Position numbers and translations under genes: made by a program. This document shows, piece by piece, positions 1 through 64,000 of a stretch of DNA of 64,000 nt (its first letter is position 1; each line of letters opens with the position of its first letter). The stretch is from Gammaproteobacteria bacterium 45_16_T64. GTDB lineage: Bacteria; Pseudomonadota; Gammaproteobacteria; Pseudomonadales; Ketobacteraceae. The stretch spans positions 64,196 to 128,195 of the forward strand of contig MABD01000047.1 of the NCBI GenBank assembly GCA_002162955.1, given 5' to 3'. The notes below the pieces were generated by a model, which made no database searches, was not told the origin of the DNA, and saw only the letters and a list, made by a program, of their open reading frames with translations.

Positions 1-1955
1 CGATTCGTTTCAACTAAACGTTTCAACTCCGCACAATCGTAACGATGAACCGTAACCCCTCGCCCATAAGAAACATAACCAATTACATCGTCCCCCGGAA
101 CAGGCTTACAGCATCCAGCAATATTGGTGAGAATATTGGAAACGCCATCCACGGTAAAATCTGTGTCGCTCTTGTTTACCTGAGGCTTACGTAAATCAAA
201 AGGTAAAACGCCTTGTTCTGGTTCCGATTCAATGGCCGATTGAATCACATTAAGCACCTGACCGACACGAAGGTCACCTGCGCCTACCGCGGCATAAATA
301 TCTTCAGCTGATTTAACGCTAAAAGACTCCGACAAGCTATCCAGGTCGACTTTCCCGACATCAAGTCGATGAAACTCTTTATCTAGAATAGCTTTACCAT
401 CCGCGATGTTTTGCGTTCGATCCTGCCGCTTAAACCAATGAATCGCTTTCGCTCTAGCTCGAGCAGTCCCTAAATATCCCAGCGATGGATTAAGCCAATC
501 TCGACTTGGACTTTCTTCATTGCCTTTTATGATGGCAACTTGTTCACCCGTTTTAAGTTTGTAATTTAAGGGGACTATGCGGCCATTGACCTTAGCTCCA
601 CGGCAACTATGACCAACCTCAGTATGCACATGGTAAGCAAAATCCAACGGTGTCGCTCCCTGTGATAAATCGACAACATGTCCCTCTGGAGTAAATACAT
701 AGACCCGCTCTTCTATGATGTCTTCACTAAACTGAGACACAACACTACTTACATCAGTATCACCAAGCTCTTCCTGCCATTCCAGTACTTGACGCAGCCA
801 CGTAATCTTATCTTCATAGCTTTCACGGCTTTTAGTCGTACCTTCTTTGTACCTCCAGTGAGCACACACACCGAGTTCAGCCTCGTCGTGCATATCTTGA
901 GTGCGTATCTGTACTTCAAGCACCTTTCCATCTGGCCCTAGTACCGCGGTATGCAAGGAACGATATCCATTTTCCTTAGGAGCCGCGATATAGTCATCAA
1001 ATTCCTTCGGAATGTGCTGCCAAAGGTTATGAACTATACCCAGCACAGCATAACAATCTCGAATATCAGGAACCAATACTCGTACAGCCCTCACGTCATA
1101 AATTTGATAAAAATCGATGCGCTTTCGCTTCATCTTGCGCCAAATACTAAAAATATGTTTTGCGCGACCACTGATATCGCCTTCGATATCTACCGATGTC
1201 AGAGACTGCTCAAGCTTATCAATAACGGTCGTAATGTAGTCTTCTCGATCTAGGCGCTTTTCATCCAATAGACGAGCTATCTTTTTATAGGCATGAGGCT
1301 GAAGATAGCGAAATGACAAATCCTCCAGCTCCCACTTAATGTGGCCTATACCCAGACGGTGAGCCAAGGGGGCATAGACATCAAACACTTCTTTCGCCAC
1401 CTTCTCTCTTTTTTCTTGTGGTGCATCTTTTACGGCCCGGATGGCACACGTTCGCTCAGCCAGTTTGATCAAGGCAACTCTAACATCATCAACCATAGCG
1501 ACGAGCATTCGCCTGAGATTTTCCAGCTGATTACTGCTCTGACCGAGAACCATTCTTTTGTCCGCATTCATCACAGCGCTAATAGCCGCCATCTGTAATA
1601 CGCCATCGATTAAATTCGCAATATCCTCACCCGCGATAGCAACCACTTCGCTCAGAGTGGTCTGCCCTTCTCGCACCGCACGATAAATAACGGCAGCTTT
1701 AATACAATCAGTATCCACATGAAGGTCTGCTAGAATCTCAGCCATCTCCAAACCAGTATGAAAACTACTGGCACTTTCAGCCCAGAGGTTTTTACCATCA
1801 GGGGTCTGTTGCTCTAGAGATAAACTCAACTCTGCAATTGCCAACAGGCCCTCGGGGTCCGATATTTCCACCTTACCCTGAAGCCCTTGCAACCAATGCT
1901 GCAAATCAACAGCACCGTCTTCGATCTGTGTATGTACGTCTCTTACTTTAACCAT
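1..1955 (-). CDS. relA: GTP pyrophosphokinase RelA (3' end beyond window)
   Basis: Ribosome-associated (p)ppGpp synthetase of the stringent response. Translating the minus strand from an ATG at 1953-1955 (MVKVRDVHTQ) gives an open frame to the window edge. The N-terminal pseudo-hydrolase region lacks the HD metal motif (IYRAVREG where bifunctional SpoT has HDxxED). The synthetase domain carries DVRAVRVL, the acidic EFDDY motif typical of monofunctional RelA, and PKENGYRSLHT. A TGS domain follows (VYVFTPEGHVVDL), then the Cys-rich region (NIAGCCKPVPGDD). The C-terminal ACT/RRM part is cut off by the window start. It is followed upstream on the same strand by rlmD, as in Pseudomonas. The identification is secure; only the C-terminus is unseen. 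Confidence 0.96.
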   Translation of the reverse strand, partial: MVKVRDVHTQIEDGAVDLQHWLQGLQGKVEISDPEGLLAIAELSLSLEQQTPDGKNLWAESASSFHTGLEMAEILADLHVDTDCIKAAVIYRAVREGQTTLSEVVAIAGEDIANLIDGVLQMAAISAVMNADKRMVLGQSSNQLENLRRMLVAMVDDVRVALIKLAERTCAIRAVKDAPQEKREKVAKEVFDVYAPLAHRLGIGHIKWELEDLSFRYLQPHAYKKIARLLDEKRLDREDYITTVIDKLEQSLTSVDIEGDISGRAKHIFSIWRKMKRKRIDFYQIYDVRAVRVLVPDIRDCYAVLGIVHNLWQHIPKEFDDYIAAPKENGYRSLHTAVLGPDGKVLEVQIRTQDMHDEAELGVCAHWRYKEGTTKSRESYEDKITWLRQVLEWQEELGDTDVSSVVSQFSEDIIEERVYVFTPEGHVVDLSQGATPLDFAYHVHTEVGHSCRGAKVNGRIVPLNYKLKTGEQVAIIKGNEESPSRDWLNPSLGYLGTARARAKAIHWFKRQDRTQNIADGKAILDKEFHRLDVGKVDLDSLSESFSVKSAEDIYAAVGAGDLRVGQVLNVIQSAIESEPEQGVLPFDLRKPQVNKSDTDFTVDGVSNILTNIAGCCKPVPGDDVIGYVSYGRGVTVHRYDCAELKRLVETN

Positions 1956-2040
1956 CGCGTAGACTTCGTTTCCTAGTAACTACATTATATATTCGCTATG
2001 ACTGCATGTTAATGCCATGCATCAACCCGAGTACTGAAGG

Positions 2041-3402
2041 TCACTTACTGCTTTGTTCAAATAATACTATCGACTCTATATGGGTTGTGTGGGGGAACAT
2101 ATCAACCACCCCTGCTTTCACCATCCTGTAACCTAGCTTATTTAGCTCACCAGCATCTCGTGCCAATGTTGCTGGATTACAAGATACATAAACAATCTTC
2201 TCCGGCGCTAAATCCGCTATGTTCTTCACAATCTCCAAGGCCCCTGCGCGCGGTGGGTCAATTAACACTTTATTAAAACCTTGTTTTGCCCACTTATGTC
2301 GCTTAAATGGGTTAGAAAGGTCAGTGCCATGAAACTCCACATTGGACAGCGAGTTGTGAAATGCGTTCTCTTTTGCTTGAGCCACCATGGCGTCGTTTCC
2401 CTCTACACCCACCACTTTCTCCGCTAATCTGGCGATAGGTAGGGTGAAATTGCCAACGCCGCAAAAAAGGTCTAACACTCGGTCCGTTTCCTTAACCTCC
2501 AATAGATCCACAGCCTGCTGTACCATTCTCGCATTATTGCTGCCATTGACCTGAATAAAGTCCATGGGGTGAAAGCGTATTTCAAGATCATATTCAGCAA
2601 GGAAAAAGCTAAGCCGCTCATCACCTATTTCTGGCCAAACTCGATAGGTCGTATTGCCCTTATCCGGCTGGAGGTATAAATGTAACTGACGTTCTTGGCA
2701 AAACGATAACAACGCCTGAAAATCATCATTAGGCAAATCTTTAACATGACGAAACACTAAAGCTGTAGCAGAATCGCCTTGAACAGCATCTATATGAGAA
2801 ATCATTTTTCGGCCAGTTAATCCGTTAATCAGCCTTTCCAAAGCCGCGGCAATATCGCCAAGACCCTCAACGAGTACTGGGCAGTGACTTATTGCCACTA
2901 CCTGCGAAGAGCTCTTTGCTCTAAAACCCACCGTAGCATTACCCTTCGCGGAGTACTTAATCGCTAACCTGGCTTTACGGCGATAACCAAAATCGCCCCC
3001 CTCGATGGGAACCAATAAATGTTCAGGGGTTACATCACCAAAATGTGCTAACTGTTCCATTAAGGTGGATTGTTTTAACTGAATTTGAGCTTCGCTATTG
3101 AGATGTTGTAGGCTACATCCACCACAAGTGGAGACATGTTCACAGCGCGGGATAACTCTGTTTACACTTGGTGTGAGTATGCGCGTAACTTTAGCCTCGT
3201 CGTACCGACTATGACACTGAGTATAAGCAAACTCGACCATCTCTCCTGCTAGGCTTCCCTCAACAAAGGTCGTTTTTCCATTTACTCGAGCAATGCCGCG
3301 GCCGTCGTGACTCAACTTCTCTATCGTAGCTTCGACCAAGGCACTGGGTACCTTCACAGAGCGAGTCGTTTTACGACCGAAATTGCGTCGTTGCCTTGAC
3401 AT
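2041..3402 (-). CDS. rlmD: 23S rRNA (uracil-1939-C5)-methyltransferase RlmD
   Basis: SAM-dependent RNA m5U methyltransferase of the RumA/TrmA family. An N-terminal TRAM domain (about residues 15-75) is followed by iron-sulfur ligands in CEHVSTCGGC and SHCPVL. The Rossmann methyltransferase domain has DLFCGVGNFTLPIA, DPPRAGA and the catalytic-cysteine motif VSCNPATLARD. The length (453 aa) is normal. I chose the ATG at 3400-3402 (MSRQRRNF), two bases after the exonuclease stop, because it matches family N-termini. An ATG ten codons earlier (3432) overlaps the upstream gene and has GGAG in front, so it is a real alternative. It lies between relA and the exonuclease gene on one strand, probably as one transcript. 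Confidence 0.95.
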   Translation of the reverse strand: MSRQRRNFGRKTTRSVKVPSALVEATIEKLSHDGRGIARVNGKTTFVEGSLAGEMVEFAYTQCHSRYDEAKVTRILTPSVNRVIPRCEHVSTCGGCSLQHLNSEAQIQLKQSTLMEQLAHFGDVTPEHLLVPIEGGDFGYRRKARLAIKYSAKGNATVGFRAKSSSQVVAISHCPVLVEGLGDIAAALERLINGLTGRKMISHIDAVQGDSATALVFRHVKDLPNDDFQALLSFCQERQLHLYLQPDKGNTTYRVWPEIGDERLSFFLAEYDLEIRFHPMDFIQVNGSNNARMVQQAVDLLEVKETDRVLDLFCGVGNFTLPIARLAEKVVGVEGNDAMVAQAKENAFHNSLSNVEFHGTDLSNPFKRHKWAKQGFNKVLIDPPRAGALEIVKNIADLAPEKIVYVSCNPATLARDAGELNKLGYRMVKAGVVDMFPHTTHIESIVLFEQSSK

Positions 3403-3404
3403 AA

Positions 3405-4190
3405 CTACGCCGTCACCCCGCTCGCGTCCCATTGCTCCAAAAACTGTAAAAAATGCGGGTGTGCTTCTCGGCGCAGGTACTGTTTTAGTTGATCTAGCTC
3501 ACTATCATAGCGATCCTTCATTATTTCCCCTTTGATTAGCAAGAAACGCAGATACACCAGCCATGTGTTTAGCACGTCAGATTCACAGTAATCTCTTATT
3601 CCCTTGATATCACCATCTCTAAATGCATCCCAAACTTTAGCACCACTCATTCCCATTTTACCGGGAAACCCAAGCAACGACGCCATTTGATCGAGAGGTA
3701 CGGCGGCTCTCATCTGAAACATCGCAAGCACTTCCATTAGATCGGTGTGTCGCTCATGATAACGATTAATATAGTTATTCCACTTAAAACTCTTATCATC
3801 GCCGCCGGTATCCCAGTATCGAGGAGCCTGCACGCCATGAACCATCGAACGATAATGAAGTACGGGAAGGTCAAAACCACCACCATTCCAGGAGACTAAC
3901 GTTGGCGAAAAGCGGTCAAGTAAATCAAAAAAACGCTGGATTATTTCTTCCTCTGTCGAGGTCTCCGTACCCAACGTCCACACAGCCAATTTATCGCCAG
4001 AACGCAATACCGCTGAAATCGCAACAATACGCTGCAAGTGTAAACGCAAGAACTCAGTACCATTCTCCTGCCTACGTAAATTAAATAACGCATTAGCAGC
4101 ATCTTTATCATTTAACCCTTCGAGGCCATAGAGTCGTCGACCGCCAGCAACATCGGGAATTGTTTCTATATCAAATACAAGAACATTCAT
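3405..4190 (-). CDS. Predicted 3'-5' exonuclease, DEDD (PolB-like) family
   Basis: A 261-aa protein of the RNase H-like DEDD exonuclease group often annotated as PolB-like predicted 3'-5' exonuclease. Exo I is FDIETIPD (residues 6-13), with the Asp and Glu metal ligands. Exo II is SWNGGGFDLPVL near residue 100. Exo III is YCESDVLNTWLVY near residue 205. The substrate is not known; DNA or RNA 3' ends are the family expectation. It sits between cysM and rlmD on the same strand, two bases before the rlmD ATG, so translational coupling is likely. The same neighbour pair occurs in related gammaproteobacteria, as far as I recall. Confidence 0.88.
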   Translation of the reverse strand: MNVLVFDIETIPDVAGGRRLYGLEGLNDKDAANALFNLRRQENGTEFLRLHLQRIVAISAVLRSGDKLAVWTLGTETSTEEEIIQRFFDLLDRFSPTLVSWNGGGFDLPVLHYRSMVHGVQAPRYWDTGGDDKSFKWNNYINRYHERHTDLMEVLAMFQMRAAVPLDQMASLLGFPGKMGMSGAKVWDAFRDGDIKGIRDYCESDVLNTWLVYLRFLLIKGEIMKDRYDSELDQLKQYLRREAHPHFLQFLEQWDASGVTA

Positions 4191-4226
4191 ACAGCACGGA
4201 CCTTATCAAACTTTTTGCTTTATTCT

Positions 4227-5117
4227 TTAGCCTGGGAAAACCCCAGTGGATAGATATCGATCGCCACGATCACAGATAATCGCAACAATGACCGCGTTTT
4301 CTACCTGCTCAGACAGTTGCAAAGCGCCCGCAACAGCCCCTCCAGAAGATACGCCACAGAAAATACCCTCTTCACGGGCTAATGCCAACATCGTTTTTTC
4401 TGCTGCTTCTTGTTCAATATCAATCACTTGATCCACTCTTGCGGCATCAAATATACGTGGAAGGTAGGCCTCGGGCCAACGGCGAATGCCCGGTATAGAG
4501 GCACCCTCGACTGGCTGCAAACCGATAATCTGCACGTTGTCATTCTGTTCTTTTAGATAACGGGACGTACCCATGATTGTTCCGGTCGTCCCCATAGAGC
4601 TGACAAAATGAGTGACTGCTCCTTGGGTATCTCGCCAAATCTCTGGGCCTGTCCCTTCATAGTGCGCCAATGGGTTATCTTGATTTGCAAACTGATCCAA
4701 AACAATGCCTTTACCTTGTTTCTCCATCAACTCTGCGAGATCTCTGGCTCCCTCCATCCCCTCATCCTGAGAGACAGACACTAGCTCAGCTCCATACGCA
4801 CGCATCGATGCGCGCCGTTCTTCACTCATGTTATCTGGCATGATAAGCACCATACGATAGCCCTTAATAGCCGCTGCCATCGCTAGCGCAATACCCGTGT
4901 TACCACTTGTCGCTTCAATTAACGTATCTCCAGGCGCAATCTGCCCCCTCTGTTCCGCATGATTAATCATACTTAATGCAGGACGATCTTTCACGGAGCC
5001 CGCGGGGTTGTTGCCCTCTAGCTTGACCAGAAGAGTGTTGGAGGTATTGCCCGGCAGGCGCTGTAACCGGACAAGTGGAGTATTACCGATAAATTGTTCT
5101 ATAGTTGGATAGTTCAT
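4227..5117 (-). CDS. cysM: Cysteine synthase B CysM
   Basis: PLP-dependent O-acetylserine sulfhydrylase B, which makes cysteine (or S-sulfocysteine from thiosulfate). The sequence closely follows E. coli CysM: IGNTPLVRLQ, the PLP lysine in NNPAGSVKDRP (K43), the substrate loop EATSGNTGIALAM, and the C-terminal IICDRGDRYLSTGVF. I use the ATG at 5115-5117 (MNYPTIEQF), which matches family starts and gives 296 aa. An upstream TTG at 5142-5144 is possible but has no clear ribosome site. The C-terminus ends right after STGVFPG, about 10 residues shorter than E. coli. It is divergent from barA across about 220 bp. Confidence 0.95.
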   Translation of the reverse strand: MNYPTIEQFIGNTPLVRLQRLPGNTSNTLLVKLEGNNPAGSVKDRPALSMINHAEQRGQIAPGDTLIEATSGNTGIALAMAAAIKGYRMVLIMPDNMSEERRASMRAYGAELVSVSQDEGMEGARDLAELMEKQGKGIVLDQFANQDNPLAHYEGTGPEIWRDTQGAVTHFVSSMGTTGTIMGTSRYLKEQNDNVQIIGLQPVEGASIPGIRRWPEAYLPRIFDAARVDQVIDIEQEAAEKTMLALAREEGIFCGVSSGGAVAGALQLSEQVENAVIVAIICDRGDRYLSTGVFPG

Positions 5118-5336
5118 GGCGGATAAGTCTAACGAATTTAACAACTTGGGCCAATGGTCTTAGGGTTCTATAGTTAGAGCAAAAAGCAATAACGCGATCT
5201 TTGACCTAAGAACCTTCTGTTCTGTGACCACATAGCCGTTGATTGTACAATTAATCTCCTAGTAGGTGCCTACCTATCGATTCTGTAATACACTGTAGGC
5301 AACAATGGACTGATAATAGATAAATCTTGAGGATAC

Positions 5337-8204
5337 ATGAAGCACTGGGGACTACTTGGCCGAGCAATTTTTCTCGGCACACTACCGACGTTATTCATCA
5401 GCTGGATACTGGGCTCGTTTTTTTTAACGACACGGTTTCAGGAACTCAATGACAACTCGATTTACCATGGGCGTATATTAGTCACATCATTTGCCAATGC
5501 CCTGAGCAATACCTTTGAACAAGAAACCGGCGCTAACTTCCAGTCCATCGGAGGTGACATTATTGAAGATAACAATATCCGATCCGTCACTTTCTATTCA
5601 GCGGATCAGGCCATACTTTCCCATGCTGGCCCTACTATGCAGCCGTTATCTATTGTGGAGAAAAAACTGCCCGGCCTCGGCAGAAGTAAGGAAACCAACC
5701 TAACCCAAAAAGCTTACACACGAGAGACCCAAGCGAGCATTCGCATAATAGCGCCTATTTTTTCCAATTCACCCGCCAGTAGCAACCTTCCGGTCGGTTG
5801 GATCGAAGTAGAAATTGATTTATCAAACACGATTATAGCGAAGTACCAAGCCACCCTTCTCATTCTCGTTGTGATATTCTTGGCTCTCATTGTCAATATT
5901 TATTGCACCTTTCGGTATTCGCGTGAGATATCTTCCACGCTTCATGATGTCATGCAATCAGTCAGTACCATGATTTCTGGAAAATTAGACACTCATGTTG
6001 CAGAAGACAGCTATGGCGAGCTCAGAGAGCTGCAAGAAGGGATAAATACACTCAGTCATTCCATTTTAGAAGGCCATCAGGAGCTGCAACAAAACGTCGA
6101 TCAAGCTTCAGAAGATCTAAGAGAAACCTTAGAAACTATAGAGATTCAAAATATTGAACTCGACCTAGCGAGAAAGGAAGCACTTGAAGCTAGCCGTATC
6201 AAGTCGGAATTCTTAGCCAACATGAGCCACGAGATTCGCACACCACTTAACGGAGTTCTTGGTTTTACCAATTTACTACTCAAGAGCCAGTTAAACCCTT
6301 CGCAACGCGACTATCTCGATACAATACAAAAGTCGTCGGAAAGCTTACTGGCTATTATCAATGACATTCTAGACTTTTCAAAGATTGAGGCAGGTAAATT
6401 GGTTCTCGATCACGTTCCAGTTAACCTATCGGAAGTCGTGAGTGATGTCCTCACAATGCTCGCACCGATGGCTTACGATAAAAAATTAGAACAGGCCAGT
6501 CTATTCTACTCCGATGTCCCTCAAAACATATTGGGGGACCCACTACGCCTCAGACAAATCATCACAAACCTAGTGAACAATGCGATAAAGTTTACGGAGA
6601 GAGGCGAAGTAACCGTAAGGGTCATGCTTGATGAAATAAGAGATGGCATGGCAATCATCAAAATAACGGTTTCTGATACTGGAATAGGCCTGAACCAAGA
6701 ACAGCAACAGCATTTATTTAATGCGTTTCGACAAGCCGATACCACAACCGCAAGGCGGTTCGGTGGAACAGGCCTTGGGCTTGTTATCTCCAAGCACCTG
6801 GTAGAACAAATGCGAGGCCAAATTGGCGTTGAGAGCATTCCCAACGAAGGCTCAACCTTCTGGTTTACTTTTAAGGCGGAAATTCACGACAAGTTCGAAG
6901 AGCGAAGCGTACTAATTGATCACAACCCCCATCAGTTAGTCATATTTGACGAGAACCCAACCGTCAGGAATGCCCTTAAAAACACGCTACAAAAACAAAA
7001 ATATAAAATAACAGAGTGCCAAGACTTCTCCTTGCTCGAAAAAACGATGACAACGCCTGCCGACGTCTCGGCGATTCTAATCGGAATCTCACCACAATCA
7101 CCAAAGCATCATGAAGTTGCCGAACTCATAAAACAAAATCCAAATAACACTCCTCTTATATTGCTCGGCAACCATATTGATCAGGTAATTATCGGAGAAC
7201 TCCTAAAGTCTCCTCCACCTCCACTAATACCCAAACCATTCGCTCAAAAGAAAACCCTTAACACCATCAATGAGATACTGAGTGTAAGTGACTGGCGATC
7301 CATTGGCAGCGAGCAGGCACGTGAAAATTCAGAACTTATTACACACTCCATCACGGCACAAACACACCCATCAACGAATAGCACGGATCATCAGACGGCG
7401 GAGAAATCTGTCAATCTACGAATTCTTGCAGTAGACGACAACCCTGCTAATTTAAAACTTCTCACGGTTTTACTCCAGGACTTAGGTATATCGGTTACGG
7501 CCTGTGATAATGGCGTACAAGCAGTCGAACTCGCAGCTCAGGAACATTACGATCTAATTCTGATGGATATACAGATGCCTGGCATGGACGGCGTAGAAGC
7601 CACGCAGAAAATTCGCCAGCAAGAATCAGGGAACCGTAAATCGCCCATTATCGCCGTCACCGCCCATGCTTTGGCAAACGAAAAGCAGGCATTATTGAAT
7701 TCAGGGATGGACGATTACGTTACCAAACCTATTAACGAAAGCCAGCTGCTACATATAATCAAACACTGGACCGGCCAAGACCTTACTGTCAGCCTTACAC
7801 CCCACACCACTGAGGCCGGGCATAAACCGAAAAACACCCAGCCCCCGGTTGATATGACGTTAGGGGTTAAGCTTGCCAACGGGAAGCAGGACCTTGCTGA
7901 TGATATGCTCGCCATGTTATTTGATTCATTGGTTAAAGAAAGGGCACAATTAGAGCAGAATTTTCTCGCGAGGGACTACGTAAGTCTGTTAGAGAAAGTG
8001 CATAAACTCCACGGGGCGACTCGCTATACCGGCGTACCCCACTTACAGGTTTCGGCACAAGCCCTGGAGGAAAGCCTAAAACACGAGCAATACCAAGATA
8101 TAGAGCAATTATACCACCCTCTCACCAGGGACATTGAGGAAATCATACTCTGGTGTATCAAGTACAAAAACTACACTGTGCCAGAACTAGATACCGAACA
8201 CTAA
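5337..8204 (+). CDS. barA: Hybrid sensor histidine kinase BarA/GacS
   Basis: A 955-aa tripartite membrane kinase of the Gac/Rsm global switch; its usual partner UvrY/GacA is not in the window. The order is: TM1 (about 8-28), periplasmic domain, TM2 (about 174-194), HAMP, coiled coil (about 245-285), HisKA with H298 in NMSHEIRTPLNG, HATPase (NLVNNAIKFTE, DTGIGL, GGTGLGL), a degenerate receiver (about 520-650, no clear phospho-Asp), a true receiver with D744 in LMDIQMPGMDG, and an HPt domain with H892 in HKLHGAT. GAGG lies just before the ATG. The stop overlaps the convergent acpS by 4 bp. The cysM-barA neighbourhood matches the cysM/gacS neighbourhood of pseudomonads. Confidence 0.95.
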   Translation: MKHWGLLGRAIFLGTLPTLFISWILGSFFLTTRFQELNDNSIYHGRILVTSFANALSNTFEQETGANFQSIGGDIIEDNNIRSVTFYSADQAILSHAGPTMQPLSIVEKKLPGLGRSKETNLTQKAYTRETQASIRIIAPIFSNSPASSNLPVGWIEVEIDLSNTIIAKYQATLLILVVIFLALIVNIYCTFRYSREISSTLHDVMQSVSTMISGKLDTHVAEDSYGELRELQEGINTLSHSILEGHQELQQNVDQASEDLRETLETIEIQNIELDLARKEALEASRIKSEFLANMSHEIRTPLNGVLGFTNLLLKSQLNPSQRDYLDTIQKSSESLLAIINDILDFSKIEAGKLVLDHVPVNLSEVVSDVLTMLAPMAYDKKLEQASLFYSDVPQNILGDPLRLRQIITNLVNNAIKFTERGEVTVRVMLDEIRDGMAIIKITVSDTGIGLNQEQQQHLFNAFRQADTTTARRFGGTGLGLVISKHLVEQMRGQIGVESIPNEGSTFWFTFKAEIHDKFEERSVLIDHNPHQLVIFDENPTVRNALKNTLQKQKYKITECQDFSLLEKTMTTPADVSAILIGISPQSPKHHEVAELIKQNPNNTPLILLGNHIDQVIIGELLKSPPPPLIPKPFAQKKTLNTINEILSVSDWRSIGSEQARENSELITHSITAQTHPSTNSTDHQTAEKSVNLRILAVDDNPANLKLLTVLLQDLGISVTACDNGVQAVELAAQEHYDLILMDIQMPGMDGVEATQKIRQQESGNRKSPIIAVTAHALANEKQALLNSGMDDYVTKPINESQLLHIIKHWTGQDLTVSLTPHTTEAGHKPKNTQPPVDMTLGVKLANGKQDLADDMLAMLFDSLVKERAQLEQNFLARDYVSLLEKVHKLHGATRYTGVPHLQVSAQALEESLKHEQYQDIEQLYHPLTRDIEEIILWCIKYKNYTVPELDTEH

Positions 8205-8578
8205 GATTCTAAAATAACAAATGCCACTGCATAAGCCTTCTCATCAGACAAACTCACATGTTGATGCCTAACGCCTAACGACTCTGCTCGCTGCTTGGCT
8301 TTACCTTCAAAGTGGAGTAATGGCTTGCCAAGAGAGTCATGGCTAATATAAATATTCTGCCATGACACGCCTTCCGCAAACCCCGTGCCGAGCGCCTTAG
8401 AGGCCGCCTCCTTCACCGCAAACCGCTTAGCTAAGAACTGATCTTGCTTCGTCACTTTTTGCAATTGCAGTAGCTCATCAGGGTGTAATATCCGCTTAGC
8501 AAATGAATCTCCATGACGATCAAGAGATTTCTGCATGCGGGCAACTTCGATAATGTCAGTGCCGACGCCAACAATCAT
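8201..8578 (-). CDS. acpS: Holo-[acyl-carrier-protein] synthase AcpS
   Basis: Transfers 4'-phosphopantetheine from CoA to acyl carrier protein. It is a full-length 125-aa AcpS with the Mg-binding Asp in GVGTDIIEV (D8) and the second motif FAVKEAASKALGTG (E57). It is the last gene of a pdxJ-acpS pair: the pdxJ stop and the acpS start share one base (TAATG), a typical coupled arrangement. Its 3' end overlaps the barA stop on the other strand by 4 bp. Confidence 0.97.
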   Translation of the reverse strand: MIVGVGTDIIEVARMQKSLDRHGDSFAKRILHPDELLQLQKVTKQDQFLAKRFAVKEAASKALGTGFAEGVSWQNIYISHDSLGKPLLHFEGKAKQRAESLGVRHQHVSLSDEKAYAVAFVILES

Positions 8579-9315
8579 TATCGAGCCTGCAATATAAGCT
8601 GCTTCATTTCCTTAACAGCACTTTTAAGACCCGTAAATACCGCACGGGCAATAACGCTGTGACCAATATTCAACTCATTCATCCCAGGAAGTGCGGCAAT
8701 AGGCTCAACATTCTGGTAATGAAGACCATGACCTGCATTCACAATCAACCCTAACGACTGACCATAGGATACTGCAGATGCAATACGCTCAAACTCTATT
8801 TTAACGCGCTCGGGAGTTTCCGCGTCGGCATAACATCCAGTATGAATCTCCACAATTGGGGCTCCGGCATCAACGGCCGCTTTTATCTGATCTGGCTCTG
8901 GATCAATGAATAGCGAAACCTCGATATCATGACTCGCCAGCTCACCACACGCCGATTTTACTCGCTCAAATTGAGAAACAACGTCCAACCCCCCCTCAGT
9001 GGTAAGCTCTTCCCTTTTTTCTGGTACTAAACAACAGAAATCGGGCTTAACCTCGCACGCGAATGCAATCATTTCATCAATCACCGCCATTTCTAAATTC
9101 AATCGCGTATTCATCGTCGCCTTAATCAGACGAACATCCCGCTCCTGTATATGTCGACGATCCTCTCGCAGATGAACCGTAATACCGTCTGCACCCGCTT
9201 CTTCAGCATCTAATGCAGCCTGAACAGGATCCGGGTAACGAGTACCTCGCGCTTGCCTCAGCGTCGCCACATGATCAACATTAACCCCCAGTAGCACTCT
9301 ATTATGTAGATTCAT
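8578..9315 (-). CDS. pdxJ: Pyridoxine 5'-phosphate synthase PdxJ
   Basis: Condenses 1-deoxyxylulose 5-phosphate with 3-amino-2-oxopropyl phosphate to pyridoxine 5'-phosphate, the ring-closing step of vitamin B6 synthesis. It is 245 aa with family motifs [17 protein letters not shown] at the N-terminus, [14 protein letters not shown], and [13 protein letters not shown]. The ATG is at 9313-9315. It follows recO by about 33 bp and overlaps acpS by one base. PLP made here is the cofactor of CysM and of the aminotransferase elsewhere in the window. Confidence 0.97.
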
Positions 9316-9348
9316 TGCCTATTATCCTTCTGACTCGTACACAGATTT

Positions 9349-10077
9349 CTAGCGTCGGCTAGCACCTATAAATAATTTTTTACTTTCCAGCGGCTTAGCG
9401 CCAATATGTGGTGCTAATGCTGCCCTCATCAATCGCTTGGCATCACGCAAATGGCGCTCTTGTAGATCCCCAATAGCAAGGGCCTGCAACAAGTCTCCTG
9501 CAAATACCAACGAACTCTGTTTTGATTGCGCTGTATTTAACAGAGGTTCATGGCTAAACCCCTGATTCGGGTTATAGCGATAATATGAAGCGATATCAAT
9601 GGGTTCGCCAGTATAAATATCTGTGTCACATGGAAGTTGATAACCTACTGCATCTAATAGATTAAATTCAAACTGGCGTAATGCAAACTCAACATTATCA
9701 ATATTTTTCAGGCTTACCAAACAGTTCTCATAGCACTCAATAATGCCTTCTGCAGGTGCATCACGGTATAAGAGCCGCATAAGTAACTCGTTTACATATA
9801 TACCGCTAAACAACCTCTTGCCTGTGAGCAGATAAGGCACTCCAGATTGCTCAACATCTCTGCCCTTCTTGAGCTCGCGCGCACCACTCCAGGAAACCAA
9901 CAAGGGCTGAAAAGGCTGTAGTATTCTGGATTTCGCCACACCTTTGGCGTTTTTTACGCCTTTAAATATAACACTGACACGCCCATAATCACGGCTAAGG
10001 AATTCAACGATTACACTCGTATCTCTAAAGGGCTTACTATGAATAACATAACACTCAGCCCCTTCTACTGTATTCAT
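9349..10077 (-). CDS. recO: DNA repair protein RecO
   Basis: RecFOR mediator that loads RecA on SSB-coated single strands and anneals DNA. The 242-aa protein has the N-terminal OB fold (AECYVIHSKPFRDTSVIVEF) and the helical C-terminal part (YVNELLMRLLYRDAP). The zinc-finger cysteines found in some RecO proteins are not apparent. The ATG directly follows the era stop codon (TAA then ATG), so the two are almost certainly translated from one message, the common era-recO order. Confidence 0.95.
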   Translation of the reverse strand: MNTVEGAECYVIHSKPFRDTSVIVEFLSRDYGRVSVIFKGVKNAKGVAKSRILQPFQPLLVSWSGARELKKGRDVEQSGVPYLLTGKRLFSGIYVNELLMRLLYRDAPAEGIIECYENCLVSLKNIDNVEFALRQFEFNLLDAVGYQLPCDTDIYTGEPIDIASYYRYNPNQGFSHEPLLNTAQSKQSSLVFAGDLLQALAIGDLQERHLRDAKRLMRAALAPHIGAKPLESKKLFIGASRR

Positions 10078-10983
10078 TTAGAGGTCGTCATAACCCAAGC
10101 TCTTCAGAGCTCTTTCATCATCAGACCAACCACCTTTTACTTTGACAAATAATCGCAACATTACTTTCGAATCGAGCATCCGCTCCATATCTTTACGGGC
10201 TTCCATGCCGATTTTCTTAAGCCGCGCACCTTGTTTGCCTATAATAATAGCTTTCTGACCAGACCGTTCCACAAGTATTAAGGCGGCGATATGGTACACT
10301 CCCGTTTCAAAAGAAAACTCTTCAACTTCAACCGTCATTGCATAAGGCAACTCCTGGCCAAGCTGACGCATAATTTTCTCTCGAACCATCTCCGCTGCCA
10401 TAAAGCGCATACTACGGTCAGTAATTTGATCCTCAGGATAAAAGTGTTCACTTTCCGGCAAGAACCCCCCGATCATTTTCTCTAATTGATCAAGCTGCTG
10501 CCCCTTCAATGCTGATACAGGAATAATTGCAGCAAAATCGCCTTTAGATGCCAACAGATTGATATGAGGTAACATGGCATCTTTGTCGTCAACAGTGTCC
10601 ATTTTGTTGACGACCAACACGATTGGTGTATCCGTACGCTGAATCTTATTTAATACATGTTGGTCCGCATCAGTCCATTTATTACCTTCAATGACAAATA
10701 CAATCACATCCACGTCATTAACCGATGTGGTGGCCGCTTTATTCATATAGCGGTTTATCGCTTTCGGCTCATCAAGGTGTATGCCTGGAGTATCGACGTA
10801 TATTGTCTGTATCTCGTTTTCGGTTTTGATACCTAACACACGATGCCGAGTGGTCTGAGGTTTGCGCGAAGTAATACTTATCTTCTGGCCTAAGATATGA
10901 TTGAGAAGCGTTGATTTGCCGACATTTGGCCTACCAACGATTGCGGCGTAACCGCATTGGGTCTTTTTTTGAATGAGTGTCAT
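10078..10983 (-). CDS. era: GTPase Era
   Basis: Essential GTPase that binds the 3' end of 16S rRNA during 30S maturation. The G domain shows G1 GRPNVGKST (17-25), G3 DTPG, G4 NKMD and G5 SALKG. The C-terminal KH domain includes [13 protein letters not shown]. At 301 aa it is the normal length. It lies between rnc and recO in the conserved rnc-era-recO operon, with a short intergenic stretch to rnc of about 50 bp. Confidence 0.98.
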
Positions 10984-11033
10984 ATTTCTCTGGTACTAAC
11001 TTAATGATAATTCTGAGTATTGTTACGAATAAC

Positions 11034-11714
11034 TCAACGTGTAGAAAAGTGCTTGAGCGCCTTTCCTGCAGCAATTTGCTCTGCTTGCCTACGGCTTCCT
11101 GCTATACCAATATACGGTTCATCAGCACCCACGATATTGCATGCAATGGTAAAACTCTGGTTGTGTGACTTACCCTCAATAGAAACGATGTCGTATGCAG
11201 GTAGAGAAACCTTTTCTGATTGCAAAAATTCTTGAAGTCTAGATTTGTTATCCTTAACTGCCCCATCATCAGTCAACGCTTCAAAATGAGATTGAAACCA
11301 ATTCAATACTATAGATCTACAGGTATCAAAATTGGAATCCTGATAAATCGCCCCAATGATCGCTTCAACAGCATCTTCTAGAATTGAATCTCTTCGCTTA
11401 CCGCCACTTTTCAATTCACCAGGGCCCAGAATCAAATGCTCACTCAACGTAAAGGTCCTAGCCAACTGAGCTAAAGATACGCCATTTACCAAAGAAGCAC
11501 GCATTCGACTTAACGTACCTTCTCGAGCAGAGGGGAAGCGCTCAAACACAGCTTCGCCAACAATGGTACTAAGAACCGAGTCCCCTAAGAACTCTAAACG
11601 CTCATTATTGTTGCTGCCACTTACGCTGCGATGGGTCAACGCTAACTGAAGCAGCAACTCATCGTTAAATGTATAGCCTAAGATTGTATAAAGTGAGTCA
11701 AACTCTGGTTTCAT
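11034..11714 (-). CDS. rnc: Ribonuclease III
   Basis: Double-strand-specific endonuclease for rRNA and mRNA processing. The catalytic RNase III signature is NERLEFLGDSVLS (E41, D45), with the second acidic pair in EDAVEAIIGAIY. A C-terminal dsRNA-binding domain runs from about residue 155 to 225. The ATG overlaps the upstream DUF4845 gene stop (ATGA), indicating coupled translation in the lepB-DUF4845-rnc-era-recO series. Confidence 0.98.
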   Translation of the reverse strand: MKPEFDSLYTILGYTFNDELLLQLALTHRSVSGSNNNERLEFLGDSVLSTIVGEAVFERFPSAREGTLSRMRASLVNGVSLAQLARTFTLSEHLILGPGELKSGGKRRDSILEDAVEAIIGAIYQDSNFDTCRSIVLNWFQSHFEALTDDGAVKDNKSRLQEFLQSEKVSLPAYDIVSIEGKSHNQSFTIACNIVGADEPYIGIAGSRRQAEQIAAGKALKHFSTR

Positions 11715-12079
11715 TTAGGTATAACTGCATGGTGAGAAAAAGATGCTACCAAGGATATGTTCGATATAAAATCCACACGCACTTCGTAGTCAATAGCTAA
11801 ATTCATACCGTCCTTTGTCTTTTCGAGGATAATATATTTTTTGTCGAGATCAACTCGATTAACATTCAACCTCTTCAGAATGAGCTTCCTTACTACTTTA
11901 GTAGATTGCCCCCTAGCCTTGGGGTCAGCCGCTACATTCTCCACGATAGTCTTAACAGACTGGTCATCGTAAAGCGGGCCATATAAAGAAAATCCAAAAA
12001 AACCGACAAAACCCACCAACGTACCCAACATTGCCATACTGAGGAGAGTCATACCTTTTTGATTTCGAACGTGCTTCAT
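11711..12079 (-). CDS. DUF4845 family membrane-anchored protein
   Basis: A small protein of unknown function regularly found between lepB and rnc in gammaproteobacteria. One N-terminal membrane segment (GMTLLSMAMLGTLVGFVGFF) resembles a pilin-like or type II anchor, followed by about 85 soluble residues containing YDDQSVKTIV. I chose the ATG at 12077-12079 because GGGTG sits about 7 bases upstream; a GTG three codons earlier (12088) would leave no ribosome site. The stop overlaps the rnc start. A function cannot be stated from sequence. Confidence 0.85.
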   Translation of the reverse strand: MKHVRNQKGMTLLSMAMLGTLVGFVGFFGFSLYGPLYDDQSVKTIVENVAADPKARGQSTKVVRKLILKRLNVNRVDLDKKYIILEKTKDGMNLAIDYEVRVDFISNISLVASFSHHAVIPK

Positions 12080-12104
12080 TGATTTCACCCAATTTGCGAA
12101 TTTA

Positions 12105-12914
12105 TTATTTAATTAATCTAGCACTATCAAAGCTCGGTACCCAGCCAGGCATATGCATCCACACCGCAAACGCCTTACCAACAATATTACTTTCTGGAAC
12201 AATACCCCAGGATCGACTATCTCGGCTATTATCGCGATTATCACCCATCGCAAAATACTCACCGTCTCCAATGGTCCAGGTTCTTGAAGGTTCGTACTCG
12301 CCGAATCTGAAAACTTGCATCTCATGAGATATCGTGCCCAGATCTTCATTATAGATCTTTTCCTGATACATCGTTTTAGCCTGATACAAGAACTCTTTGG
12401 GCATTTCTTCACCATTGATGTACAACAGTTTATTCTCATATCTAATGGTATCGCCTGGGACACCCACTACACGTTTAATATAGTTGATACGAGGGTTCTC
12501 AGGGTATTTGAACACCATGACATCCCCTCGCTTAGGCAAATCTACAGGAATTATCTCCGTACCAATAACTGGCAATCTAAAGCCATAGGCAAATTTATTG
12601 ACCAAGATGTAATCACCGACCTTCAATGTCGGTATCATGGATCCTGAAGGGATTTTAAACGGCTCTATCAAAAATGAACGCAGCACCAAGACAAGCGCTA
12701 GCACGGGAAAGAATGCTTTCGGGTACTCTATCCACCAGGGCTCCAATAACAACCGATCGACAACCGTGTTATCTACCGAGTCTTCAGACACTTCGGATTT
12801 GTATTGTTGTACAGAAGCCACACGCTGACGCTGAAAAAACATCAGATCTAAAGCCACAAATACGCCGGTTATGCTTACCAACACAACTAGAATAAGAGAA
12901 AAATCCATATCCAT
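12105..12914 (-). CDS. lepB: Signal peptidase I LepB
   Basis: Inner-membrane Ser/Lys protease that removes signal peptides from Sec and Tat substrates. The N-terminus has two membrane segments (about 5-25 and 65-83). The catalytic Ser is in PSGSMIPTL (S92), the catalytic Lys in NYIKRVVGVPGD (K147), and the box E motif is GDNRDNSRDSR. At 269 aa it is shorter than E. coli LepB but typical of Pseudomonas-type enzymes. It follows lepA by 14 bp, the classic lepA-lepB pair. Confidence 0.97.
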   Translation of the reverse strand: MDMDFSLILVVLVSITGVFVALDLMFFQRQRVASVQQYKSEVSEDSVDNTVVDRLLLEPWWIEYPKAFFPVLALVLVLRSFLIEPFKIPSGSMIPTLKVGDYILVNKFAYGFRLPVIGTEIIPVDLPKRGDVMVFKYPENPRINYIKRVVGVPGDTIRYENKLLYINGEEMPKEFLYQAKTMYQEKIYNEDLGTISHEMQVFRFGEYEPSRTWTIGDGEYFAMGDNRDNSRDSRSWGIVPESNIVGKAFAVWMHMPGWVPSFDSARLIK

Positions 12915-12928
12915 ATTAATAATCCGCC

Positions 12929-14728
12929 CTAGCTATCCACTTTTAATACCGCAAGAAATGCATCTTGGGGAATTTCCACTCGCCCGACTTGCTTCATACG
13001 TTTTTTACCGTCCTTTTGCTTCTGTAGCAGCTTTTTCTTACGGCTCACGTCGCCACCATAACACTTCGCAGTTACGTTTTTACGTAAAGCCTTAACGGTT
13101 TGACGAGCAATCACCTGACTACCAATCGCCGCTTGAATGGCAACATCGAACATTTGTCGTGGAATAATTTCACGCATTTTATCGGTAACCGCGCGCCCTC
13201 GACTTTGCGCGTGATCGGCATGACAAATAATAGCCAATGCATCCACTTTCTCGCTGTTGATTAGCATATCAACCCGTACCAATTTACTGGCTTCAAAGCG
13301 CTTAAAACTATACTCCAGCGACGCATAACCACGACTCGTCGACTTTAGGCGGTCAAAGAAATCTAATACCACTTCACTCATCGGCACCTCATAATGTACC
13401 GACACCTGGCTGCCGAGAAACTGAAGGTCTTTCTGTACCCCACGTTTTTCCACACACAAGGTAATAACATTGCCCAAATAGTCTTGAGGCACTAGGATAT
13501 GTACATCCGCAATAGGCTCTCTAAACTCTTCAACTTTAGAGGCATCAGGTAATTTAGACGGGTTATCCACGTACATCACTTCGCCATTATTGAGCAACAA
13601 CTCAAATACAACAGTAGGTGCAGTCGTGATCAGGTCTAAATCATATTCTCGTTCCAGTCGCTCTTGAATGATCTCCATGTGCAACATGCCAAGAAACCCA
13701 CAACGAAAACCAAAGCCTAACGCGTCTGAGGATTCTGGCTCAAAGAATAACGATGCATCATTCAACCTTAGCTTACCCAAAGCATCTCTAAAGGCCTCAT
13801 AATCTTCAGAGCTAATAGGGAACAGCCCCGCATAAACCTGGGGCTTTACCTTTTTAAAACCAGGTAAGATCTCAATATCGGGGGTTTTTGCATGGGTTAG
13901 CGTATCACCAACAGGTGCGCCTTCGATGTCCTTAATGCCGGCCACTACATAACCAACCTCACCCGCCCGCAGTGTCCCTGTTTCCTTACGCTTGGGGGTG
14001 AAAATCCCAACGCTATCAGTACCGTGCTCTTTACCCGTACTCTTAACGAGGATTTTATCACCCTTCTTGAGCACACCATCAATCACACGAACCAGGGAGA
14101 CAACGCCCAAATAATTATCGAACCAAGAATCAATAATTAACGCTTTGAGTTTACCATCCACATCGCCGTTAGGAGCGGGGATCGTCTCAACAAGCTGCTC
14201 AAGCAGCTCATCCACCCCCAATCCGGTCTTAGCACTAACCTTTGCAGCATGGTCTGCCTCAATACCAATAATTTCTTCTATTTCGTGAATAACCCTTTCC
14301 GGCTCTGCTTGTTGCAAATCGATCTTGTTCAAAACAGGCAAGACTTCCAATTCCATCTCGATCGCCGTATAACAATTCGCAACAGACTGCGCCTCAACGC
14401 CTTGCCCCGCGTCCACAACAAGCAACGCACCCTCACAGGCAGCGAGCGAGCGAGAGACTTCATAAGAAAAATCCACATGGCCAGGAGTATCAATAAAATT
14501 TAACTGATAGATTTCACCATTTTGCGCTTTGTAATCCAGAGTCACACTCTGGGCTTTAATGGTTATCCCCCTTTCCCTCTCCAAATCCATTGAATCCAGT
14601 ACTTGGGCTTCCATTTCACGATCTGACAAGCCTCCACACATCTGGATAAATCTATCTGCTAAGGTTGATTTACCATGGTCAATATGGGCAATTATAGAAA
14701 AATTTCGAATATTCGTTATATCTGTCAC
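12929..14728 (-). CDS. lepA: Elongation factor 4 LepA
   Basis: Ribosome-associated GTPase of the translational GTPase family (EF4), implicated in initiation or back-translocation. The G domain has [21 protein letters not shown] and NKIDL; the LepA-specific C-terminal domain ends in [17 protein letters not shown]. It is 599 aa, full length. The start codon is GTG (14726-14728) with no strong Shine-Dalgarno, so initiation may be modest. It heads the lepA-lepB-rnc-era-recO-pdxJ-acpS series and is insulated from mucD by a terminator. Confidence 0.98.
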
Positions 14729-14858
14729 AGCGTAGGGTACTTACAGGATAATTAATGGGGGTCAGAAGCTCGGAGGCCACATAACGTCTACAGAAGCGTC
14801 ATTCAAAGAAAATACCGCTTCAAAATCAATGCGTAATTCTACCCCATTTTAAGGGATA

Positions 14859-14884
14859 AGGTCACCCATGACAGCAAGTGACCT
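14859..14884. other. Hairpin upstream of lepA
   Basis: A 7-bp perfect inverted repeat (AGGTCAC/GTGACCT) with a 12-base loop, in the 219-bp gap between mucD and lepA. It has no T-run on either side, so it is not a simple terminator. It could be part of the lepA leader or a protein-binding site. The role is unknown. Confidence 0.4.
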
Positions 14885-14894
14885 GGATTTAACG

Positions 14895-14936
14895 AAAAAA
14901 AGCGTGAAGAGAGCCTCTCTCCTACGCTTTTTTCCT
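14895..14936 (-). terminator. Rho-independent terminator after mucD
   Basis: Stem AAAAAAGCGT / ACGCTTTTTT with an inner GAGAG/CTCTC stem extension and flanking A and T runs, so it can work in both directions. It lies about 15 bp past the mucD stop and ends the rpoE-mucA-mucB-rseC-mucD unit before lepA. Confidence 0.85.
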
Positions 14937-14947
14937 TAAACAATGCC

Positions 14948-16345
14948 TTACTTAACCTCTATAGCCAAAAATTTAGGGGCCCCGCGACGACTAATCAGTA
15001 TAGGAATCCATTTCCCTCGTTTCTGCGCTTCCACGATATCAATTAGCCCTGAAACGTTATCAACAGCAGTATTGGCGACATTCACAATAATATCACCAGG
15101 CCTGATACCCGCCTCCTTCGCAACACCATCCACTCGCATCACCACAACCGCCCCCCTGCCCTCTTTTTGTGCCATTTCTGCCGTAAGCGGGGATATCACC
15201 ATACCTAATACGCTTTTCTCTCTTTGCGCATCGGCCGCCGCTGAGGATTTAGGCATAGAATAAGGAGCTTCAGGTAACCGGCCCAAAGTGATGCTTAGTG
15301 TTTTCTTCTTCCCTTGTCGATGAACTACCACATCAACTGAGCTACCAGGCGCTACCCCTCCGACATGATTCCTTAGCGATGAAGCTCCCAGTATCTCTCG
15401 GCCGTTAAATTCAAGAATAACATCCTCTACACCAAGCCCCCCAGCTTCAGCAGGGCTATCCGTCACTACCTTAGCGATAATAGCACCTACTGGCTTATCT
15501 AATCCCAAAGAGCGAGCAAGGTTTCTATCGACATCCTGTATCATCACTCCCAGCCAACCTCTAGCGACTTCACCATCGGCTTTAAGTTGCTTTGCTACAT
15601 CCATCGCCACGTTAACGGGTATCGCGAACGACAACCCCATGAAGCCTCCGGTGCGGCTGTAGATTTGAGAGTTGATGCCCACGAGCTCTCCCTCTGTATT
15701 AAACAAGGGCCCACCAGAATTACCTGGGTTAATTGCAACATCAGTCTGAATAAATGGCACATGATTATCGTGAGACAAGGTGCGATCTTTAGCACTCACT
15801 ATTCCTGTAGTGACAGAGTGATCAAACCCAAACGGCGTACCAATGGCCATCACCCACTCCCCCACACGAAGATCATCGGAGTCGCCAATCTCAACTTCTT
15901 CTAGGTCATCTGCATCTACTTTTAACAATGCTAAATCACTAAGTTCATCCCCACCCACCAGTGTCGCGTCCAATACCCGACGATCATGTAGGCGAATGGT
16001 AATTTCATCTGCTCCAGCGACAACATGATTGTTCGTCAATATATAACCATCCGATAAGATAATGCCGGACCCTTGCGCTTCCCTCTTTTGCTCAGGCATT
16101 TGATAACCTTCACCAAAATAGTAACGAAACAAATCCGGCACCTGACCACGCTGCCCTTTGCCCTTATATGAAGGGGCTTTTTGTACAGTATTAATGATAA
16201 CGACAGAAGGGAGTTGCTCTTCCGCTAAGTCTGCAAAATCTGGCAGGCTAGCCGCCGATACAGAAGGGCTTAAACCAACAGTCAAAACCAACACCGACAA
16301 TACGCATACAGCCGCTAACGTTCTAATGTAATCGTTAATGATCAT
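14948..16345 (-). CDS. mucD: Periplasmic serine protease MucD (HtrA/DegP family)
   Basis: Envelope quality-control protease that dampens sigma-E/AlgU activity in pseudomonads. It has a signal peptide (hydrophobic stretch about 8-30), a trypsin-like domain with triad H107 (TNNHVVAG), D137 (SDLALLKVD) and S210 (NPGNSGGPLF), then two PDZ domains (about 260-345 and 375-460). I chose the ATG at 16343-16345, 465 aa, since GAGG lies 9-11 bases upstream; a GTG four codons earlier would overlap that site. It is the last gene of the sigma-E operon, after rseC, and is followed by a strong terminator. Confidence 0.96.
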   Translation of the reverse strand: MIINDYIRTLAAVCVLSVLVLTVGLSPSVSAASLPDFADLAEEQLPSVVIINTVQKAPSYKGKGQRGQVPDLFRYYFGEGYQMPEQKREAQGSGIILSDGYILTNNHVVAGADEITIRLHDRRVLDATLVGGDELSDLALLKVDADDLEEVEIGDSDDLRVGEWVMAIGTPFGFDHSVTTGIVSAKDRTLSHDNHVPFIQTDVAINPGNSGGPLFNTEGELVGINSQIYSRTGGFMGLSFAIPVNVAMDVAKQLKADGEVARGWLGVMIQDVDRNLARSLGLDKPVGAIIAKVVTDSPAEAGGLGVEDVILEFNGREILGASSLRNHVGGVAPGSSVDVVVHRQGKKKTLSITLGRLPEAPYSMPKSSAAADAQREKSVLGMVISPLTAEMAQKEGRGAVVVMRVDGVAKEAGIRPGDIIVNVANTAVDNVSGLIDIVEAQKRGKWIPILISRRGAPKFLAIEVK

Positions 16346-16472
16346 ATTCAGAAACACCTCATAGCAAAAATACTAAGTCTATAGATAACAATACATTTTT
16401 GAGGCAAATCGGGGGAGAAAGTTCAATGGCAATATCGCGACAATGAAATTGGCAAAAGAAATACACTTAAGA

Positions 16473-16937
16473 CTAAGCAGGATATATTTTACACACGCCG
16501 AAATGTGAATCTGATACTGCTTTTACCACAGAGGGTTGATAACGTCGGTTATTTTCATTACGCAAAAAATGCCATCTCACCAATAGAAAGCCGACACCTA
16601 AGCCCGCAACACCACACCCAATGGTAAATGCCTCGGTATCCCACATCAGCTGGCCTACTACCGATGCAAATAATAACGTCAGCAATGGTAAAAAATAGGC
16701 CATCAGCGACCCTTTTACAACAACATCTTCGGGTATGCCAATCACAACTTCATCACCTTCACTCAGTGAAAAACTGTTGAGTACCCTTACATGATTTTTG
16801 CCACTGCCAAGCTTGGCCAGTACACTATGCCCACAACCTTTCTGAGACGAGCAGCTATCGCAGGCGGACTTTCTAATCGTCTCAACCCACACCGCCCCCT
16901 GTTCTACAGCAACAACTCTGCCGGTTTCTTCTATCAT
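16473..16937 (-). CDS. rseC: SoxR-reducing/RseC family protein (MucC)
   Basis: Small inner-membrane protein of the RseC/MucC family, a modulator of sigma-E and, in enterics, part of the SoxR-reducing system. The N-terminal cysteine cluster is CDSCSSQKGC (C26, C29, C35), followed by two membrane segments (about 76-96 and 105-121). It is 154 aa. It lies between mucB and mucD, the expected rpoE-rseA-rseB-rseC-mucD order. The biochemical role here is inferred from family membership only. Confidence 0.92.
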   Translation of the reverse strand: MIEETGRVVAVEQGAVWVETIRKSACDSCSSQKGCGHSVLAKLGSGKNHVRVLNSFSLSEGDEVVIGIPEDVVVKGSLMAYFLPLLTLLFASVVGQLMWDTEAFTIGCGVAGLGVGFLLVRWHFLRNENNRRYQPSVVKAVSDSHFGVCKIYPA

Positions 16938-16966
16938 GATTCACAAGCCATTATGTTTACCCTAGC

Positions 16967-17956
16967 TTAATCATCTTTTGTCACTGAAGCAGCAACTTGC
17001 ATCGCTGTTTCCATTGGCACTTCACCTACAACTGTCACCAAGTAATTGGCATTTGGGGTAGGCAATCGACGACTGAGCGCTACTGTAGCACCACGTTGCT
17101 TCGAACCTTCAACATTTTCTATCTTATCTAATTTTTCCATGAATACGGTAAATGCAGCTAACCCGTCACTATATACATGAGCGTTAACATCACTACCACT
17201 CAAGTGTCTCACGGTATGCTCCGCCAACATAAACCCTTGTGGCAACCACTTTGCGGTCCAACCAACGTCCTTCCCATCACCTTCGGCTTTTTCTGCCAAC
17301 TGAGTAGGTGTAGTTTCTATCCATTGCACCCCATCTCCAGGCATAAAATCATCCTCGGAAAGCGCGGTATCAATAGATATATCCACAAACTCAAATACTT
17401 CTAAAGCTTTACCCTTACGGTTTAACATCACCGTTTTTAGCAATACACCAGTCTCTTTATCAATGCCTAACTGATAACCATAGCGCGCCCGATCCATAGG
17501 GATGACATTAACAATCTGAACTAACCGACCCGCAACTCGCCCTTCTCTACCAACTTGCAATTGATATTGCTCGGGTATAACAAGATTGTCGCCACTAAAA
17601 GCGTGTAACAAAGGCACTTCACCCGCCCCTGCATTAAGCTCAACAGCACCATCAGGATGCAAGCATTTAATGCTGCCGCCCTTACGAAGAACTTCCGCTG
17701 GCTCACCACTTAGATGAACCACTCGGTCCCACGGTTCATCATCAATCACTGCATGTATTATCTTAAGCGACATCATTTGACTTCCGTTATGGAAGATAGA
17801 TCGCCCTTGATAATTTTCTGATGTTACCGCATTTGCCATTTTTTTTAGCCATTCGGCTGCAGCTTCCTGCTCTGTTATTGCTTGAGCGTGGCCCAGCATC
17901 GATTGCATCAACACAATGCCTACAACTACCCGTAACCACAATTTAATATACTTCAC
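16967..17956 (-). CDS. mucB: Sigma-E regulatory protein MucB/RseB
   Basis: Periplasmic protein that binds the anti-sigma factor MucA/RseA and shields it from DegS/AlgW cleavage, releasing it when lipid or LPS signals bind. It has a signal peptide (residues about 5-27, ending GHAQA), a LolA-like N-terminal domain (about 28-200) and the MucB/RseB C-terminal domain (about 220-325). The start is GTG (17954-17956). At 329 aa it is of normal length, 48 bp after mucA and followed by rseC. Confidence 0.94.
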   Translation of the reverse strand: MKYIKLWLRVVVGIVLMQSMLGHAQAITEQEAAAEWLKKMANAVTSENYQGRSIFHNGSQMMSLKIIHAVIDDEPWDRVVHLSGEPAEVLRKGGSIKCLHPDGAVELNAGAGEVPLLHAFSGDNLVIPEQYQLQVGREGRVAGRLVQIVNVIPMDRARYGYQLGIDKETGVLLKTVMLNRKGKALEVFEFVDISIDTALSEDDFMPGDGVQWIETTPTQLAEKAEGDGKDVGWTAKWLPQGFMLAEHTVRHLSGSDVNAHVYSDGLAAFTVFMEKLDKIENVEGSKQRGATVALSRRLPTPNANYLVTVVGEVPMETAMQVAASVTKDD

Positions 17957-18004
17957 TTATCTTTGAGCCTCACGTTATTTCACTCAACATCTATGACCAC
18001 GATG

Positions 18005-18736
18005 CTATTTAGCATTCGCAGCCGATGGTTTCAACGTCACAACCCTGGCATATGGCATAACACCACTTAAGGTGTTCAATGCGGCATTACCGGAATGGGA
18101 AAGAATATACCGATTAAATCGTTCATCCTGAGGAAGGCTCAAACGAATGATATCTTGAGATTCAATCATGCCAGAACGAGAGGCTGACTGACCCGAATCA
18201 TCCGCAAGAATATAACCATTTGAAGATGAACCCGCATTACTATAGTTAGGGACCCTCGACACCGTATAAGACTGTGTCGTATTGGTGGCAACTGATCTAT
18301 CAGAAGACTGAACCACGGGTGTTTGTTGTGCAACCGAACCATCTGCAAGGCCTTGCTGCGGAGAAAAACCGCCAGTGCTTTGCCAGCCAAATATAACCAT
18401 TGCGGATACAGACGCTGCGACAGCAACACTCCCCAGTGGGCGTAGCACTCTATCGATGAGTGGAACCTTAACTGTGTTAGTGGTCGCCGCCCCCTCATAC
18501 ACGGGCTCTTCTGCAATCGCTTGAGCAACTGCCGCACTGATATCCATAGACATCGTATCGGAAGCACCCTTCTCTCGCATCTCACCACGCAACACAGATC
18601 GCAACGTATGGTACCGACCCCATGTAGCTTTGAGGTCATCATCATTTTCACTACACTTTAATACATGGTGAACCTCAAATTCAGAGGCCTCACCATCCAT
18701 TAACGCAGACATTTCTTCCCGAGCTTTATCTGTCAT
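18005..18736 (-). CDS. mucA: Anti-sigma-E factor MucA/RseA
   Basis: Transmembrane anti-sigma factor that holds RpoE/AlgU inactive. The cytoplasmic N-terminal domain has the typical EMSALMDGEAS and WGRYHTLRSVLRGE segments. A membrane span follows at about 101-118 (SVAVAASVSAMVIFGW), then a Ser/Gln/Asn-rich periplasmic tail that would bind MucB and be cut by the site-1 protease. Residues 230-236 (MPYARVV) near the C-terminus resemble a MucB-binding tail. It is 243 aa, slightly longer than P. aeruginosa MucA. AAGG precedes the ATG. It is cotranscribed after rpoE. Confidence 0.95.
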   Translation of the reverse strand: MTDKAREEMSALMDGEASEFEVHHVLKCSENDDDLKATWGRYHTLRSVLRGEMREKGASDTMSMDISAAVAQAIAEEPVYEGAATTNTVKVPLIDRVLRPLGSVAVAASVSAMVIFGWQSTGGFSPQQGLADGSVAQQTPVVQSSDRSVATNTTQSYTVSRVPNYSNAGSSSNGYILADDSGQSASRSGMIESQDIIRLSLPQDERFNRYILSHSGNAALNTLSGVMPYARVVTLKPSAANAK

Positions 18737-18793
18737 ATCTCATTACCTTCTATCTTTCGTATCGTTAACCGAGTCAATTAGAAACACCGCACG

Positions 18794-19369
18794 CTATGCG
18801 ACCATGCCTTTGATTCGATTATCAATCGCTTCGCGACCTCTAAATATCCGAGATCTAACAGTACCCACAGGGCAGTCCATTACTTCAGCTATTTCTTCGT
18901 AACTTAATCCGTCAAATTCTCGCAGTGTCACTGCGGTTCGTAAATCGTCGGGTAAGTCACTTAACGCTTTGTAAACGAGAGCTTCTAACTCATCCGTCAT
19001 CAACTGATTTTCAGGGGTCGTGACTTCATGCAAAACAACGCCACCGTCATAAAACTCTGCATCGGCTACATCCACATCTGACCCTGGTGGCCTTCGCCCC
19101 CTAGCCACCAAATGATTTTTTGCAGTGTTTACCGCAATTCGATAGATCCAAGTATAAAATGCACTCTCCCCACGAAATTTAGGAAGTGCACGATACGCCT
19201 TAATAAAGGCTTCTTGAGCCACATCTTTTGCTTCATCCTGGTCATTAACAAAACGTCCAACAATTGACAAAACCTTGTGCTGGTACTTGATCACTAGTAA
19301 GTCAAACGCCCGTTTATCACCTTTCTTAACCCGTTCTACTAATTGCTGATCGGCTTCACGCTCGGTCAT
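18794..19369 (-). CDS. rpoE: RNA polymerase sigma-E factor RpoE/AlgU
   Basis: ECF sigma factor for envelope stress. Region 2 contains DEAKDVAQEAFIKAYRAL and the GESAFYTWIYRIAVNTAKNHL segment; region 4 has LPDDLRTAVTLREFDGLSYEEIAE and GTVRSRIFRGREAI. The 191-aa length is standard. The ATG at 19367-19369 has GGAG about 9 bases upstream. It heads the rpoE-mucA-mucB-rseC-mucD operon and is divergent from nadB, exactly as algU and nadB in Pseudomonas. A sigma-E-like promoter lies about 65 bp upstream, so positive autoregulation is likely. Confidence 0.98.
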   Translation of the reverse strand: MTEREADQQLVERVKKGDKRAFDLLVIKYQHKVLSIVGRFVNDQDEAKDVAQEAFIKAYRALPKFRGESAFYTWIYRIAVNTAKNHLVARGRRPPGSDVDVADAEFYDGGVVLHEVTTPENQLMTDELEALVYKALSDLPDDLRTAVTLREFDGLSYEEIAEVMDCPVGTVRSRIFRGREAIDNRIKGMVA

Positions 19370-19435
19370 GCATTCAAACTCCTATCCCAATGTCCACCGA
19401 CTACGATATACCTCCTAGTGAACACCTACTGTTGG

Positions 19436-19462
19436 TATGACTGGTAAAGCGAGCAGTAGTTC
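19436..19462 (-). promoter_or_regulatory. Sigma-E-type promoter of the rpoE operon
   Basis: On the minus strand, GAACTA (19457-19462, preceded by G) is followed after exactly 16 bases by TCATA (19436-19440). Sigma-E/AlgU promoters have GAACTT, a 16-17 base spacer and TCtgA/TCnnA. The predicted transcript would start near 19429, giving an approximately 60-base leader. The match and position fit autoregulation. The rest of the 321-bp rpoE-nadB gap (19370-19690) shows only an imperfect hairpin near 19585-19618; no gene was seen in it. Confidence 0.65.
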
Positions 19463-19690
19463 CCCACATCGCTAATCAAACATCAGCCGGTACTATACCA
19501 GCCTCTCCCGCCACCTCACAGACACTTAACAACAAATCACTTCGCCTCGGTATTAACATGAAAACCCGATTATTTTTGCTTACATAAACTAAGAATAGTC
19601 CCATTCTAGTGTAAAAATGGATTCAAAAATTTGTTTTTAGCCCCTCGAAGGCATTATCATTCGGTTCCTGATATTTTGGAGCCCCACCCC

Positions 19691-21283
19691 ATGGGACAAT
19701 TGGTTGAGCATGACATTTTAGTGATAGGTAGTGGTGCTGCTGGATTAACAACAGCGCTACATCTTGCCCCCCACGCCAAAGTTGCGGTCCTTAGTAAAGG
19801 CTCACTAACCGCCGCTAACACATACTATGCTCAGGGAGGCGTCGCTGCCGTACTGGACAAAGGGGATTCCGTAGAAGCCCATATTGCAGACACCCTGAAT
19901 GCAGGCGCAGGCCTTTGCCATGAGGATGCAGTGCGCTTTACCGTCGAAAATGGCCCTTCCGCTATCCACTGGCTAGTCGATCAGGGGGTTGGGTTTACAA
20001 CGGAGATGCTGCCCGATGGACAAGAAGACTTCCATCTCACAAAGGAAGGGGGTCACAGCCACCGCCGAGTTATTCACGCAGCAGACGCCACCGGTTTTGC
20101 AATATCCAACGCCCTAATAGACCAAGTTTGCCAACACCCCAATGTCGATATCTATGAATCTAGAGTCGCCATCGATCTTGTTACTGCCAAAAAGCGTGGT
20201 TCTTCCGACAATCAGGTACTAGGGGCATATGTACTGAACAAAGAAACGGGTAATATCGACACCCATCGGGCTCGCTTTGTCGTGCTCGCCAGTGGAGGTG
20301 CGAGCAAAACCTACCTCTATACTAGCAATCCTGATGTCGCCACTGGTGACGGGATAGCCATGGCATGGCGTGCAGGGTGCCCCGTTGCCAATATGGAGTT
20401 CAATCAATTCCACCCCACCTGCCTCTATCACCCCGATGCCAGGTCATTTCTCATCACAGAAGCCGTGCGCGGTGAAGGTGGATATTTGCGCCTACCAAAT
20501 GGCGAGCGTTTCATGCATCACTTTGATGAGCGCGCAGAATTAGCACCTAGAGATATTGTGGCCCGTGCAATTGATCATGAAATGAAACGCCTAGGCGTCG
20601 ATTGCCTTTATTTGGATATCAGCCATAAGCCCGCAGAATTTATACAATCGCATTTTCCAACCGTGTACGAAAAATGCCTATCATTAGGGATTGATATTAC
20701 CAAGGAAGCAATCCCCATCGTCCCCGCAGCCCATTACACCTGCGGCGGGGTAATCACCAACAAATCAGGGGAAACGGCTGTTAAAGGGTTGTACTGTATC
20801 GGGGAAACTGCCTTTACAGGCCTTCATGGCGCAAACCGAATGGCAAGTAATTCGTTACTCGAATGCTTGGTATACGCGATATCCGCCAGCAAAACGATCG
20901 GCGAAAGGCTCACGCACAGCCACCCAAAAATCGACATCCCTCAATGGGACGAAAGCCAAGTCACCGATTCCGATGAGGATGTCGTCATTTCCCACAACTG
21001 GGATGAGTTACGCCGCTTTATGTGGGATTATGTCGGCATCGTTAGAACCGATAAGCGACTGGCAAGAGCATTGCACCGTGTTGAATTATTACAACGGGAA
21101 ATTAGTGAATATTATAGTAATTACAAAGTAAGCAACGATTTGATTGAACTACGTAACCTCGTTCTCGTTGGGGAGCTAATTATTCGCTCAGCACAACAAC
21201 GTAAAGAAAGCAGGGGGTTACATTTTACCTTGGATTACCCTGACCAATTACTCGAGGCCAAAGATACCGTTTTAGCCCCGTAA
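19691..21283 (+). CDS. nadB: L-aspartate oxidase NadB
   Basis: FAD-dependent enzyme that oxidises aspartate to iminoaspartate, the first step of de novo NAD synthesis. The N-terminus has the dinucleotide-binding [16 protein letters not shown], then [26 protein letters not shown], and the substrate region [23 protein letters not shown]. The C-terminal helical domain is complete. I chose the ATG at 19691 ([13 protein letters not shown] 9 bases upstream), giving 530 aa; an upstream TTG would add 20 atypical residues. It is divergent from rpoE and convergent with ygfX. Confidence 0.96.
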
Positions 21284-21290
21284 TAACGCA

Positions 21291-21812
21291 CTATATACCC
21301 AACTCCTCTTTGCCCTGCCATCGCAACAACACTTGCAACCGGCGGTAATCGTTATCAGAAACCCTGTCTGGTGTTATTAGCACCGAGATGGGGGCTGCGA
21401 ACCTAACATTGGTAGGCGAGAACCGTAAACTGACAAGGCCACGGGTCACGACACTGCTCGACAATAATCGGTAGTCCCCCATACTGCCATCCTCAAAGAC
21501 AAGCGCCCACTGCCTATCGTCCCGCTGGCTCAGTGATTTTACAACACGCCACTGCGATACCCATAGAGCGCCTCTCAGCGCTAACGCGGCCTTCACTTGC
21601 TCTGCCAGCCATACCCGCCCAAGCCCAAGCCTCAATGCGGAGGTAAAAGCCAGTAGACCAACACATATAGCCATTCCCCAGAATAAAGGGGTAGGTAAGG
21701 TGCTGGTTATTAGGAAAGCAAAGACGCCACAATAAGCGGAAGCAACCCCTATCGCCACCCGTGGGGATGGCGCCAACTCAAAGTCCGGGAGCCATTCGTG
21801 AAAGGATGACAT
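21291..21812 (-). CDS. ygfX: YgfX (CptA)-like membrane protein
   Basis: A 173-aa protein with two adjacent hydrophobic segments (about 19-40 and 44-62) and a C-terminal soluble domain, the layout of the YgfX/CptA family encoded beside sdhE. E. coli YgfX has been reported as an inhibitor of cell-division and cytoskeletal proteins or as affecting flavinylation; neither role can be confirmed here. Sequence conservation in this family is low, so the call rests on layout and position. The ATG at 21810-21812 lies inside the end of sdhE, a 35-bp overlap in another frame. Confidence 0.7.
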   Translation of the reverse strand: MSSFHEWLPDFELAPSPRVAIGVASAYCGVFAFLITSTLPTPLFWGMAICVGLLAFTSALRLGLGRVWLAEQVKAALALRGALWVSQWRVVKSLSQRDDRQWALVFEDGSMGDYRLLSSSVVTRGLVSLRFSPTNVRFAAPISVLITPDRVSDNDYRRLQVLLRWQGKEELGI

Positions 21813-22056
21813 CAACCATTGCCGCCGCTACAGTATTTTCCGGTTTTACCCGCATCGTAAACCACTCAAACATATCTGCATCTTGCTCTTTGAGGAAATC
21901 CTCAAAATTATTCTGATCTGCTTCCGTTAGCTCGTCGAAATAACGCTCAAAGAATGGAACCAATAGCACTTCCACTTCCTTTATACCTCGTCGACACTGC
22001 CACGTTAACCGACGTTTGCGGTCAGCTGTAGATTCTTTTCCTTCCTGTGCGCTCAT
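21778..22056 (-). CDS. sdhE: FAD assembly factor SdhE
   Basis: Small helical protein that promotes covalent attachment of FAD to SdhA/FrdA. The 92-aa product from the ATG at 22054-22056 (MSAQEGKEST) contains the family core RRLTWQCRRGIKEVEVLL (the RGxxE motif as RRGIKE) and DMFEWFTMR. GAGG lies 8 bases before this ATG, so I prefer it to an ATG at 22083 and to the longer frame starting at 22239. It overlaps ygfX downstream and is divergent from ygfZ, the arrangement seen in enterics. Confidence 0.92.
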   Translation of the reverse strand: MSAQEGKESTADRKRRLTWQCRRGIKEVEVLLVPFFERYFDELTEADQNNFEDFLKEQDADMFEWFTMRVKPENTVAAAMVDVILSRMAPGL

Positions 22057-22217
22057 TTTTCGATCCTCAACATCAGGGTTCATAGCCAAAACGGCCCTCT
22101 TTCTTACATTGGGCACGATTATACCCAAAAGATTGCAAATACCCACACAACTCGTCTGCTGACAGCAGCGCTTTATGGATTTATCATAGGGGCACTTTAA
22201 AAAGCAGCAGGTATCAC

Positions 22218-23216
22218 ATGCAACAACAATGGCAATCACTTATTAGCAGCCTCCCCTCCCCACTTGAGCAACATCAAGTTTCCCCCGAATTAGGCTACGT
22301 TGCCTGCCTAACAGGTTTCGAGTATTTAGCCATAACAGGGGCAGACAGACACACCTTCCTTCAGGGACAAATGAGCTGTGATTTCACCAAGATTGAAGGC
22401 CAGCTGTTGCTTGGGGCAAATTGCAACCTGAAAGGTAGAGCGCTGGCAACGTTTTACGCGATGGATGATGGAGAAACAACCTACCTCATTTTGCCCACCG
22501 GCCAAGCCCTTCCACTGAAAGCGGTGCTTGACAAATATGCGCTTTTCTCAAATGCCGAGATTACATTACCTACCCAGCCGCAGCTGGTTGTGGGCTTGGT
22601 AGGAGAGCCGGCCGTAGCATTGTGTGAAACGAAAGCCTTAGAAGAGAATCAGGCCATCGTATGTAACGCAGGAATGGTAGCCAGAATAAGCAACACTAAC
22701 TTGCATATCTGTATTACAAGCAGTGCTACCGTCTCAACTTGGTTAACCGCACTCCCGAACGAAGCACTACCGACTCAACAGCAAACCTGGGACCAACAGC
22801 AGCTTTCTGCCGGTATTTCTCATGTCACACCGGAGAGCCAGGAATTATTTATTCCCCAAGAACTCAATTACGATTTAATCGGTGGAATAAGCTTCAACAA
22901 GGGTTGCTATAAAGGGCAAGAAATAATTGCACGGCTGCATTACAGAGGAACCTACAAACAGCGGGCATTCCGCTATGAATGCAGTTCCGATCATGCCCCT
23001 ATTGCAGGTACACCTCTGTTTAGCAGCAATTCAAAGCAACCCTGTGGCCACGTCATTCAAAGCGTACTCATTGCACCAGGTAAGGTCGAGCTACTCGCGG
23101 TCAACAAGATAAAAGTCCAAGAATCAGAACCGGTTCACTTAGATCAAAAAGATGGTCCCATTCTCCAGAGCCTTTCCTTACCCTATGCTATAACTAATAC
23201 AGAAGAGGCGGAATAA
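22218..23216 (+). CDS. ygfZ: tRNA-modifying / iron-sulfur protein YgfZ
   Basis: Folate-binding protein of the GcvT/COG0354 family that supports iron-sulfur enzymes such as MiaB. Its signature is KGCYKGQEIIARLHYRG, with the conserved cysteine at residue 230. The N-terminal half has FLQGQMSCDFTKI. It is 332 aa, normal length. The ATG is preceded by AGG. It is divergent from sdhE across about 160 bp and is followed by the HDOD gene after 66 bp. Confidence 0.93.
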   Translation: MQQQWQSLISSLPSPLEQHQVSPELGYVACLTGFEYLAITGADRHTFLQGQMSCDFTKIEGQLLLGANCNLKGRALATFYAMDDGETTYLILPTGQALPLKAVLDKYALFSNAEITLPTQPQLVVGLVGEPAVALCETKALEENQAIVCNAGMVARISNTNLHICITSSATVSTWLTALPNEALPTQQQTWDQQQLSAGISHVTPESQELFIPQELNYDLIGGISFNKGCYKGQEIIARLHYRGTYKQRAFRYECSSDHAPIAGTPLFSSNSKQPCGHVIQSVLIAPGKVELLAVNKIKVQESEPVHLDQKDGPILQSLSLPYAITNTEEAE

Positions 23217-23238
23217 CAGACCCCTATTTTCCCTGTTA

Positions 23239-23274
23239 GCTCCGCCGGTAACCCATAAGCTAGGGGAGCGGAGC
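23239..23274 (+). promoter_or_regulatory. Hairpin covering the HDOD gene ribosome site
   Basis: Perfect 7-bp inverted repeat GCTCCGC / GCGGAGC separated by 22 bases, directly before the HDOD start codon at 23283. The GGAG that best serves as Shine-Dalgarno (23270-23273) is inside the right arm. Folding would hide it, so the structure could limit translation of the HDOD protein or mark the end of the ygfZ message. Confidence 0.45.
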
Positions 23275-23282
23275 AGCAAAAT

Positions 23283-24122
23283 ATGTCCAATCTGGATCAA
23301 GTTGTATTACAAGAAATCACCGAGCTTATCGATAATGACAAGCTCGTTTTGCCCACCCTGCCAGAGGTTGCGTTAAAAGCAAGGGACACGGCGGAAGACC
23401 CCAACGCATCAGCCAAAGACCTCGCCAAGGTCATCAGCAATGATGCTGCAATGACCGCTAGAATTATCAAAGTGGCTAATAGCCCCATAATGCGCGGGGC
23501 GCGTGAAGTTGAAGATGTTCAGATGGCGATCGCACGATTAGGCATCACCTGCATTAGCAACCTCGTCACAGGCCTTGCTATGGAGCAGATGTTTCAAGCG
23601 ACATCCGACTTTATTGATAAAGCCATGCGCGCATCCTGGACTCACAGTACCGAAGTTGCAGGCATCGCGAACGTGCTAGCTCGTCACTACACTAAACTTA
23701 AACCCGACCAAGCAACACTTGCAGGCCTTGTCCATAATATTGGGATACTCCCCATCCTCACGTTCGCAGAGGATTCGGGAAAGCTTAATGACCACATTAC
23801 TCTGCAAAGCATTATCGATAAAATACATCCCTATATTGGTGCAAAAATACTACAAAGTTGGGACTTTCCAAAGGAGCTGATTGAAGTGCCCCAACATTAT
23901 CTCAACTTCACTAGAGATACCGGTGAAGCCAAGGCAGATTATGCGGACATAGTGATGGTTGCTAACCTGCAAACCTATATTGGTAAAGAGCATCAGCTTG
24001 CAAACATGGACTGGGGAAATATCCCAGCATTCGCTCGCGTAGGCTTAGACCCCCATGTGGATGACCAGGAAGGTGAAGATCTGTCCGATGAAATGGAAGC
24101 AGCAATGGCCATGTTACGTTGA
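23283..24122 (+). CDS. HDOD domain protein
   Basis: A 279-aa single-domain HDOD protein. The HDOD region (about 20-215) includes LPTLPEVALKARD, AMTARIIKVANSP, ARLGI and LAGLVHNIGILPIL. HDOD proteins lack full HD phosphodiesterase residues and usually act as adaptors in chemotaxis, c-di-GMP or stress signalling. No other domain is visible; the tail is acidic (DDQEGEDLSDEMEAA). It follows ygfZ and may have its own translational control through the hairpin upstream. The pathway cannot be named from sequence. Confidence 0.9.
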   Translation: MSNLDQVVLQEITELIDNDKLVLPTLPEVALKARDTAEDPNASAKDLAKVISNDAAMTARIIKVANSPIMRGAREVEDVQMAIARLGITCISNLVTGLAMEQMFQATSDFIDKAMRASWTHSTEVAGIANVLARHYTKLKPDQATLAGLVHNIGILPILTFAEDSGKLNDHITLQSIIDKIHPYIGAKILQSWDFPKELIEVPQHYLNFTRDTGEAKADYADIVMVANLQTYIGKEHQLANMDWGNIPAFARVGLDPHVDDQEGEDLSDEMEAAMAMLR

Positions 24123-24163
24123 TGTTACACCCAAGTTGAGCTAAAGCACTCTTAACATACGGT

Positions 24164-24191
24164 AGGCCTAGAGTGAGTAATTTCTAGGCCT
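24164..24191. other. Hairpin after the HDOD gene
   Basis: Nine-bp perfect inverted repeat AGGCCTAGA / TCTAGGCCT with a 10-base loop, about 40 bp after the HDOD stop. There is no T-run after it, so it is either a weak or factor-dependent 3' end, an RNA stabiliser, or an operator for the TetR gene that starts at 24271. Confidence 0.4.
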
Positions 24192-24270
24192 TCACCCTGA
24201 CCTGTTATACACTCGAAACGATTTACCCCTTCCGTAGCAACATCCACTCTCACGTAAAATAAGAATAGAA

Positions 24271-24909
24271 ATGCGAACGAGAAAACCTCCTGAAGAGCGC
24301 AAGGCGGAGATCCTGCATGCCGCAACCACACTCATCACTGTGCGAGGGTACAAAAAAGTTGCAATGATTGACGTGGCAAATTCAATCGGCGTATCCAAAG
24401 CAGCCCTCTATGTGTATTACCCCACTAAAGATGCACTGTTCGAGGCTGTTGTTTTTAAATCCTTGGAAGCACCATTAGCCGCCATCAAAGAAGCAAGCAT
24501 GCAGCCAACCGAGATTGCAGAGAAGCTCACCAATATGCTGGTGAACTCGTTTACACTGGCGCTTTACAAGCCCAAGCCAATGATTGAACTCATCAACTCC
24601 TCACGAAAATATGCTCAAGATATACTACAAGACCACACACAGCAAACCCTCAAACTCTTCGCACGAGCCCTTGATGAAGCTCAACGGGACAACAAAATTC
24701 AACTGTCTGCAACAGGCTTATCCACCGAAGAAGCCGCCGAACTCATGCTAAGTTGCAGCCACGGTGCGGCCTTAGGTACAACGATCGGTTCCCCTATTCT
24801 GCCTAGAGATCAAATGGAACAAAGAATATCGGCTTTGGTCCACGGTCTAATCAATGGCTGGAAGAGTCTTCCCGACCAAGATCACCTCTACACTGTCCCT
24901 CCTGCCTAA
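24271..24909 (+). CDS. TetR/AcrR family transcriptional regulator
   Basis: A 212-aa repressor-type regulator. The N-terminal helix-turn-helix is typical: RKAEILHAATTLITVRGYKK, then VSKAALYVYYPTKDALFEAVV. The C-terminal ligand domain is of the TetR_C type, with no recognisable ligand motif. It is followed on the same strand by a fatty acid hydroxylase gene after 113 bp containing an inverted repeat, so that gene is a plausible target. The ribosome site is weak. Confidence 0.9.
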   Translation: MRTRKPPEERKAEILHAATTLITVRGYKKVAMIDVANSIGVSKAALYVYYPTKDALFEAVVFKSLEAPLAAIKEASMQPTEIAEKLTNMLVNSFTLALYKPKPMIELINSSRKYAQDILQDHTQQTLKLFARALDEAQRDNKIQLSATGLSTEEAAELMLSCSHGAALGTTIGSPILPRDQMEQRISALVHGLINGWKSLPDQDHLYTVPPA

Positions 24910-24955
24910 TTCCACCCTTGACCCTGTCTGTTTTTTGTTCAAAATAGCCCGTCAT

Positions 24956-24984
24956 TACTGACCTTTTTACAACTTTAGTCAGTA
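24956..24984. promoter_or_regulatory. Inverted repeat before the hydroxylase gene (possible TetR site)
   Basis: TACTGAC and GTCAGTA flank a 15-base spacer, about 40 bp before the hydroxylase ATG. The position in the promoter region and the TetR gene next door make an operator plausible, though the spacer is long for a single TetR dimer. Confidence 0.35.
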
Positions 24985-25022
24985 GCATCGAGTAATACCC
25001 TCTTATTAGGTTGAGACACAAA

Positions 25023-26012
25023 ATGACAGCAGTAGATACACACGCCAATAACCCTGGCTATGATCCTCGCTTTGGAGCGCTGCCTTGGCTGCGACAACGC
25101 TCTCTATTGATAATAAAAGGTGAGAAAATAGGCGTTCCGAAAGAACAATCGCTATCTCTACTGTTGGGTTTATTCGTTCATCTTGGGCCAGCAATTATTT
25201 TTACGCTTGTCCTGACTTATTTCGGCCGATCCTGGGAATGGATTCTTGGGTCTTTTGTTGTCTTGAGCGGGCTTAATCTGTGGCTAATTATCACACTGGA
25301 AAAGCGAAGACCCTCTGTCAGCCTCGCCAATAGGACGCTAAAGGCTTGGGTCGAAGGTATGTCGCTGGTATTTGTAAAAGGCGTAATTTGCGGTAGTGCC
25401 GTGGTAGCGACAGGGTGGTGGATAGTAAGCACGCTGCTAAGTGCATTGCTACCAGCAACGCTTAACTACAGTATTGTCAGTTCCTCTTGGGAGCTGATTT
25501 TTGCCGCAGTCATGCTAACGGACCTCGCTTATTATTGTAGCCATCGGTTCTTAAATCATGGTAAATCGAAAGACCGAGTGAGCACGCTTTTTAGAAAATT
25601 ACATGTTGTTCATCACTCAGTGGATGTGCTCGACTTTCTACGCGGTAACGTTAGCTCTTTTTGGGATACCGCTGTCACCGGGTTTCAAATTCCACTCGCA
25701 ATAATTGGTGCTTGCGCGGGCATGGATTTACCCTCCGTACTTATTACCTACACGCTTGTTCTAATGTTACAGGCCACCCATCATGCCAACCACACCGTCA
25801 ACATTGGTTTGTTGCGCTTCTTTTTCATGGACAATCATGCCCACAAATTACACCACTGCCCACGGGGCTACCTGGTAAATCACGGTGCACTTTTTTCTGT
25901 TTGGGATCAAATATTCGGCACCTATTATGAAGACTGGAATCTTTCTTCTAATTACATGCAAAAGCACCGAATTCCTATCCCCGTTGGGCTCAAAGCAAGT
26001 ACGCGTCACTAG
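25023..26012 (+). CDS. Sterol desaturase / fatty acid hydroxylase family membrane protein
   Basis: Integral-membrane di-iron oxygenase of the fatty acid hydroxylase superfamily. Several hydrophobic segments are visible (about 42-62, 66-85, 115-145). The histidine boxes are HRFLNH, HVVHHS, HHANHT and HKLHH, the usual metal ligands. I use the ATG at 25023 (329 aa); an upstream TTG at 25011 has no support. The substrate (sterol, carotenoid, fatty acid or lipid headgroup) cannot be decided. The adjacent TetR gene suggests lipid-responsive control. A second, shorter member is at 61258-62016. Confidence 0.85.
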   Translation: MTAVDTHANNPGYDPRFGALPWLRQRSLLIIKGEKIGVPKEQSLSLLLGLFVHLGPAIIFTLVLTYFGRSWEWILGSFVVLSGLNLWLIITLEKRRPSVSLANRTLKAWVEGMSLVFVKGVICGSAVVATGWWIVSTLLSALLPATLNYSIVSSSWELIFAAVMLTDLAYYCSHRFLNHGKSKDRVSTLFRKLHVVHHSVDVLDFLRGNVSSFWDTAVTGFQIPLAIIGACAGMDLPSVLITYTLVLMLQATHHANHTVNIGLLRFFFMDNHAHKLHHCPRGYLVNHGALFSVWDQIFGTYYEDWNLSSNYMQKHRIPIPVGLKASTRH

Positions 26013-26019
26013 CTCTGAC

Positions 26020-27273
26020 TTACCCCAGAGTGAGGCCTTTACGTAAATGCTCTTGCAGATCAATGCCGTAACTGCCATTAATAAGAATATCCTTGATTAA
26101 AAACTCTTTGCGATCCCCCTGCTCGTTAGCGTTACCAAGGTTCACTACATGGGGTTTGATTGGGTTCTTTGCATGATCTAACAATTTAAGTACTTTAGGT
26201 AATCGGCGATTTTTGTAGTTGGTAGAAATCACAATGCCTACCTCACCGTTATTTAACAACGCCAGACTGCCCGGCGGGTACAACCCCACACATTGCACAA
26301 ATTGTAATACCAATTCGTCATCAAACTTGGTTCCACGATTCGCATAGAGGAATCGCACTGCCTCAAGCGTTGTACTGGGTTTACCCCCAAATTGCTCTGT
26401 AGTCATGTCAATGTAGGTGTCAACAATTGAAACCATACGAGTATTGTGAGAAATACCAACAGCTTTCAGGCCCCGAGGATATCCACTGCCATCTAAGTGT
26501 TCGTGGTGACAATGCGCCACATCGGTTACACCATGATATAGCCCCGGATTAGACATGAGTATATTTCTACCATGCAAGGTATGCCCTTTAAGAATTCGCG
26601 TTTCCTTTTCGCTCAACTGCGAGCCTTTGGATAAAACATCACCAGGCACTTTCATCATGCCTATATCATGTAATAAACCACATAACCCCAACTGCTCAAG
26701 TTCCAGTTTTTCCAGCCCCAGGTGGCGACCAAATGCAACCACAAGAATACATACGTTCAAACTATGCTCAGCTGTACCGCTATTTACATTATTGATTTTC
26801 CCAAGCCACATTAATGCATCAGGATTTCGTAGTAGGCTATCCACACAATCGGATACGGTTTCCTTTGCCTTTTTGACATCAAGCGCATTGCCAATACGCA
26901 CATCATCTAACACACTCTTAACAATCGTTTTGGCTTGTCTATATACACCAGGGGCAACGCCATTTTCTTGTTCTACCGAGACTTTGTGAATATAGCGTTG
27001 CTTTTTTTTACCGGTATTCTGCTCCACCCTTTCTTCGGCTGGCACCCAATCTTCTTTGACGGCATCAATATAGACGTAATCACAAAATTCCTGGACCAAC
27101 ATAATATGGTCCAAGCTCTCTATCAAGAATCCTTGCACTAAGAACGGGGTTTCCAACCAAGGTCTATCCAAAGCACTCACGTACATCCCAACACCAAGCT
27201 GAGACACGGGAACTTTTAACGTGGTGTCTGTACTTTGAACATAGCCAGGTCTAACCACTGTTTTTTTAACCAT
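26020..27273 (-). CDS. HD-GYP c-di-GMP phosphodiesterase with DUF3391 domain
   Basis: Cytoplasmic 417-aa protein with an N-terminal DUF3391 domain (VSQLGVGMYVSALDRPWLETPF, about residues 20-110) and an HD-GYP domain (about 150-330). The metal residues HD are at 202-203 in LLHDIGMMKVP, and the signature is HHEHLDGSGYPRGL. The family hydrolyses c-di-GMP to GMP. I chose the ATG at 27271-27273 (MVKKTVVRPG), which has a G-rich site upstream. It is divergent from the leucine-rich-repeat gene with about 110 bp between, so the two may share regulation. Confidence 0.93.
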   Translation of the reverse strand: MVKKTVVRPGYVQSTDTTLKVPVSQLGVGMYVSALDRPWLETPFLVQGFLIESLDHIMLVQEFCDYVYIDAVKEDWVPAEERVEQNTGKKKQRYIHKVSVEQENGVAPGVYRQAKTIVKSVLDDVRIGNALDVKKAKETVSDCVDSLLRNPDALMWLGKINNVNSGTAEHSLNVCILVVAFGRHLGLEKLELEQLGLCGLLHDIGMMKVPGDVLSKGSQLSEKETRILKGHTLHGRNILMSNPGLYHGVTDVAHCHHEHLDGSGYPRGLKAVGISHNTRMVSIVDTYIDMTTEQFGGKPSTTLEAVRFLYANRGTKFDDELVLQFVQCVGLYPPGSLALLNNGEVGIVISTNYKNRRLPKVLKLLDHAKNPIKPHVVNLGNANEQGDRKEFLIKDILINGSYGIDLQEHLRKGLTLG

Positions 27274-27382
27274 TAAAAAAAACCACCCCCAAATTAACCA
27301 CTGGCATCTACTATTAATAGTATTGATCAAATTGACAAACTACTTAGACACAAACCGAATAAGTACACGCCCAGTTATAGTA

Positions 27383-28720
27383 ATGAGCCTAGAGCACGCG
27401 AAAGCCGTCATACAAGACGCAAAAAATAATCAGCTAAAAGAAATCCATCTTGCCTTTCAAGACCTGGAGGAACTTCCTGATTCTCTATGGGAACTGTCGG
27501 AGACGACACATCTGTTTCTGACAGGCAATCAATTAACCAACATCCCCAATGACATTCAAAAGCTCACGCAACTTCAGCACCTCGATCTTGCAGGCAACCA
27601 GCTAACACAGATGTCGCCAGGTATCTGCAGATTGGAGAAGCTTAATTATCTCGATATGTCCTCCAATAACATCACACACATGCCCGACACCGTCGCGTCG
27701 CTGCGAAATCTCATCTCCCTTGATTGTTTTGGAAATAAATTATCACAATTACCAGAGGAATTAGGGGAATGTCTAAATCTCACCAGCTTACGCGCTGGCA
27801 AGAATGAATTGCAATCGTTACCAAAATCTATCGGCAAACTCACCCACCTTGATACCCTGGATTGTGCCTACAATGAATTAGAACAACTGCCATCAAGTAT
27901 TTTTGCACTTACCCATCTCGAGCAGCTTGACCTGTGCGGCAATAAGATTGATCTTCCTTTTGCTGACTTCGAAAATCACCAATATGAACCCAATGTATTG
28001 CTATCGAGGATACGCCAATTACAGCACGACCAAAGTCATGCCCAACTCGATAAATACCGTAAGAATAAAGCCGAACAGTCTGCAAACGTCTATATCAACG
28101 CTCTGGACAAAGAGCTCAAAAAATTCCCGATCCAAGGCAATGCCCTCAACCTCAAAATTCAATTACCTGCGCTCACCCCCTCTATCAGAGAAACAACCCT
28201 CACACTTAATGCGTTACACGATGACTTAACGCTGTGCTGGGCAATCACCCAGAGCATACAAGGGGTTACCAGTTCAAGCCCTTGTGCAAACCCACTGATG
28301 GATCTTTGCCACCACAGCAAGTCCCTGCAGCCACAAGATATCGAAAGAGAAAGTGATCAAGTCATCCTCAATATAGAAACCTATTTATCAACATTACCGC
28401 CCAAAAAAAACACCCTACCTCGAGATACCCCTTCCAGCAAAATAACCCGTATTCTTACAGGGAAACACCTGCACATTTGCTGCCAGGTAAGCTCTTCACC
28501 TCGAGCATTATTCTATCTTGCGTATCTTTGGGCTCTAAGTTCTTTTTATGTCAATGGTCAACTGCGACTAGGCCCCCAGGGCAAAAGAACACTACTTAAC
28601 ATCCTCACCCAATCGTTAGAAGGACATGGACTCACCGTTAAGAACGACCCGCGCATCCCTTACACATTGCTATGCCTCAGTGAGCGCATTCGCCCCTATT
28701 CTCCTCAGGTATACCCCTAA
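27383..28720 (+). CDS. Leucine-rich-repeat protein
   Basis: A 445-aa protein without signal peptide. About seven 23-residue LRRs of the SDS22/bacterial type (LxxLxxLDLxxNxLxxLP) run from about residue 25 to 195, for example LQHLDLAGNQLTQMS and LEQLDLCGNKIDLP. The C-terminal 240 residues do not resemble a domain I know; they contain hydrophobic stretches such as ALFYLAYLWALSSFYV. I use the ATG at 27383; a TTG 20 codons earlier overlaps the divergent promoter. It lies between the HD-GYP gene and hrpB. The function is unknown; LRRs imply protein binding. Confidence 0.8.
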   Translation: MSLEHAKAVIQDAKNNQLKEIHLAFQDLEELPDSLWELSETTHLFLTGNQLTNIPNDIQKLTQLQHLDLAGNQLTQMSPGICRLEKLNYLDMSSNNITHMPDTVASLRNLISLDCFGNKLSQLPEELGECLNLTSLRAGKNELQSLPKSIGKLTHLDTLDCAYNELEQLPSSIFALTHLEQLDLCGNKIDLPFADFENHQYEPNVLLSRIRQLQHDQSHAQLDKYRKNKAEQSANVYINALDKELKKFPIQGNALNLKIQLPALTPSIRETTLTLNALHDDLTLCWAITQSIQGVTSSSPCANPLMDLCHHSKSLQPQDIERESDQVILNIETYLSTLPPKKNTLPRDTPSSKITRILTGKHLHICCQVSSSPRALFYLAYLWALSSFYVNGQLRLGPQGKRTLLNILTQSLEGHGLTVKNDPRIPYTLLCLSERIRPYSPQVYP

Positions 28721-28772
28721 CCCCCAACCTGTTATAAAATGTGTATTTTCACCAGGCTAATACTCTCTATTT

Positions 28773-31343
28773 ATGACCCCTACATTACCTATACACGACT
28801 GCTTGCCAACGCTTAAGTCCGCTCTTGCATCCCACCACGAAGCCGTTCTGGAAGCGCCACCGGGAGCAGGAAAAACAAGTATAGTGCCCCTAGCGCTATT
28901 AACTGAAGCCTGGATGAAGCATCAGAAAATCATCATGTTGGAACCACGCCGGGTCGCCGCAAAATTAGCCGCTCAGAGATTAGCTGATAATCTGAACGAG
29001 CCAGTGGGTAAAACGGTAGGCTATCGCATTCGGATGGAGACAAAAACCAGCGCAAACACCCGAATAGAAGTGGTTACTGAAGGTATTCTTACAAGAATGC
29101 TACAACACGACCCTGCTCTAGAAGGTGTCGGCCTGATCATTTTTGATGAATTCCACGAACGTAGTATTGATGCAGATTTAGGACTCGCTCTTTGCTTATA
29201 TGGCCGAGAACTATTTCGTGATTCACTACCACTAAAATTGCTGGTTATGTCAGCAACGCTTGATGGTGAAGCCATCTCACAACTACTCAACAATGCCCCT
29301 ATCATTCGCAGTCAGGGTCGGCAATATCCGATTCAAACCCATTATTCAGACACTCGCCCAACAACCTTTTTTGATATCGAATCGGCATTAGCTAACACCA
29401 TTGAACAAGCGTTAGAAGCCCATAGCGGCAGTGTATTGGTGTTTCTTCCCGGCCAACATGAAATACGTCGCTTATCGAATAAGATAAACGCATTCTTGCC
29501 CCATCACCCAGAAACGCTACTCACCCCAATGTACGGGAATTTAACCTTAGCTCAACAACAACAAGCCATTGCACCAGCACCCACTGGTAAACGCAAAATT
29601 GTATTGGCCACCTCAATTGCAGAAACCAGTTTAACTATCGATGGTGTCAATATCGTTATCGACAGTGGCCAAAGCCGGCTCCCCAAATACGACCCCCGTA
29701 CCGGGCTCACCCGTTTAACTACGCAACGAGTCTCTCAAGCGGCAAGCCAACAACGAGCGGGGCGCGCGGGGCGATTAGAAGCGGGTATCTGTTATCGACT
29801 TTGGCCCGAGTATCAGCAAAGCCAACTTGCACCCCAAGCACCGCCCGAAATTGAGCAGGCAGACCTTACCAGTTTGGCATTACAGCTTTACCAATGGGGA
29901 GTAACCCCCGGTGAGCTCAGCTGGCTCACCCCCCCTCCTCAAGCCGCATTTTTGCAAGCGACCGAACTACTAGTTTCTCTCGGTGCTGTTGATAGAAGCA
30001 CAAATTCTCTTACTCCACATGGAGAGTTAATAGCCTCGCTCGCAGTGCACCCTCGTTTTGCACATATGATGGTAATAGCAAACACGCTAGGCTTAGAGTC
30101 CAAAGCAAGCCTTATAGCGGCACTGCTGCCAGAAAGAGATATTGACCAGAGTCACCAAGCCGACATTTGTACTCGTTTGGATAAACTATCTGGCTATACC
30201 GTTAGCGGACAAAATGAAAAAGCTCTAGTACGCACCATTCAGCAACAGGCAAAACGCCACCTTTCACAACTCTCTAACTCACTGCAAGAAACCAACTCTC
30301 GACATAACTCTCGACACAACGCTCCCACATCCATCAACAGCAACGTACAACAGAAAACTGACACCAACAATGGATTGTTAATCGCACTTGCTTACCCAGA
30401 TCGTATAGCCAAACAACGCCCAAACCAACCGACCCACTACCTGTTAGCAAACGGAAGGGAAGCAATACTGTCGACGAATGACAGCCTACGAAATCATCAA
30501 TGGCTAGCGGTTGCAAATTCCGGTGGCAAGCAGGGCCAGAGTAATGACAACATATATCTTGCTGCTCCACTCGATCCAGCCGAGTTCGATCATCGACTAG
30601 GCCAGCAAGTAATAACCCACAATGTTGTACAATGGACTGAGGATGGCAAGCTCCTAGCGGAGCGACAACGCTGCATGGGTAAACTCATTATAGATAGCAG
30701 CCCGATTAACACACTTTGCGAAGAAGAAAAAGCCAGAGCAGCCATTGATTGGATAAGTAAACAAGGGCTCGGGGTCTTGCCCTGGACACCACAAATTAGG
30801 CAATGGCAAGCCAGAGTAATCCTCGCCGCTGAGCAATCAAGAAACAATCAAAAGGCTTGGCCAGACCTATCCAATCAACACTTGGAGAAAACCATCAACC
30901 AATGGTTACAACCTCACCTTGGTGCAATAACCCATAAAAAACAGCTAGCGAATATAGACCTATTCAGTATTCTTCAAGGGCAACTACTATGGCCTCAACC
31001 GAAGTTGCTAGACGAATACTGCCCCCAACGTATCTCGGTACCTTCTGGTTCAAGCCACGCAATTGATTATCTCCAATCTCCTCCTGTATTAGCCGTTAAG
31101 TTACAAGAAATGTTTGGCTGCCAACAAACTCCCAGAATAAACCAGGGAAATACCCCCCTCACTCTTCACTTACTGTCTCCCGCAAAACGTCCACTTCAGG
31201 TTACCCAAGATTTAGCCAGCTTTTGGAAAAATAGCTACCAAGACGTTAAGAAAGAAATGAAAGGGCGCTACCCTAAACACCCCTGGCCTGACGACCCACT
31301 AACGGCAGTGGCAACAGCAAAAACGAAAAGACACTTATCATAA
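28773..31343 (+). CDS. hrpB: ATP-dependent helicase HrpB
   Basis: DEAH-like helicase of the HrpB family, 856 aa. The motor motifs are APPGAGKTS (Walker A, near residue 29), DEFHERS (motif II), SATLDG (motif III) and QQRAGRAGR (motif VI), followed by HA2 and the HrpB C-terminal domain (from about 720). The bacterial role is not well defined. A Ser/Asn/His-rich insert at about 500-533 contains two tandem copies of a 12-bp unit (TCTCGACAYAAC, 30297-30320), a local slippage-type duplication that keeps frame. It follows the LRR gene by 52 bp. Confidence 0.95.
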   Translation: MTPTLPIHDCLPTLKSALASHHEAVLEAPPGAGKTSIVPLALLTEAWMKHQKIIMLEPRRVAAKLAAQRLADNLNEPVGKTVGYRIRMETKTSANTRIEVVTEGILTRMLQHDPALEGVGLIIFDEFHERSIDADLGLALCLYGRELFRDSLPLKLLVMSATLDGEAISQLLNNAPIIRSQGRQYPIQTHYSDTRPTTFFDIESALANTIEQALEAHSGSVLVFLPGQHEIRRLSNKINAFLPHHPETLLTPMYGNLTLAQQQQAIAPAPTGKRKIVLATSIAETSLTIDGVNIVIDSGQSRLPKYDPRTGLTRLTTQRVSQAASQQRAGRAGRLEAGICYRLWPEYQQSQLAPQAPPEIEQADLTSLALQLYQWGVTPGELSWLTPPPQAAFLQATELLVSLGAVDRSTNSLTPHGELIASLAVHPRFAHMMVIANTLGLESKASLIAALLPERDIDQSHQADICTRLDKLSGYTVSGQNEKALVRTIQQQAKRHLSQLSNSLQETNSRHNSRHNAPTSINSNVQQKTDTNNGLLIALAYPDRIAKQRPNQPTHYLLANGREAILSTNDSLRNHQWLAVANSGGKQGQSNDNIYLAAPLDPAEFDHRLGQQVITHNVVQWTEDGKLLAERQRCMGKLIIDSSPINTLCEEEKARAAIDWISKQGLGVLPWTPQIRQWQARVILAAEQSRNNQKAWPDLSNQHLEKTINQWLQPHLGAITHKKQLANIDLFSILQGQLLWPQPKLLDEYCPQRISVPSGSSHAIDYLQSPPVLAVKLQEMFGCQQTPRINQGNTPLTLHLLSPAKRPLQVTQDLASFWKNSYQDVKKEMKGRYPKHPWPDDPLTAVATAKTKRHLS

Positions 31344-31478
31344 GCAACCGCCATATAACTAAATGAACTAACCAACGAAACACAAAAAATCGTGGTATTT
31401 TGCCTTCGGTATTTCTTACCCTCGGATACTGCTATGTACTACGCTTAAAGGACATCCGCCCAATCTTTGGAATTTTCT

Positions 31479-32339
31479 ATGAAATGTGTGTCGTCTCGAT
31501 TTTCTAGTATGCTTCTTGCGCTATTGATACTCTGTTCTCCCACGGTTCACGCTGTTACCATCACGTTGGGTACCATAGAAGAAAGCCCCCAAAAAGGAAT
31601 TGCTGAATTCCAGCCGCTTGCCGATCATCTCAAGAGCCAGCTCGGTATCGAAAAACACATTAAGTTCGAGGTCGTCGTATTAAGCAGTCTAATCGATATG
31701 AAGAATGCTCTAAAATCCGGCATCGTTGATATCTATATCGACAGCCCCCTATCGGTAGAAAATGCCTGCTCAGGGAATATATGTGATATTACCCTTCGTC
31801 GCTGGAAGAAAGGCGTTGAAAAATACCATTCTGTCATATTTAGCCGAAAAGACTCAGGGATTAACACAGAGCAGGATCTTGTGGAAAAAACCATCGCCTT
31901 CGAGGAACCCTTTTCGACTTCATCATTTCTATTACCCAAGGCCTCACTACAGGCATGCTGCAATATCTCGCTAACAGAGAAAGCTGAAGGATCCAGTGGC
32001 TATGTTTTTTCTGAAGACGATGAAAATACTATGATTTGGGTCATTCGCCGAAAAATTGATGCTGGTGCAATGAGCGAGGCGTCATACAATAAACTTGCTA
32101 AGAAACGAGTAAAGGATCTACACATCATTCACCGCACCATTACTGTACCAAGACACGTAGTTTCCATGCGCACAGGTATGGTTGATGAACATAGAGAAAT
32201 GATTATTGAACTACTCAGTAACATGCATAAAAGCGAAGCAGGAAAGTCGGTCTTAAAACGATTTAAGAAAACTGTAAAATTTGACGCTATCAGCGAGCAG
32301 GAGAAAAAAAAAATCGCAACAATTGCTAAAAATCTGTAA
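31479..32339 (+). CDS. Phosphonate-type (PhnD-like) periplasmic binding protein
   Basis: A 286-aa secreted protein with a signal peptide (hydrophobic to about residue 24, cleavage near VHA-VT). The mature part begins ITLGTIEESPQKG and contains FQPLADHL, a PhnD/SsuA-type substrate-binding fold (TauT/PhnD family 12). There is no ABC permease or ATPase gene nearby. The next gene, 20 bp downstream, is a histidine kinase with a periplasmic region, so I infer a sensing rather than transport role. I chose the ATG at 31479; a TTG four codons earlier is less likely. The ligand is unknown. Confidence 0.82.
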   Translation: MKCVSSRFSSMLLALLILCSPTVHAVTITLGTIEESPQKGIAEFQPLADHLKSQLGIEKHIKFEVVVLSSLIDMKNALKSGIVDIYIDSPLSVENACSGNICDITLRRWKKGVEKYHSVIFSRKDSGINTEQDLVEKTIAFEEPFSTSSFLLPKASLQACCNISLTEKAEGSSGYVFSEDDENTMIWVIRRKIDAGAMSEASYNKLAKKRVKDLHIIHRTITVPRHVVSMRTGMVDEHREMIIELLSNMHKSEAGKSVLKRFKKTVKFDAISEQEKKKIATIAKNL

Positions 32340-32359
32340 CCCCATTTAGGTAATTTACA

Positions 32360-34171
32360 ATGTTCACTATTCGCGCCAAGGCAATGATTCTCGCCTTCAT
32401 CGTGGTTTGCACCGTAGGCCTATCAGTGATTGGCTATAGCCTTGTACGTGTTCAGAAAATATATTTGGAGGAAACCCTCGCTAAAGGCAGCCTCACCTCT
32501 GACATATTATCTTATTCGATCATCGATTCTCTTTATAATTTCAAGATCGACAAATTGTCTCAATCCCTTAGCAACGCGCTCATCAACAAAGACGTCACTC
32601 GGATTCTAATATCCGATAATGAATTCTACATATTATCCGATGGCACAGAGAATAATGATTTAAGGGATGAACTATTGGTTGATGTACTGGGTGATTACTA
32701 TCTAGAAGCGAAATCCAACGGCCATGCGATTAATAAGACCGAAGATAGAGTACTGTTTTTTAGAACGGTATATATCACTGAAACGGAAATCGTCGGTTAT
32801 GCGCTAGTAGAAATATCCCTCGAGGCAATGCAAATATCTCTGCATAAGTTACAAACCATCTATATGGCCATCGCCGGTGGAATACTCATCATGGCACTTC
32901 TGTTGTCAGCCGTCGCCGCGACGTTAATAACACGCCCTATTATCAATTTGATAGAGATAACCAAACGTCTCGCAAAAGGTGATTTTTCCGCCCGCGCTAA
33001 GCACTCTACCACTGATGAAGTAGGAAAACTTTCGCGATCAATAGATTACATGGCAGCTCAATTAGAAACGACAACTGTATCAAAAGACTATGTATCCAAT
33101 GTGGTTGATGCTATGTCTGACGGACTCTTCGTACTTGGTTTGAATGACAAAGTAGTACAAGTCAACCAAACCTTTATTGATATGGCGGAGCTTACAGAGC
33201 AAGATGTTGACAACATAATCGGACAATCCATCGATAATTATTTCGACGGAGAACGTATTTCCGTTATTTACGGCACCCACCCTCAAGAGCGTAATATAAT
33301 CAGAGAAAACGATGATAATATTGCTGTGCGAATAAAACCGTCCCCCATGCTAGATGACGACGGCAACCTGATTGCTTACGTCTATATTATTATCAATATG
33401 GTGGATGAGGTTGAACGCTCGCGCTTATTAGTCGATGCAAAAAAGAACGCCGAAGAAATGCTTGCGGCAAAAGCGGCGTTTATGTCTAAGGTTAGCCATG
33501 AATTAAGAACCCCGCTCAATGCAATTATGGGGTTTACGCAACGCGTAATAAAGAGTCCTGAAGACCAACTATCCAAACGAAACAAAGGTGGATTGGAACA
33601 GGTAATGGCCAGTTCGCAAGTACTATTAGGCCTAATTGAGAACATGCTAGACCTCAACAAAAGCGCCAGTGATGATGATATAAGACTGCAAACAACAGAC
33701 CTGCAACTTGTACTACGAGCAGATTATGACCGGCTTAAATTAGAGGCTGAAAGTCAATCACTAACCACTGAATTTATCGCGCCAAAAGGATTTATCGGAA
33801 TACTCACAGACGTAAAAATCATCAACGACGTCATCTCCCGCTTGTTTGACAATGCCCTTAAATTTACCGAACATGGATCAATCACCCTCCGGTTAGAACT
33901 ATCAGAAGACGAAAAAAATGCCATCATTAGTGTTGAAGATACAGGCATTGGAATTCTCGAAGAAAACCTGACAAAAGTATTTATGGAGTTTACCCACCTT
34001 CAAGAAAATGTTGCAGGCAAGGAAAGTGGCGCAGGTGTAGGGTTAAGTATTGCGCGTCGACAGGTCGAGCGATTACAAGGTTCGATTCGAGCAGAAAGCA
34101 CCTGGGGCAAAGGCTCCCGCTTTATCGTCACTCTACCGAGACGGCGCGCAGCTGAAGTCCTTGATTCCTAA
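32360..34171 (+). CDS. HAMP/PAS sensor histidine kinase
   Basis: A 603-aa membrane kinase: TM1 (about 7-29), periplasmic domain (30-168), TM2 (about 170-192), HAMP (about 190-243), PAS (about 248-355), coiled coil, HisKA with H380 in KVSHELRTPLNAIMGF, and HATPase (RLFDNALKFTE, DTGIGI, GAGVGLSIAR). There is no receiver domain and no response-regulator gene adjacent, so the partner is encoded elsewhere. The tight spacing to the PhnD-like protein suggests that protein presents a ligand to this kinase. AGG precedes the ATG. Confidence 0.92.
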   Translation: MFTIRAKAMILAFIVVCTVGLSVIGYSLVRVQKIYLEETLAKGSLTSDILSYSIIDSLYNFKIDKLSQSLSNALINKDVTRILISDNEFYILSDGTENNDLRDELLVDVLGDYYLEAKSNGHAINKTEDRVLFFRTVYITETEIVGYALVEISLEAMQISLHKLQTIYMAIAGGILIMALLLSAVAATLITRPIINLIEITKRLAKGDFSARAKHSTTDEVGKLSRSIDYMAAQLETTTVSKDYVSNVVDAMSDGLFVLGLNDKVVQVNQTFIDMAELTEQDVDNIIGQSIDNYFDGERISVIYGTHPQERNIIRENDDNIAVRIKPSPMLDDDGNLIAYVYIIINMVDEVERSRLLVDAKKNAEEMLAAKAAFMSKVSHELRTPLNAIMGFTQRVIKSPEDQLSKRNKGGLEQVMASSQVLLGLIENMLDLNKSASDDDIRLQTTDLQLVLRADYDRLKLEAESQSLTTEFIAPKGFIGILTDVKIINDVISRLFDNALKFTEHGSITLRLELSEDEKNAIISVEDTGIGILEENLTKVFMEFTHLQENVAGKESGAGVGLSIARRQVERLQGSIRAESTWGKGSRFIVTLPRRRAAEVLDS

Positions 34172-34194
34172 AAGCCTGGTAGTAGAAACCTTTT

Positions 34195-35151
34195 TTAGCA
34201 AAATTTACTTTTTCGATACTGATCAGGCGATAGCCCCATGGTTTTTTTGAATAAGCGCGAAAAATAATAAACATCATCATAGCCGAGTACTGCACTCACC
34301 TGTTTAACAGAACGACTGCTACTGTCTAGCAGGTAACAGGCTCTTTGCATTTTCATATTAATAAAATATTGAATCGGCGAGTGTCCCGTTAGCACTTTGA
34401 ATTTTTTAGAAAAATGGTATTTTGAAAGCTGTGCTTCGGCGGCCAAATCATCCAAATTTAATTGTCCATGAACATGTTCCTGCATCATAGCGCGAATACG
34501 ATCCCAATTTAACGCCTGACGACCCACTTGCGGTTGCTGTTGACGCACGAGAAGCGAGGCGTAACTGAGAAGCGCTTGAAGTTGATGGCAGCCTTGAATG
34601 AACTCTGCTAGCAAATAACCGCTACGATGTAACTCTGAAAGAGCATCGAAGATTCTCACCACGCGAGGCTGTACACCAATGTTAAATCGCAATGATGTCA
34701 TTTGTAAATGCTCATAAAACTGCTGCGCTACTTCGCCATCAAAGTGCAACCAGTAGATTGTCCATGGATCTTTGTTATCAGCTTGGTATGTATGAGGGTG
34801 ATTAGGTGGCAATACAATCAGATCTCCACTGACAATTCTGTAGCGCTTTACGCCAGAGGCCTCCTCTGTCATTAACGTGCCCTTCCCCGCAATGCAATAG
34901 ATCATCAGGTAATCTGTATGTACGGGGCGCTGCATCCGGTGGTTGTTAGCCACAGGATAATACCCCATCGCCGTAGGATAAAGCCCCTGTGTAAGCGGGT
35001 TAATGGCAAGCTGCTCCGCGATAAAGGGCGGCACTAAAAAACGAACGCCTTCAGGGGGTAATGGCCAACTGGATGTGATATTCAATAGATGCCTTTGGTA
35101 TATGCCATTATTACGTAGGTGGCAGTGCGATAAGTCACGCCTATACCGCAA
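34195..35151 (-). CDS. mmsR: AraC-family regulator, MmsR-like
   Basis: A 318-aa AraC/XylS regulator. The N-terminal cupin-like sensing domain includes PEGVRFLVPP, GLYPTAMGYYP and GDLIVLPPNHPHTYQ. The C-terminal double helix-turn-helix has LDDLAAEAQLSKYHFSKKF and VSAVLGYDDVYYFSRLFKK. It is divergent from a five-gene valine-degradation operon, the position of mmsR in Pseudomonas, so it probably activates that operon in response to valine or 3-hydroxyisobutyrate. No ATG is available at the N-terminus; the start shown is TTG and is uncertain. Confidence 0.78.
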   Translation of the reverse strand: MRYRRDLSHCHLRNNGIYQRHLLNITSSWPLPPEGVRFLVPPFIAEQLAINPLTQGLYPTAMGYYPVANNHRMQRPVHTDYLMIYCIAGKGTLMTEEASGVKRYRIVSGDLIVLPPNHPHTYQADNKDPWTIYWLHFDGEVAQQFYEHLQMTSLRFNIGVQPRVVRIFDALSELHRSGYLLAEFIQGCHQLQALLSYASLLVRQQQPQVGRQALNWDRIRAMMQEHVHGQLNLDDLAAEAQLSKYHFSKKFKVLTGHSPIQYFINMKMQRACYLLDSSSRSVKQVSAVLGYDDVYYFSRLFKKTMGLSPDQYRKSKFC

Positions 35152-35302
35152 TATAGTCCATCATTTAGCCAAGATCGTCAATCCTCAATCTAGCTCACTC
35201 TAGGTAAGCTAGGATCTACTGTTTACAAACGTCGAATCATTTTTGCTACGCGTTATCCAATAAAGTAGTACATTATTATTAAATCAGGATTAGGAGATTG
35301 TT

Positions 35303-36721
35303 ATGGGTGTTGATACCTCTGTCGAAAAAAGTGAAGCCGCCACAGAAATAGAAGCTCTGATCGCCCGCTCTCGTGCAGCACAGGCTCAGATTGAAAATTA
35401 CACCCAGGAACAAGTCGATGAACTGATTACCGCCATGGTGTGGGCTGTCGCCCGTCCTGATGTGGCTGAGCGGATTGCCCGCTTTACCATTGAAGAGACA
35501 GAATTGGGTAATTACGAAGCTAAGCATTTGAAAATATTCAAAAAAACACGTGCTGCTTTGTTCGATATCATCAATGATAAATCGGTTGGCGTTATCGAAG
35601 AAGACACAGAGCGCAATATCATCAAGATAGCAAAACCGATTGGCGTAATTGGTGTACTCGTACCTTGCACCAACCCAGAAGCTACCCCTGTCATAAAGGC
35701 CATTTCTGCCATTAAAGGCCGCAACTCCATTATTGTTGCACCACACCCCCGCTCCAAGCTAACCAATAAAATGATCTGTGACCTGATGCGTGAGGCCCTA
35801 AAGGCCTGTGGTGCTCCTGAAGACCTGGTCATTGCTATTGAGATACCATCTATGGACGGCACTGCTGAGCTAATGAAGCAATCTGACCGAGTGCTGGCTA
35901 CCGGTGGTTCACCGATGGTTAAAGCAGCCTACTCAAGCGGCACGCCTGCGCTGGGTGTAGGTGCAGGTAACGCCGTCATCACCGTTGATGATACTGCAGA
36001 CCTAGTGGATGCAGCTGAAAAAATTCGTATTTCAAAAACGTTGGATTATGCAGCCTCTTGCTCTTCTGATAACGCGGTTGTCGCTTTTGATTCTATTGCT
36101 GACGAGTTACTCGATCAACTTCAACTGCAAGGTGGCTATATTGTCAATACTGAGGAAAAGCAGAAACTTGAAGACATTATCTGGGAAGATGGGCACATAG
36201 CCTCTCGTATAGTTGCCCAGCCTGCAGAAACCCTGGCTAGCATGGCGGGCATAGACCTTCCCAACGGTAAGCAGTTCTTTATCGTGCCGGAAACCGGTGC
36301 AGGTGAAGACTACCCTTTTTCTGGTGAAAAAATGTCCGTTGTTATGGCATTCTACCGCGTTAAGAATATCGATGAAGCCATCACCCAGACCAATGAAATT
36401 CAAACCTATCAAGGCATGGGTCACTCCTGTGGTATCTACTCTCAAAGTGACAACAACATTTTGACATACGGTATAGGCACTAAAACATCACGAGTTATGG
36501 TTAACCAACCGCAAGCCCCTTCTAACAGCGGTAACGTGTGGAATGGAATGCGCCAGACATTTTCTTTAGGGTGTGGCTCTTGGGGCGGTAACAGCATCAA
36601 CAACAATATCACCTGGGAAGACCTGGTTAACATCACCTGGATCTCAAAGCCATTGGCTAAAAACAAAGAAATCCCAGCGGATGAAATATTATTCGCCAGC
36701 GCAATCGAGAAGTTAAAGTAG
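35303..36721 (+). CDS. CoA-acylating aldehyde dehydrogenase (AdhE/EutE/SauS type), probable MmsA substitute
   Basis: A 472-aa aldehyde dehydrogenase of the acetylating class that oxidises an aldehyde to an acyl-CoA. Visible features are VGVIGVLVPCTNPEATP, IIVAPHPRSK, ATGGSPMVKAAYSSGTPALG (nucleotide site) and the catalytic cysteine C253 in ASCSSDNAVV. It resembles sulfoacetaldehyde dehydrogenase SauS and the AdhE N-domain, not MmsA, which has an NAGQRC-type motif. As first gene of the valine operon it most simply performs methylmalonate-semialdehyde to propanoyl-CoA conversion. That substrate is an inference. The AGGAG site is strong. Alternative: an unrelated aldehyde substrate. Confidence 0.8.
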   Translation: MGVDTSVEKSEAATEIEALIARSRAAQAQIENYTQEQVDELITAMVWAVARPDVAERIARFTIEETELGNYEAKHLKIFKKTRAALFDIINDKSVGVIEEDTERNIIKIAKPIGVIGVLVPCTNPEATPVIKAISAIKGRNSIIVAPHPRSKLTNKMICDLMREALKACGAPEDLVIAIEIPSMDGTAELMKQSDRVLATGGSPMVKAAYSSGTPALGVGAGNAVITVDDTADLVDAAEKIRISKTLDYAASCSSDNAVVAFDSIADELLDQLQLQGGYIVNTEEKQKLEDIIWEDGHIASRIVAQPAETLASMAGIDLPNGKQFFIVPETGAGEDYPFSGEKMSVVMAFYRVKNIDEAITQTNEIQTYQGMGHSCGIYSQSDNNILTYGIGTKTSRVMVNQPQAPSNSGNVWNGMRQTFSLGCGSWGGNSINNNITWEDLVNITWISKPLAKNKEIPADEILFASAIEKLK

Positions 36722-36731
36722 AATTACTGTA

Positions 36732-36768
36732 AATCATTAGTGCCCTCAAAAGCGGGGAGCTAATGATT
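36732..36768 (+). other. Intercistronic hairpin in the valine operon
   Basis: AATCATTAG / CTAATGATT, a perfect 9-bp stem whose loop also holds a CCC...GGG pairing, 10 bp after the aldehyde dehydrogenase stop. There is no T-run after it. It likely protects or processes the mRNA, or partly attenuates the downstream genes. Confidence 0.5.
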
Positions 36769-36822
36769 ATAAAGAGTCAAAAGTAAGTAACATGACTTGT
36801 AACGCAACATAGAGTCTGACCT

Positions 36823-37989
36823 ATGGATTTTAATTTAAGCGAAGAACAGCTGGCATTTCAGGGAGCGGCACGCGCTTTTGCAGCAGGTGAAATGACGCCT
36901 CATGCCGCCGAATGGGATGAGAAAAAGATTTTTCCAAAAGACGTTATCGCCAAAGCGGGCGAGATGGGCTTTTGTGGTTTGTACTCCCCTGAAGATGTGG
37001 GCGGCATGGGATTGTCACGTGTCGATTCGTCTATCATCCTGGAAGAGTTAGCTGCTGGCTGCACATCAACAGCCGCTTATATTTCCATTCACAATATGGC
37101 TACGTGGATGACCGCCACCTGGGGAACCGACGCAGTTAAAGAGACATGGTGCGGTGACCTCGTTACGGGTCAGAAGCTAGCATCCTATTGTTTAACTGAG
37201 CCCGGCGCAGGCAGCGATGCAGGTTCATTACGTACCTCCGCTAAAAAAGACGGTGACAGCTATATCATCAACGGCAGTAAAATGTTTATCAGCGGTGCTG
37301 GCGAGACAGATTTATTAGTTGTCATGGTACGCACCGGAACGGTTGACAGTGGGCCAAAAGGTATATCCGCCTTCGCTATTCCTTCAGATACCGACGGTAT
37401 CAATTACGGCAAAAACGAAGACAAAATGGGCTGGAACAGCCAACCAACACGGGCCATCAGTTTTGAGAATGCACGTGTTTCAGCTGATCACTTGCTAGGA
37501 GTTGAGGGCGAGGGTTTTAAGATCGCCATGAAAGGTCTGGATGGTGGGCGTATTAATATCGCCTCCTGCTCTATTGGTGCAGCACAAGCGTGTATTAACC
37601 ACACCCAAGCTTATATGAAGGAACGCAGCCAATTTGGCAAACCATTAGCGGCCTTTCAGGCACTTCAATTTAAACTCGCGGACATGGTGACTGAACTAGT
37701 TGCTGCACGCACCATGGTTCATTTGGCGGCTTTTAAGCTGGATGAAAACGATGCTGACAAAACTACCTATTGTGCCATGGCTAAACGATTTGCTACCGAT
37801 ATCGGTTTTGATGTGTGCAATAATGCCATTCAGCTTCACGGCGGTTACGGTTATATCCGTGAATACCCCATTGAGCGTTTCCAGCGTGATGCGCGTGTCC
37901 ACCAGATTCTGGAAGGTACAAACGAAATCATGCGCCTAGTGACGGCACGCCGCATACTGGAAGACGGTGCTACTGATGCTATTCGCTAA
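36823..37989 (+). CDS. Acyl-CoA dehydrogenase (probable isobutyryl-CoA dehydrogenase)
   Basis: FAD enzyme of 388 aa that introduces the alpha-beta double bond in an acyl-CoA. Family signatures are CLTEPGAGSDAGSL, GSKMFISGAGE, QFGKPLAAFQALQFKLADM and the C-terminal LEGTNEIMR with the likely catalytic base E364. Its place with a 3-hydroxyisobutyryl-CoA hydrolase and mmsB indicates isobutyryl-CoA to methacrylyl-CoA conversion (ACAD8-like). It would pass electrons to ETF, which is not in the window. The ribosome site is weak. The exact chain specificity is inferred from context. Confidence 0.93.
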   Translation: MDFNLSEEQLAFQGAARAFAAGEMTPHAAEWDEKKIFPKDVIAKAGEMGFCGLYSPEDVGGMGLSRVDSSIILEELAAGCTSTAAYISIHNMATWMTATWGTDAVKETWCGDLVTGQKLASYCLTEPGAGSDAGSLRTSAKKDGDSYIINGSKMFISGAGETDLLVVMVRTGTVDSGPKGISAFAIPSDTDGINYGKNEDKMGWNSQPTRAISFENARVSADHLLGVEGEGFKIAMKGLDGGRINIASCSIGAAQACINHTQAYMKERSQFGKPLAAFQALQFKLADMVTELVAARTMVHLAAFKLDENDADKTTYCAMAKRFATDIGFDVCNNAIQLHGGYGYIREYPIERFQRDARVHQILEGTNEIMRLVTARRILEDGATDAIR

Positions 37990-38014
37990 GCATCATGAGT
38001 GTAACGTACCCTGT

Positions 38015-38029
38015 GGCAACCTAGTTGCC
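38015..38029 (+). other. Short intercistronic hairpin
   Basis: Perfect GGCAAC-CTA-GTTGCC stem-loop between the acyl-CoA dehydrogenase and enoyl-CoA hydratase genes, followed by TGATAAAAATTG. Probably an mRNA-stability or weak attenuation element. Confidence 0.4.
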
Positions 38030-38054
38030 TGATAAAAATTGAGGAAATATCTAC

Positions 38055-38831
38055 ATGAGTGATTTATTACAAGTTGAAAAGCGCGGTCATATCGCCATTA
38101 TTACCATGAATAATCCACCAGCCAATATCTGGACGGTTGATAGTTTGTATTTGTTGAAAGACATTGTGGAAGGGTTAAATGCCGATAAGGATAACTACGC
38201 ATTAGTCTTGACCGGCCAAGGTGAAAAATTCTTTTGTGCCGGGGCTGATCTTAAAATGTTCGCCGACGGCGATAAAGACAATGCACAAAAAGCAGCACAA
38301 GCTTTTGGAGAAGGCTTTCAGGCACTAACAGATTACGAGGGTGTTTCAATCGCAGCCATCAATGGTTTTGCAATGGGCGGTGGTTTAGAAGCGGCAATGG
38401 CCTGTGATATTCGTATCGCAGAAAGTCAGGCAAAGATGGCGTTACCAGAAGCTAAAGTCGGCTTACTACCTTGCGGCTTAGGTACTCAGCACCTTCCTGC
38501 CCTAGTTGGAGAAGGCTGGGCAAAGCGAATGATTCTGTGTAATGAACAGCTAAAGGCAGATAAAGCGTTAGAGATTGGTTTAGTTCAAGAAGTAGTTGAA
38601 ACAGGTAAAGCATTAGACGCGGCACTTACGCTAGCTGAGCGTGTTGCAGAGCAAAGTCCATCATCCGTTAAAGTCTGTAAGAAGTTGATCATGGGTAGTC
38701 GTAACCTTCCCATGAATGAAAATCTAGCTCTTGAGCGTGATGCATTTGCTGATCTATTCGACACAAAAGATCAGTTGGAAGGCGTTACCGCATTCTTAGA
38801 AAAACGTAAGCCTGAATGGACCAATAGCTAA
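38055..38831 (+). CDS. Enoyl-CoA hydratase (probable methacrylyl-CoA hydratase)
   Basis: Crotonase-fold hydratase, 258 aa. The oxyanion-hole segments are FCAGADLKMFADG and INGFAMGGGLEAAMACD. The first catalytic acid position is near EGVSI/GGGLE and the second is in ALPEAKVGLLP. In this operon it would hydrate methacrylyl-CoA to 3-hydroxyisobutyryl-CoA. A general beta-oxidation hydratase is the alternative. TTGAGG lies about 10 bases before the ATG. Confidence 0.92.
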   Translation: MSDLLQVEKRGHIAIITMNNPPANIWTVDSLYLLKDIVEGLNADKDNYALVLTGQGEKFFCAGADLKMFADGDKDNAQKAAQAFGEGFQALTDYEGVSIAAINGFAMGGGLEAAMACDIRIAESQAKMALPEAKVGLLPCGLGTQHLPALVGEGWAKRMILCNEQLKADKALEIGLVQEVVETGKALDAALTLAERVAEQSPSSVKVCKKLIMGSRNLPMNENLALERDAFADLFDTKDQLEGVTAFLEKRKPEWTNS

Positions 38832-38852
38832 ACCAATTAAAGAGAAGATGAG

Positions 38853-39971
38853 ATGACTGATCCGGTAATTTTTGAAGAGCGTCAGGCAGGTGCAAAAAAA
38901 ATTGGCATTGCCAGCCTCAACGTTGAAAAATCGCTCAATGCCCTATCGCTTGTAATGGTGGACTTGCTAGAAGAGAAGCTAACCCTTTGGGAAGCGGATG
39001 ACAGTATTGCGTGCGTCTTTTTACAAGGTGTTGGCGACAAGACATTTTGTGCTGGCGGCGATGTTGTTGCACTTTACAATGGCGCAGCAGCATACGGCGA
39101 AACCTACAATGACGATTCAATGGATCAGTTCTTCAAGCGAGAATATGAGCTTGATTATCACATCCATATGTATACAAAACCCATCATCTTGTGGGGTAAC
39201 GGTATAGTGATGGGAGGCGGGCTTGGTCTGATGAGCGGAGCAAGCCACCGCGTCGTAACCGAGTCCACGCGCATGGCAATGCCTGAAGTGACAATTGGTC
39301 TATATCCTGATGTGGGCGGCACTTGGTTTTTAAATCATGCCCCCGGTAAAACCGGCATGTTCCTAGGCTTAACGGGTGCATCATTCAACGCGGCGGATGC
39401 TAAATTTATAGGCCTGGCGGATTCCTTTATCACACACGATAACAAAGACGCAGTGTTAGCAGCACTAGCAGATCAGACCTGGCCAGAAGCCTTGTCTGAA
39501 CATAATGATGTCGTCACGCATGTATTACGTGAGTTCGAAAACAGCAGCGAAGAGCAACAGCCATCAAGTCAGGTGCACGAGCATTTGGATTGGATCAATG
39601 CGACCTGTGATGGGGATAATTTGTTACAAATCATTGATCAAATCACAGCGTATGACGGTGATGATAAGTGGTTATGCAAAGCAGCCAAAACACTGTCGCA
39701 AGGATGCCCCGTGTCCCCTCACCTCGTATGGCAGCAATTTACTCGCGGTAAAAACTTATCGCTCAAAGAAGTATTTCAATTTGAATTGGTGCTATCCACC
39801 AATTGCTTACGCCAAGGGCATTTCAAAGAGGGTGTGCGTGCACTTTTGGTTGAGAAAGACCGTAACCCTCAATGGCAGCCTGCAACCGTAGATTCTGTAA
39901 CTGAGGCTGACATCAGTGCATTAATCACACCTTCATGGGGTAATGGCCCTCACCCACTCGAAAATCTGTAA
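38853..39971 (+). CDS. 3-hydroxyisobutyryl-CoA hydrolase family protein
   Basis: Crotonase-fold thioesterase, 372 aa, longer than hydratases because of the HIBCH C-terminal extension. HIBCH hallmarks are CAGGDVVALY, GIVMGGGLGLMSGASHRVVT and AMPEVTIGLYPDVGGTWFL. It releases CoA from 3-hydroxyisobutyryl-CoA, the step peculiar to valine breakdown, which clears reactive methacrylyl-CoA. It is 21 bp after the hydratase and 32 bp before mmsB, so it is clearly cotranscribed. Confidence 0.95.
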   Translation: MTDPVIFEERQAGAKKIGIASLNVEKSLNALSLVMVDLLEEKLTLWEADDSIACVFLQGVGDKTFCAGGDVVALYNGAAAYGETYNDDSMDQFFKREYELDYHIHMYTKPIILWGNGIVMGGGLGLMSGASHRVVTESTRMAMPEVTIGLYPDVGGTWFLNHAPGKTGMFLGLTGASFNAADAKFIGLADSFITHDNKDAVLAALADQTWPEALSEHNDVVTHVLREFENSSEEQQPSSQVHEHLDWINATCDGDNLLQIIDQITAYDGDDKWLCKAAKTLSQGCPVSPHLVWQQFTRGKNLSLKEVFQFELVLSTNCLRQGHFKEGVRALLVEKDRNPQWQPATVDSVTEADISALITPSWGNGPHPLENL

Positions 39972-40003
39972 TCCATAAAAGCAAAACATAAGGAACGAAC
40001 ATA

Positions 40004-40903
40004 ATGACTCAAACAGTAGCCTTTATTGGACTCGGTAACATGGGCGGCGGCATGGCCGCTAATTTGGTTAAAGCAGGCTTTGCGGTCAATGCATTTGATT
40101 TGTCATCAGCGGCCCAGGAACATGCTCGTGAATCTGGCTGTCATGTTGTTAATAGTGCAAAGGCTGCTGTAGATGGTGCAGACTTTATTGTTAGTATGCT
40201 GCCAAACGGCACTATTGTTGAAAGCGTTTATATTGATGGTGATGCGCTACTTGATGTCATCGACAAAAGCGCGCTGGTTTTAGATTGCTCAACCGTTGCC
40301 CCTGCCAACTCTCGCCGTGTTGAAGCTGAAGCTGCCAAGCGAGGCATTCGTGCGATTGATGCACCCGTGTCTGGTGGTGTGGCTGCTGCTGCCGCTGGCA
40401 CATTAGCCTTTATGTGTGGTGGTTCAAAAGACGATTACCAGGCAGCACAACCCGTACTCTCTGCGATGGGCGCCAATGTCTTCCGCGCAGGTGATGCCGG
40501 TGCTGGCCAGGTTGCCAAAATCTGTAATAACATGCTGCTAGCAATCCACATGGCGGGAACGGCTGAAGCATTGCAGCTAGGTATCGACAACGGTCTCGAC
40601 CCTAAAACCTTATCCGATATAATGCTGAAAAGTTCAGGAAGCAATTGGTCACTGCAAAAATATAACCCCGTACCTGGCGTCATGGATAGTGTACCGTCAG
40701 GCAATAATTACCAAGGCGGGTTTATGGTTGACTTGATGTTGAAAGATCTAGGTCTTGCAGCTGAAGCGTCTACAGGAAGCAAATCATCCATCCCAATGGG
40801 TGCCGCCGCACGCAATCTATTTAACTTACATAAGCGATCAGGGGAAGATGTGGGTGCATTGGATTTCTCCAGCATCATCCGCTTGTATGAGCAGGGCGAG
40901 TAA
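40004..40903 (+). CDS. mmsB: 3-hydroxyisobutyrate dehydrogenase MmsB
   Basis: NAD-dependent beta-hydroxyacid dehydrogenase, 299 aa, producing methylmalonate semialdehyde. The Rossmann motif is FIGLGNMGGGMAANLVKAG (residues 7-25), the substrate motif DAPVSGGVAAAAAGTL, and the catalytic Lys K172 is in GQVAKICNNM. AAGGA precedes the ATG. It is the last gene of the operon; its product is the expected substrate of the aldehyde dehydrogenase encoded first. Confidence 0.96.
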   Translation: MTQTVAFIGLGNMGGGMAANLVKAGFAVNAFDLSSAAQEHARESGCHVVNSAKAAVDGADFIVSMLPNGTIVESVYIDGDALLDVIDKSALVLDCSTVAPANSRRVEAEAAKRGIRAIDAPVSGGVAAAAAGTLAFMCGGSKDDYQAAQPVLSAMGANVFRAGDAGAGQVAKICNNMLLAIHMAGTAEALQLGIDNGLDPKTLSDIMLKSSGSNWSLQKYNPVPGVMDSVPSGNNYQGGFMVDLMLKDLGLAAEASTGSKSSIPMGAAARNLFNLHKRSGEDVGALDFSSIIRLYEQGE

Positions 40904-40963
40904 TTAGGAGCACTATTGAGCCACCCACGCGTACAAACATCGTCTGCCAGAGATTACCGTAAG

Positions 40964-41656
40964 TTAGCTAGGTAAGGACCAATCAATAGGTCCTTTTCCT
41001 AGCGTCGCGAGGTACTCATTTGCTTCACTAAAATGGCCACAACCAAGGAAGCCTCGATGTGCGGAAAGTGGCGAAGGATGCACTGAGCGCAACACTTTAT
41101 GTTTGGTATCATCGATGAATTGGCCTTTCTTGTGGGCGTAGCTACCCCACAACATAAATACCACGCCCTCTTGATGATCGTTAACACAACGAATAACACT
41201 ATCCGTAAATTTTTCCCAACCTTTTTTCTGGTGGGCTCCAGCTGTTGCTTGCTCAACGGTTAACACACTGTTGAGTAATAAGACACCTTGATTGGCCCAA
41301 GAGGTTAGGCAACCATGACTAGGAACCGGCAACCCTAAATCTCGATTAATTTCTTTAAAGATATTCTTTAGCGACGGTGGTGGTCGTACACCTTCAGGTA
41401 CAGAAAAACACAACCCATGAGCCTGACCAGGACCATGATAGGGGTCCTGACCAAGAATGACGACTTTAACTTGATCAAAAGGCGTGTAATTAAACGCATT
41501 AAAATATTCATCCCCAGGAGGGTAAATAACTTTACCGGCTTGCTTTTGCTGCAACAGAAAAGCCCGTAACGCCTGCATATATTCAGTATCAAACTCCGAC
41601 GCCAACTGCTCTTTCCAACTAGCTTCTAACTTGACGCGATCAATAACTTCACTCAT
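40964..41656 (-). CDS. ung: Uracil-DNA glycosylase
   Basis: Family 1 uracil-DNA glycosylase, 230 aa, first enzyme of base excision repair of uracil. Motif A is [18 protein letters not shown] with catalytic D71; the active-site His is in [10 protein letters not shown] (H193); LLLNSVLTV is the uracil-binding strand. Its last codons contain a 7-bp inverted repeat (40974-40995), which may help end the convergent mmsB message. It lies 18 bp after the TetR gene on the same strand. Confidence 0.98.
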
Positions 41657-41674
41657 GAATTATCAGCCTGCGCT

Positions 41675-42376
41675 TTACACTTGAACCAAGAAAGTATGAA
41701 AAATACGCTTCAACATTCGCTTAGCTCGATCGGCGTCAAATTCTTCAGCCGATTTTTGCAAACCTTCCTGTTCAATACGGAATATGGTTGCCATTAATAT
41801 TTCTGCAACAATATCAGGTTCATCAACCCCCATCTTTTCACACAACATATGCATATCGTTTACAAGATAATCATAATAATGTTTAGCCATATCACGTAAG
41901 CGTGGGTCGCGTAATGCTTCATGCATAAACGCTTGCTCAGCGAGCAAGTGATCACGCTCTTCTTTTAGCTCGTGATGAATAAAACCGACGAGCATCGAGG
42001 CTAAGGATTCAACCAGTTGATTTCTGACCGGACCTGCATCAGGTACCTTGCCGCCATTGTTCTCGATAAAACGTTCGACTTCGGTATAGATTGGCGTTAC
42101 CACATCACTCATTGCTTTTTCGGCAAACAGCGTGAAAGTATCGGTGATTAAATCTGAAATATCTTTGAAATAATATGTGGTTGCCGATAATGGCACGTCG
42201 GCTTCTTTTGCAACCGCACGATGACGTACTCCGCGAACGCCTTCCTTAACAACTAAACGCAGGGCTGCTTCCAAAATCGCCTTACGTCTCTGTTCGCTTC
42301 TTGCTCGACTGGCCTTACGGCCTTGATAACTTACACTTACACCATCAGACATAATATTATTCGCTACAGGATACAT
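41675..42376 (-). CDS. TetR/AcrR family transcriptional regulator
   Basis: A 233-aa regulator with the TetR DNA-binding domain near the N-terminus (RRKAILEAALRLVVKEGVRG, then VPLSATTYYFKDISDLITDTF). The C-terminal domain is helical and its ligand unknown. Two ATGs are possible (42376 and 42352); neither has a clear ribosome site. Two near-identical palindromes (TTGGTTAAACCAA) lie in the 354 bp upstream, which suggests autorepression. The upstream RND exporter gene on the same strand is the natural candidate target or partner. Confidence 0.9.
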   Translation of the reverse strand: MYPVANNIMSDGVSVSYQGRKASRARSEQRRKAILEAALRLVVKEGVRGVRHRAVAKEADVPLSATTYYFKDISDLITDTFTLFAEKAMSDVVTPIYTEVERFIENNGGKVPDAGPVRNQLVESLASMLVGFIHHELKEERDHLLAEQAFMHEALRDPRLRDMAKHYYDYLVNDMHMLCEKMGVDEPDIVAEILMATIFRIEQEGLQKSAEEFDADRAKRMLKRIFHTFLVQV

Positions 42377-42485
42377 CGGGTTTACAATACTAAAGATTAG
42401 CTAATGATACGCTAAATCTTATGGAAATACAGCGACTTGAACGGATGATTGGTCATCCATAATCGATACCTTCTAAGGTCCTGGT

Positions 42486-42502
42486 TATTGGTTAAACCAA
42501 TA
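42486..42502. promoter_or_regulatory. Palindromic operator candidate 1 for the TetR gene
   Basis: TATTGGTTAAACCAATA, a perfect 17-base palindrome around a central A, about 110 bp before the TetR start. The core TTGGTTAAACCAA recurs at 42664. TetR proteins bind such palindromes, and the site is in the only promoter-bearing gap next to this gene. Confidence 0.6.
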
Positions 42503-42663
42503 TTGCAAAGTATCCTAACAAGACAACACAAGGTCATGCCACTGACTTCTGTCACAGCAAGTATAGAGCGAAACACCAAACCGAAAAGGGTACATAACTA
42601 GAAATTTACAAATAATGAATCCATTGGCAAAAAAACCATTAGTCCTCTACTGAGGATTATTCC

Positions 42664-42676
42664 TTGGTTAAACCAA
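42664..42676. promoter_or_regulatory. Palindromic operator candidate 2 for the TetR gene
   Basis: TTGGTTAAACCAA, a perfect 13-base palindrome identical to the core of the site at 42486-42502, 178 bp away centre to centre. It is 54 bp past the RND gene stop. The rest of the 42377-42730 gap shows no gene. Confidence 0.55.
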
Positions 42677-42730
42677 AGGCCACCCTAACAACTAAGCTAG
42701 GGTTTTATATGGCCAAATACGTCAACTTAC

Positions 42731-45142
42731 CTAAGCTCGCGATAACACCCCAGTGGATGTCATTGAATTCTTATCATTTGCACCCGCTGAACGTTTTCTA
42801 TCTTTTCTACCGTCAATAAACAGTAATAGGGGAACAAAAAACAAGAAGTTCACTGCAAGCGCTATAGCCACCGTGATAGCCGTTAACATTCCCATACTGG
42901 CATTAGGATAATAATGAGACGTTGCCATCATGCCAAAGTTTGAGGCCAACACTAACGTCGTCGCGATCAATGCTATACCAACGGTCTTAAACGCATAGCG
43001 TGTTGCTTCAATACTGGACAACTGATTCTCTCGACGAGCACGAATATATTTGCTTAGAAAATGAACCGTATTATCAATCACAATACCAAGAGTCATACAG
43101 GCTACGATACTAATCGCAATACCAATCTGCCCTTTCCACAACCCCCAAATACCGAAGGAAATTATCGCAGGAAATATATTAGGCAAAATACTCAATAAAC
43201 CATACTTCACCGAACGTAGGGCAACAATTAACAACAGAGAGACGACCAACAGAGCCAACCCTGTTCCCACCAACATACCTTTAATATTGTGGTATGAAAG
43301 TTCACCTAAGAGTAAGTCGAAGCCAACACCTTGAGTTTCCATACGCTCAGGTAGATTGTCGACGATCCACTGCCGCGCAGAACGTTCAAACGCAATAATT
43401 TCATTAGAGGAGACCGTGGTCATTAATACATCAACACGAATAGATGAACGGTTTATATCAATTTGGTTCTCTAACCCTAAACCAAACGGTAATGACATCT
43501 GAAACATTAGCGTATATTGAGAAATTAATTCCCGTTGATCAGGGATAACATAATAACTTACGTCACCCCCGTTCATATCTCGATTCAGGCGCTTAATGGT
43601 GTCAGAGAAACTGGAAACGAACATAACTCCCTGCTCCTCTCTTGCCCAATCGACAAACCGATCAACACTTTGCATATATTCTGGGTCCATAATCCCCGTT
43701 TCTTCACCCGACGGAAACGCAAACTGAATACGGTGATGACCCGTTAATTCGTCCACCATAAATTGGGTCGAATTACGGACTTCAAAAGACTCATCAAAAT
43801 ACTCAAACCAAACGTCGTTAAACTCATTCTTGAGACTGCACACCCCAAGTATGGAAAAAATAGACGTGGAAACGATAAACACCATCACCCGGCGATCAAT
43901 CACAAAGTCAGCAAATTTATTCATATAACCCTGACTAATGGATTCCGAACGATCACCACGGGATTTAAACTTAAACTCCGGCAATACCATCACCGCCGCC
44001 GGAAGAAACACGATAGACAAATACCACGCGGCCATAACACCGATCGATACCAAATTCCCCATATCAGCAAACGGCGGCGATTCAGAATTATTCAAAAATA
44101 GAAACCCAATCGCCGTCGTCACACTGGTCAAAAACACTGGTTGCATATTAATACGTAAGCTCTCGAGCATCGCCTCACGCTTCACCTTACCTGCGATAAT
44201 TTGATGCTGATAGGAAAGTAATATATGTATGCTGTCCGCTACCGCTAACGTTAAAATGATGGCCGGTGCGCCCCCCATGACCGGCGTAAACTCAATCCCT
44301 AACCACGCGATTATTCCCAACCCCACTACATTCGATAAAGCAATAATGCAGTAAGTAAGAATTACAGAGGCAACGCTACGTAGCATTAAATATAAACAGA
44401 TGATAACCGCAATAGTGCTATACACCGATGTAGTGCTCAGCGCATCTTCAGTGGCTTGTTTCGACGCATCTTTAAACGCTACATGACCAGATAGAAGAAA
44501 TTCAACATCAGGGTATTTTTGTCGAAACTCATCTCTTACCTGACGCGCATACTCCATGATCATCGGTGCGTCACGCCCACCTTCGTTGTCTGCTAACACC
44601 GCGACATTCACGGAAGCAACATGACCACTGAGTGAAATCACATTTTTGACGAGGTTCGGTTCGCTCAATGCTATTTTCTTGATTTTCGCGAGCTGTGTGT
44701 CAGTCAAGGATTCAGGCTCGTCTACCAAATAGATGATATCCAGGTCATCCCCTGACACTTCGGTATGCTGAAAATTAACCAGCGAATCTACCCTAAGGGT
44801 TTTTGGTACAGTCCATGCGCGCTCGGTCAATTCGTGCAACATGGTAAGGTTTTCACGGGTAAAAATGTCGTTATTCTTAGGGTGGATGATAAAAACGACG
44901 TTATCATCTTTGGTAAAGCGTTGCTCAAGATCCACAAGCAACTTCATACCCTCATTATTTTCAGAAAAAAGAGCCCGAGGGTCATTGTTCAATTCAGCAA
45001 ATCGCAGACCGGAACCCGCGGCTGTAACCATCACCAGCGTAAACAAGATACAAAACCATGGATGATCCACGATAAACTCTTGAATTTGGTGAATAAACCC
45101 AGAAGTTTGTGATGATCCTGTCTGAGAATTCTTATTCATCAT
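42731..45142 (-). CDS. RND superfamily exporter (MMPL/SSD type)
   Basis: A large 803-aa inner-membrane protein with the duplicated RND layout: TM1 (about 20-40), a periplasmic loop, a block of five or six helices from about 225 to 400, a second single helix and loop, and a final block from about 610 to 785. The fourth-helix region has IILTLAVADSIHILLSYQHQ and the equivalent ACMTLGIVIDNTVHFLSKY; the paired acidic residues (AD, ID) fit proton coupling. No membrane-fusion or outer-membrane partner is adjacent, so lipid or hydrophobe export of the MMPL/HpnN kind is likelier than tripartite drug efflux. I chose the ATG at 45142 over a GTG at 45178. Confidence 0.88.
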   Translation of the reverse strand: MMNKNSQTGSSQTSGFIHQIQEFIVDHPWFCILFTLVMVTAAGSGLRFAELNNDPRALFSENNEGMKLLVDLEQRFTKDDNVVFIIHPKNNDIFTRENLTMLHELTERAWTVPKTLRVDSLVNFQHTEVSGDDLDIIYLVDEPESLTDTQLAKIKKIALSEPNLVKNVISLSGHVASVNVAVLADNEGGRDAPMIMEYARQVRDEFRQKYPDVEFLLSGHVAFKDASKQATEDALSTTSVYSTIAVIICLYLMLRSVASVILTYCIIALSNVVGLGIIAWLGIEFTPVMGGAPAIILTLAVADSIHILLSYQHQIIAGKVKREAMLESLRINMQPVFLTSVTTAIGFLFLNNSESPPFADMGNLVSIGVMAAWYLSIVFLPAAVMVLPEFKFKSRGDRSESISQGYMNKFADFVIDRRVMVFIVSTSIFSILGVCSLKNEFNDVWFEYFDESFEVRNSTQFMVDELTGHHRIQFAFPSGEETGIMDPEYMQSVDRFVDWAREEQGVMFVSSFSDTIKRLNRDMNGGDVSYYVIPDQRELISQYTLMFQMSLPFGLGLENQIDINRSSIRVDVLMTTVSSNEIIAFERSARQWIVDNLPERMETQGVGFDLLLGELSYHNIKGMLVGTGLALLVVSLLLIVALRSVKYGLLSILPNIFPAIISFGIWGLWKGQIGIAISIVACMTLGIVIDNTVHFLSKYIRARRENQLSSIEATRYAFKTVGIALIATTLVLASNFGMMATSHYYPNASMGMLTAITVAIALAVNFLFFVPLLLFIDGRKDRKRSAGANDKNSMTSTGVLSRA

Positions 45143-45191
45143 TATTGTCTCTACGTTATTAGTATTATCGGTAGACACAATCCAGAATGTG

Positions 45192-45235
45192 TTGACCTGG
45201 AATGGACGAATCTACCGTCATTCCATTGTGGTCAA
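45192..45235. promoter_or_regulatory. Composite inverted repeat before the RND gene
   Basis: Nested dyad: outer TTGACC (45192-45197) / GGTCAA (45230-45235) and inner TGGAATG (45198-45204) / CATTCCA (45219-45225). It is 50-90 bp before the RND ATG. It could be bound by the MalT-like regulator encoded immediately upstream or by the TetR protein downstream. Confidence 0.5.
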
Positions 45236-45344
45236 AAGCACAGTATTTTCGCATAACCAAAAAGGGTTATTTTTTCAAGAAAAGCCCGCAGTGAACGCTG
45301 AAACTATCGAATAAACACCTCCAAAGCAGGTGCACCCAGGTAAC

Positions 45345-48056
45345 CTATGCGGTAAAAACGCCGATTTCTTCAGCTTTTGACACTGCCTGCGTTCGACTCT
45401 TAACCCCCAACTTTTCATAGAGGTTTCGCACGTGTACCTTAGCTGTATTGCCGGAAATCGACAGTTGATCGGCAATTTCGGCGTTCTTTAGCCCTTGTTT
45501 AATTAGCCAAAGTATTTCCACCTCCCTTGGCGTCAAGCTATCACATACTTTAGCGCTTTCCCGCTGTGCCTCTTGGTTTTGAATATTACCTGGTTCCAGC
45601 GCGGATTGACGAGATAGCTCATCTCGATAGCTCAGCAATGTAGCGCTCAGCCCTCTCAGTTGGGTAAGTATTGGAGCAACGACATCCCAGTCGTCCAAAA
45701 AGATCCGGCAATAACCTGATTTCTCACCCATCTCAAGCGCCTGTATCAAAGAACTACGGGCCAAATTCTGATTGCCTTGGGCCAAGCACAACCTAACTTG
45801 CAACACGAGGCCCCGAACGTAACTAATCACCCGCCCAGATCGTTGAGCATCTTCCAAAATAAGCGACAGAAGCGATTGAGCGGCCGCATATTGACCTCGC
45901 ATAATATCTATACGAATCAACAGCGCTCTTTCTTCTTCGCTACGGTAAAACGTAATCGATCGTAGCCTTTCCTGCTCTTTATCGGCCCAATCCATTGCCT
46001 CCTGCTCACGACCTTCAAGCAACGCCAATTTGATGCTAAACACCGAGATTGGCGACGATATAAATGACCAGAAGCTAAGGTGGTCCGAAAACCCCTGCTG
46101 CGCAATACTCAATAAATTTTTGGCTTCTTCATATCGCCCCGCACTGATCAGTGCATTAGCGTAGGTAATATGCGTCAGCGCTTTCTGACCAGGCATCGCC
46201 GTTGAACTTGCGTAGTCACCTAAACGTTGCCAACATTCTTCTACTTTATCGAACTGATTAATTTCGCGATACATATCCAACGTACAAATATACGACCAAC
46301 CGATAGCCAGCTCTTCATCCATTTCAACGGATTCAATCCATTGATGAAATTGAGAAAAACACTCGAACGCTGCGTTTACATCCCCCGCATAATATGTTGC
46401 CATACCCAAGGTTTGCGCCAAACCAAGGGCGATAAACTGATTATTCTCTCGCTGAGCCTTACCCAAAATCGCTGGGCCATGTTTTACGATATTCCCCATA
46501 TCTCCACGTACAAAATAGTCAATCACCACACCAAGCTGCAACCCCAAATCTTCATCTTTGTGATCACTTTGAATCAGCGCCTCATGATCTGCGATCAATC
46601 GTCTGGCCCCCTGGGGGTCACCCGCAATATGCGCAAGTTGGGTACGATATACCGCGATATGACTGAACATTTGCTTTCGTTCATCTTCAGGCATAACAAC
46701 AGAACCAGAATTAAGCAGCTCCTCAATGCGTGCCAAATAGGATTCGGCGGGGGTAATATCGTTACTTCTAAACAAAGACCACGCTTTAATAAGCAATAAT
46801 TTTGGTCGATGCTGCCATTGCTCTTCAGGCAATTTACGAAGCAATGTTTCTGATAGAGAGTCCTCACTACCTAATACACGCCCATAGCTAATATATTCCA
46901 CCATAGATGCGGCTTTATCCCATTCCTGGGCTAGCACGTAATGTTCGATGGCTTCTTCTTTATTGTCCATCGCTTCAAATGCCAGCGCTATCCGCTGATG
47001 TAATGCGAACCTCTCCTGCTGTGGTTTTGCTTCAAAATGTGGTTTTAGTGCTTCGCGAAACAGTTCATGGAACCGAAACCAATGCTCTTCTCCATGCAGA
47101 GGTTGAACAAAAAGGTTTTTATCCTTGAGTATCTGGATTATGTCGTGGCTATCACTTTTACCATAGATGGCATCCAGCAAGCTCGGTGAAAAACACGTCA
47201 ACATTGACGCATTTACCACAAAATTCTTAAGATCCTGGTCCAGGCACGATATCACTTCATCAAATAAATAGCGGATAACCTCCTCATCCAAATCCGATAC
47301 CGCTTGTGTAAACACGCTATTCTCATTGATTACGGAAGAATTCCGTTGCATTGAAAGCACTGCAAGTTGTATTGCAGCAGCCCAGCCTTCAGTGCGTTTA
47401 TGCAATGCAAAAACACTATCTTGCGTCACCCCACCGGGTAATCTCTGTTGAAGAAATAGCGCAGTTTCTTCTGGGATAAACGCCAAGTCCACACTTGTCA
47501 GTTGAACGAGTAACCCCCTTACTTTACGACGCTCAATAAACAACGGCGGTTGCGTACGACTGGCTATCACTACATGCAATGTGGGTGGTAAATTATCGAG
47601 AAAATATGACACACTATCATGTATTCGACTGTGATTAATCACGTGATAGTCGTCTAGTACAAGCATTAGGGGGGCTGGGCCGGTAATAACCGATGATCCT
47701 GTCAACAGCTCGTTCACCAGTGACTCAACGATGGTATCAGCATCGTCTTCTAGACTTTCCCCAAGTAATTCTTGGGTTTTCGGTACCAACCCCGTATCAA
47801 AGCGCTGGATCGCCCCGACAACGTAACGCCAAAATCGTAAGACGTCATTGTCCCTGCTATCAAGAGATAACCATATTGGCGTCAATGAATTTGACGCTAA
47901 CCATTGCATGATAAGTGTCGTCTTCCCATAACCCGGCGGTGCTTGGAGCAAACTCAATTGTGCAGGATTAGGGCGCCCAATACGCTCGAGTAAACGCTCT
48001 CTTAACATCAATTGTGGCGGTATTACCGGTAATAGGAACTTGGTCTCTAACAACAT
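45345..48056 (-). CDS. MalT-like LuxR-family ATP-dependent regulator (LAL/STAND)
   Basis: A 903-aa regulator of the MalT class. The N-terminal NTPase has the P-loop APPGYGKTTL (near residue 44) and a Walker B-type LMLVLDDYHVI. Long helical repeats (TPR-like, about 400-800) form the inducer arm, and the C-terminal LuxR helix-turn-helix is SLTPREVEILWLIKQG then IADQLSISGNTAKVHVRNLY. The family binds inducer and ATP, oligomerises and activates. I prefer the ATG at 48056 (MLLETKFLLP); one six codons earlier is possible. It reads toward the RND gene, with a dyad between, and is divergent from the small LuxR gene. Confidence 0.92.
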   Translation of the reverse strand: MLLETKFLLPVIPPQLMLRERLLERIGRPNPAQLSLLQAPPGYGKTTLIMQWLASNSLTPIWLSLDSRDNDVLRFWRYVVGAIQRFDTGLVPKTQELLGESLEDDADTIVESLVNELLTGSSVITGPAPLMLVLDDYHVINHSRIHDSVSYFLDNLPPTLHVVIASRTQPPLFIERRKVRGLLVQLTSVDLAFIPEETALFLQQRLPGGVTQDSVFALHKRTEGWAAAIQLAVLSMQRNSSVINENSVFTQAVSDLDEEVIRYLFDEVISCLDQDLKNFVVNASMLTCFSPSLLDAIYGKSDSHDIIQILKDKNLFVQPLHGEEHWFRFHELFREALKPHFEAKPQQERFALHQRIALAFEAMDNKEEAIEHYVLAQEWDKAASMVEYISYGRVLGSEDSLSETLLRKLPEEQWQHRPKLLLIKAWSLFRSNDITPAESYLARIEELLNSGSVVMPEDERKQMFSHIAVYRTQLAHIAGDPQGARRLIADHEALIQSDHKDEDLGLQLGVVIDYFVRGDMGNIVKHGPAILGKAQRENNQFIALGLAQTLGMATYYAGDVNAAFECFSQFHQWIESVEMDEELAIGWSYICTLDMYREINQFDKVEECWQRLGDYASSTAMPGQKALTHITYANALISAGRYEEAKNLLSIAQQGFSDHLSFWSFISSPISVFSIKLALLEGREQEAMDWADKEQERLRSITFYRSEEERALLIRIDIMRGQYAAAQSLLSLILEDAQRSGRVISYVRGLVLQVRLCLAQGNQNLARSSLIQALEMGEKSGYCRIFLDDWDVVAPILTQLRGLSATLLSYRDELSRQSALEPGNIQNQEAQRESAKVCDSLTPREVEILWLIKQGLKNAEIADQLSISGNTAKVHVRNLYEKLGVKSRTQAVSKAEEIGVFTA

Positions 48057-48301
48057 AAAGCGGCATAACCCCATAAGCGACGGAAAGATTGAAACGAAAT
48101 GTTAACCCAACCTCAACAACCAACATTCGACTCTTACCTTTACATATTCCACATGCTAGAGTTACCGAGTCTATTGGGGGGTAGGCAAGTCGTTTTCACA
48201 TACTAGCAATGGATCGCAGGCGTTCGCAAGCACGTTAGTGCACCTCTAGCCAATGAAAAACAGTATTATTCTCACCTAAAAAACAATGCCGCAACGCTAA
48301 T

Positions 48302-49075
48302 ATGGATATTTCTCACTGGATACAACAGCTCTATTCTAGTATTGGGCGCAGCACATTTGAGGACATAGAAAGGCAGATTCTACAATACCCATGCACCGAA
48401 GGTTTTCAGCGGCCACAGGCTTTAGAACAGTCGATCAAAAAAGCCCGTGAATTGCACCAGCAAAAGCTGCAAAAACAACATTCGCTTCGTGCCCTTACCC
48501 AAACACTAGAACATTTAGAATTTGCTTTTTTTCGATTTACCGAGACAGGAGTCCCCGTTCAATCCAACCAAAGTGCACGACTCCTCTCACCACAGGAACA
48601 ATCTGCAAAGGCAACGTTCTCCAGTGAGTCCATATCTAGCTTTCAAATGAAAGACTGGTATCGACAAATACACCCTATGCTTGAAAAAGGCCCCGTCAGT
48701 AACATATATGGACGCGTCTCGTTCGAAGATAAGAATACCGGATTAATTCCCGCCGTGTTGTTACCAATAATCGATGACAGCACTCAGGCTACATCATGCA
48801 TATTGTTAGCAGGCATAAATAATATGGACCCCTTCTGGATACCATTGGTATTGGATGACTATAAACTCACACCAAAAGAAAACCAACTAGCCACATTGCT
48901 TATTCAAGGATTCACAAAAAAAGATCTCGCGGCGGTACTCGGAGTTTCCCCTGAAACCGTAAAATCCCATACCGCCAACATTCTTAAGAAAACAGGTCAC
49001 CAAAACCAGCTCAGCCTAATTAATCAGACGTTGGGGCGAATCCCTCACTGCATCACGTCTAAGACGTACGAATAA
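48302..49075 (+). CDS. LuxR-type helix-turn-helix regulator
   Basis: A 257-aa protein with a C-terminal LuxR domain (about 188-250; KLTPKENQLATLLIQGFTKK, VSPETVKSHTANILKKTG). The N-terminal 180 residues match no sensing domain I recognise: no phosphoacceptor receiver and no AHL-binding signature. It is 27 bp before the first regulator-hydrolase fusion gene on the same strand, so the two are likely cotranscribed. It is divergent from the MalT-like gene across 245 bp with no gene. Confidence 0.85.
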   Translation: MDISHWIQQLYSSIGRSTFEDIERQILQYPCTEGFQRPQALEQSIKKARELHQQKLQKQHSLRALTQTLEHLEFAFFRFTETGVPVQSNQSARLLSPQEQSAKATFSSESISSFQMKDWYRQIHPMLEKGPVSNIYGRVSFEDKNTGLIPAVLLPIIDDSTQATSCILLAGINNMDPFWIPLVLDDYKLTPKENQLATLLIQGFTKKDLAAVLGVSPETVKSHTANILKKTGHQNQLSLINQTLGRIPHCITSKTYE

Positions 49076-49102
49076 GTCGATAAAACCAAGGAAAAACCCA
49101 GT

Positions 49103-50800
49103 ATGGACGAGACCCTCCTAGAGCCGACACAATATCAAAAAGAAAATTTGACGTTGTCACTGTACACCCAAGGCATTGATCTTTTTACCTTCGCTGATTT
49201 CTTCACTGAAATTATCGATGCTATCATTCTGCTCTCGGATATAAATACACAAGATATAGAATCGTCAATACAGCACCTAACACCACATTTATCGCACCTC
49301 ATAGATATAATTTCTGCTAATGAAACCTTAGATTCTAATATCGAGAAATTAATCGCGACTATATACCAACTACCAATCAACATTGTGTTGCTTGATGACA
49401 ACGTCATTCTATCGGCGTCTAAAATAGCCCACTCATTCATTACCAACAATCCAATTACGCCATTTAACGACAACCTAGTTTGTAGTGAGTCCCCATTGTG
49501 GACAACCATCAACAATCACCCACACACTGCGACAACGTTGACGATAGCCAAACACCAGTATTTTTACATACCACTAAGCACCGCAACACAAGCCAATAAT
49601 CACTATAGTTGTCTATTTATTGAGAGCGACAAAAATGACAACAATCAAGCCTGGAGCGTTGATACTCTCAAGGCACTATTTAGCCTGACAAAGCGTGAAT
49701 CCGAGATCCTAAGTGTCTGGTCCCAGAGCAATGACATAGTTACTACCGCAAAGCTATTGAACCTCAAAGAAAATTCTTTGCGGCAAAACCTAAAGAAAAT
49801 CAGGGAAAAGTTGGGGTCCAATTCACAAAAAGACATGCTTACTCAATTGCTTCGCACCTACCCCATTGCAAACGCAACAACAACGTTGAGCACACAAAAT
49901 AATCCAGCAGATAAAATCCTAACACTCTATGATAAACGGCAACTTTCCTATCGGGACATTGGCCCTGCGACAGGTCACCCAGTGATATATATGCATTCTC
50001 TGGCAGGATCAAGAAAAGAACAACTCGTATCCGAAGACTATCTAACTCGCAACAACATCCGCCTAATCATACCCGAACGTCCAGGATACGGTCTCACCTC
50101 ACCAAACCCATACATATCCCTAACAAGTACAATCACAGAAAGCGTTCAACTCATTGAACATTTAGCGATTGATACATTTTCAATTATTGGCCATTGCACT
50201 GGGAGCCGGTATGCCACTCATTTGGCTGCACACTTCAAGAGCAGAGTTAAACAGTTAACTCTCGTGTCTTTTATTCCACCGGGGAAACTCAGTTTATCTG
50301 TATCGCAAAAATTCCCAGATCTATTTTCAATCGGGCAATGGACCTACAAGCGAAGCCCCCTATTTGTTAACAAAATACTCACAATTTTATACCGAGGCGA
50401 TCCGAAAAAACAATTGCAACGTTACATTAACTCTAGCCATTCAATGCATGCTCTCCCTCCTATGGACGTAAATCTATTCTCCCGTAAAAAGTTCTTTGAA
50501 TACTACACAGACAGCCTTATCGAAGGTCTAAAATATGGGCCCCAGACATACGTTCAAGAGCTAGAATTCCTACTTCAAGATAAAGGTAATCACCTATCTG
50601 ATATTACCGCCCCCACTTACATCTGGCACGGAGAGCAGGACAGCATTGTAGATCAGCAACGATTGGTGGGCTTTGCGGATTTACTACCTCTTCGAAAAAT
50701 ACACCGCATCATCGACGAAACCCACTTTCTTTTCTTTCGCAATGCGGAAAAGATTTTTGATAGCATAATGACTACGCCCGTTCAATTCGAACCAGCGTAG
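49103..50800 (+). CDS. LuxR-type HTH fused to alpha/beta hydrolase (paralog 1, Cys nucleophile)
   Basis: A 565-aa three-part protein. Residues 1-185 are an uncharacterised sensor-like domain with a PAS-like stretch (LPINIVLLDDNVIL). Residues 192-255 are a LuxR-type helix-turn-helix (SLTKRESEILSVWSQS, LKENSLRQNLKKIREKLG). Residues 270-560 are an alpha/beta hydrolase (PVIYMHSLAGSRKE, PERPGYG). The nucleophile elbow is GHCTG with Cys365 where Ser is usual; the other likely catalytic residues are D513 (WHGEQDS) and H541 (DETHF). There is no signal peptide. Paralog 2 is at 51988. The role is unknown; a regulator that binds or cleaves its own ligand is an inference. Confidence 0.85.
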   Translation: MDETLLEPTQYQKENLTLSLYTQGIDLFTFADFFTEIIDAIILLSDINTQDIESSIQHLTPHLSHLIDIISANETLDSNIEKLIATIYQLPINIVLLDDNVILSASKIAHSFITNNPITPFNDNLVCSESPLWTTINNHPHTATTLTIAKHQYFYIPLSTATQANNHYSCLFIESDKNDNNQAWSVDTLKALFSLTKRESEILSVWSQSNDIVTTAKLLNLKENSLRQNLKKIREKLGSNSQKDMLTQLLRTYPIANATTTLSTQNNPADKILTLYDKRQLSYRDIGPATGHPVIYMHSLAGSRKEQLVSEDYLTRNNIRLIIPERPGYGLTSPNPYISLTSTITESVQLIEHLAIDTFSIIGHCTGSRYATHLAAHFKSRVKQLTLVSFIPPGKLSLSVSQKFPDLFSIGQWTYKRSPLFVNKILTILYRGDPKKQLQRYINSSHSMHALPPMDVNLFSRKKFFEYYTDSLIEGLKYGPQTYVQELEFLLQDKGNHLSDITAPTYIWHGEQDSIVDQQRLVGFADLLPLRKIHRIIDETHFLFFRNAEKIFDSIMTTPVQFEPA

Positions 50801-50832
50801 CCATTTCACGTCCATCAAAAGATATCTAGATA

Positions 50833-51621
50833 CTACTCTTGACGATCACCCACCTGCTTAATTTTCACATCATAACCGTAAGCAGCTAACAGCAACTCAC
50901 CATTAATAATATCGGCTACGGGGCATAACACGCCGTCGAATAATTCGTAGCTGGTATAAAGACGTGAACCACCACCAAATGCCGATGATAGATCCATATT
51001 TCCAACTAGGCCACCAACATGTGTGCTAGGACAATTTAAAGGGTTAGGGGTTTGCGTTGCCCCAGAGGTTGCACGAAAGAACCACCCAGTATTACTTACC
51101 CATACTTTATCGCCGCGATGCTCTGTCGTGCCATCCGCATAGGTGTAATCCATGGAACCTAGACCGCCAAGCCATCCATCAGAGTTAATGGTAACCTGCA
51201 CATCAGTAATCAACGTTTGTGCAAAATAGTCAGCGACCGACTGTAGCGATGCAACAGCGTCTTCTGCCAAATCATCGCAATACTCTTCACGTGCAACAGG
51301 ATCTGCGTTCAAGATAACAATCCCTTGACATAAAGCACTTGCTTGCTCGCGATAGCTCTCCACTTCTGTTTGATCTAATTGTCCAGAAGTACAATCGATT
51401 GAAATATTCTGTGTAACGCTCTGCCCTACGGAATCGAACGTTGCATCACCAGAAGATTCAACCACTGCATAACCAATTCCAGCAGCCAACTCCATGGAGC
51501 TACACCCTGCTTCCATTACATAAAGGCCTTCATATCGTTCAGTGTTCGCATTCGCATTCAACGCAATTGTCGCCGATCCAACAAGCAACGCAGCGCTTGC
51601 CAGTGTGGTATTTATTTTCAT
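50833..51621 (-). CDS. Secreted hypothetical protein with six cysteines
   Basis: A 262-aa protein with a signal peptide (residues 1 to about 26, ending ALNANA). The mature part is acidic and has six cysteines (AGCSSMEL, SIDCTSG, ALCQGI, EYCDDLA, LNCPSTH, VLCPVAD), enough for three disulfides, as expected for a periplasmic or extracellular protein. Gly- and Asp-rich strands follow (WLGGLGSMDYTYADG). I recognise no family. I chose the ATG at 51621 (MKINTT): AAGGA lies 8 bases upstream, while it nearly abuts the ATG at 51630. It sits on the opposite strand between the two regulator-hydrolase fusions. Confidence 0.75.
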   Translation of the reverse strand: MKINTTLASAALLVGSATIALNANANTERYEGLYVMEAGCSSMELAAGIGYAVVESSGDATFDSVGQSVTQNISIDCTSGQLDQTEVESYREQASALCQGIVILNADPVAREEYCDDLAEDAVASLQSVADYFAQTLITDVQVTINSDGWLGGLGSMDYTYADGTTEHRGDKVWVSNTGWFFRATSGATQTPNPLNCPSTHVGGLVGNMDLSSAFGGGSRLYTSYELFDGVLCPVADIINGELLLAAYGYDVKIKQVGDRQE

Positions 51622-51807
51622 GACGTTCATCCTTATAGTGATCTATTTCCATTCAACTACCAAGTCTTGGCGATTGATGCTAAGTAGGTCCAAGACGCCC
51701 CCGCCTCGAACCCAGCAAGATCATAACCAATGAATCACGATAAAAAATACTACCAAAAGGGGGAGAACACTTGGCTAATCAAACTACCAAGCTTATAGAA
51801 CAAACAG

Positions 51808-51828
51808 ACCTTGTCATTACAAGTGTCA
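51808..51828. promoter_or_regulatory. Dyad between the secreted protein and paralog 2
   Basis: GAC-CTTGT-CATT-ACAAG-T-GTC: a 5-bp perfect repeat extended by GAC/GTC with one bulge, about 20 bases, lux-box-sized. It lies in the 366-bp divergent gap (51622-51987), which otherwise shows no gene. It is a candidate site for one of the LuxR-type proteins nearby. Confidence 0.35.
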
Positions 51829-51987
51829 ATTAGGCCATAACCCGCGCGTACTTCGCTGTTTGCCATGGTAAGATGACGCTGTTCTCACACGAGTAAAATT
51901 ACGCGCGATCAATATCGTCGAATTAATAACCTGATAGACGACACAATCTACTATTATCAGCCAAATCATAGGACGATAGGCTTTACA

Positions 51988-53658
51988 ATGATAAACACCC
52001 TCTCCTCTCCTATAGATCAAGAAGGCCTCACTTTATCGCTATATACTAATGGTATTGACCTTCTTACTTTTACACGTTTTCATATAGATGTTATTGAAGC
52101 AATAACCCTATATTCGTCCTACCACGAAGCGGACCTTGAAAGATGCATTGATCACCTAACGCCCCATTTGGTGCAACTCACAACACTGATAAATGAAGAG
52201 GAAGCGCTCAATTCAAGTATTGATGATATTAACGAAGCCATCGTCAACCTCCCCATAAGCATGATTATTATTAAAAACAATATCGTTATTACGCAAACTG
52301 CACTTGCGCAAAAGCAGATAGAAAATAATCAACCCAATACGATTTGTAATAACACAATACTTAAGCACTCTGAACTCTGGAAATTCATTGTGCTAAACAA
52401 ACATACTGAAGCAAGACATGACGCTGAAAAAACTCAGTATTTTTTCATCCCATTGACTGATTCACCCAAAAACAATTCTGTCTTTGGGTGTTTATTTATC
52501 CAACCTAAAGATGAAATAACGACGGATAACACATTAGAAGCCGAGGCAATATCCTCCTTCTTTGGTCTTACCCGCAGAGAGTCTGAAATCGCCAACACCT
52601 GGAGTAAATCACCAGACATAAGTGATGCCGCCAAATTACTAAGGTTAAAAGAAAACTCCCTCAGGCAATCCTTAAAACATATCAGAGAGAAGCTAGGCGT
52701 AAACGATCAAAAAGATCGACTCACCTTACTATTACGATCTACTCCTATCGCACACCACCGAATACACAGGAGAAACAACGAGAACGCATTCGACAATACG
52801 ATCACACTTCCCAACAATCGCACGCTGTCTTATCGAGGTATTGGCCCTATCGAGGGCTACCCTGTTCTATATCTACACTCAATGTTTGGCTCACGAAAAG
52901 AGCAAATGGTTGAAGAAAATTACCTGTTCAAACACAACATTCGACTCATCATTCCTGAGCGCCCAGGTTTTGGAAAATCTTCCGCCAACAAACACGGGAG
53001 TTTACGCAGTACTACAGATGACTTGATCTATCTTATAGACAGCCTTGGCGTTGATCATTTTTCAATTATTGGCTACAGTGTCGGCTGCAGCTACGCAACA
53101 CTTCTCGCTGCGTATTATGGCTCTCAAGTCAATCAGTTGATCATGGTCTCTTGCATGCCTCCCGGCCAATTCTGCTTTCCCGATAAACAGCGCTTTCTCG
53201 ACCTCTTCTCCGTAGGAAAGTGGGTTCACGATCGCAGCCCTTCATTTCTGAAAATGATGATTAAGCTCTTGTATAAAGGTGACCCTAGAATGCAATTGCA
53301 ACGTCAGTTAGATTCACCTCCTAGCCTATATGCCTTACACCCTAAGGATGTTGCCTATTTCTCCCAGCCACAGAATTTTGAGAACTATGTTCAGAGCTTT
53401 ATTGAAGCGCTCACCCAGGGATCAGATGCCATAGCCCAAGAATTGAATTATATATATCAAGAAAACGAAGAGCACCTCTATAACATATCAACACCTACTT
53501 ACCTGTGGCATGGAGAAGATGACAGCATGACAAGCTCCCTTCGACTACCCGCATTATCAGCGATGCTGCCCTTGAGAACCGTTCACCGGATTGAGGGAGA
53601 AACCCATAATTTGTTCTTTCGAAAGGCAGAAGCCATTTTCGATGATCTAATCATTTAA
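51988..53658 (+). CDS. LuxR-type HTH fused to alpha/beta hydrolase (paralog 2, Ser nucleophile)
   Basis: A 556-aa protein with the same architecture as the gene at 49103: sensor-like N-domain (GLTLSLYTNGIDLLTF matches LTLSLYTQGIDLFTF), central helix-turn-helix (LTRRESEIANTWSKS, LKENSLRQSLKHIREKLG) and C-terminal alpha/beta hydrolase (PVLYLHSMFGSRKEQM, PERPGFG). Here the elbow is GYSVG with S364, and the triad is completed by D512 (WHGEDDS) and H540 (GETHN). The hydrolase therefore looks active. It starts at an ATG with a modest AGG site. Its stop overlaps the convergent aminotransferase by 4 bp. Confidence 0.86.
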   Translation: MINTLSSPIDQEGLTLSLYTNGIDLLTFTRFHIDVIEAITLYSSYHEADLERCIDHLTPHLVQLTTLINEEEALNSSIDDINEAIVNLPISMIIIKNNIVITQTALAQKQIENNQPNTICNNTILKHSELWKFIVLNKHTEARHDAEKTQYFFIPLTDSPKNNSVFGCLFIQPKDEITTDNTLEAEAISSFFGLTRRESEIANTWSKSPDISDAAKLLRLKENSLRQSLKHIREKLGVNDQKDRLTLLLRSTPIAHHRIHRRNNENAFDNTITLPNNRTLSYRGIGPIEGYPVLYLHSMFGSRKEQMVEENYLFKHNIRLIIPERPGFGKSSANKHGSLRSTTDDLIYLIDSLGVDHFSIIGYSVGCSYATLLAAYYGSQVNQLIMVSCMPPGQFCFPDKQRFLDLFSVGKWVHDRSPSFLKMMIKLLYKGDPRMQLQRQLDSPPSLYALHPKDVAYFSQPQNFENYVQSFIEALTQGSDAIAQELNYIYQENEEHLYNISTPTYLWHGEDDSMTSSLRLPALSAMLPLRTVHRIEGETHNLFFRKAEAIFDDLII

Positions 53659-54761
53659 CCCCGAAATACTTGAGCCAACCTTTCACAAGCTATTTCTAAT
53701 TCTTCCACCCCATACCAGGCGAAACACAAACGCATACTTGAAGCATACCCTTGGTTAGCTGAAAACAATGCGCCTCCAAGAAAGTTAACGCCTTTTTTTT
53801 CTGCTACTGCCAACTTGCTAGCTACATGACTGCCATCGGCCAAGGTCGCCCACAGAAAATATCCCCCCTCCGGTTTGGTCATTTGTAATTTATCACCCAT
53901 GGACGTTTTCAAACCCTCATATAGCGTATCCAAGCGTATTTGGTATGTTTGTCTCAAACTCGCCAAATACGCCTGAAACTCACCATTAGCAATTAACGGC
54001 CCCACAAGCGCCGATGTAACCGGTGCCAGGCCTCCGCCACTTTTCAACAGGGCTGATCTGAGCAGTTTTTGTATTGGAGCTCCCTCCCCCTGAATCCACC
54101 CTAGTCTTAGTCCGGGCGCCAGTATTTTTGAAAAGGTACCTACCGATAATACCGGCGCATCATTGTCGTAACAGGCTAACGGTGGCGGTGGTTTTTTTTG
54201 GTAATATAAGGATTGATAGACCTCATCCGCGACTAAAAGACATTGGTATTTTTTAGCTAAGGCGACCAAAGCCTGACGACGTTCATGAGATTGAGTAATA
54301 CCGGTTGGGTTGTGATAACTGGGGATGGTATAGATAAAAGCAGGCTGGTGTTGTTGCAGTGCGCAATCCAATGCGTCCAGTTGAATGCCTTCATCATCCA
54401 TTGGAATAGCCACTACATTGATACCGCGCTCGGCAAACAAATTCAGAGCAATAAAGTAAGTAGGGTCTTCCACCAACACCGTTGAACCAGGCTTCGCAAA
54501 CTGGGCACATATCATATTAAGCGCGCTTGAGGAGCCATTGGTTACTATTAGCTGATCAGCAGTTATGGGCTTGCCATAATCCACCGATAGCCAGGCAGCC
54601 AATGTTTGCCTAAATGTAGAATCTCCGGCCTCTTCACCGTATGCAAGATCTTGCCCGTGAAAGGTTAAAGGCTGAAATAATGAAGTGGGTAATAGATTAG
54701 GGTCAGGCTGACCGACACCCAGATCAATGATATTTTTTGGTTTAATAATTTGTAGACTCAT
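53655..54761 (-). CDS. PLP-dependent aminotransferase, class I/II
   Basis: A 368-aa fold-type I aminotransferase resembling 2-aminoadipate/LysN-type enzymes and the catalytic half of MocR proteins, without their helix-turn-helix. It shows LGVGQPDPNLLP, TNGSSSALNM, YTIPSYHNPTG, ADEVYQSLYY and the PLP lysine K212 in GTFSKILAPGLRLGW. The substrate is not determinable. It is followed downstream only by the convergent regulator-hydrolase gene; 52 bp upstream is the ketopantoate-reductase-like gene on the same strand. Confidence 0.9.
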   Translation of the reverse strand: MSLQIIKPKNIIDLGVGQPDPNLLPTSLFQPLTFHGQDLAYGEEAGDSTFRQTLAAWLSVDYGKPITADQLIVTNGSSSALNMICAQFAKPGSTVLVEDPTYFIALNLFAERGINVVAIPMDDEGIQLDALDCALQQHQPAFIYTIPSYHNPTGITQSHERRQALVALAKKYQCLLVADEVYQSLYYQKKPPPPLACYDNDAPVLSVGTFSKILAPGLRLGWIQGEGAPIQKLLRSALLKSGGGLAPVTSALVGPLIANGEFQAYLASLRQTYQIRLDTLYEGLKTSMGDKLQMTKPEGGYFLWATLADGSHVASKLAVAEKKGVNFLGGALFSANQGYASSMRLCFAWYGVEELEIACERLAQVFRG

Positions 54762-54812
54762 TGTAATAGCCTGCCGGTATCACGAAAGCATTGCAACTGC
54801 TTAAAAGCTACG

Positions 54813-55838
54813 TCATCCACTACACTCCCGCCATAACTCTTCTGAAGACATTCCTTGAGAGCGTTCTCCTCGCTCAACCTCACGGATTAGCCTCACCATA
54901 GCTTCATTTGCCGGGCAAGCAACCCCAACTCCCCTAGCTTCCTCCAGAATCGCGCCATTTATAAACTCGATTTCGGTATGTTTACCGTTGCTTAAGTCCC
55001 ACCACATGGATGTGCGCACATTAGGATCAACCGCTAACATCTTGTTTGCCAATACTCTAAAAACCACATCAGGCACTTTCATCAACCTAGGGATTAAGGA
55101 TGGAGGCAAAGCCGTTAACTTAGGAAGTATGATATTTTTCTTACCCACCACTGCCAGTAATTCCTCCATCAACAACGCCATCACACGCCGATACCCCCTC
55201 TGCTCCAGCATCGGTTTAACTGGGATGTCCGCCAGCGCGTTAATGGCATTGACTAAATTCAATTGCAGCTTTGCCCACAAAATGGCTTGTATATCCTCAC
55301 TGCCACTCACCGGCATTAACGGAGAGTCCAATTGCTTAATGATGCTTAGTACATCCTTATCAACATTTGGAGAGTCTTGGCATTCTAGCGTTAACTGACC
55401 TTCTGAACCTCGGTGCAAATGCCCCGGGGACACCTCAACGACATTGAAAGGCACCATCACCTTTAACACGCGGTTATTGGGAAACGCTTGTTTAATTAAA
55501 CCGTCAGAGCCCAAACCGTTCTGACAACAAAAAATAGTCGTATTCTCATTCACACACCCCATCATATCTGCCGCAACATCGGCAATTGCCGTGCACTTCA
55601 CCGTTAGCCAAACATAATCTGACGCCCCGCTTTCCTTCGTTGTAAAACGGGGTGATGCAATGGTGGCGGTATTATTCTGATAATCGCTTAATTGTAACCC
55701 GCCACTGAGCTTTTCCTTTACACTGGGGCGCGCAACCATCGCGACAGAAAAACCTTGTGACGCTAGTGTGCCATAAAGAAAGCCACCAATTAATCCTGCG
55801 CCAAAAACCACATGCTGATGTGTTGAATCTAGTTGCAT
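54813..55838 (-). CDS. 2-dehydropantoate 2-reductase-like protein
   Basis: A 341-aa member of the ApbA/PanE family, NADPH-dependent ketopantoate reductases. The N-terminal nucleotide site is VVFGAGLIGGFLYGTLASQG; the C-terminal domain has LWAKLQLNLVNAINAL and the SMWWDLSNGKHTEIEFINGAI active-site segment. PanE paralogs are common and many do not make pantoate, so the symbol is left blank. I use the ATG at 55838; a TTG seven codons earlier is less likely. It lies between the SRPBCC gene and the aminotransferase on one strand. Confidence 0.88.
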   Translation of the reverse strand: MQLDSTHQHVVFGAGLIGGFLYGTLASQGFSVAMVARPSVKEKLSGGLQLSDYQNNTATIASPRFTTKESGASDYVWLTVKCTAIADVAADMMGCVNENTTIFCCQNGLGSDGLIKQAFPNNRVLKVMVPFNVVEVSPGHLHRGSEGQLTLECQDSPNVDKDVLSIIKQLDSPLMPVSGSEDIQAILWAKLQLNLVNAINALADIPVKPMLEQRGYRRVMALLMEELLAVVGKKNIILPKLTALPPSLIPRLMKVPDVVFRVLANKMLAVDPNVRTSMWWDLSNGKHTEIEFINGAILEEARGVGVACPANEAMVRLIREVERGERSQGMSSEELWRECSG

Positions 55839-55879
55839 TGCTTGCAGTACCTTAAACAATATACATTAATTGATAAACG

Positions 55880-56509
55880 CTAAGTGCGCAGCCCACGTAC
55901 AGCTTGGCGCCCCTCAGATTCATCCTGTAACAAGGCTACCACAGTCTGATGAAAATCAGAGTTTTGATTAATCAGCGTCTGTGCTCGTAAAAATGCCAAG
56001 GTATTGCTCTTCCATATTTCCTTAGCTAACAATGACGCCATAAAAAGGAAAGGTACATCTAATGAAACCGTTTCTACCATGCGCGAACGGCCTTCCCCCA
56101 AGGAAGTAAAATCCATCACGCCGGATTGATTTTTAACGGGTGCAGCACCGATTACCGTCCAAGCCAAGCGGCTATTGGTTTTCTTTTCAACAATGCGTTC
56201 GCTATAGCGAACAAAAGGCAACGGTTGTAGAGCACGTTCTGAATTCACCCCATATCGATCGTCGCTATCACCACTGGACTTAAGATGGATAATACGAATA
56301 GGCCAATATAGCTTGGCGGCAATATCTAAGTTAGTGCATATAGTAAATAAGGTTTCAACCGGCACCTCAAAATCAATAGAAATGCGTACCGATATACGCT
56401 TTCCTGACGACTCATAACCGCAATCATCGGTAATAAATTCATGCAATCTAGGCTTGTTAGCCTTATCAATTGCTTTCACGTATTTTCGCCATTCCTGGGG
56501 GGATCTCAT
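55880..56509 (-). CDS. SRPBCC (START-like) family protein
   Basis: A 209-aa soluble protein with the helix-grip polyketide-cyclase/START fold pattern: RISVRISIDFEVPVETLFTI, a mid domain with RYSERIVEKKTNSRLAWTVIG, then MVETVSLDVPFLF and a C-terminal helix. Such proteins bind hydrophobic ligands. No catalytic residues can be assigned. It precedes the PanE-like gene by 41 bp and may be cotranscribed with it and the aminotransferase. Confidence 0.72.
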   Translation of the reverse strand: MRSPQEWRKYVKAIDKANKPRLHEFITDDCGYESSGKRISVRISIDFEVPVETLFTICTNLDIAAKLYWPIRIIHLKSSGDSDDRYGVNSERALQPLPFVRYSERIVEKKTNSRLAWTVIGAAPVKNQSGVMDFTSLGEGRSRMVETVSLDVPFLFMASLLAKEIWKSNTLAFLRAQTLINQNSDFHQTVVALLQDESEGRQAVRGLRT

Positions 56510-56750
56510 TGATTATTTCCATCGCCTTGATAGTGAGTGTGAAAAATAGGTGCAAACGTCTATGCCTAAAATCACCCGTCAACATCTACCACTGACATAC
56601 GTCTGCTGAACAAATTTCAGCTTACCACGACCAGTAAAAAACAGACTAAGACTTCTGAAAGATACGGCCTGCATGATCTAGAGCGGACATGATCCTCAAA
56701 CCAATAGACGAGAGCTGATAAACCCTAAAAACGGACCCTCAACGTTAGAA

Positions 56751-57326
56751 TCAACTATTCCAGTAGTCCGCTCCTGTAAGCTTTTCTGCCGCAAAAATCA
56801 TATGCGACAAGGACTCCTTCAAGCTATCCCTACCTGAACTAAGCATCAAAAGATTCGCCAACAATAGGCGTAGAAAAGAATCCATTACTTTTTTTGCTTC
56901 TGGAATAGACTGATAATCGATAACAGATGAAAGTAGAGTCGGTAAAAGTTCTTCAAATTTTATCTGCATATTTCGGGTCGTGTCATCGGCGGATAGAAGA
57001 TTCTCTAGCACAGCGCTTATTAGTCGTGGATTGCTTTCGGCTTCTTGTAAAATACTCTTAAAGACGCTTCCTATTTTTGCGCCATTGGTTTTACCTCTGG
57101 GTGCGGTAGCCTGCAAACGTTTAACTAGAGATAACCCCCACTCAAGAGTGATGTCACTGATAATGTGTTCTTTACTTGCATAGGTGCGGTATAAGCTGGC
57201 CCTAGGGACCTCGGCAATTTGCGCAAGTTCTTTCATGTTGAGACTAGCGCTACCATGTTCTGAGATGACTTCTATAGCAGCGTTCAAAATTTTCTGTTTG
57301 CGTTCGATCTTTGTGTTCGATGCCAA
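56751..57326 (-). CDS. TetR/AcrR family transcriptional regulator
   Basis: A 191-aa regulator with an N-terminal DNA-binding domain (RKQKILNAAIEVISEHGSAS, VPRASLYRTYASKEHIISD). The start is TTG (57324-57326): GGAG lies 9 bases before it and no in-frame ATG is available, so the TTG call is fairly firm. It is divergent from a membrane protein and norE/norF-like genes, with an 18-base palindrome in between, so it very probably represses both directions. Confidence 0.9.
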   Translation of the reverse strand: MASNTKIERKQKILNAAIEVISEHGSASLNMKELAQIAEVPRASLYRTYASKEHIISDITLEWGLSLVKRLQATAPRGKTNGAKIGSVFKSILQEAESNPRLISAVLENLLSADDTTRNMQIKFEELLPTLLSSVIDYQSIPEAKKVMDSFLRLLLANLLMLSSGRDSLKESLSHMIFAAEKLTGADYWNS

Positions 57327-57373
57327 AGTATCAATCTCCCATGGCTTGACAGGTTTTACAATATCCTACAGTA

Positions 57374-57391
57374 TTGAGACACATGTCTCAA
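57374..57391. promoter_or_regulatory. Palindromic operator in the TetR/norEF divergent promoter
   Basis: TTGAGACACATGTCTCAA: TTGAGACA and TGTCTCAA around a central CA, so 8 + 2 + 8. It lies 48 bp from the TetR start and 49 bp before the membrane-protein ATG. Its location and symmetry are those of a TetR operator. Confidence 0.7.
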
Positions 57392-57440
57392 ATGGTGTTT
57401 GAGTTTACACCACAAACGTAGCGTAAAGGGGGATAGAGAA

Positions 57441-58160
57441 ATGACTGACCGAAAGCCACTCATAATCGTCGCCACCATTTCCATGGTGATGACAACCATA
57501 TTGTATGCCGGTGGCATGTTTTATATTTCAGGTTTTTTGCCGCCTCCGTCCCCAGCACTCAGTCAGATAGAGGTGGTGAGCTTTTATCAGCAGAATCACA
57601 CAGCGATTATAACGGGTTTAACCATGGCGTTTGTGGGTACAGGTTTTATGCTACCGTTGTGTGTGATTGGTTCGGTATTTATGGCGGAAGTAGAAGAGGG
57701 GTTTCCATATTTCTCTGTAATGCAGGCACTATGTGCATTGGCGACGGTTATCTTTACTGCGTTACCTAACTTTATCTGGATGACAGCGGCGTTTCGTGTC
57801 GATCGTTCGCCCGAGTTAATAGCCCTGTTACATGATTTGGGGTGGATCATGTGGGCAACTCCATCTTGGGGATTTGCGTTTCAACTTATCTGCGTGGCCG
57901 TTGTGGGATTGAAAGATAAACGTCCCAAACCGTTTATTCCTCGTTGGATGAGCTATTTGGCACTTTGGGTGGCGGTGGGTGTTGCACCAACGCCGCTAGT
58001 ACCTTTCTTTGTAGAAGCCGGGCCCTTCGCTTGGAACGGGTTATTCACTTTCTGGGTGGCGTTTTTCAGCCCAATCCTTTGGATAATCATTTTATTTGTA
58101 TTGATTGCAATTAATATTCGAAGCAACGAACAAGGCGACCTGGTGGGAAGTCGATTATGA
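57441..58160 (+). CDS. Six-TM membrane protein of unknown function
   Basis: A 239-aa integral membrane protein with six predicted spans (about 6-28, 53-80, 88-115, 124-150, 165-187, 197-225). No haem, metal or transporter motif is recognisable. I use the ATG at 57441, preceded by a GGGGGAT/GAGA stretch; the frame also opens at a TTG 14 codons earlier. Its stop overlaps the next start (ATGA), so it is translated with the norE-like gene. Its role is presumably linked to the NorE/NorF pair. Confidence 0.78.
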   Translation: MTDRKPLIIVATISMVMTTILYAGGMFYISGFLPPPSPALSQIEVVSFYQQNHTAIITGLTMAFVGTGFMLPLCVIGSVFMAEVEEGFPYFSVMQALCALATVIFTALPNFIWMTAAFRVDRSPELIALLHDLGWIMWATPSWGFAFQLICVAVVGLKDKRPKPFIPRWMSYLALWVAVGVAPTPLVPFFVEAGPFAWNGLFTFWVAFFSPILWIIILFVLIAINIRSNEQGDLVGSRL

Positions 58161-58762
58161 ATACAATAAATGTAGACAAGATGACAGCTTCAGACAGCGA
58201 AAGTCTGATAGAACATCATCCAGCAGAGATTGGCGTTTGGTTGTTTATTTTTGCTGATATGTGCATTTTTGCCATGTATTTTGGTGTATTCGTTTGGGAA
58301 AAAAATCTCAACCCTGCAATATTTGCCGAGGGGCAGGCGACATTGAGTGCTCAACTCGGTGGCTTAAATACCGTCATATTGCTTATTAGTTCCTATTTCG
58401 CGGCTAAGGCGGTGCACTCAGCGAGAGTGTTTAATATCGATGCTTATAGACGCTTTATTAAGCTCACTATATTTTGCGGTCTTGCTTTTCTGTGTGTGAA
58501 ATTTGTGGAATACAGTGATAAATTTTCCGCTGGTTTTGACATTGCCACCAACGCATTCTATCGTAATTATTTTTCTTTCACCGGCTTTCATCTGCTACAT
58601 GTGATCTTAGGGCTGTCCTTTTTAGCGTGGCTATTGTTTTCTACAAAAACGGCCGAACAGTTAAAAGAGAATGTTAAGGCAAGTGAGGGGGTAGGTCTTT
58701 ATTGGCATATGGTTGATCTGCTTTGGGTTGTGTTGTTTTCATTAATCTATTTGGTGCCCTAA
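58157..58762 (+). CDS. Haem-copper oxidase subunit III family protein (NorE-like)
   Basis: A 201-aa protein of the cytochrome c oxidase subunit III / NorE family with five membrane spans, starting after HHPAEIGVWLFIFADMCIF and ending with GLYWHMVDLLWVVLFSLIYLVP, both typical of the family. NorE normally accompanies nitric oxide reductase norCB, but no catalytic subunit is encoded here. It overlaps the upstream membrane gene by 4 bp and shares one base with the downstream norF-like start (TAATG). Confidence 0.9.
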   Translation: MNTINVDKMTASDSESLIEHHPAEIGVWLFIFADMCIFAMYFGVFVWEKNLNPAIFAEGQATLSAQLGGLNTVILLISSYFAAKAVHSARVFNIDAYRRFIKLTIFCGLAFLCVKFVEYSDKFSAGFDIATNAFYRNYFSFTGFHLLHVILGLSFLAWLLFSTKTAEQLKENVKASEGVGLYWHMVDLLWVVLFSLIYLVP

Positions 58763-59031
58763 TGATGTTGAATGTAGCAAAAGATAAGTTGTTTTTGGTG
58801 TTAGTAGCGTTGCTTGGCATAACCATGGTGTCTTGGCTGTTTATATCTTCCGCGAATCTCGAGGAAAAAAGCCTTGGAGTGGTGATATTGTTGTTAGCCT
58901 TTTTTAAGGTCCGCTTGATTGCTATCCATTTTATGGAGACGGCAATGGCCCACCGGTTGGTACGCATTGCGTTTGAAACATGGGGGGCTGTGGTGGGAGG
59001 AATGATGATTTTGGGATATTTGATGGGGTAA
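58762..59031 (+). CDS. Cytochrome c oxidase subunit IV / NorF-like protein
   Basis: An 89-aa membrane protein with three hydrophobic spans (about 11-30, 37-57, 68-87) and the FKVRLIAIHFMETAMAH motif region of the NorF/COX4 family. The ATG at 58762 overlaps the norE-like stop, so the two are coupled; a TTG frame opening 13 codons earlier is not needed. It is an accessory subunit candidate for a terminal oxidase or NO reductase encoded elsewhere. Confidence 0.85.
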   Translation: MMLNVAKDKLFLVLVALLGITMVSWLFISSANLEEKSLGVVILLLAFFKVRLIAIHFMETAMAHRLVRIAFETWGAVVGGMMILGYLMG

Positions 59032-59147
59032 GGTTTGGCTCGATTAATTTGGGTGGTAGACAAACAACCAAGATCAACTTGCTCGGAGGGCACATTGCCG
59101 TTATTTCTAATGAGGAATTGGTGGCTAAAGCGCCCTCGCTACCCTGA

Positions 59148-59621
59148 CTAGTTAATAGAGGGGGCAAGATCTTTGCACATGACGTGAAATTTCACCCCCT
59201 TATACGTACAGCTTTCAATAGTTTTCCAACCAAGCTTTTCGTAAAGCCCTGAAGCTACCTCTGTAGAAAGATAAAGCTTCTGTACACCAGCCTTTTTTGC
59301 CTCAGCCTCACATCGCTCCACCAGAAGGGTTGCTATACCCCGTGTCCGCCAGCTTTCTTTTACAAATACAGCAGACAGCCAAGGGCCTAGTTCCAAGTGC
59401 GTATCCAAATCCTGCCCTACAAGAGCGGCCGAGCCAATAAATTCATCATTGTCGATTGCAACATAAATAGAAGGAATGCCTTCTCGACCAGCCGCCTCCG
59501 TCAATGCCGCCCTGCGAGACGCTAGTGTAAGACTTCTGTCAATATGCGCCCACTCGGCTTGATGTAATTGAGCTATTTTGTCAACAAAGGTCATGTGATC
59601 AGCTAACGGCACGATGTTCAT
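59148..59621 (-). CDS. GNAT family N-acetyltransferase
   Basis: A 157-aa acetyl-CoA-dependent acyltransferase. The core shows FIGSAALVGQDL, LSAVFVKESWRTRGIATLLVERCE (the Q/RxxGxG/A acetyl-CoA loop as RTRGIA) and LYEKLGWKTIESCTYKG. The acceptor is unknown. A strong GAGG precedes the ATG. It is the leftmost of a minus-strand accessory block; the sequence upstream of its start carries a possible attC-like end. Confidence 0.9.
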   Translation of the reverse strand: MNIVPLADHMTFVDKIAQLHQAEWAHIDRSLTLASRRAALTEAAGREGIPSIYVAIDNDEFIGSAALVGQDLDTHLELGPWLSAVFVKESWRTRGIATLLVERCEAEAKKAGVQKLYLSTEVASGLYEKLGWKTIESCTYKGVKFHVMCKDLAPSIN

Positions 59622-59641
59622 TTTTTCCTCTTAGCCTCGCG

Positions 59642-59712
59642 CTCTAACCAGTACAATCTTGCGTTCGTATTTTTGGATATGGTATTTTTCGTTTATGAGC
59701 GCCTTGTTAGCG
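59642..59712 (-). repeat. attC-like element after the 137-aa hypothetical gene
   Basis: On the minus strand the element opens with CGCTAAC (59706-59712), which contains the upstream gene's stop codon TAA, continues AAGGCGCTC, and closes 71 bp later with GTTAGAG (59642-59648). The ends are complementary at 6 of 7 positions. Integron attC sites have such 7-bp ends (RYYYAAC/GTTRRRY) and often include the cassette gene's stop. The internal hairpin is weak, and no integrase is in view. Confidence 0.35.
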
Positions 59713-60120
59713 CACAACATACGATTTATTCCATCCAATAATCTTAACATCCCCACCGAGTGAAAGGTAAGTATCTAACTCTTCAAACTCAATGATCTCC
59801 GACTGATAAAACTCACCATTCTCATAAAATTCAGCAACAAGGACCTTATTATTGACAATCTCATCGATCATTTCTTTAGCTAGTCTAAACGCTTCTTCAT
59901 CGGGTACATCCGACCAACCAAAATGCGAGTGATAATTTCCGTATCCCACAGTAAGCTCCTCATGAATAGTGGAAATACCAAGAGTCAGTTTAGATGACTG
60001 AGATGAAGGGATTTTTATATAGAACGCTTCTTTATAGCCATCATAAATCCGAATTAAATTCTCCCATTGAGGATAAGCTTTTAAAACCAGCGCTAACATT
60101 AACGTTGAAAACTCATTCAA
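59707..60120 (-). CDS. Hypothetical protein, immunity-protein-like size
   Basis: A 137-aa acidic, soluble, single-domain protein with alternating strands and helices (FYIKIPSSQSSKLTLGIS, EELTVGYGNYHSHFGWSD, EAFRLAKEMIDEIVNN). I recognise no family; size and composition resemble orphan immunity proteins, but there is no toxin gene beside it. The start is TTG (60118-60120) with a weak ribosome site. The stop lies inside a CGCTAAC repeat, and a second CGCTAAC copy is 20 bp before the start (60140-60146), so the gene may be a gene cassette. Confidence 0.65.
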   Translation of the reverse strand: MNEFSTLMLALVLKAYPQWENLIRIYDGYKEAFYIKIPSSQSSKLTLGISTIHEELTVGYGNYHSHFGWSDVPDEEAFRLAKEMIDEIVNNKVLVAEFYENGEFYQSEIIEFEELDTYLSLGGDVKIIGWNKSYVVR

Positions 60121-60148
60121 TGTTTCATATTTAAAAAATCGCTAACAA

Positions 60149-60173
60149 TAGACTCAACTATGGACTGAGTCTA
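60149..60173 (-). terminator. Hairpin at the end of the 59-aa gene (terminator or attC arm)
   Basis: TAGACTCA / TGAGTCTA, a perfect 8-bp stem with a 9-base loop, spanning the stop codon of the small gene at 60154. On the minus strand it is followed by TTGTTAGCG and a run of six Ts about 10 bases on, so it may stop transcription. It could equally be the stem of an attC-like site (60140-60191). Confidence 0.4.
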
Positions 60174-60333
60174 GATTATCTTGTGTTAATTTTCGAGAAA
60201 CAACACTGCAACCATTGGTTAAATCAATACTTGGGGGCTTAAATTTATGATACTGAAAGGTACCAATTACGCCTTGAATGTAGATCCATAAAAACACAAG
60301 AACCATGATTATTCCGCTTGCATTTCCATCCAT
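60154..60333 (-). CDS. Small membrane protein of 59 aa (hypothetical)
   Basis: An ATG-started frame (60331-60333) beginning MDGNASGIIMVLVFLWIYI and ending DNLDSVHS. The first 25 residues form one hydrophobic span; the rest is polar (YHKFKPPSIDLTNGCSVVS). It starts 8 bp after the stop of the ADP-ribosylglycohydrolase gene on the same strand, so it could be its last cistron. The ribosome site is not obvious. No homolog is recognised; coding status is supported only by the long frame, position and the membrane pattern. Confidence 0.4.
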   Translation of the reverse strand: MDGNASGIIMVLVFLWIYIQGVIGTFQYHKFKPPSIDLTNGCSVVSRKLTQDNLDSVHS

Positions 60334-60341
60334 ATAGTACG

Positions 60342-61181
60342 CTAACGCACTATTTTTTCATTTAACTGTATTCCAATGGCTGCGAGATAATCTTTTCCAT
60401 ATTGGCCATTTTCTAGATCAGATAGCAAGAAATCAGGTAGTCCTGGATTATATTCTTCACTCAAACTGGCTATCCCTAATCCAACAGCAGCAACAGTATC
60501 CACATCGCCACAAAACCCCACACTCTTTACTAGAACGTCTCTAAGAGACTCAGACGACTTAAGCACTGTTAACAGTGCATTTACCGTTTCTTCACCACAA
60601 CACGCAACTGGTGCTGCCCAATTATCGCTCCATGTATATTTGGAGTACTCCGACACGAACTCCGTCAGGTTTTCTTTGGCACCCAAGTTATACACAAAAT
60701 AGTGTGAAGCCAAAGCCACAGCTTGCGACGACCTTATGCCAATTACAGTGTCATGAGTTAATGATGCCTGCAATTCAGCCATGCTCAATAACTCGCCGAT
60801 GTCAGCTGTATACCCCAACGGAGCGGACCTCATTGCTGCTCCATTCCTTGTACTATGGGGCTTCATCTTTTCCAGTAGCTCAGCTCCGCTATCGATGGAT
60901 CTAAGAAATGCATAAAAGCCCTTAGAGTACCCTTTGCGTTCATCACGTTTAAAACACTCCACAAACTTATCCGCAATATTTTCTCTCGTCCAATTGGTCT
61001 TGCCAATTAGCAATTCTGCTATAGCAAGAGACATTTGCGTATCATCAGTATAATGACCAGCTTGAATACCCAGTTCGTGCTCATGGTATTGGGTTAGATC
61101 ATTATGAGTTTGGACTTTTTCTTTCGATGCAAATTCGAATCCAGCCCCATATGCATCACCAACACCTATTTCTAGTAACAA
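60342..61181 (-). CDS. ADP-ribosylglycohydrolase family protein (DraG-like)
   Basis: A 279-aa all-helical, di-magnesium hydrolase that removes ADP-ribose from proteins or small molecules. Metal-binding motifs are visible: GDAYGAGFEF at the N-terminus, YTDDTQMSLAIAELL, and the C-terminal GDVDTVAAVGLGIAS. The start is TTG (61179-61181) with a strong purine-rich site (GGGAGAGG) just before it. It is the middle gene of the accessory block, after the desaturase-like gene by 76 bp. The target is unknown. Confidence 0.88.
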   Translation of the reverse strand: MLLEIGVGDAYGAGFEFASKEKVQTHNDLTQYHEHELGIQAGHYTDDTQMSLAIAELLIGKTNWTRENIADKFVECFKRDERKGYSKGFYAFLRSIDSGAELLEKMKPHSTRNGAAMRSAPLGYTADIGELLSMAELQASLTHDTVIGIRSSQAVALASHYFVYNLGAKENLTEFVSEYSKYTWSDNWAAPVACCGEETVNALLTVLKSSESLRDVLVKSVGFCGDVDTVAAVGLGIASLSEEYNPGLPDFLLSDLENGQYGKDYLAAIGIQLNEKIVR

Positions 61182-61257
61182 TTTACCCTCTCCCTTATTG
61201 CAATATTAGTCACTCTACCACGGCTGTATCTTTCCCTTCTGAAGCAGGTAGCTATAC

Positions 61258-62016
61258 CTATTTGTTCACCACCTTGGGTTCAACCAATTTTGTTCCAAAA
61301 CAGCTATCCCAAAACGAATTCACAAAACCAAAATTAACATTTCCAATCGAATGGTGTGCAGAGTGATACTTTATATAACGGTTAAGCAACCGAAATAATA
61401 TGAACCGCTCATTGAATTCGAGATTCGAGTGAATAACCATTGTGAAGATGACGCCCAAAATATGAAATCCGAATATTACACTTAGGTGCACTGAAAACAC
61501 CGACATAAAGAGAGGCGCACTCATACCAATCAGCAGCGCTTCAATTGGATGTACACTATATGCTCCCCAAGGGGTTGTCCGAACAGAATAATGATGGACT
61601 GAATGGAACGCCCTGAATCGTTGGGTATGCAATATCCGGTGAACAAAGTATGAATAGGTTTCATAAAATACAGTAAACACCAATACTTCCATTAATAGCT
61701 GCGATATTGATTCTGGAACAATTCCAACAAATAGGCTTCTGGCTAGGAGGCTTACTAGAGCAAACGTTACACACGCAAGAACTCCGTTTTTCATTTCATT
61801 GGTTCTTTGCCCTTTTTTAAACGGCCGATTATCGACAAACCGGCCAAACGAACCACGTTTAGTTATTTGGTTGGTCAGAAATTCAATGGATGAAGCCGCT
61901 ACAATATAGATTCCCAAATTAGTCGCTAGTGACATTGCAAACGCAATATACCAGTGTGTTTGAATCCAAAATTCAAACATCAACAACACTGTTTCAACTA
62001 AATCGGAGATATTCAA
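61258..62016 (-). CDS. Sterol desaturase / fatty acid hydroxylase family protein
   Basis: A 252-aa membrane di-iron enzyme, shorter than the one at 25023. The histidine boxes are HRILHTQRF, FHSVHHYSVRT, VIHSNLEF and YHSAHHSIGN. Hydrophobic spans lie at about 22-45, 75-92, 98-118 and 150-190. The start is a TTG with GGGAAG upstream; an ATG 12 codons later is possible. The family hydroxylates or desaturates sterols, fatty acids or carotenoids; the substrate is undetermined. It lies between the GFA gene and the ADP-ribosylglycohydrolase gene. Confidence 0.85.
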   Translation of the reverse strand: MNISDLVETVLLMFEFWIQTHWYIAFAMSLATNLGIYIVAASSIEFLTNQITKRGSFGRFVDNRPFKKGQRTNEMKNGVLACVTFALVSLLARSLFVGIVPESISQLLMEVLVFTVFYETYSYFVHRILHTQRFRAFHSVHHYSVRTTPWGAYSVHPIEALLIGMSAPLFMSVFSVHLSVIFGFHILGVIFTMVIHSNLEFNERFILFRLLNRYIKYHSAHHSIGNVNFGFVNSFWDSCFGTKLVEPKVVNK

Positions 62017-62075
62017 AAAACTTCCCTAGTAAAATTAACGCTCGCTGCCCCTCATGATATCACAGCCCCCCCACC

Positions 62076-62477
62076 TTACTCTGGATTCCCCTCCGCATAA
62101 GTAGGAATACCCGCCACACAATCAAACCATTCAACTCGATCACTGTGATAAATATGATAATCCGGTGTATGAGAAATAGGGGTTGTGAACGTGCCCAGGC
62201 GCAACCGAACAGTGTCTAATTTATCCATACGCTGACTAAATATAGGGCTGCCACAATTCGAGCAGAAAACTCGGCGTTTATTTTCTGTCGCAAAATAATC
62301 CTTTAACAGGTGCTCTCCGGAAAGAAACGTTAATTGATCCATATTAACAGGCGCATTGGTCACAAATGGCGTTCCCTGTGCCCGCCGGCATTGACTGCAA
62401 TGGCAGATGGCAACTTCCGTTAATTCTCCATCATATTGGTATGCAACCTCACCACACAAACATTGACCCTTAAGCAT
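62076..62477 (-). CDS. GFA (CENP-V) family zinc protein
   Basis: A 133-aa protein of the glutathione-dependent formaldehyde-activating fold. The zinc cysteines are in CLCGEVAYQY, CHCSQCRRAQGTPF and FCSNCGSPIF, the complete family pattern. Most small members have no proven formaldehyde activity, so no reaction is assigned. The ATG is at 62475-62477. It is about 110 bp past the NADH dehydrogenase gene stop on the same strand; the gap shows no gene. Confidence 0.92.
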   Translation of the reverse strand: MLKGQCLCGEVAYQYDGELTEVAICHCSQCRRAQGTPFVTNAPVNMDQLTFLSGEHLLKDYFATENKRRVFCSNCGSPIFSQRMDKLDTVRLRLGTFTTPISHTPDYHIYHSDRVEWFDCVAGIPTYAEGNPE

Positions 62478-62587
62478 ATCCTCACCTCATCCCTAGTCGT
62501 TAGCTGTTGTAATATACTAGGGGTGAGGCGATAGAAATACTAATAGTACGGATCAATAGTGGTTATCACTACACGATATATCTCGCC

Positions 62588-63898
62588 TTAGTGAAGCTTT
62601 AGCTTAGGCCGGATGTAGCGGTTGATCCGGTCGGACAATGTCACCAACAGCGTACGTAACCAACCATGTATCGCCAACTGGTGCATGCGGTATAAAGACA
62701 CATAGGCGAAACGCGCGATCCGCCCTTCTACATTAAGACTGCCTGTTGATATTCCGCCCATAAGTCGACCAAAGGCAGTAAAATCACTCAATGATACCAG
62801 TGAGCCATAATCACTGTATTCAAACTCATTTAGCGGTTTGTTGGCCGCTATATTGCGAATATTTTTACCTACCAAGCTTGCCATCTGGTGTGCTGACTGT
62901 GCTCTTGGCGGAACCCAACGCTCTTCGCCATCATCCCCTTTCATTACACAACCTGCACAATCACCTAACGCAAATATTGAGCTATCCCCTTTCACTTGTA
63001 GTGTCGGCTCTACCAATAACTGGTTGGCTCGATTAACTTCCAGGCCACCAAAATCCTTGAGGAAATCAGGGGCTTTTACTCCCGCAGCCCACACCATCAA
63101 ATCCGCTTGGAAGCGCTCACCGTCTTTGGTCACCAAAGCATCCTTTTCTGCACGGACCACCATGGTTGAAACATTGACACTCACTCCTAGATTTTCCAGC
63201 TCAGTGTGCACAGCACCAGAAATACGTTCGTTTAACGCAGGTAATAAACGTGGTCCAGCTTCAATTAATGAGACCTGCAAATGCTCTGGTCGCACATGCT
63301 TCAAACCATAGGTTGCAAACCATTGCCGGGCCTTAAATAGCTCCGCCGACAATTCGACCCCAGTCGCACCGCCACCCACAATAACCACATGCATGGTATT
63401 GTCCGCGTCAGACTTATCTAAGTCACGATTGAGACGGATAAATCGATTTAATAACCGGCGTTGAAATGTCTTTGCTTGGCCAATGCTATCGAGGAAGATA
63501 CAGTGATCGGACACGCCTTCAATTCCAAAATCATTAGACACACTACCGATAGCCAGCACGAGATAATCGTAGCTTTCTTCTCTCGGTGGTAAGATTTCCT
63601 CACCGTCGACATCGGTTAGCGCAGCCAACTTGATAACCTTGCGCTCTCGATCAACACCACACAAACTGCCTACCTTAAACGTAAACCCGTTCTGATGTGC
63701 GTGTGCTCGATAACCTACCGCATCAGCCTCTGCATCCAAAGAACCCGACGCAACTTCATGCAGCAGCGGTTTCCAGATATGCGTGTGCCCACGATCCAGT
63801 AGTAGCACATCGGCTTTGCCTTTGCGCCCAAGCTTTCTACCTAATGATGTTGCTAGTTCTAAACCACCAGCGCCGCCTCCAACAATAACTATTTTCAT
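62588..63898 (-). CDS. ndh: Type II NADH dehydrogenase (NDH-2)
   Basis: Single-subunit, non-proton-pumping NADH:quinone oxidoreductase, 436 aa. The FAD site is IVIVGGGAGGLELATSLG at the N-terminus, the NAD site VVIVGGGATGVELSAELF, and FALGDCAG is the second FAD motif. The C-terminal amphipathic region (IHGWLRTLLVTLSDRINR) fits membrane attachment. AGGG lies 7 bases before the ATG. A 9-bp inverted repeat sits upstream at 63922-63955. Confidence 0.95.
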   Translation of the reverse strand: MKIVIVGGGAGGLELATSLGRKLGRKGKADVLLLDRGHTHIWKPLLHEVASGSLDAEADAVGYRAHAHQNGFTFKVGSLCGVDRERKVIKLAALTDVDGEEILPPREESYDYLVLAIGSVSNDFGIEGVSDHCIFLDSIGQAKTFQRRLLNRFIRLNRDLDKSDADNTMHVVIVGGGATGVELSAELFKARQWFATYGLKHVRPEHLQVSLIEAGPRLLPALNERISGAVHTELENLGVSVNVSTMVVRAEKDALVTKDGERFQADLMVWAAGVKAPDFLKDFGGLEVNRANQLLVEPTLQVKGDSSIFALGDCAGCVMKGDDGEERWVPPRAQSAHQMASLVGKNIRNIAANKPLNEFEYSDYGSLVSLSDFTAFGRLMGGISTGSLNVEGRIARFAYVSLYRMHQLAIHGWLRTLLVTLSDRINRYIRPKLKLH

Positions 63899-63921
63899 TT
63901 GATTGCCCTATACAAGTAAGA

Positions 63922-63955
63922 TTCCACTGTATCCCTCGTAAGAGACACAGTGGAA
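63922..63955. promoter_or_regulatory. Inverted repeat upstream of ndh
   Basis: TTCCACTGT / ACAGTGGAA, a perfect 9-bp repeat with a 16-base spacer, 24 bp before the ndh start. There is no T-run on either side. It may be a leader hairpin or an operator. The rest of 63899-64000 holds nothing recognisable. Confidence 0.45.
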
Positions 63956-64000
63956 CATTACCTACGTAGAACAACGCCTTAGACAATCGACGTGCGATCA

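Follow-up and report, generated by a model that had tools for sequence, protein, structure and literature searches.

Two neighbouring LuxR-type regulators fused to alpha/beta-hydrolase domains, and a family in which the nucleophile varies

The window analysed here, a 64,000-nucleotide stretch of DNA from Gammaproteobacteria bacterium 45_16_T64, holds two paralogous genes whose products each carry an alpha/beta-hydrolase domain behind a LuxR-type helix-turn-helix (HTH), with a cysteine at the nucleophile position in one copy and a serine in the other. The pair raises the question of whether a hydrolase domain that is part of a DNA-binding regulator serves to cleave a substrate or to bind a ligand.

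Architecture of the two paralogs

P1 (49103..50800, + strand, 565 aa) and P2 (51988..53658, + strand, 556 aa) are encoded by unbroken reading frames with no stop across any domain, and align over 545 positions, with a single gap, at 47% identity. In each, the N-terminal half and a central LuxR-type HTH precede the hydrolase domain in one chain. P2 contains the motif GYSVG, and alignment places S364, D512 and H540 in a predicted triad; P1 contains GHCTG, and its D513 and H541 align with D512 and H540 of P2, giving, by alignment, a Cys-Asp-His arrangement around C365. The domain order and the Ser and Cys elbows that an earlier note on this DNA had described are thus borne out, and its proviso that a frame error might have joined separate proteins falls away, since there are no stops and the one-chain form recurs in 88 proteins.

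Profiles support the hydrolase assignment, with Abhydrolase_1 (Pfam) above its cut-off in both proteins (E 9.6e-17 for P1 and 6.1e-17 for P2) and matching at E<=0.01 in all 34 family members tested. Dienelactone hydrolase has a Cys nucleophile; the Pfam DLH profile matched neither P1 nor P2 at E<=0.01, and matched one of the 34 family members. In the predicted structure of P1, residue 365 lies between a strand (359-364) and a helix (367-381), that is, at the nucleophile elbow, in a block with a pLDDT of 95, which disposes of the possibility, raised in the same note, that C365 sits elsewhere. Among the matches listed, the best for the P1 hydrolase domain (265-561) was chain 9wlv (Z 28.9, 285 aligned), and the plant receptor D14 (3w04) gave Z 23.0.

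The HTH is divergent: GerE (Pfam) scored 16.9 bits on P1, below its cut-off of 23.5, and did not match P2 at E<=0.01. Its assignment as LuxR-type follows from the alignment of the paralogs, from GerE, which at E<=0.01 matches 21 of the 34 family members, and from the predicted fold of the N-terminal half of P1, in which residues 191-254 form a four-helix LuxR-type DNA-binding fold (7ve5 and 1zlj, Z 9.6) preceded by a PAS fold. The best Foldseek matches of this half were VqmA (7dwm, 5.3e-5) and EL222 (3p7n, 6.3e-5), and comparison with 6ide gave Z 9.6 over 149 aligned residues at an rmsd of 8.8; TM-scores in the PAS-LuxR comparison were low, leaving the arrangement of the domains unsure. The model suggests a PAS-LuxR unit resembling VqmA and EL222. 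VqmA and EL222 terminate with the HTH. P1 and P2 share with them (7dwm, 6ide, 3p7n) the order of PAS and then LuxR-type HTH in one chain, but add an N-terminal helical stretch and the C-terminal hydrolase, so that the HTH is not C-terminal. The inputs of those proteins (DPO and light, from the entry titles) are not implied for P1 and P2, and no autoinducer-binding domain (Pfam) was found in either at E<=0.01.

Divergence between the paralogs is uneven, with 58% identity in the HTH, 53% in the hydrolase core and 27% in the PAS region, the most diverged of all. The DNA-reading helices are nearly alike (ENSLRQSLKHIREKL at 222-236 of P2 and ENSLRQNLKKIREKL at 223-237 of P1), so both proteins probably act at overlapping sites, whereas the divergence of the PAS region suggests that they may sense different things.

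Variation of the nucleophile in the fused family

We analysed 88 fused proteins, P1 and P2 included, from several proteobacterial classes (at least four, by record titles), and the genome of P1 and P2 holds a third copy. The idea of an architecture unique to this window is thereby ruled out; the central HTH followed by a hydrolase, which the earlier note had called unusual, is a real order that is not peculiar to this locus. A scan of named genomes with P2 as the only query found nothing. Two loci from the named scan that are not LuxR-fused (L164 and L200) were left out of the 88, and four fused ORFs that are short at the N-terminus (L082, L085, L087 and L119) are counted among fused proteins. 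One further fused protein (L154:2999-4750, Cys-Asp-Arg), in a record titled as a Pedobacter MAG, stands outside all counts; with it the total would be 89, and Ser would remain at 40.

The nucleophile position is occupied by Ser in 40 of the 88, by Cys in 14, Val in 9, Glu in 7, Ala in 5, Thr in 3, Gly in 3, Asp in 2, Leu in 2, Met in 2 and Gln in 1, an assignment that in remote members depends on the alignment (the anchor, G366, is present in 83/88). At least 20 changes at this position are required on the tree of the 88. A complete Ser-Asp-His triad is found in 30 proteins, among them P2, and is incomplete in 58; the catalytic His is kept in 46. Conservation lies elsewhere, in residues of the scaffold and the HTH: R325 and G286 are present in 88/88, G327 and K235 in 87/88 and E198 in 86/88. 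Stand-alone relatives, which were found by similarity (the 79 loci listed, of 227 relatives), carry Ser-Asp-His in 54 of 55 cases (24 clusters at 50% identity) and in 20 of 23 cases in a second set from which five fused or fragment rows (L082, L085, L087, L089 and L119) are left out; one of the two search patterns for these controls includes the acid Asp, and Asp counts are biased there. That nucleophile and triad vary while the scaffold is kept, in contrast to the stand-alone relatives, argues that catalysis is not the conserved function of the fused family. Most likely, judging from these sequences, its hydrolase domain became a ligand-binding regulatory domain; the earlier suggestion that the fold may bind rather than cleave is supported.

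Other observations speak against this reading. The full triad does persist in a third of the members, and at 50% identity, where the 88 collapse into 51 clusters, half of the clusters (26) are Ser throughout, 25 are without Ser and 19 have a Ser-Asp-His member. P1 itself may have kept activity as a Cys hydrolase, given that its Asp and His are present and that Cys can serve as a nucleophile. Separately, linked loss of Ser and His was considered and rejected: the raw counts are suggestive (both kept in 30, both lost in 32, His only in 16, Ser only in 10), whereas independent pairs give no significant association (7 pairs, median p 1).

Genes and elements beside the regulators

Upstream of P1, ending 27 bases before it on the same strand, lies a gene for a 257-aa regulator (48302..49075, + strand; GerE 40.2 bits) that has the same N-module and LuxR HTH without the hydrolase; an HMM of the N-module of the fused family matched it with E 1.4e-22 in a one-sequence search. 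Between P1 and P2, convergent with the former and divergent from the latter, a gene on the - strand (50833..51630) encodes a 265-aa protein with a predicted signal peptide and no Pfam match. A search of 57 genomes for its homologues returned, besides its own genome, one weak match (2.8e-5), in a genome (G014) where no fused protein was found. By its position, this gene is a candidate target. An imperfect inverted repeat (51913..51978; 24-base arms, 18 apart) ends 9 bases before the start of P2 and might be an operator, a weak candidate in that a repeat of equal score arose in 1 of 40 dinucleotide shuffles, making it marginally unusual. No word of 9 bases or more is common to the intergenic stretch upstream of 48302 and the one upstream of P2.

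Across the family, the divergent upstream neighbour is a predicted lipoprotein for 15 of 44 fused genes as against 14 of 222 control genes (signal peptides and lipoboxes being called by a simple in-house rule); the test at the level of clusters counts a cluster once any of its members has such a neighbour, against an uncollapsed control, a design that favours a link. The divergent neighbour in the window is a signal-peptide protein and not a lipoprotein. Predicted lipoprotein genes accompany 11 of 28 Ser and 4 of 16 non-Ser regulators, so the pairing is present also where the nucleophile has been lost. The divergent lipoprotein gene is a likely regulatory target.

A ligand-binding reading and its alternatives

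On balance, we lean towards the view that P1 and P2 are one-component regulators in which the hydrolase domain is a second, ligand-binding regulatory domain and hydrolysis is optional. Behind the N-terminal helical stretch, the PAS-like domain would sense or relay a signal and the LuxR-type HTH would bind DNA, as in VqmA and EL222. A small molecule held in the former active-site pocket could then shift the PAS-HTH part to another conformation or affect its dimerisation. With its triad, P2 would be able to turn the ligand over, and P1 might hold it longer or bind another; position and the neighbours of relatives make the nearby secreted-protein gene the likeliest local target. A more specific version, which we put forward tentatively, is that esterase folds were converted to receptors repeatedly and independently on a PAS-LuxR chassis, often beside a gene for a surface lipoprotein, and that here the Cys copy would keep its ligand as a long-lived covalent adduct, with the Ser copy resetting.

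The nearest described concept is RsbQ/RsbP-PAS of Bacillus subtilis and others, in which an alpha/beta hydrolase and a PAS domain form a sensory module with varied outputs (phosphatase, histidine kinase or diguanylate cyclase; PMC3183031). There RsbQ is a separate protein encoded upstream whose triad is required, and binding of its product to the PAS domain is proposed but not demonstrated. An equivalent in cis, in which each chain's PAS domain binds the product of its own hydrolase and P1 is a working Cys hydrolase in the manner of dienelactone hydrolase, would suit both the joining of the two domains in one protein and the aligned catalytic residues of P1 and P2. We nevertheless think it rather unlikely, because the architecture is kept although most of the family lacks a complete triad and 28 of 88 members have Val, Ala, Gly, Leu, Met or Glu at the nucleophile position. 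P1 and P2 differ from the RsbQ/RsbP-PAS system, as it is described there, in being single chains with a LuxR HTH as output. RsbQ structures were absent from the sequence matches at E<=0.01 and from the best 50 fold matches listed, with which kinship is still compatible.

Neighbouring paralogs that have Ser and Cys elbows and almost the same DNA-reading helix could instead divide the labour, P2 hydrolysing a signal ester or lactone that P1 binds. Such a split, proposed in the earlier note, is conceivable for this pair but is no family rule, in that the four other neighbouring pairs observed (genomes G018, G095, G019 and G192) have the same nucleophile within each pair (Ser/Ser twice, Glu/Glu twice); the diverged PAS regions, moreover, suggest differing inputs. 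Nor did the proposed lactone find direct support: the sole Autoind_synth match in the genome, at 22.3 bits, lies below the curated cut-off of 24, in a search that matched 0 of 14 control genomes and whose sensitivity is unproven. We regard this division as improbable. Less probable again is a trigger enzyme, in which a regulator carries an ordinary esterase of metabolism and reads the metabolic state from how far that esterase is occupied by its substrate. It could draw on the NCBIfam matches of P1 and P2, which are partial, all below cut-off, and fall on esterases, enol-lactonases and similar enzymes, but the triad is often incomplete, and only one neighbour cluster with more than two members looks metabolic (three genes beside one clade, read as malate dehydrogenase-like from their N-termini).

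The plant proteins D14 and KAI2 are separate soluble receptors that work through partner proteins and have no HTH. Under the ligand-binding reading, P1 and P2 would resemble them (3w04) in the receptor use of an alpha/beta-hydrolase fold, but with that fold fused to the HTH. PqsE, according to PMC9715718, is a hydrolase-fold protein that supports the LuxR-type regulator RhlR apart from any enzymatic role; it is a separate protein with another hydrolase fold (metallo-beta), and RhlR binds C4-HSL. We found no description of a LuxR-HTH/alpha-beta-hydrolase fusion in titles and abstract openings, a survey that covers subscription papers and bioRxiv thinly; the earlier note, which knew of no such system, agrees with this, and RsbQ/RsbP-PAS is a close conceptual precedent.

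The fused proteins constitute a natural series in which one regulator-fused, hydrolase-like domain has changed its nucleophile again and again on a constant scaffold, and with which the passage from enzyme to receptor can be tested directly. They also represent a class of sensor without a description that we could find in the searchable literature, spread over proteobacterial classes and with candidate output genes adjoining. If the tentative version with repeated conversion to receptors is true, P1, P2 and their relatives would be the bacterial equivalent, within a single protein, of the hydrolase receptors of plants.

Neighbouring P1 and P2 paralogs and their predicted folds

P1 (49103–50800, forward strand, 565 amino acids) and P2 (51988–53658, forward strand, 556 amino acids) are intact open reading frames whose products align pairwise at 47% identity with a single gap, and in both the C-terminal half matches Abhydrolase_1 above the Pfam cut-off. 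As judged from sequence, the triad of P2 would consist of S364 (in GYSVG), D512 and H540, and its likely counterparts in P1 are C365 (in GHCTG), D513 and H541, the latter two aligning with the acid and histidine of P2. The earlier note, which had described two LuxR-HTH/α/β-hydrolase paralogs with a serine and a cysteine nucleophile, was right. Pfam supports the HTH only weakly: P1 scores 16.9 bits with GerE, below the cut-off of 23.5, and P2 gave no GerE match at E ≤ 0.01, a level reached by 21 of 34 family members.

In a model of full-length P1 built from 34 sequences (mean pLDDT 80.8), a strand at residues 359–364 and a helix at 367–381 place C365 at the nucleophile elbow. Residues 265–561 of the model match α/β hydrolases (best 9wlv, Z 28.9, 285 residues aligned), among them the plant receptor D14 (3w04, Z 23.0); D14-type receptors act via partner proteins. 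Residues 1–262, modelled separately from 36 sequences (pLDDT 78.9), comprise in order a long helical stretch, PAS-like strands and helices, and a four-helix HTH. The best Foldseek matches of this N-terminal half were VqmA (7dwm, 5.3e-5) and EL222 (3p7n, 6.3e-5), and LuxR HTH structures matched it over 191–254 (Z 9.6); because TM-scores to the matched chains as wholes are low (at most 0.35), its domain arrangement is unsure.

A 257-amino-acid regulator encoded on the same strand (48302–49075) ends 27 bases before P1 and contains the N-terminal module and HTH of the fused family but lacks the hydrolase (E 1.4e-22 with the HMM of the family's N-module, searched against this one sequence); it is perhaps close to the ancestral form of the fused regulators. 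Also to the left, on the reverse strand, lie genes for a 909-amino-acid MalT-like LuxR regulator (45345–48074; 394 bits, below the NCBIfam MalT cut-off of 537) and an MMPL transporter (42731–45178). Just before the start of P2 is an imperfect inverted repeat (51913–51978), equalled in score by 1 of 40 shuffles. Another contig of the genome encodes a third fused paralog, with GYSVG (locus L003:928–2613); ahead of it lie two genes for secreted proteins, of which one has thrombospondin type 3 repeats and the other an NlpE-like match. Elsewhere in this genome, a 271-amino-acid frame (locus L215, contig C26) matches Autoind_synth below the cut-off (22.3 against 24 bits).

Distribution of the fused architecture

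When the four other genomes of the genus were searched with P2 at E ≤ 1e-12, none yielded a fused protein, and the only match was a hydrolase, in genome G003. We used a profile, A1, built from 11 fused proteins; since at most three candidates were scored per genome, all genome counts from it are lower bounds. In the order, at least 102 of 390 genomes matched at E ≤ 1e-30, many through one half only, and at least 17 of 390, by row count and with the genome itself included, gave full-length fused matches at E ≤ 1e-80. At E ≤ 1e-65 the profile hit at least 15 of the 369 class genomes, which by row count comprise 9 with fused proteins, the genome itself among them, and 6 with a hydrolase only; in the phylum it hit at least 22 of 398 genomes, again counting the genome itself and including some partial matches. 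Fused proteins among the best 79 loci of 227 relatives in a named scan included, by record title, those of Ralstonia, Solimonas, Woeseia, Phenylobacterium, Gallionellaceae and Zetaproteobacteria. That the architecture is peculiar to the window is ruled out by these fused proteins in many other genomes; it is part of a widespread family, for which we found no name. A further fused protein with a Cys-Asp-Arg triad (L154:2999–4750), left out of all counts, lies in a record titled as a Pedobacter MAG, outside Proteobacteria if the title is right.

Five neighbouring fused pairs were seen. Besides P1/P2 these are Ser/Ser pairs with one gene in between (genomes G018 and G095) and adjacent Glu/Glu pairs (G019 and G192), so that the Ser/Cys split was seen only in the P1/P2 genome. 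Loci L047, L049, L114 and L115 hold tandem fused regulators whose two copies are alike in having Glu in place of the nucleophile and Asn in place of the acid. The P1 branch (0.44) is not longer than that of P2 (0.63), which offers no hint of decay in the Cys copy. The DNA-reading helices of P1 and P2 are nearly identical and their PAS domains share only 27%, which suggests that the two may recognize common DNA sites in response to different inputs. Of the two, P2 may act by cleavage and P1 by trapping.

Divergent genes for predicted lipoproteins

A divergent upstream neighbour is present at 44 fused genes; in 15 cases it encodes a predicted lipoprotein and in 11 another signal-peptide protein. 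The corresponding numbers for 222 other genes of the same loci that also have such a neighbour are 14 and 42 (lipoproteins, 15/44 versus 14/222, Fisher p 2.9e-6). When the fused genes were grouped at 50% identity, a lipoprotein neighbour was present in 13 of the 28 clusters (p 1.8e-7); this test is biased toward the link, since one member suffices for a cluster to count and the control genes were left ungrouped. The pairing occurs with 11 of 28 Ser and 4 of 16 non-Ser regulators. These neighbouring genes are likely outputs of the fused regulators. By eye, about 10 of the 15 lipoproteins have a Gly/Ser-rich stretch after the lipid cysteine and then an Ig-like domain; they gave only a handful of Pfam matches, most of them weak. 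Examples with a Gly/Ser linker and an Ig-like N-terminal domain are L095:12094–14415, L140:4855–7086, L143:1–885, L147:581–2941 and L150:3–1457, and divergent lipoprotein genes of this kind are common beside fused regulators in Gamma-, Beta- and Zetaproteobacteria, going by record titles. P2's own divergent neighbour, a 265-amino-acid protein encoded between P1 and P2 (50833–51630, reverse strand), has a signal peptide predicted by our own rule and lacks a lipobox.

Nucleophile turnover on a kept scaffold

In 88 fused proteins (69 deduplicated reading frames and 19 from the named scan), the nucleophile column holds Ser in 40, Cys in 14, Val in 9, Glu in 7, Ala in 5, Thr and Gly in 3 each, Asp, Leu and Met in 2 each, and Gln in 1. 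We count at least 20 changes of nucleophile on the tree, with Cys gained or lost at least three times, numbers that are approximate because the tree was built by a quick method and contains several long branches (flagged for the tree of the 69 rows). The catalytic His is kept in 46 of 88, the acid Asp in 76 and the complete Ser-Asp-His in 30. By contrast, R325 is invariant (88/88), G286 (88/88) and G327 (87/88) are kept, and the HTH columns K235 and E198 are kept in 87/88 and 86/88. Collapse at 50% identity left 51 clusters, of which 26 are all Ser, 25 are without Ser and 19 have a Ser-Asp-His member.

As a control, 54 of 55 stand-alone relatives have Ser-Asp-His (24 such clusters at 50% identity), as do 20 of 23 in a second control from which five fused or fragment rows were dropped. 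Both controls were collected through sequence similarity; of the two named-scan patterns one spans the acid, and neither spans the elbow or the His. In the fused set Ser and His are both kept in 30, both lost in 32 and mixed in 26, and their co-loss was not significant on seven independent pairs (median p 1).

A search of titles and abstracts, with passages of PMC13136126, PMC2447327, PMC12937710 and PMC12077149, found no paper on a LuxR-HTH/α/β-hydrolase fusion. In the literature as far as it was available to us, the nearest described idea is RsbQ/RsbP-PAS: PMC3183031 reports 45 homologues of RsbP-PAS that have RsbQ as partner and a phosphatase, histidine kinase or diguanylate cyclase output, and its main text does not mention LuxR. 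In PqsE–RhlR a LuxR protein has another hydrolase-fold partner (PMC9715718). The best reading, toward which we lean slightly, is that the fused proteins are PAS–LuxR regulators that carry a hydrolase-derived regulatory domain, with catalysis being dispensable for the family.
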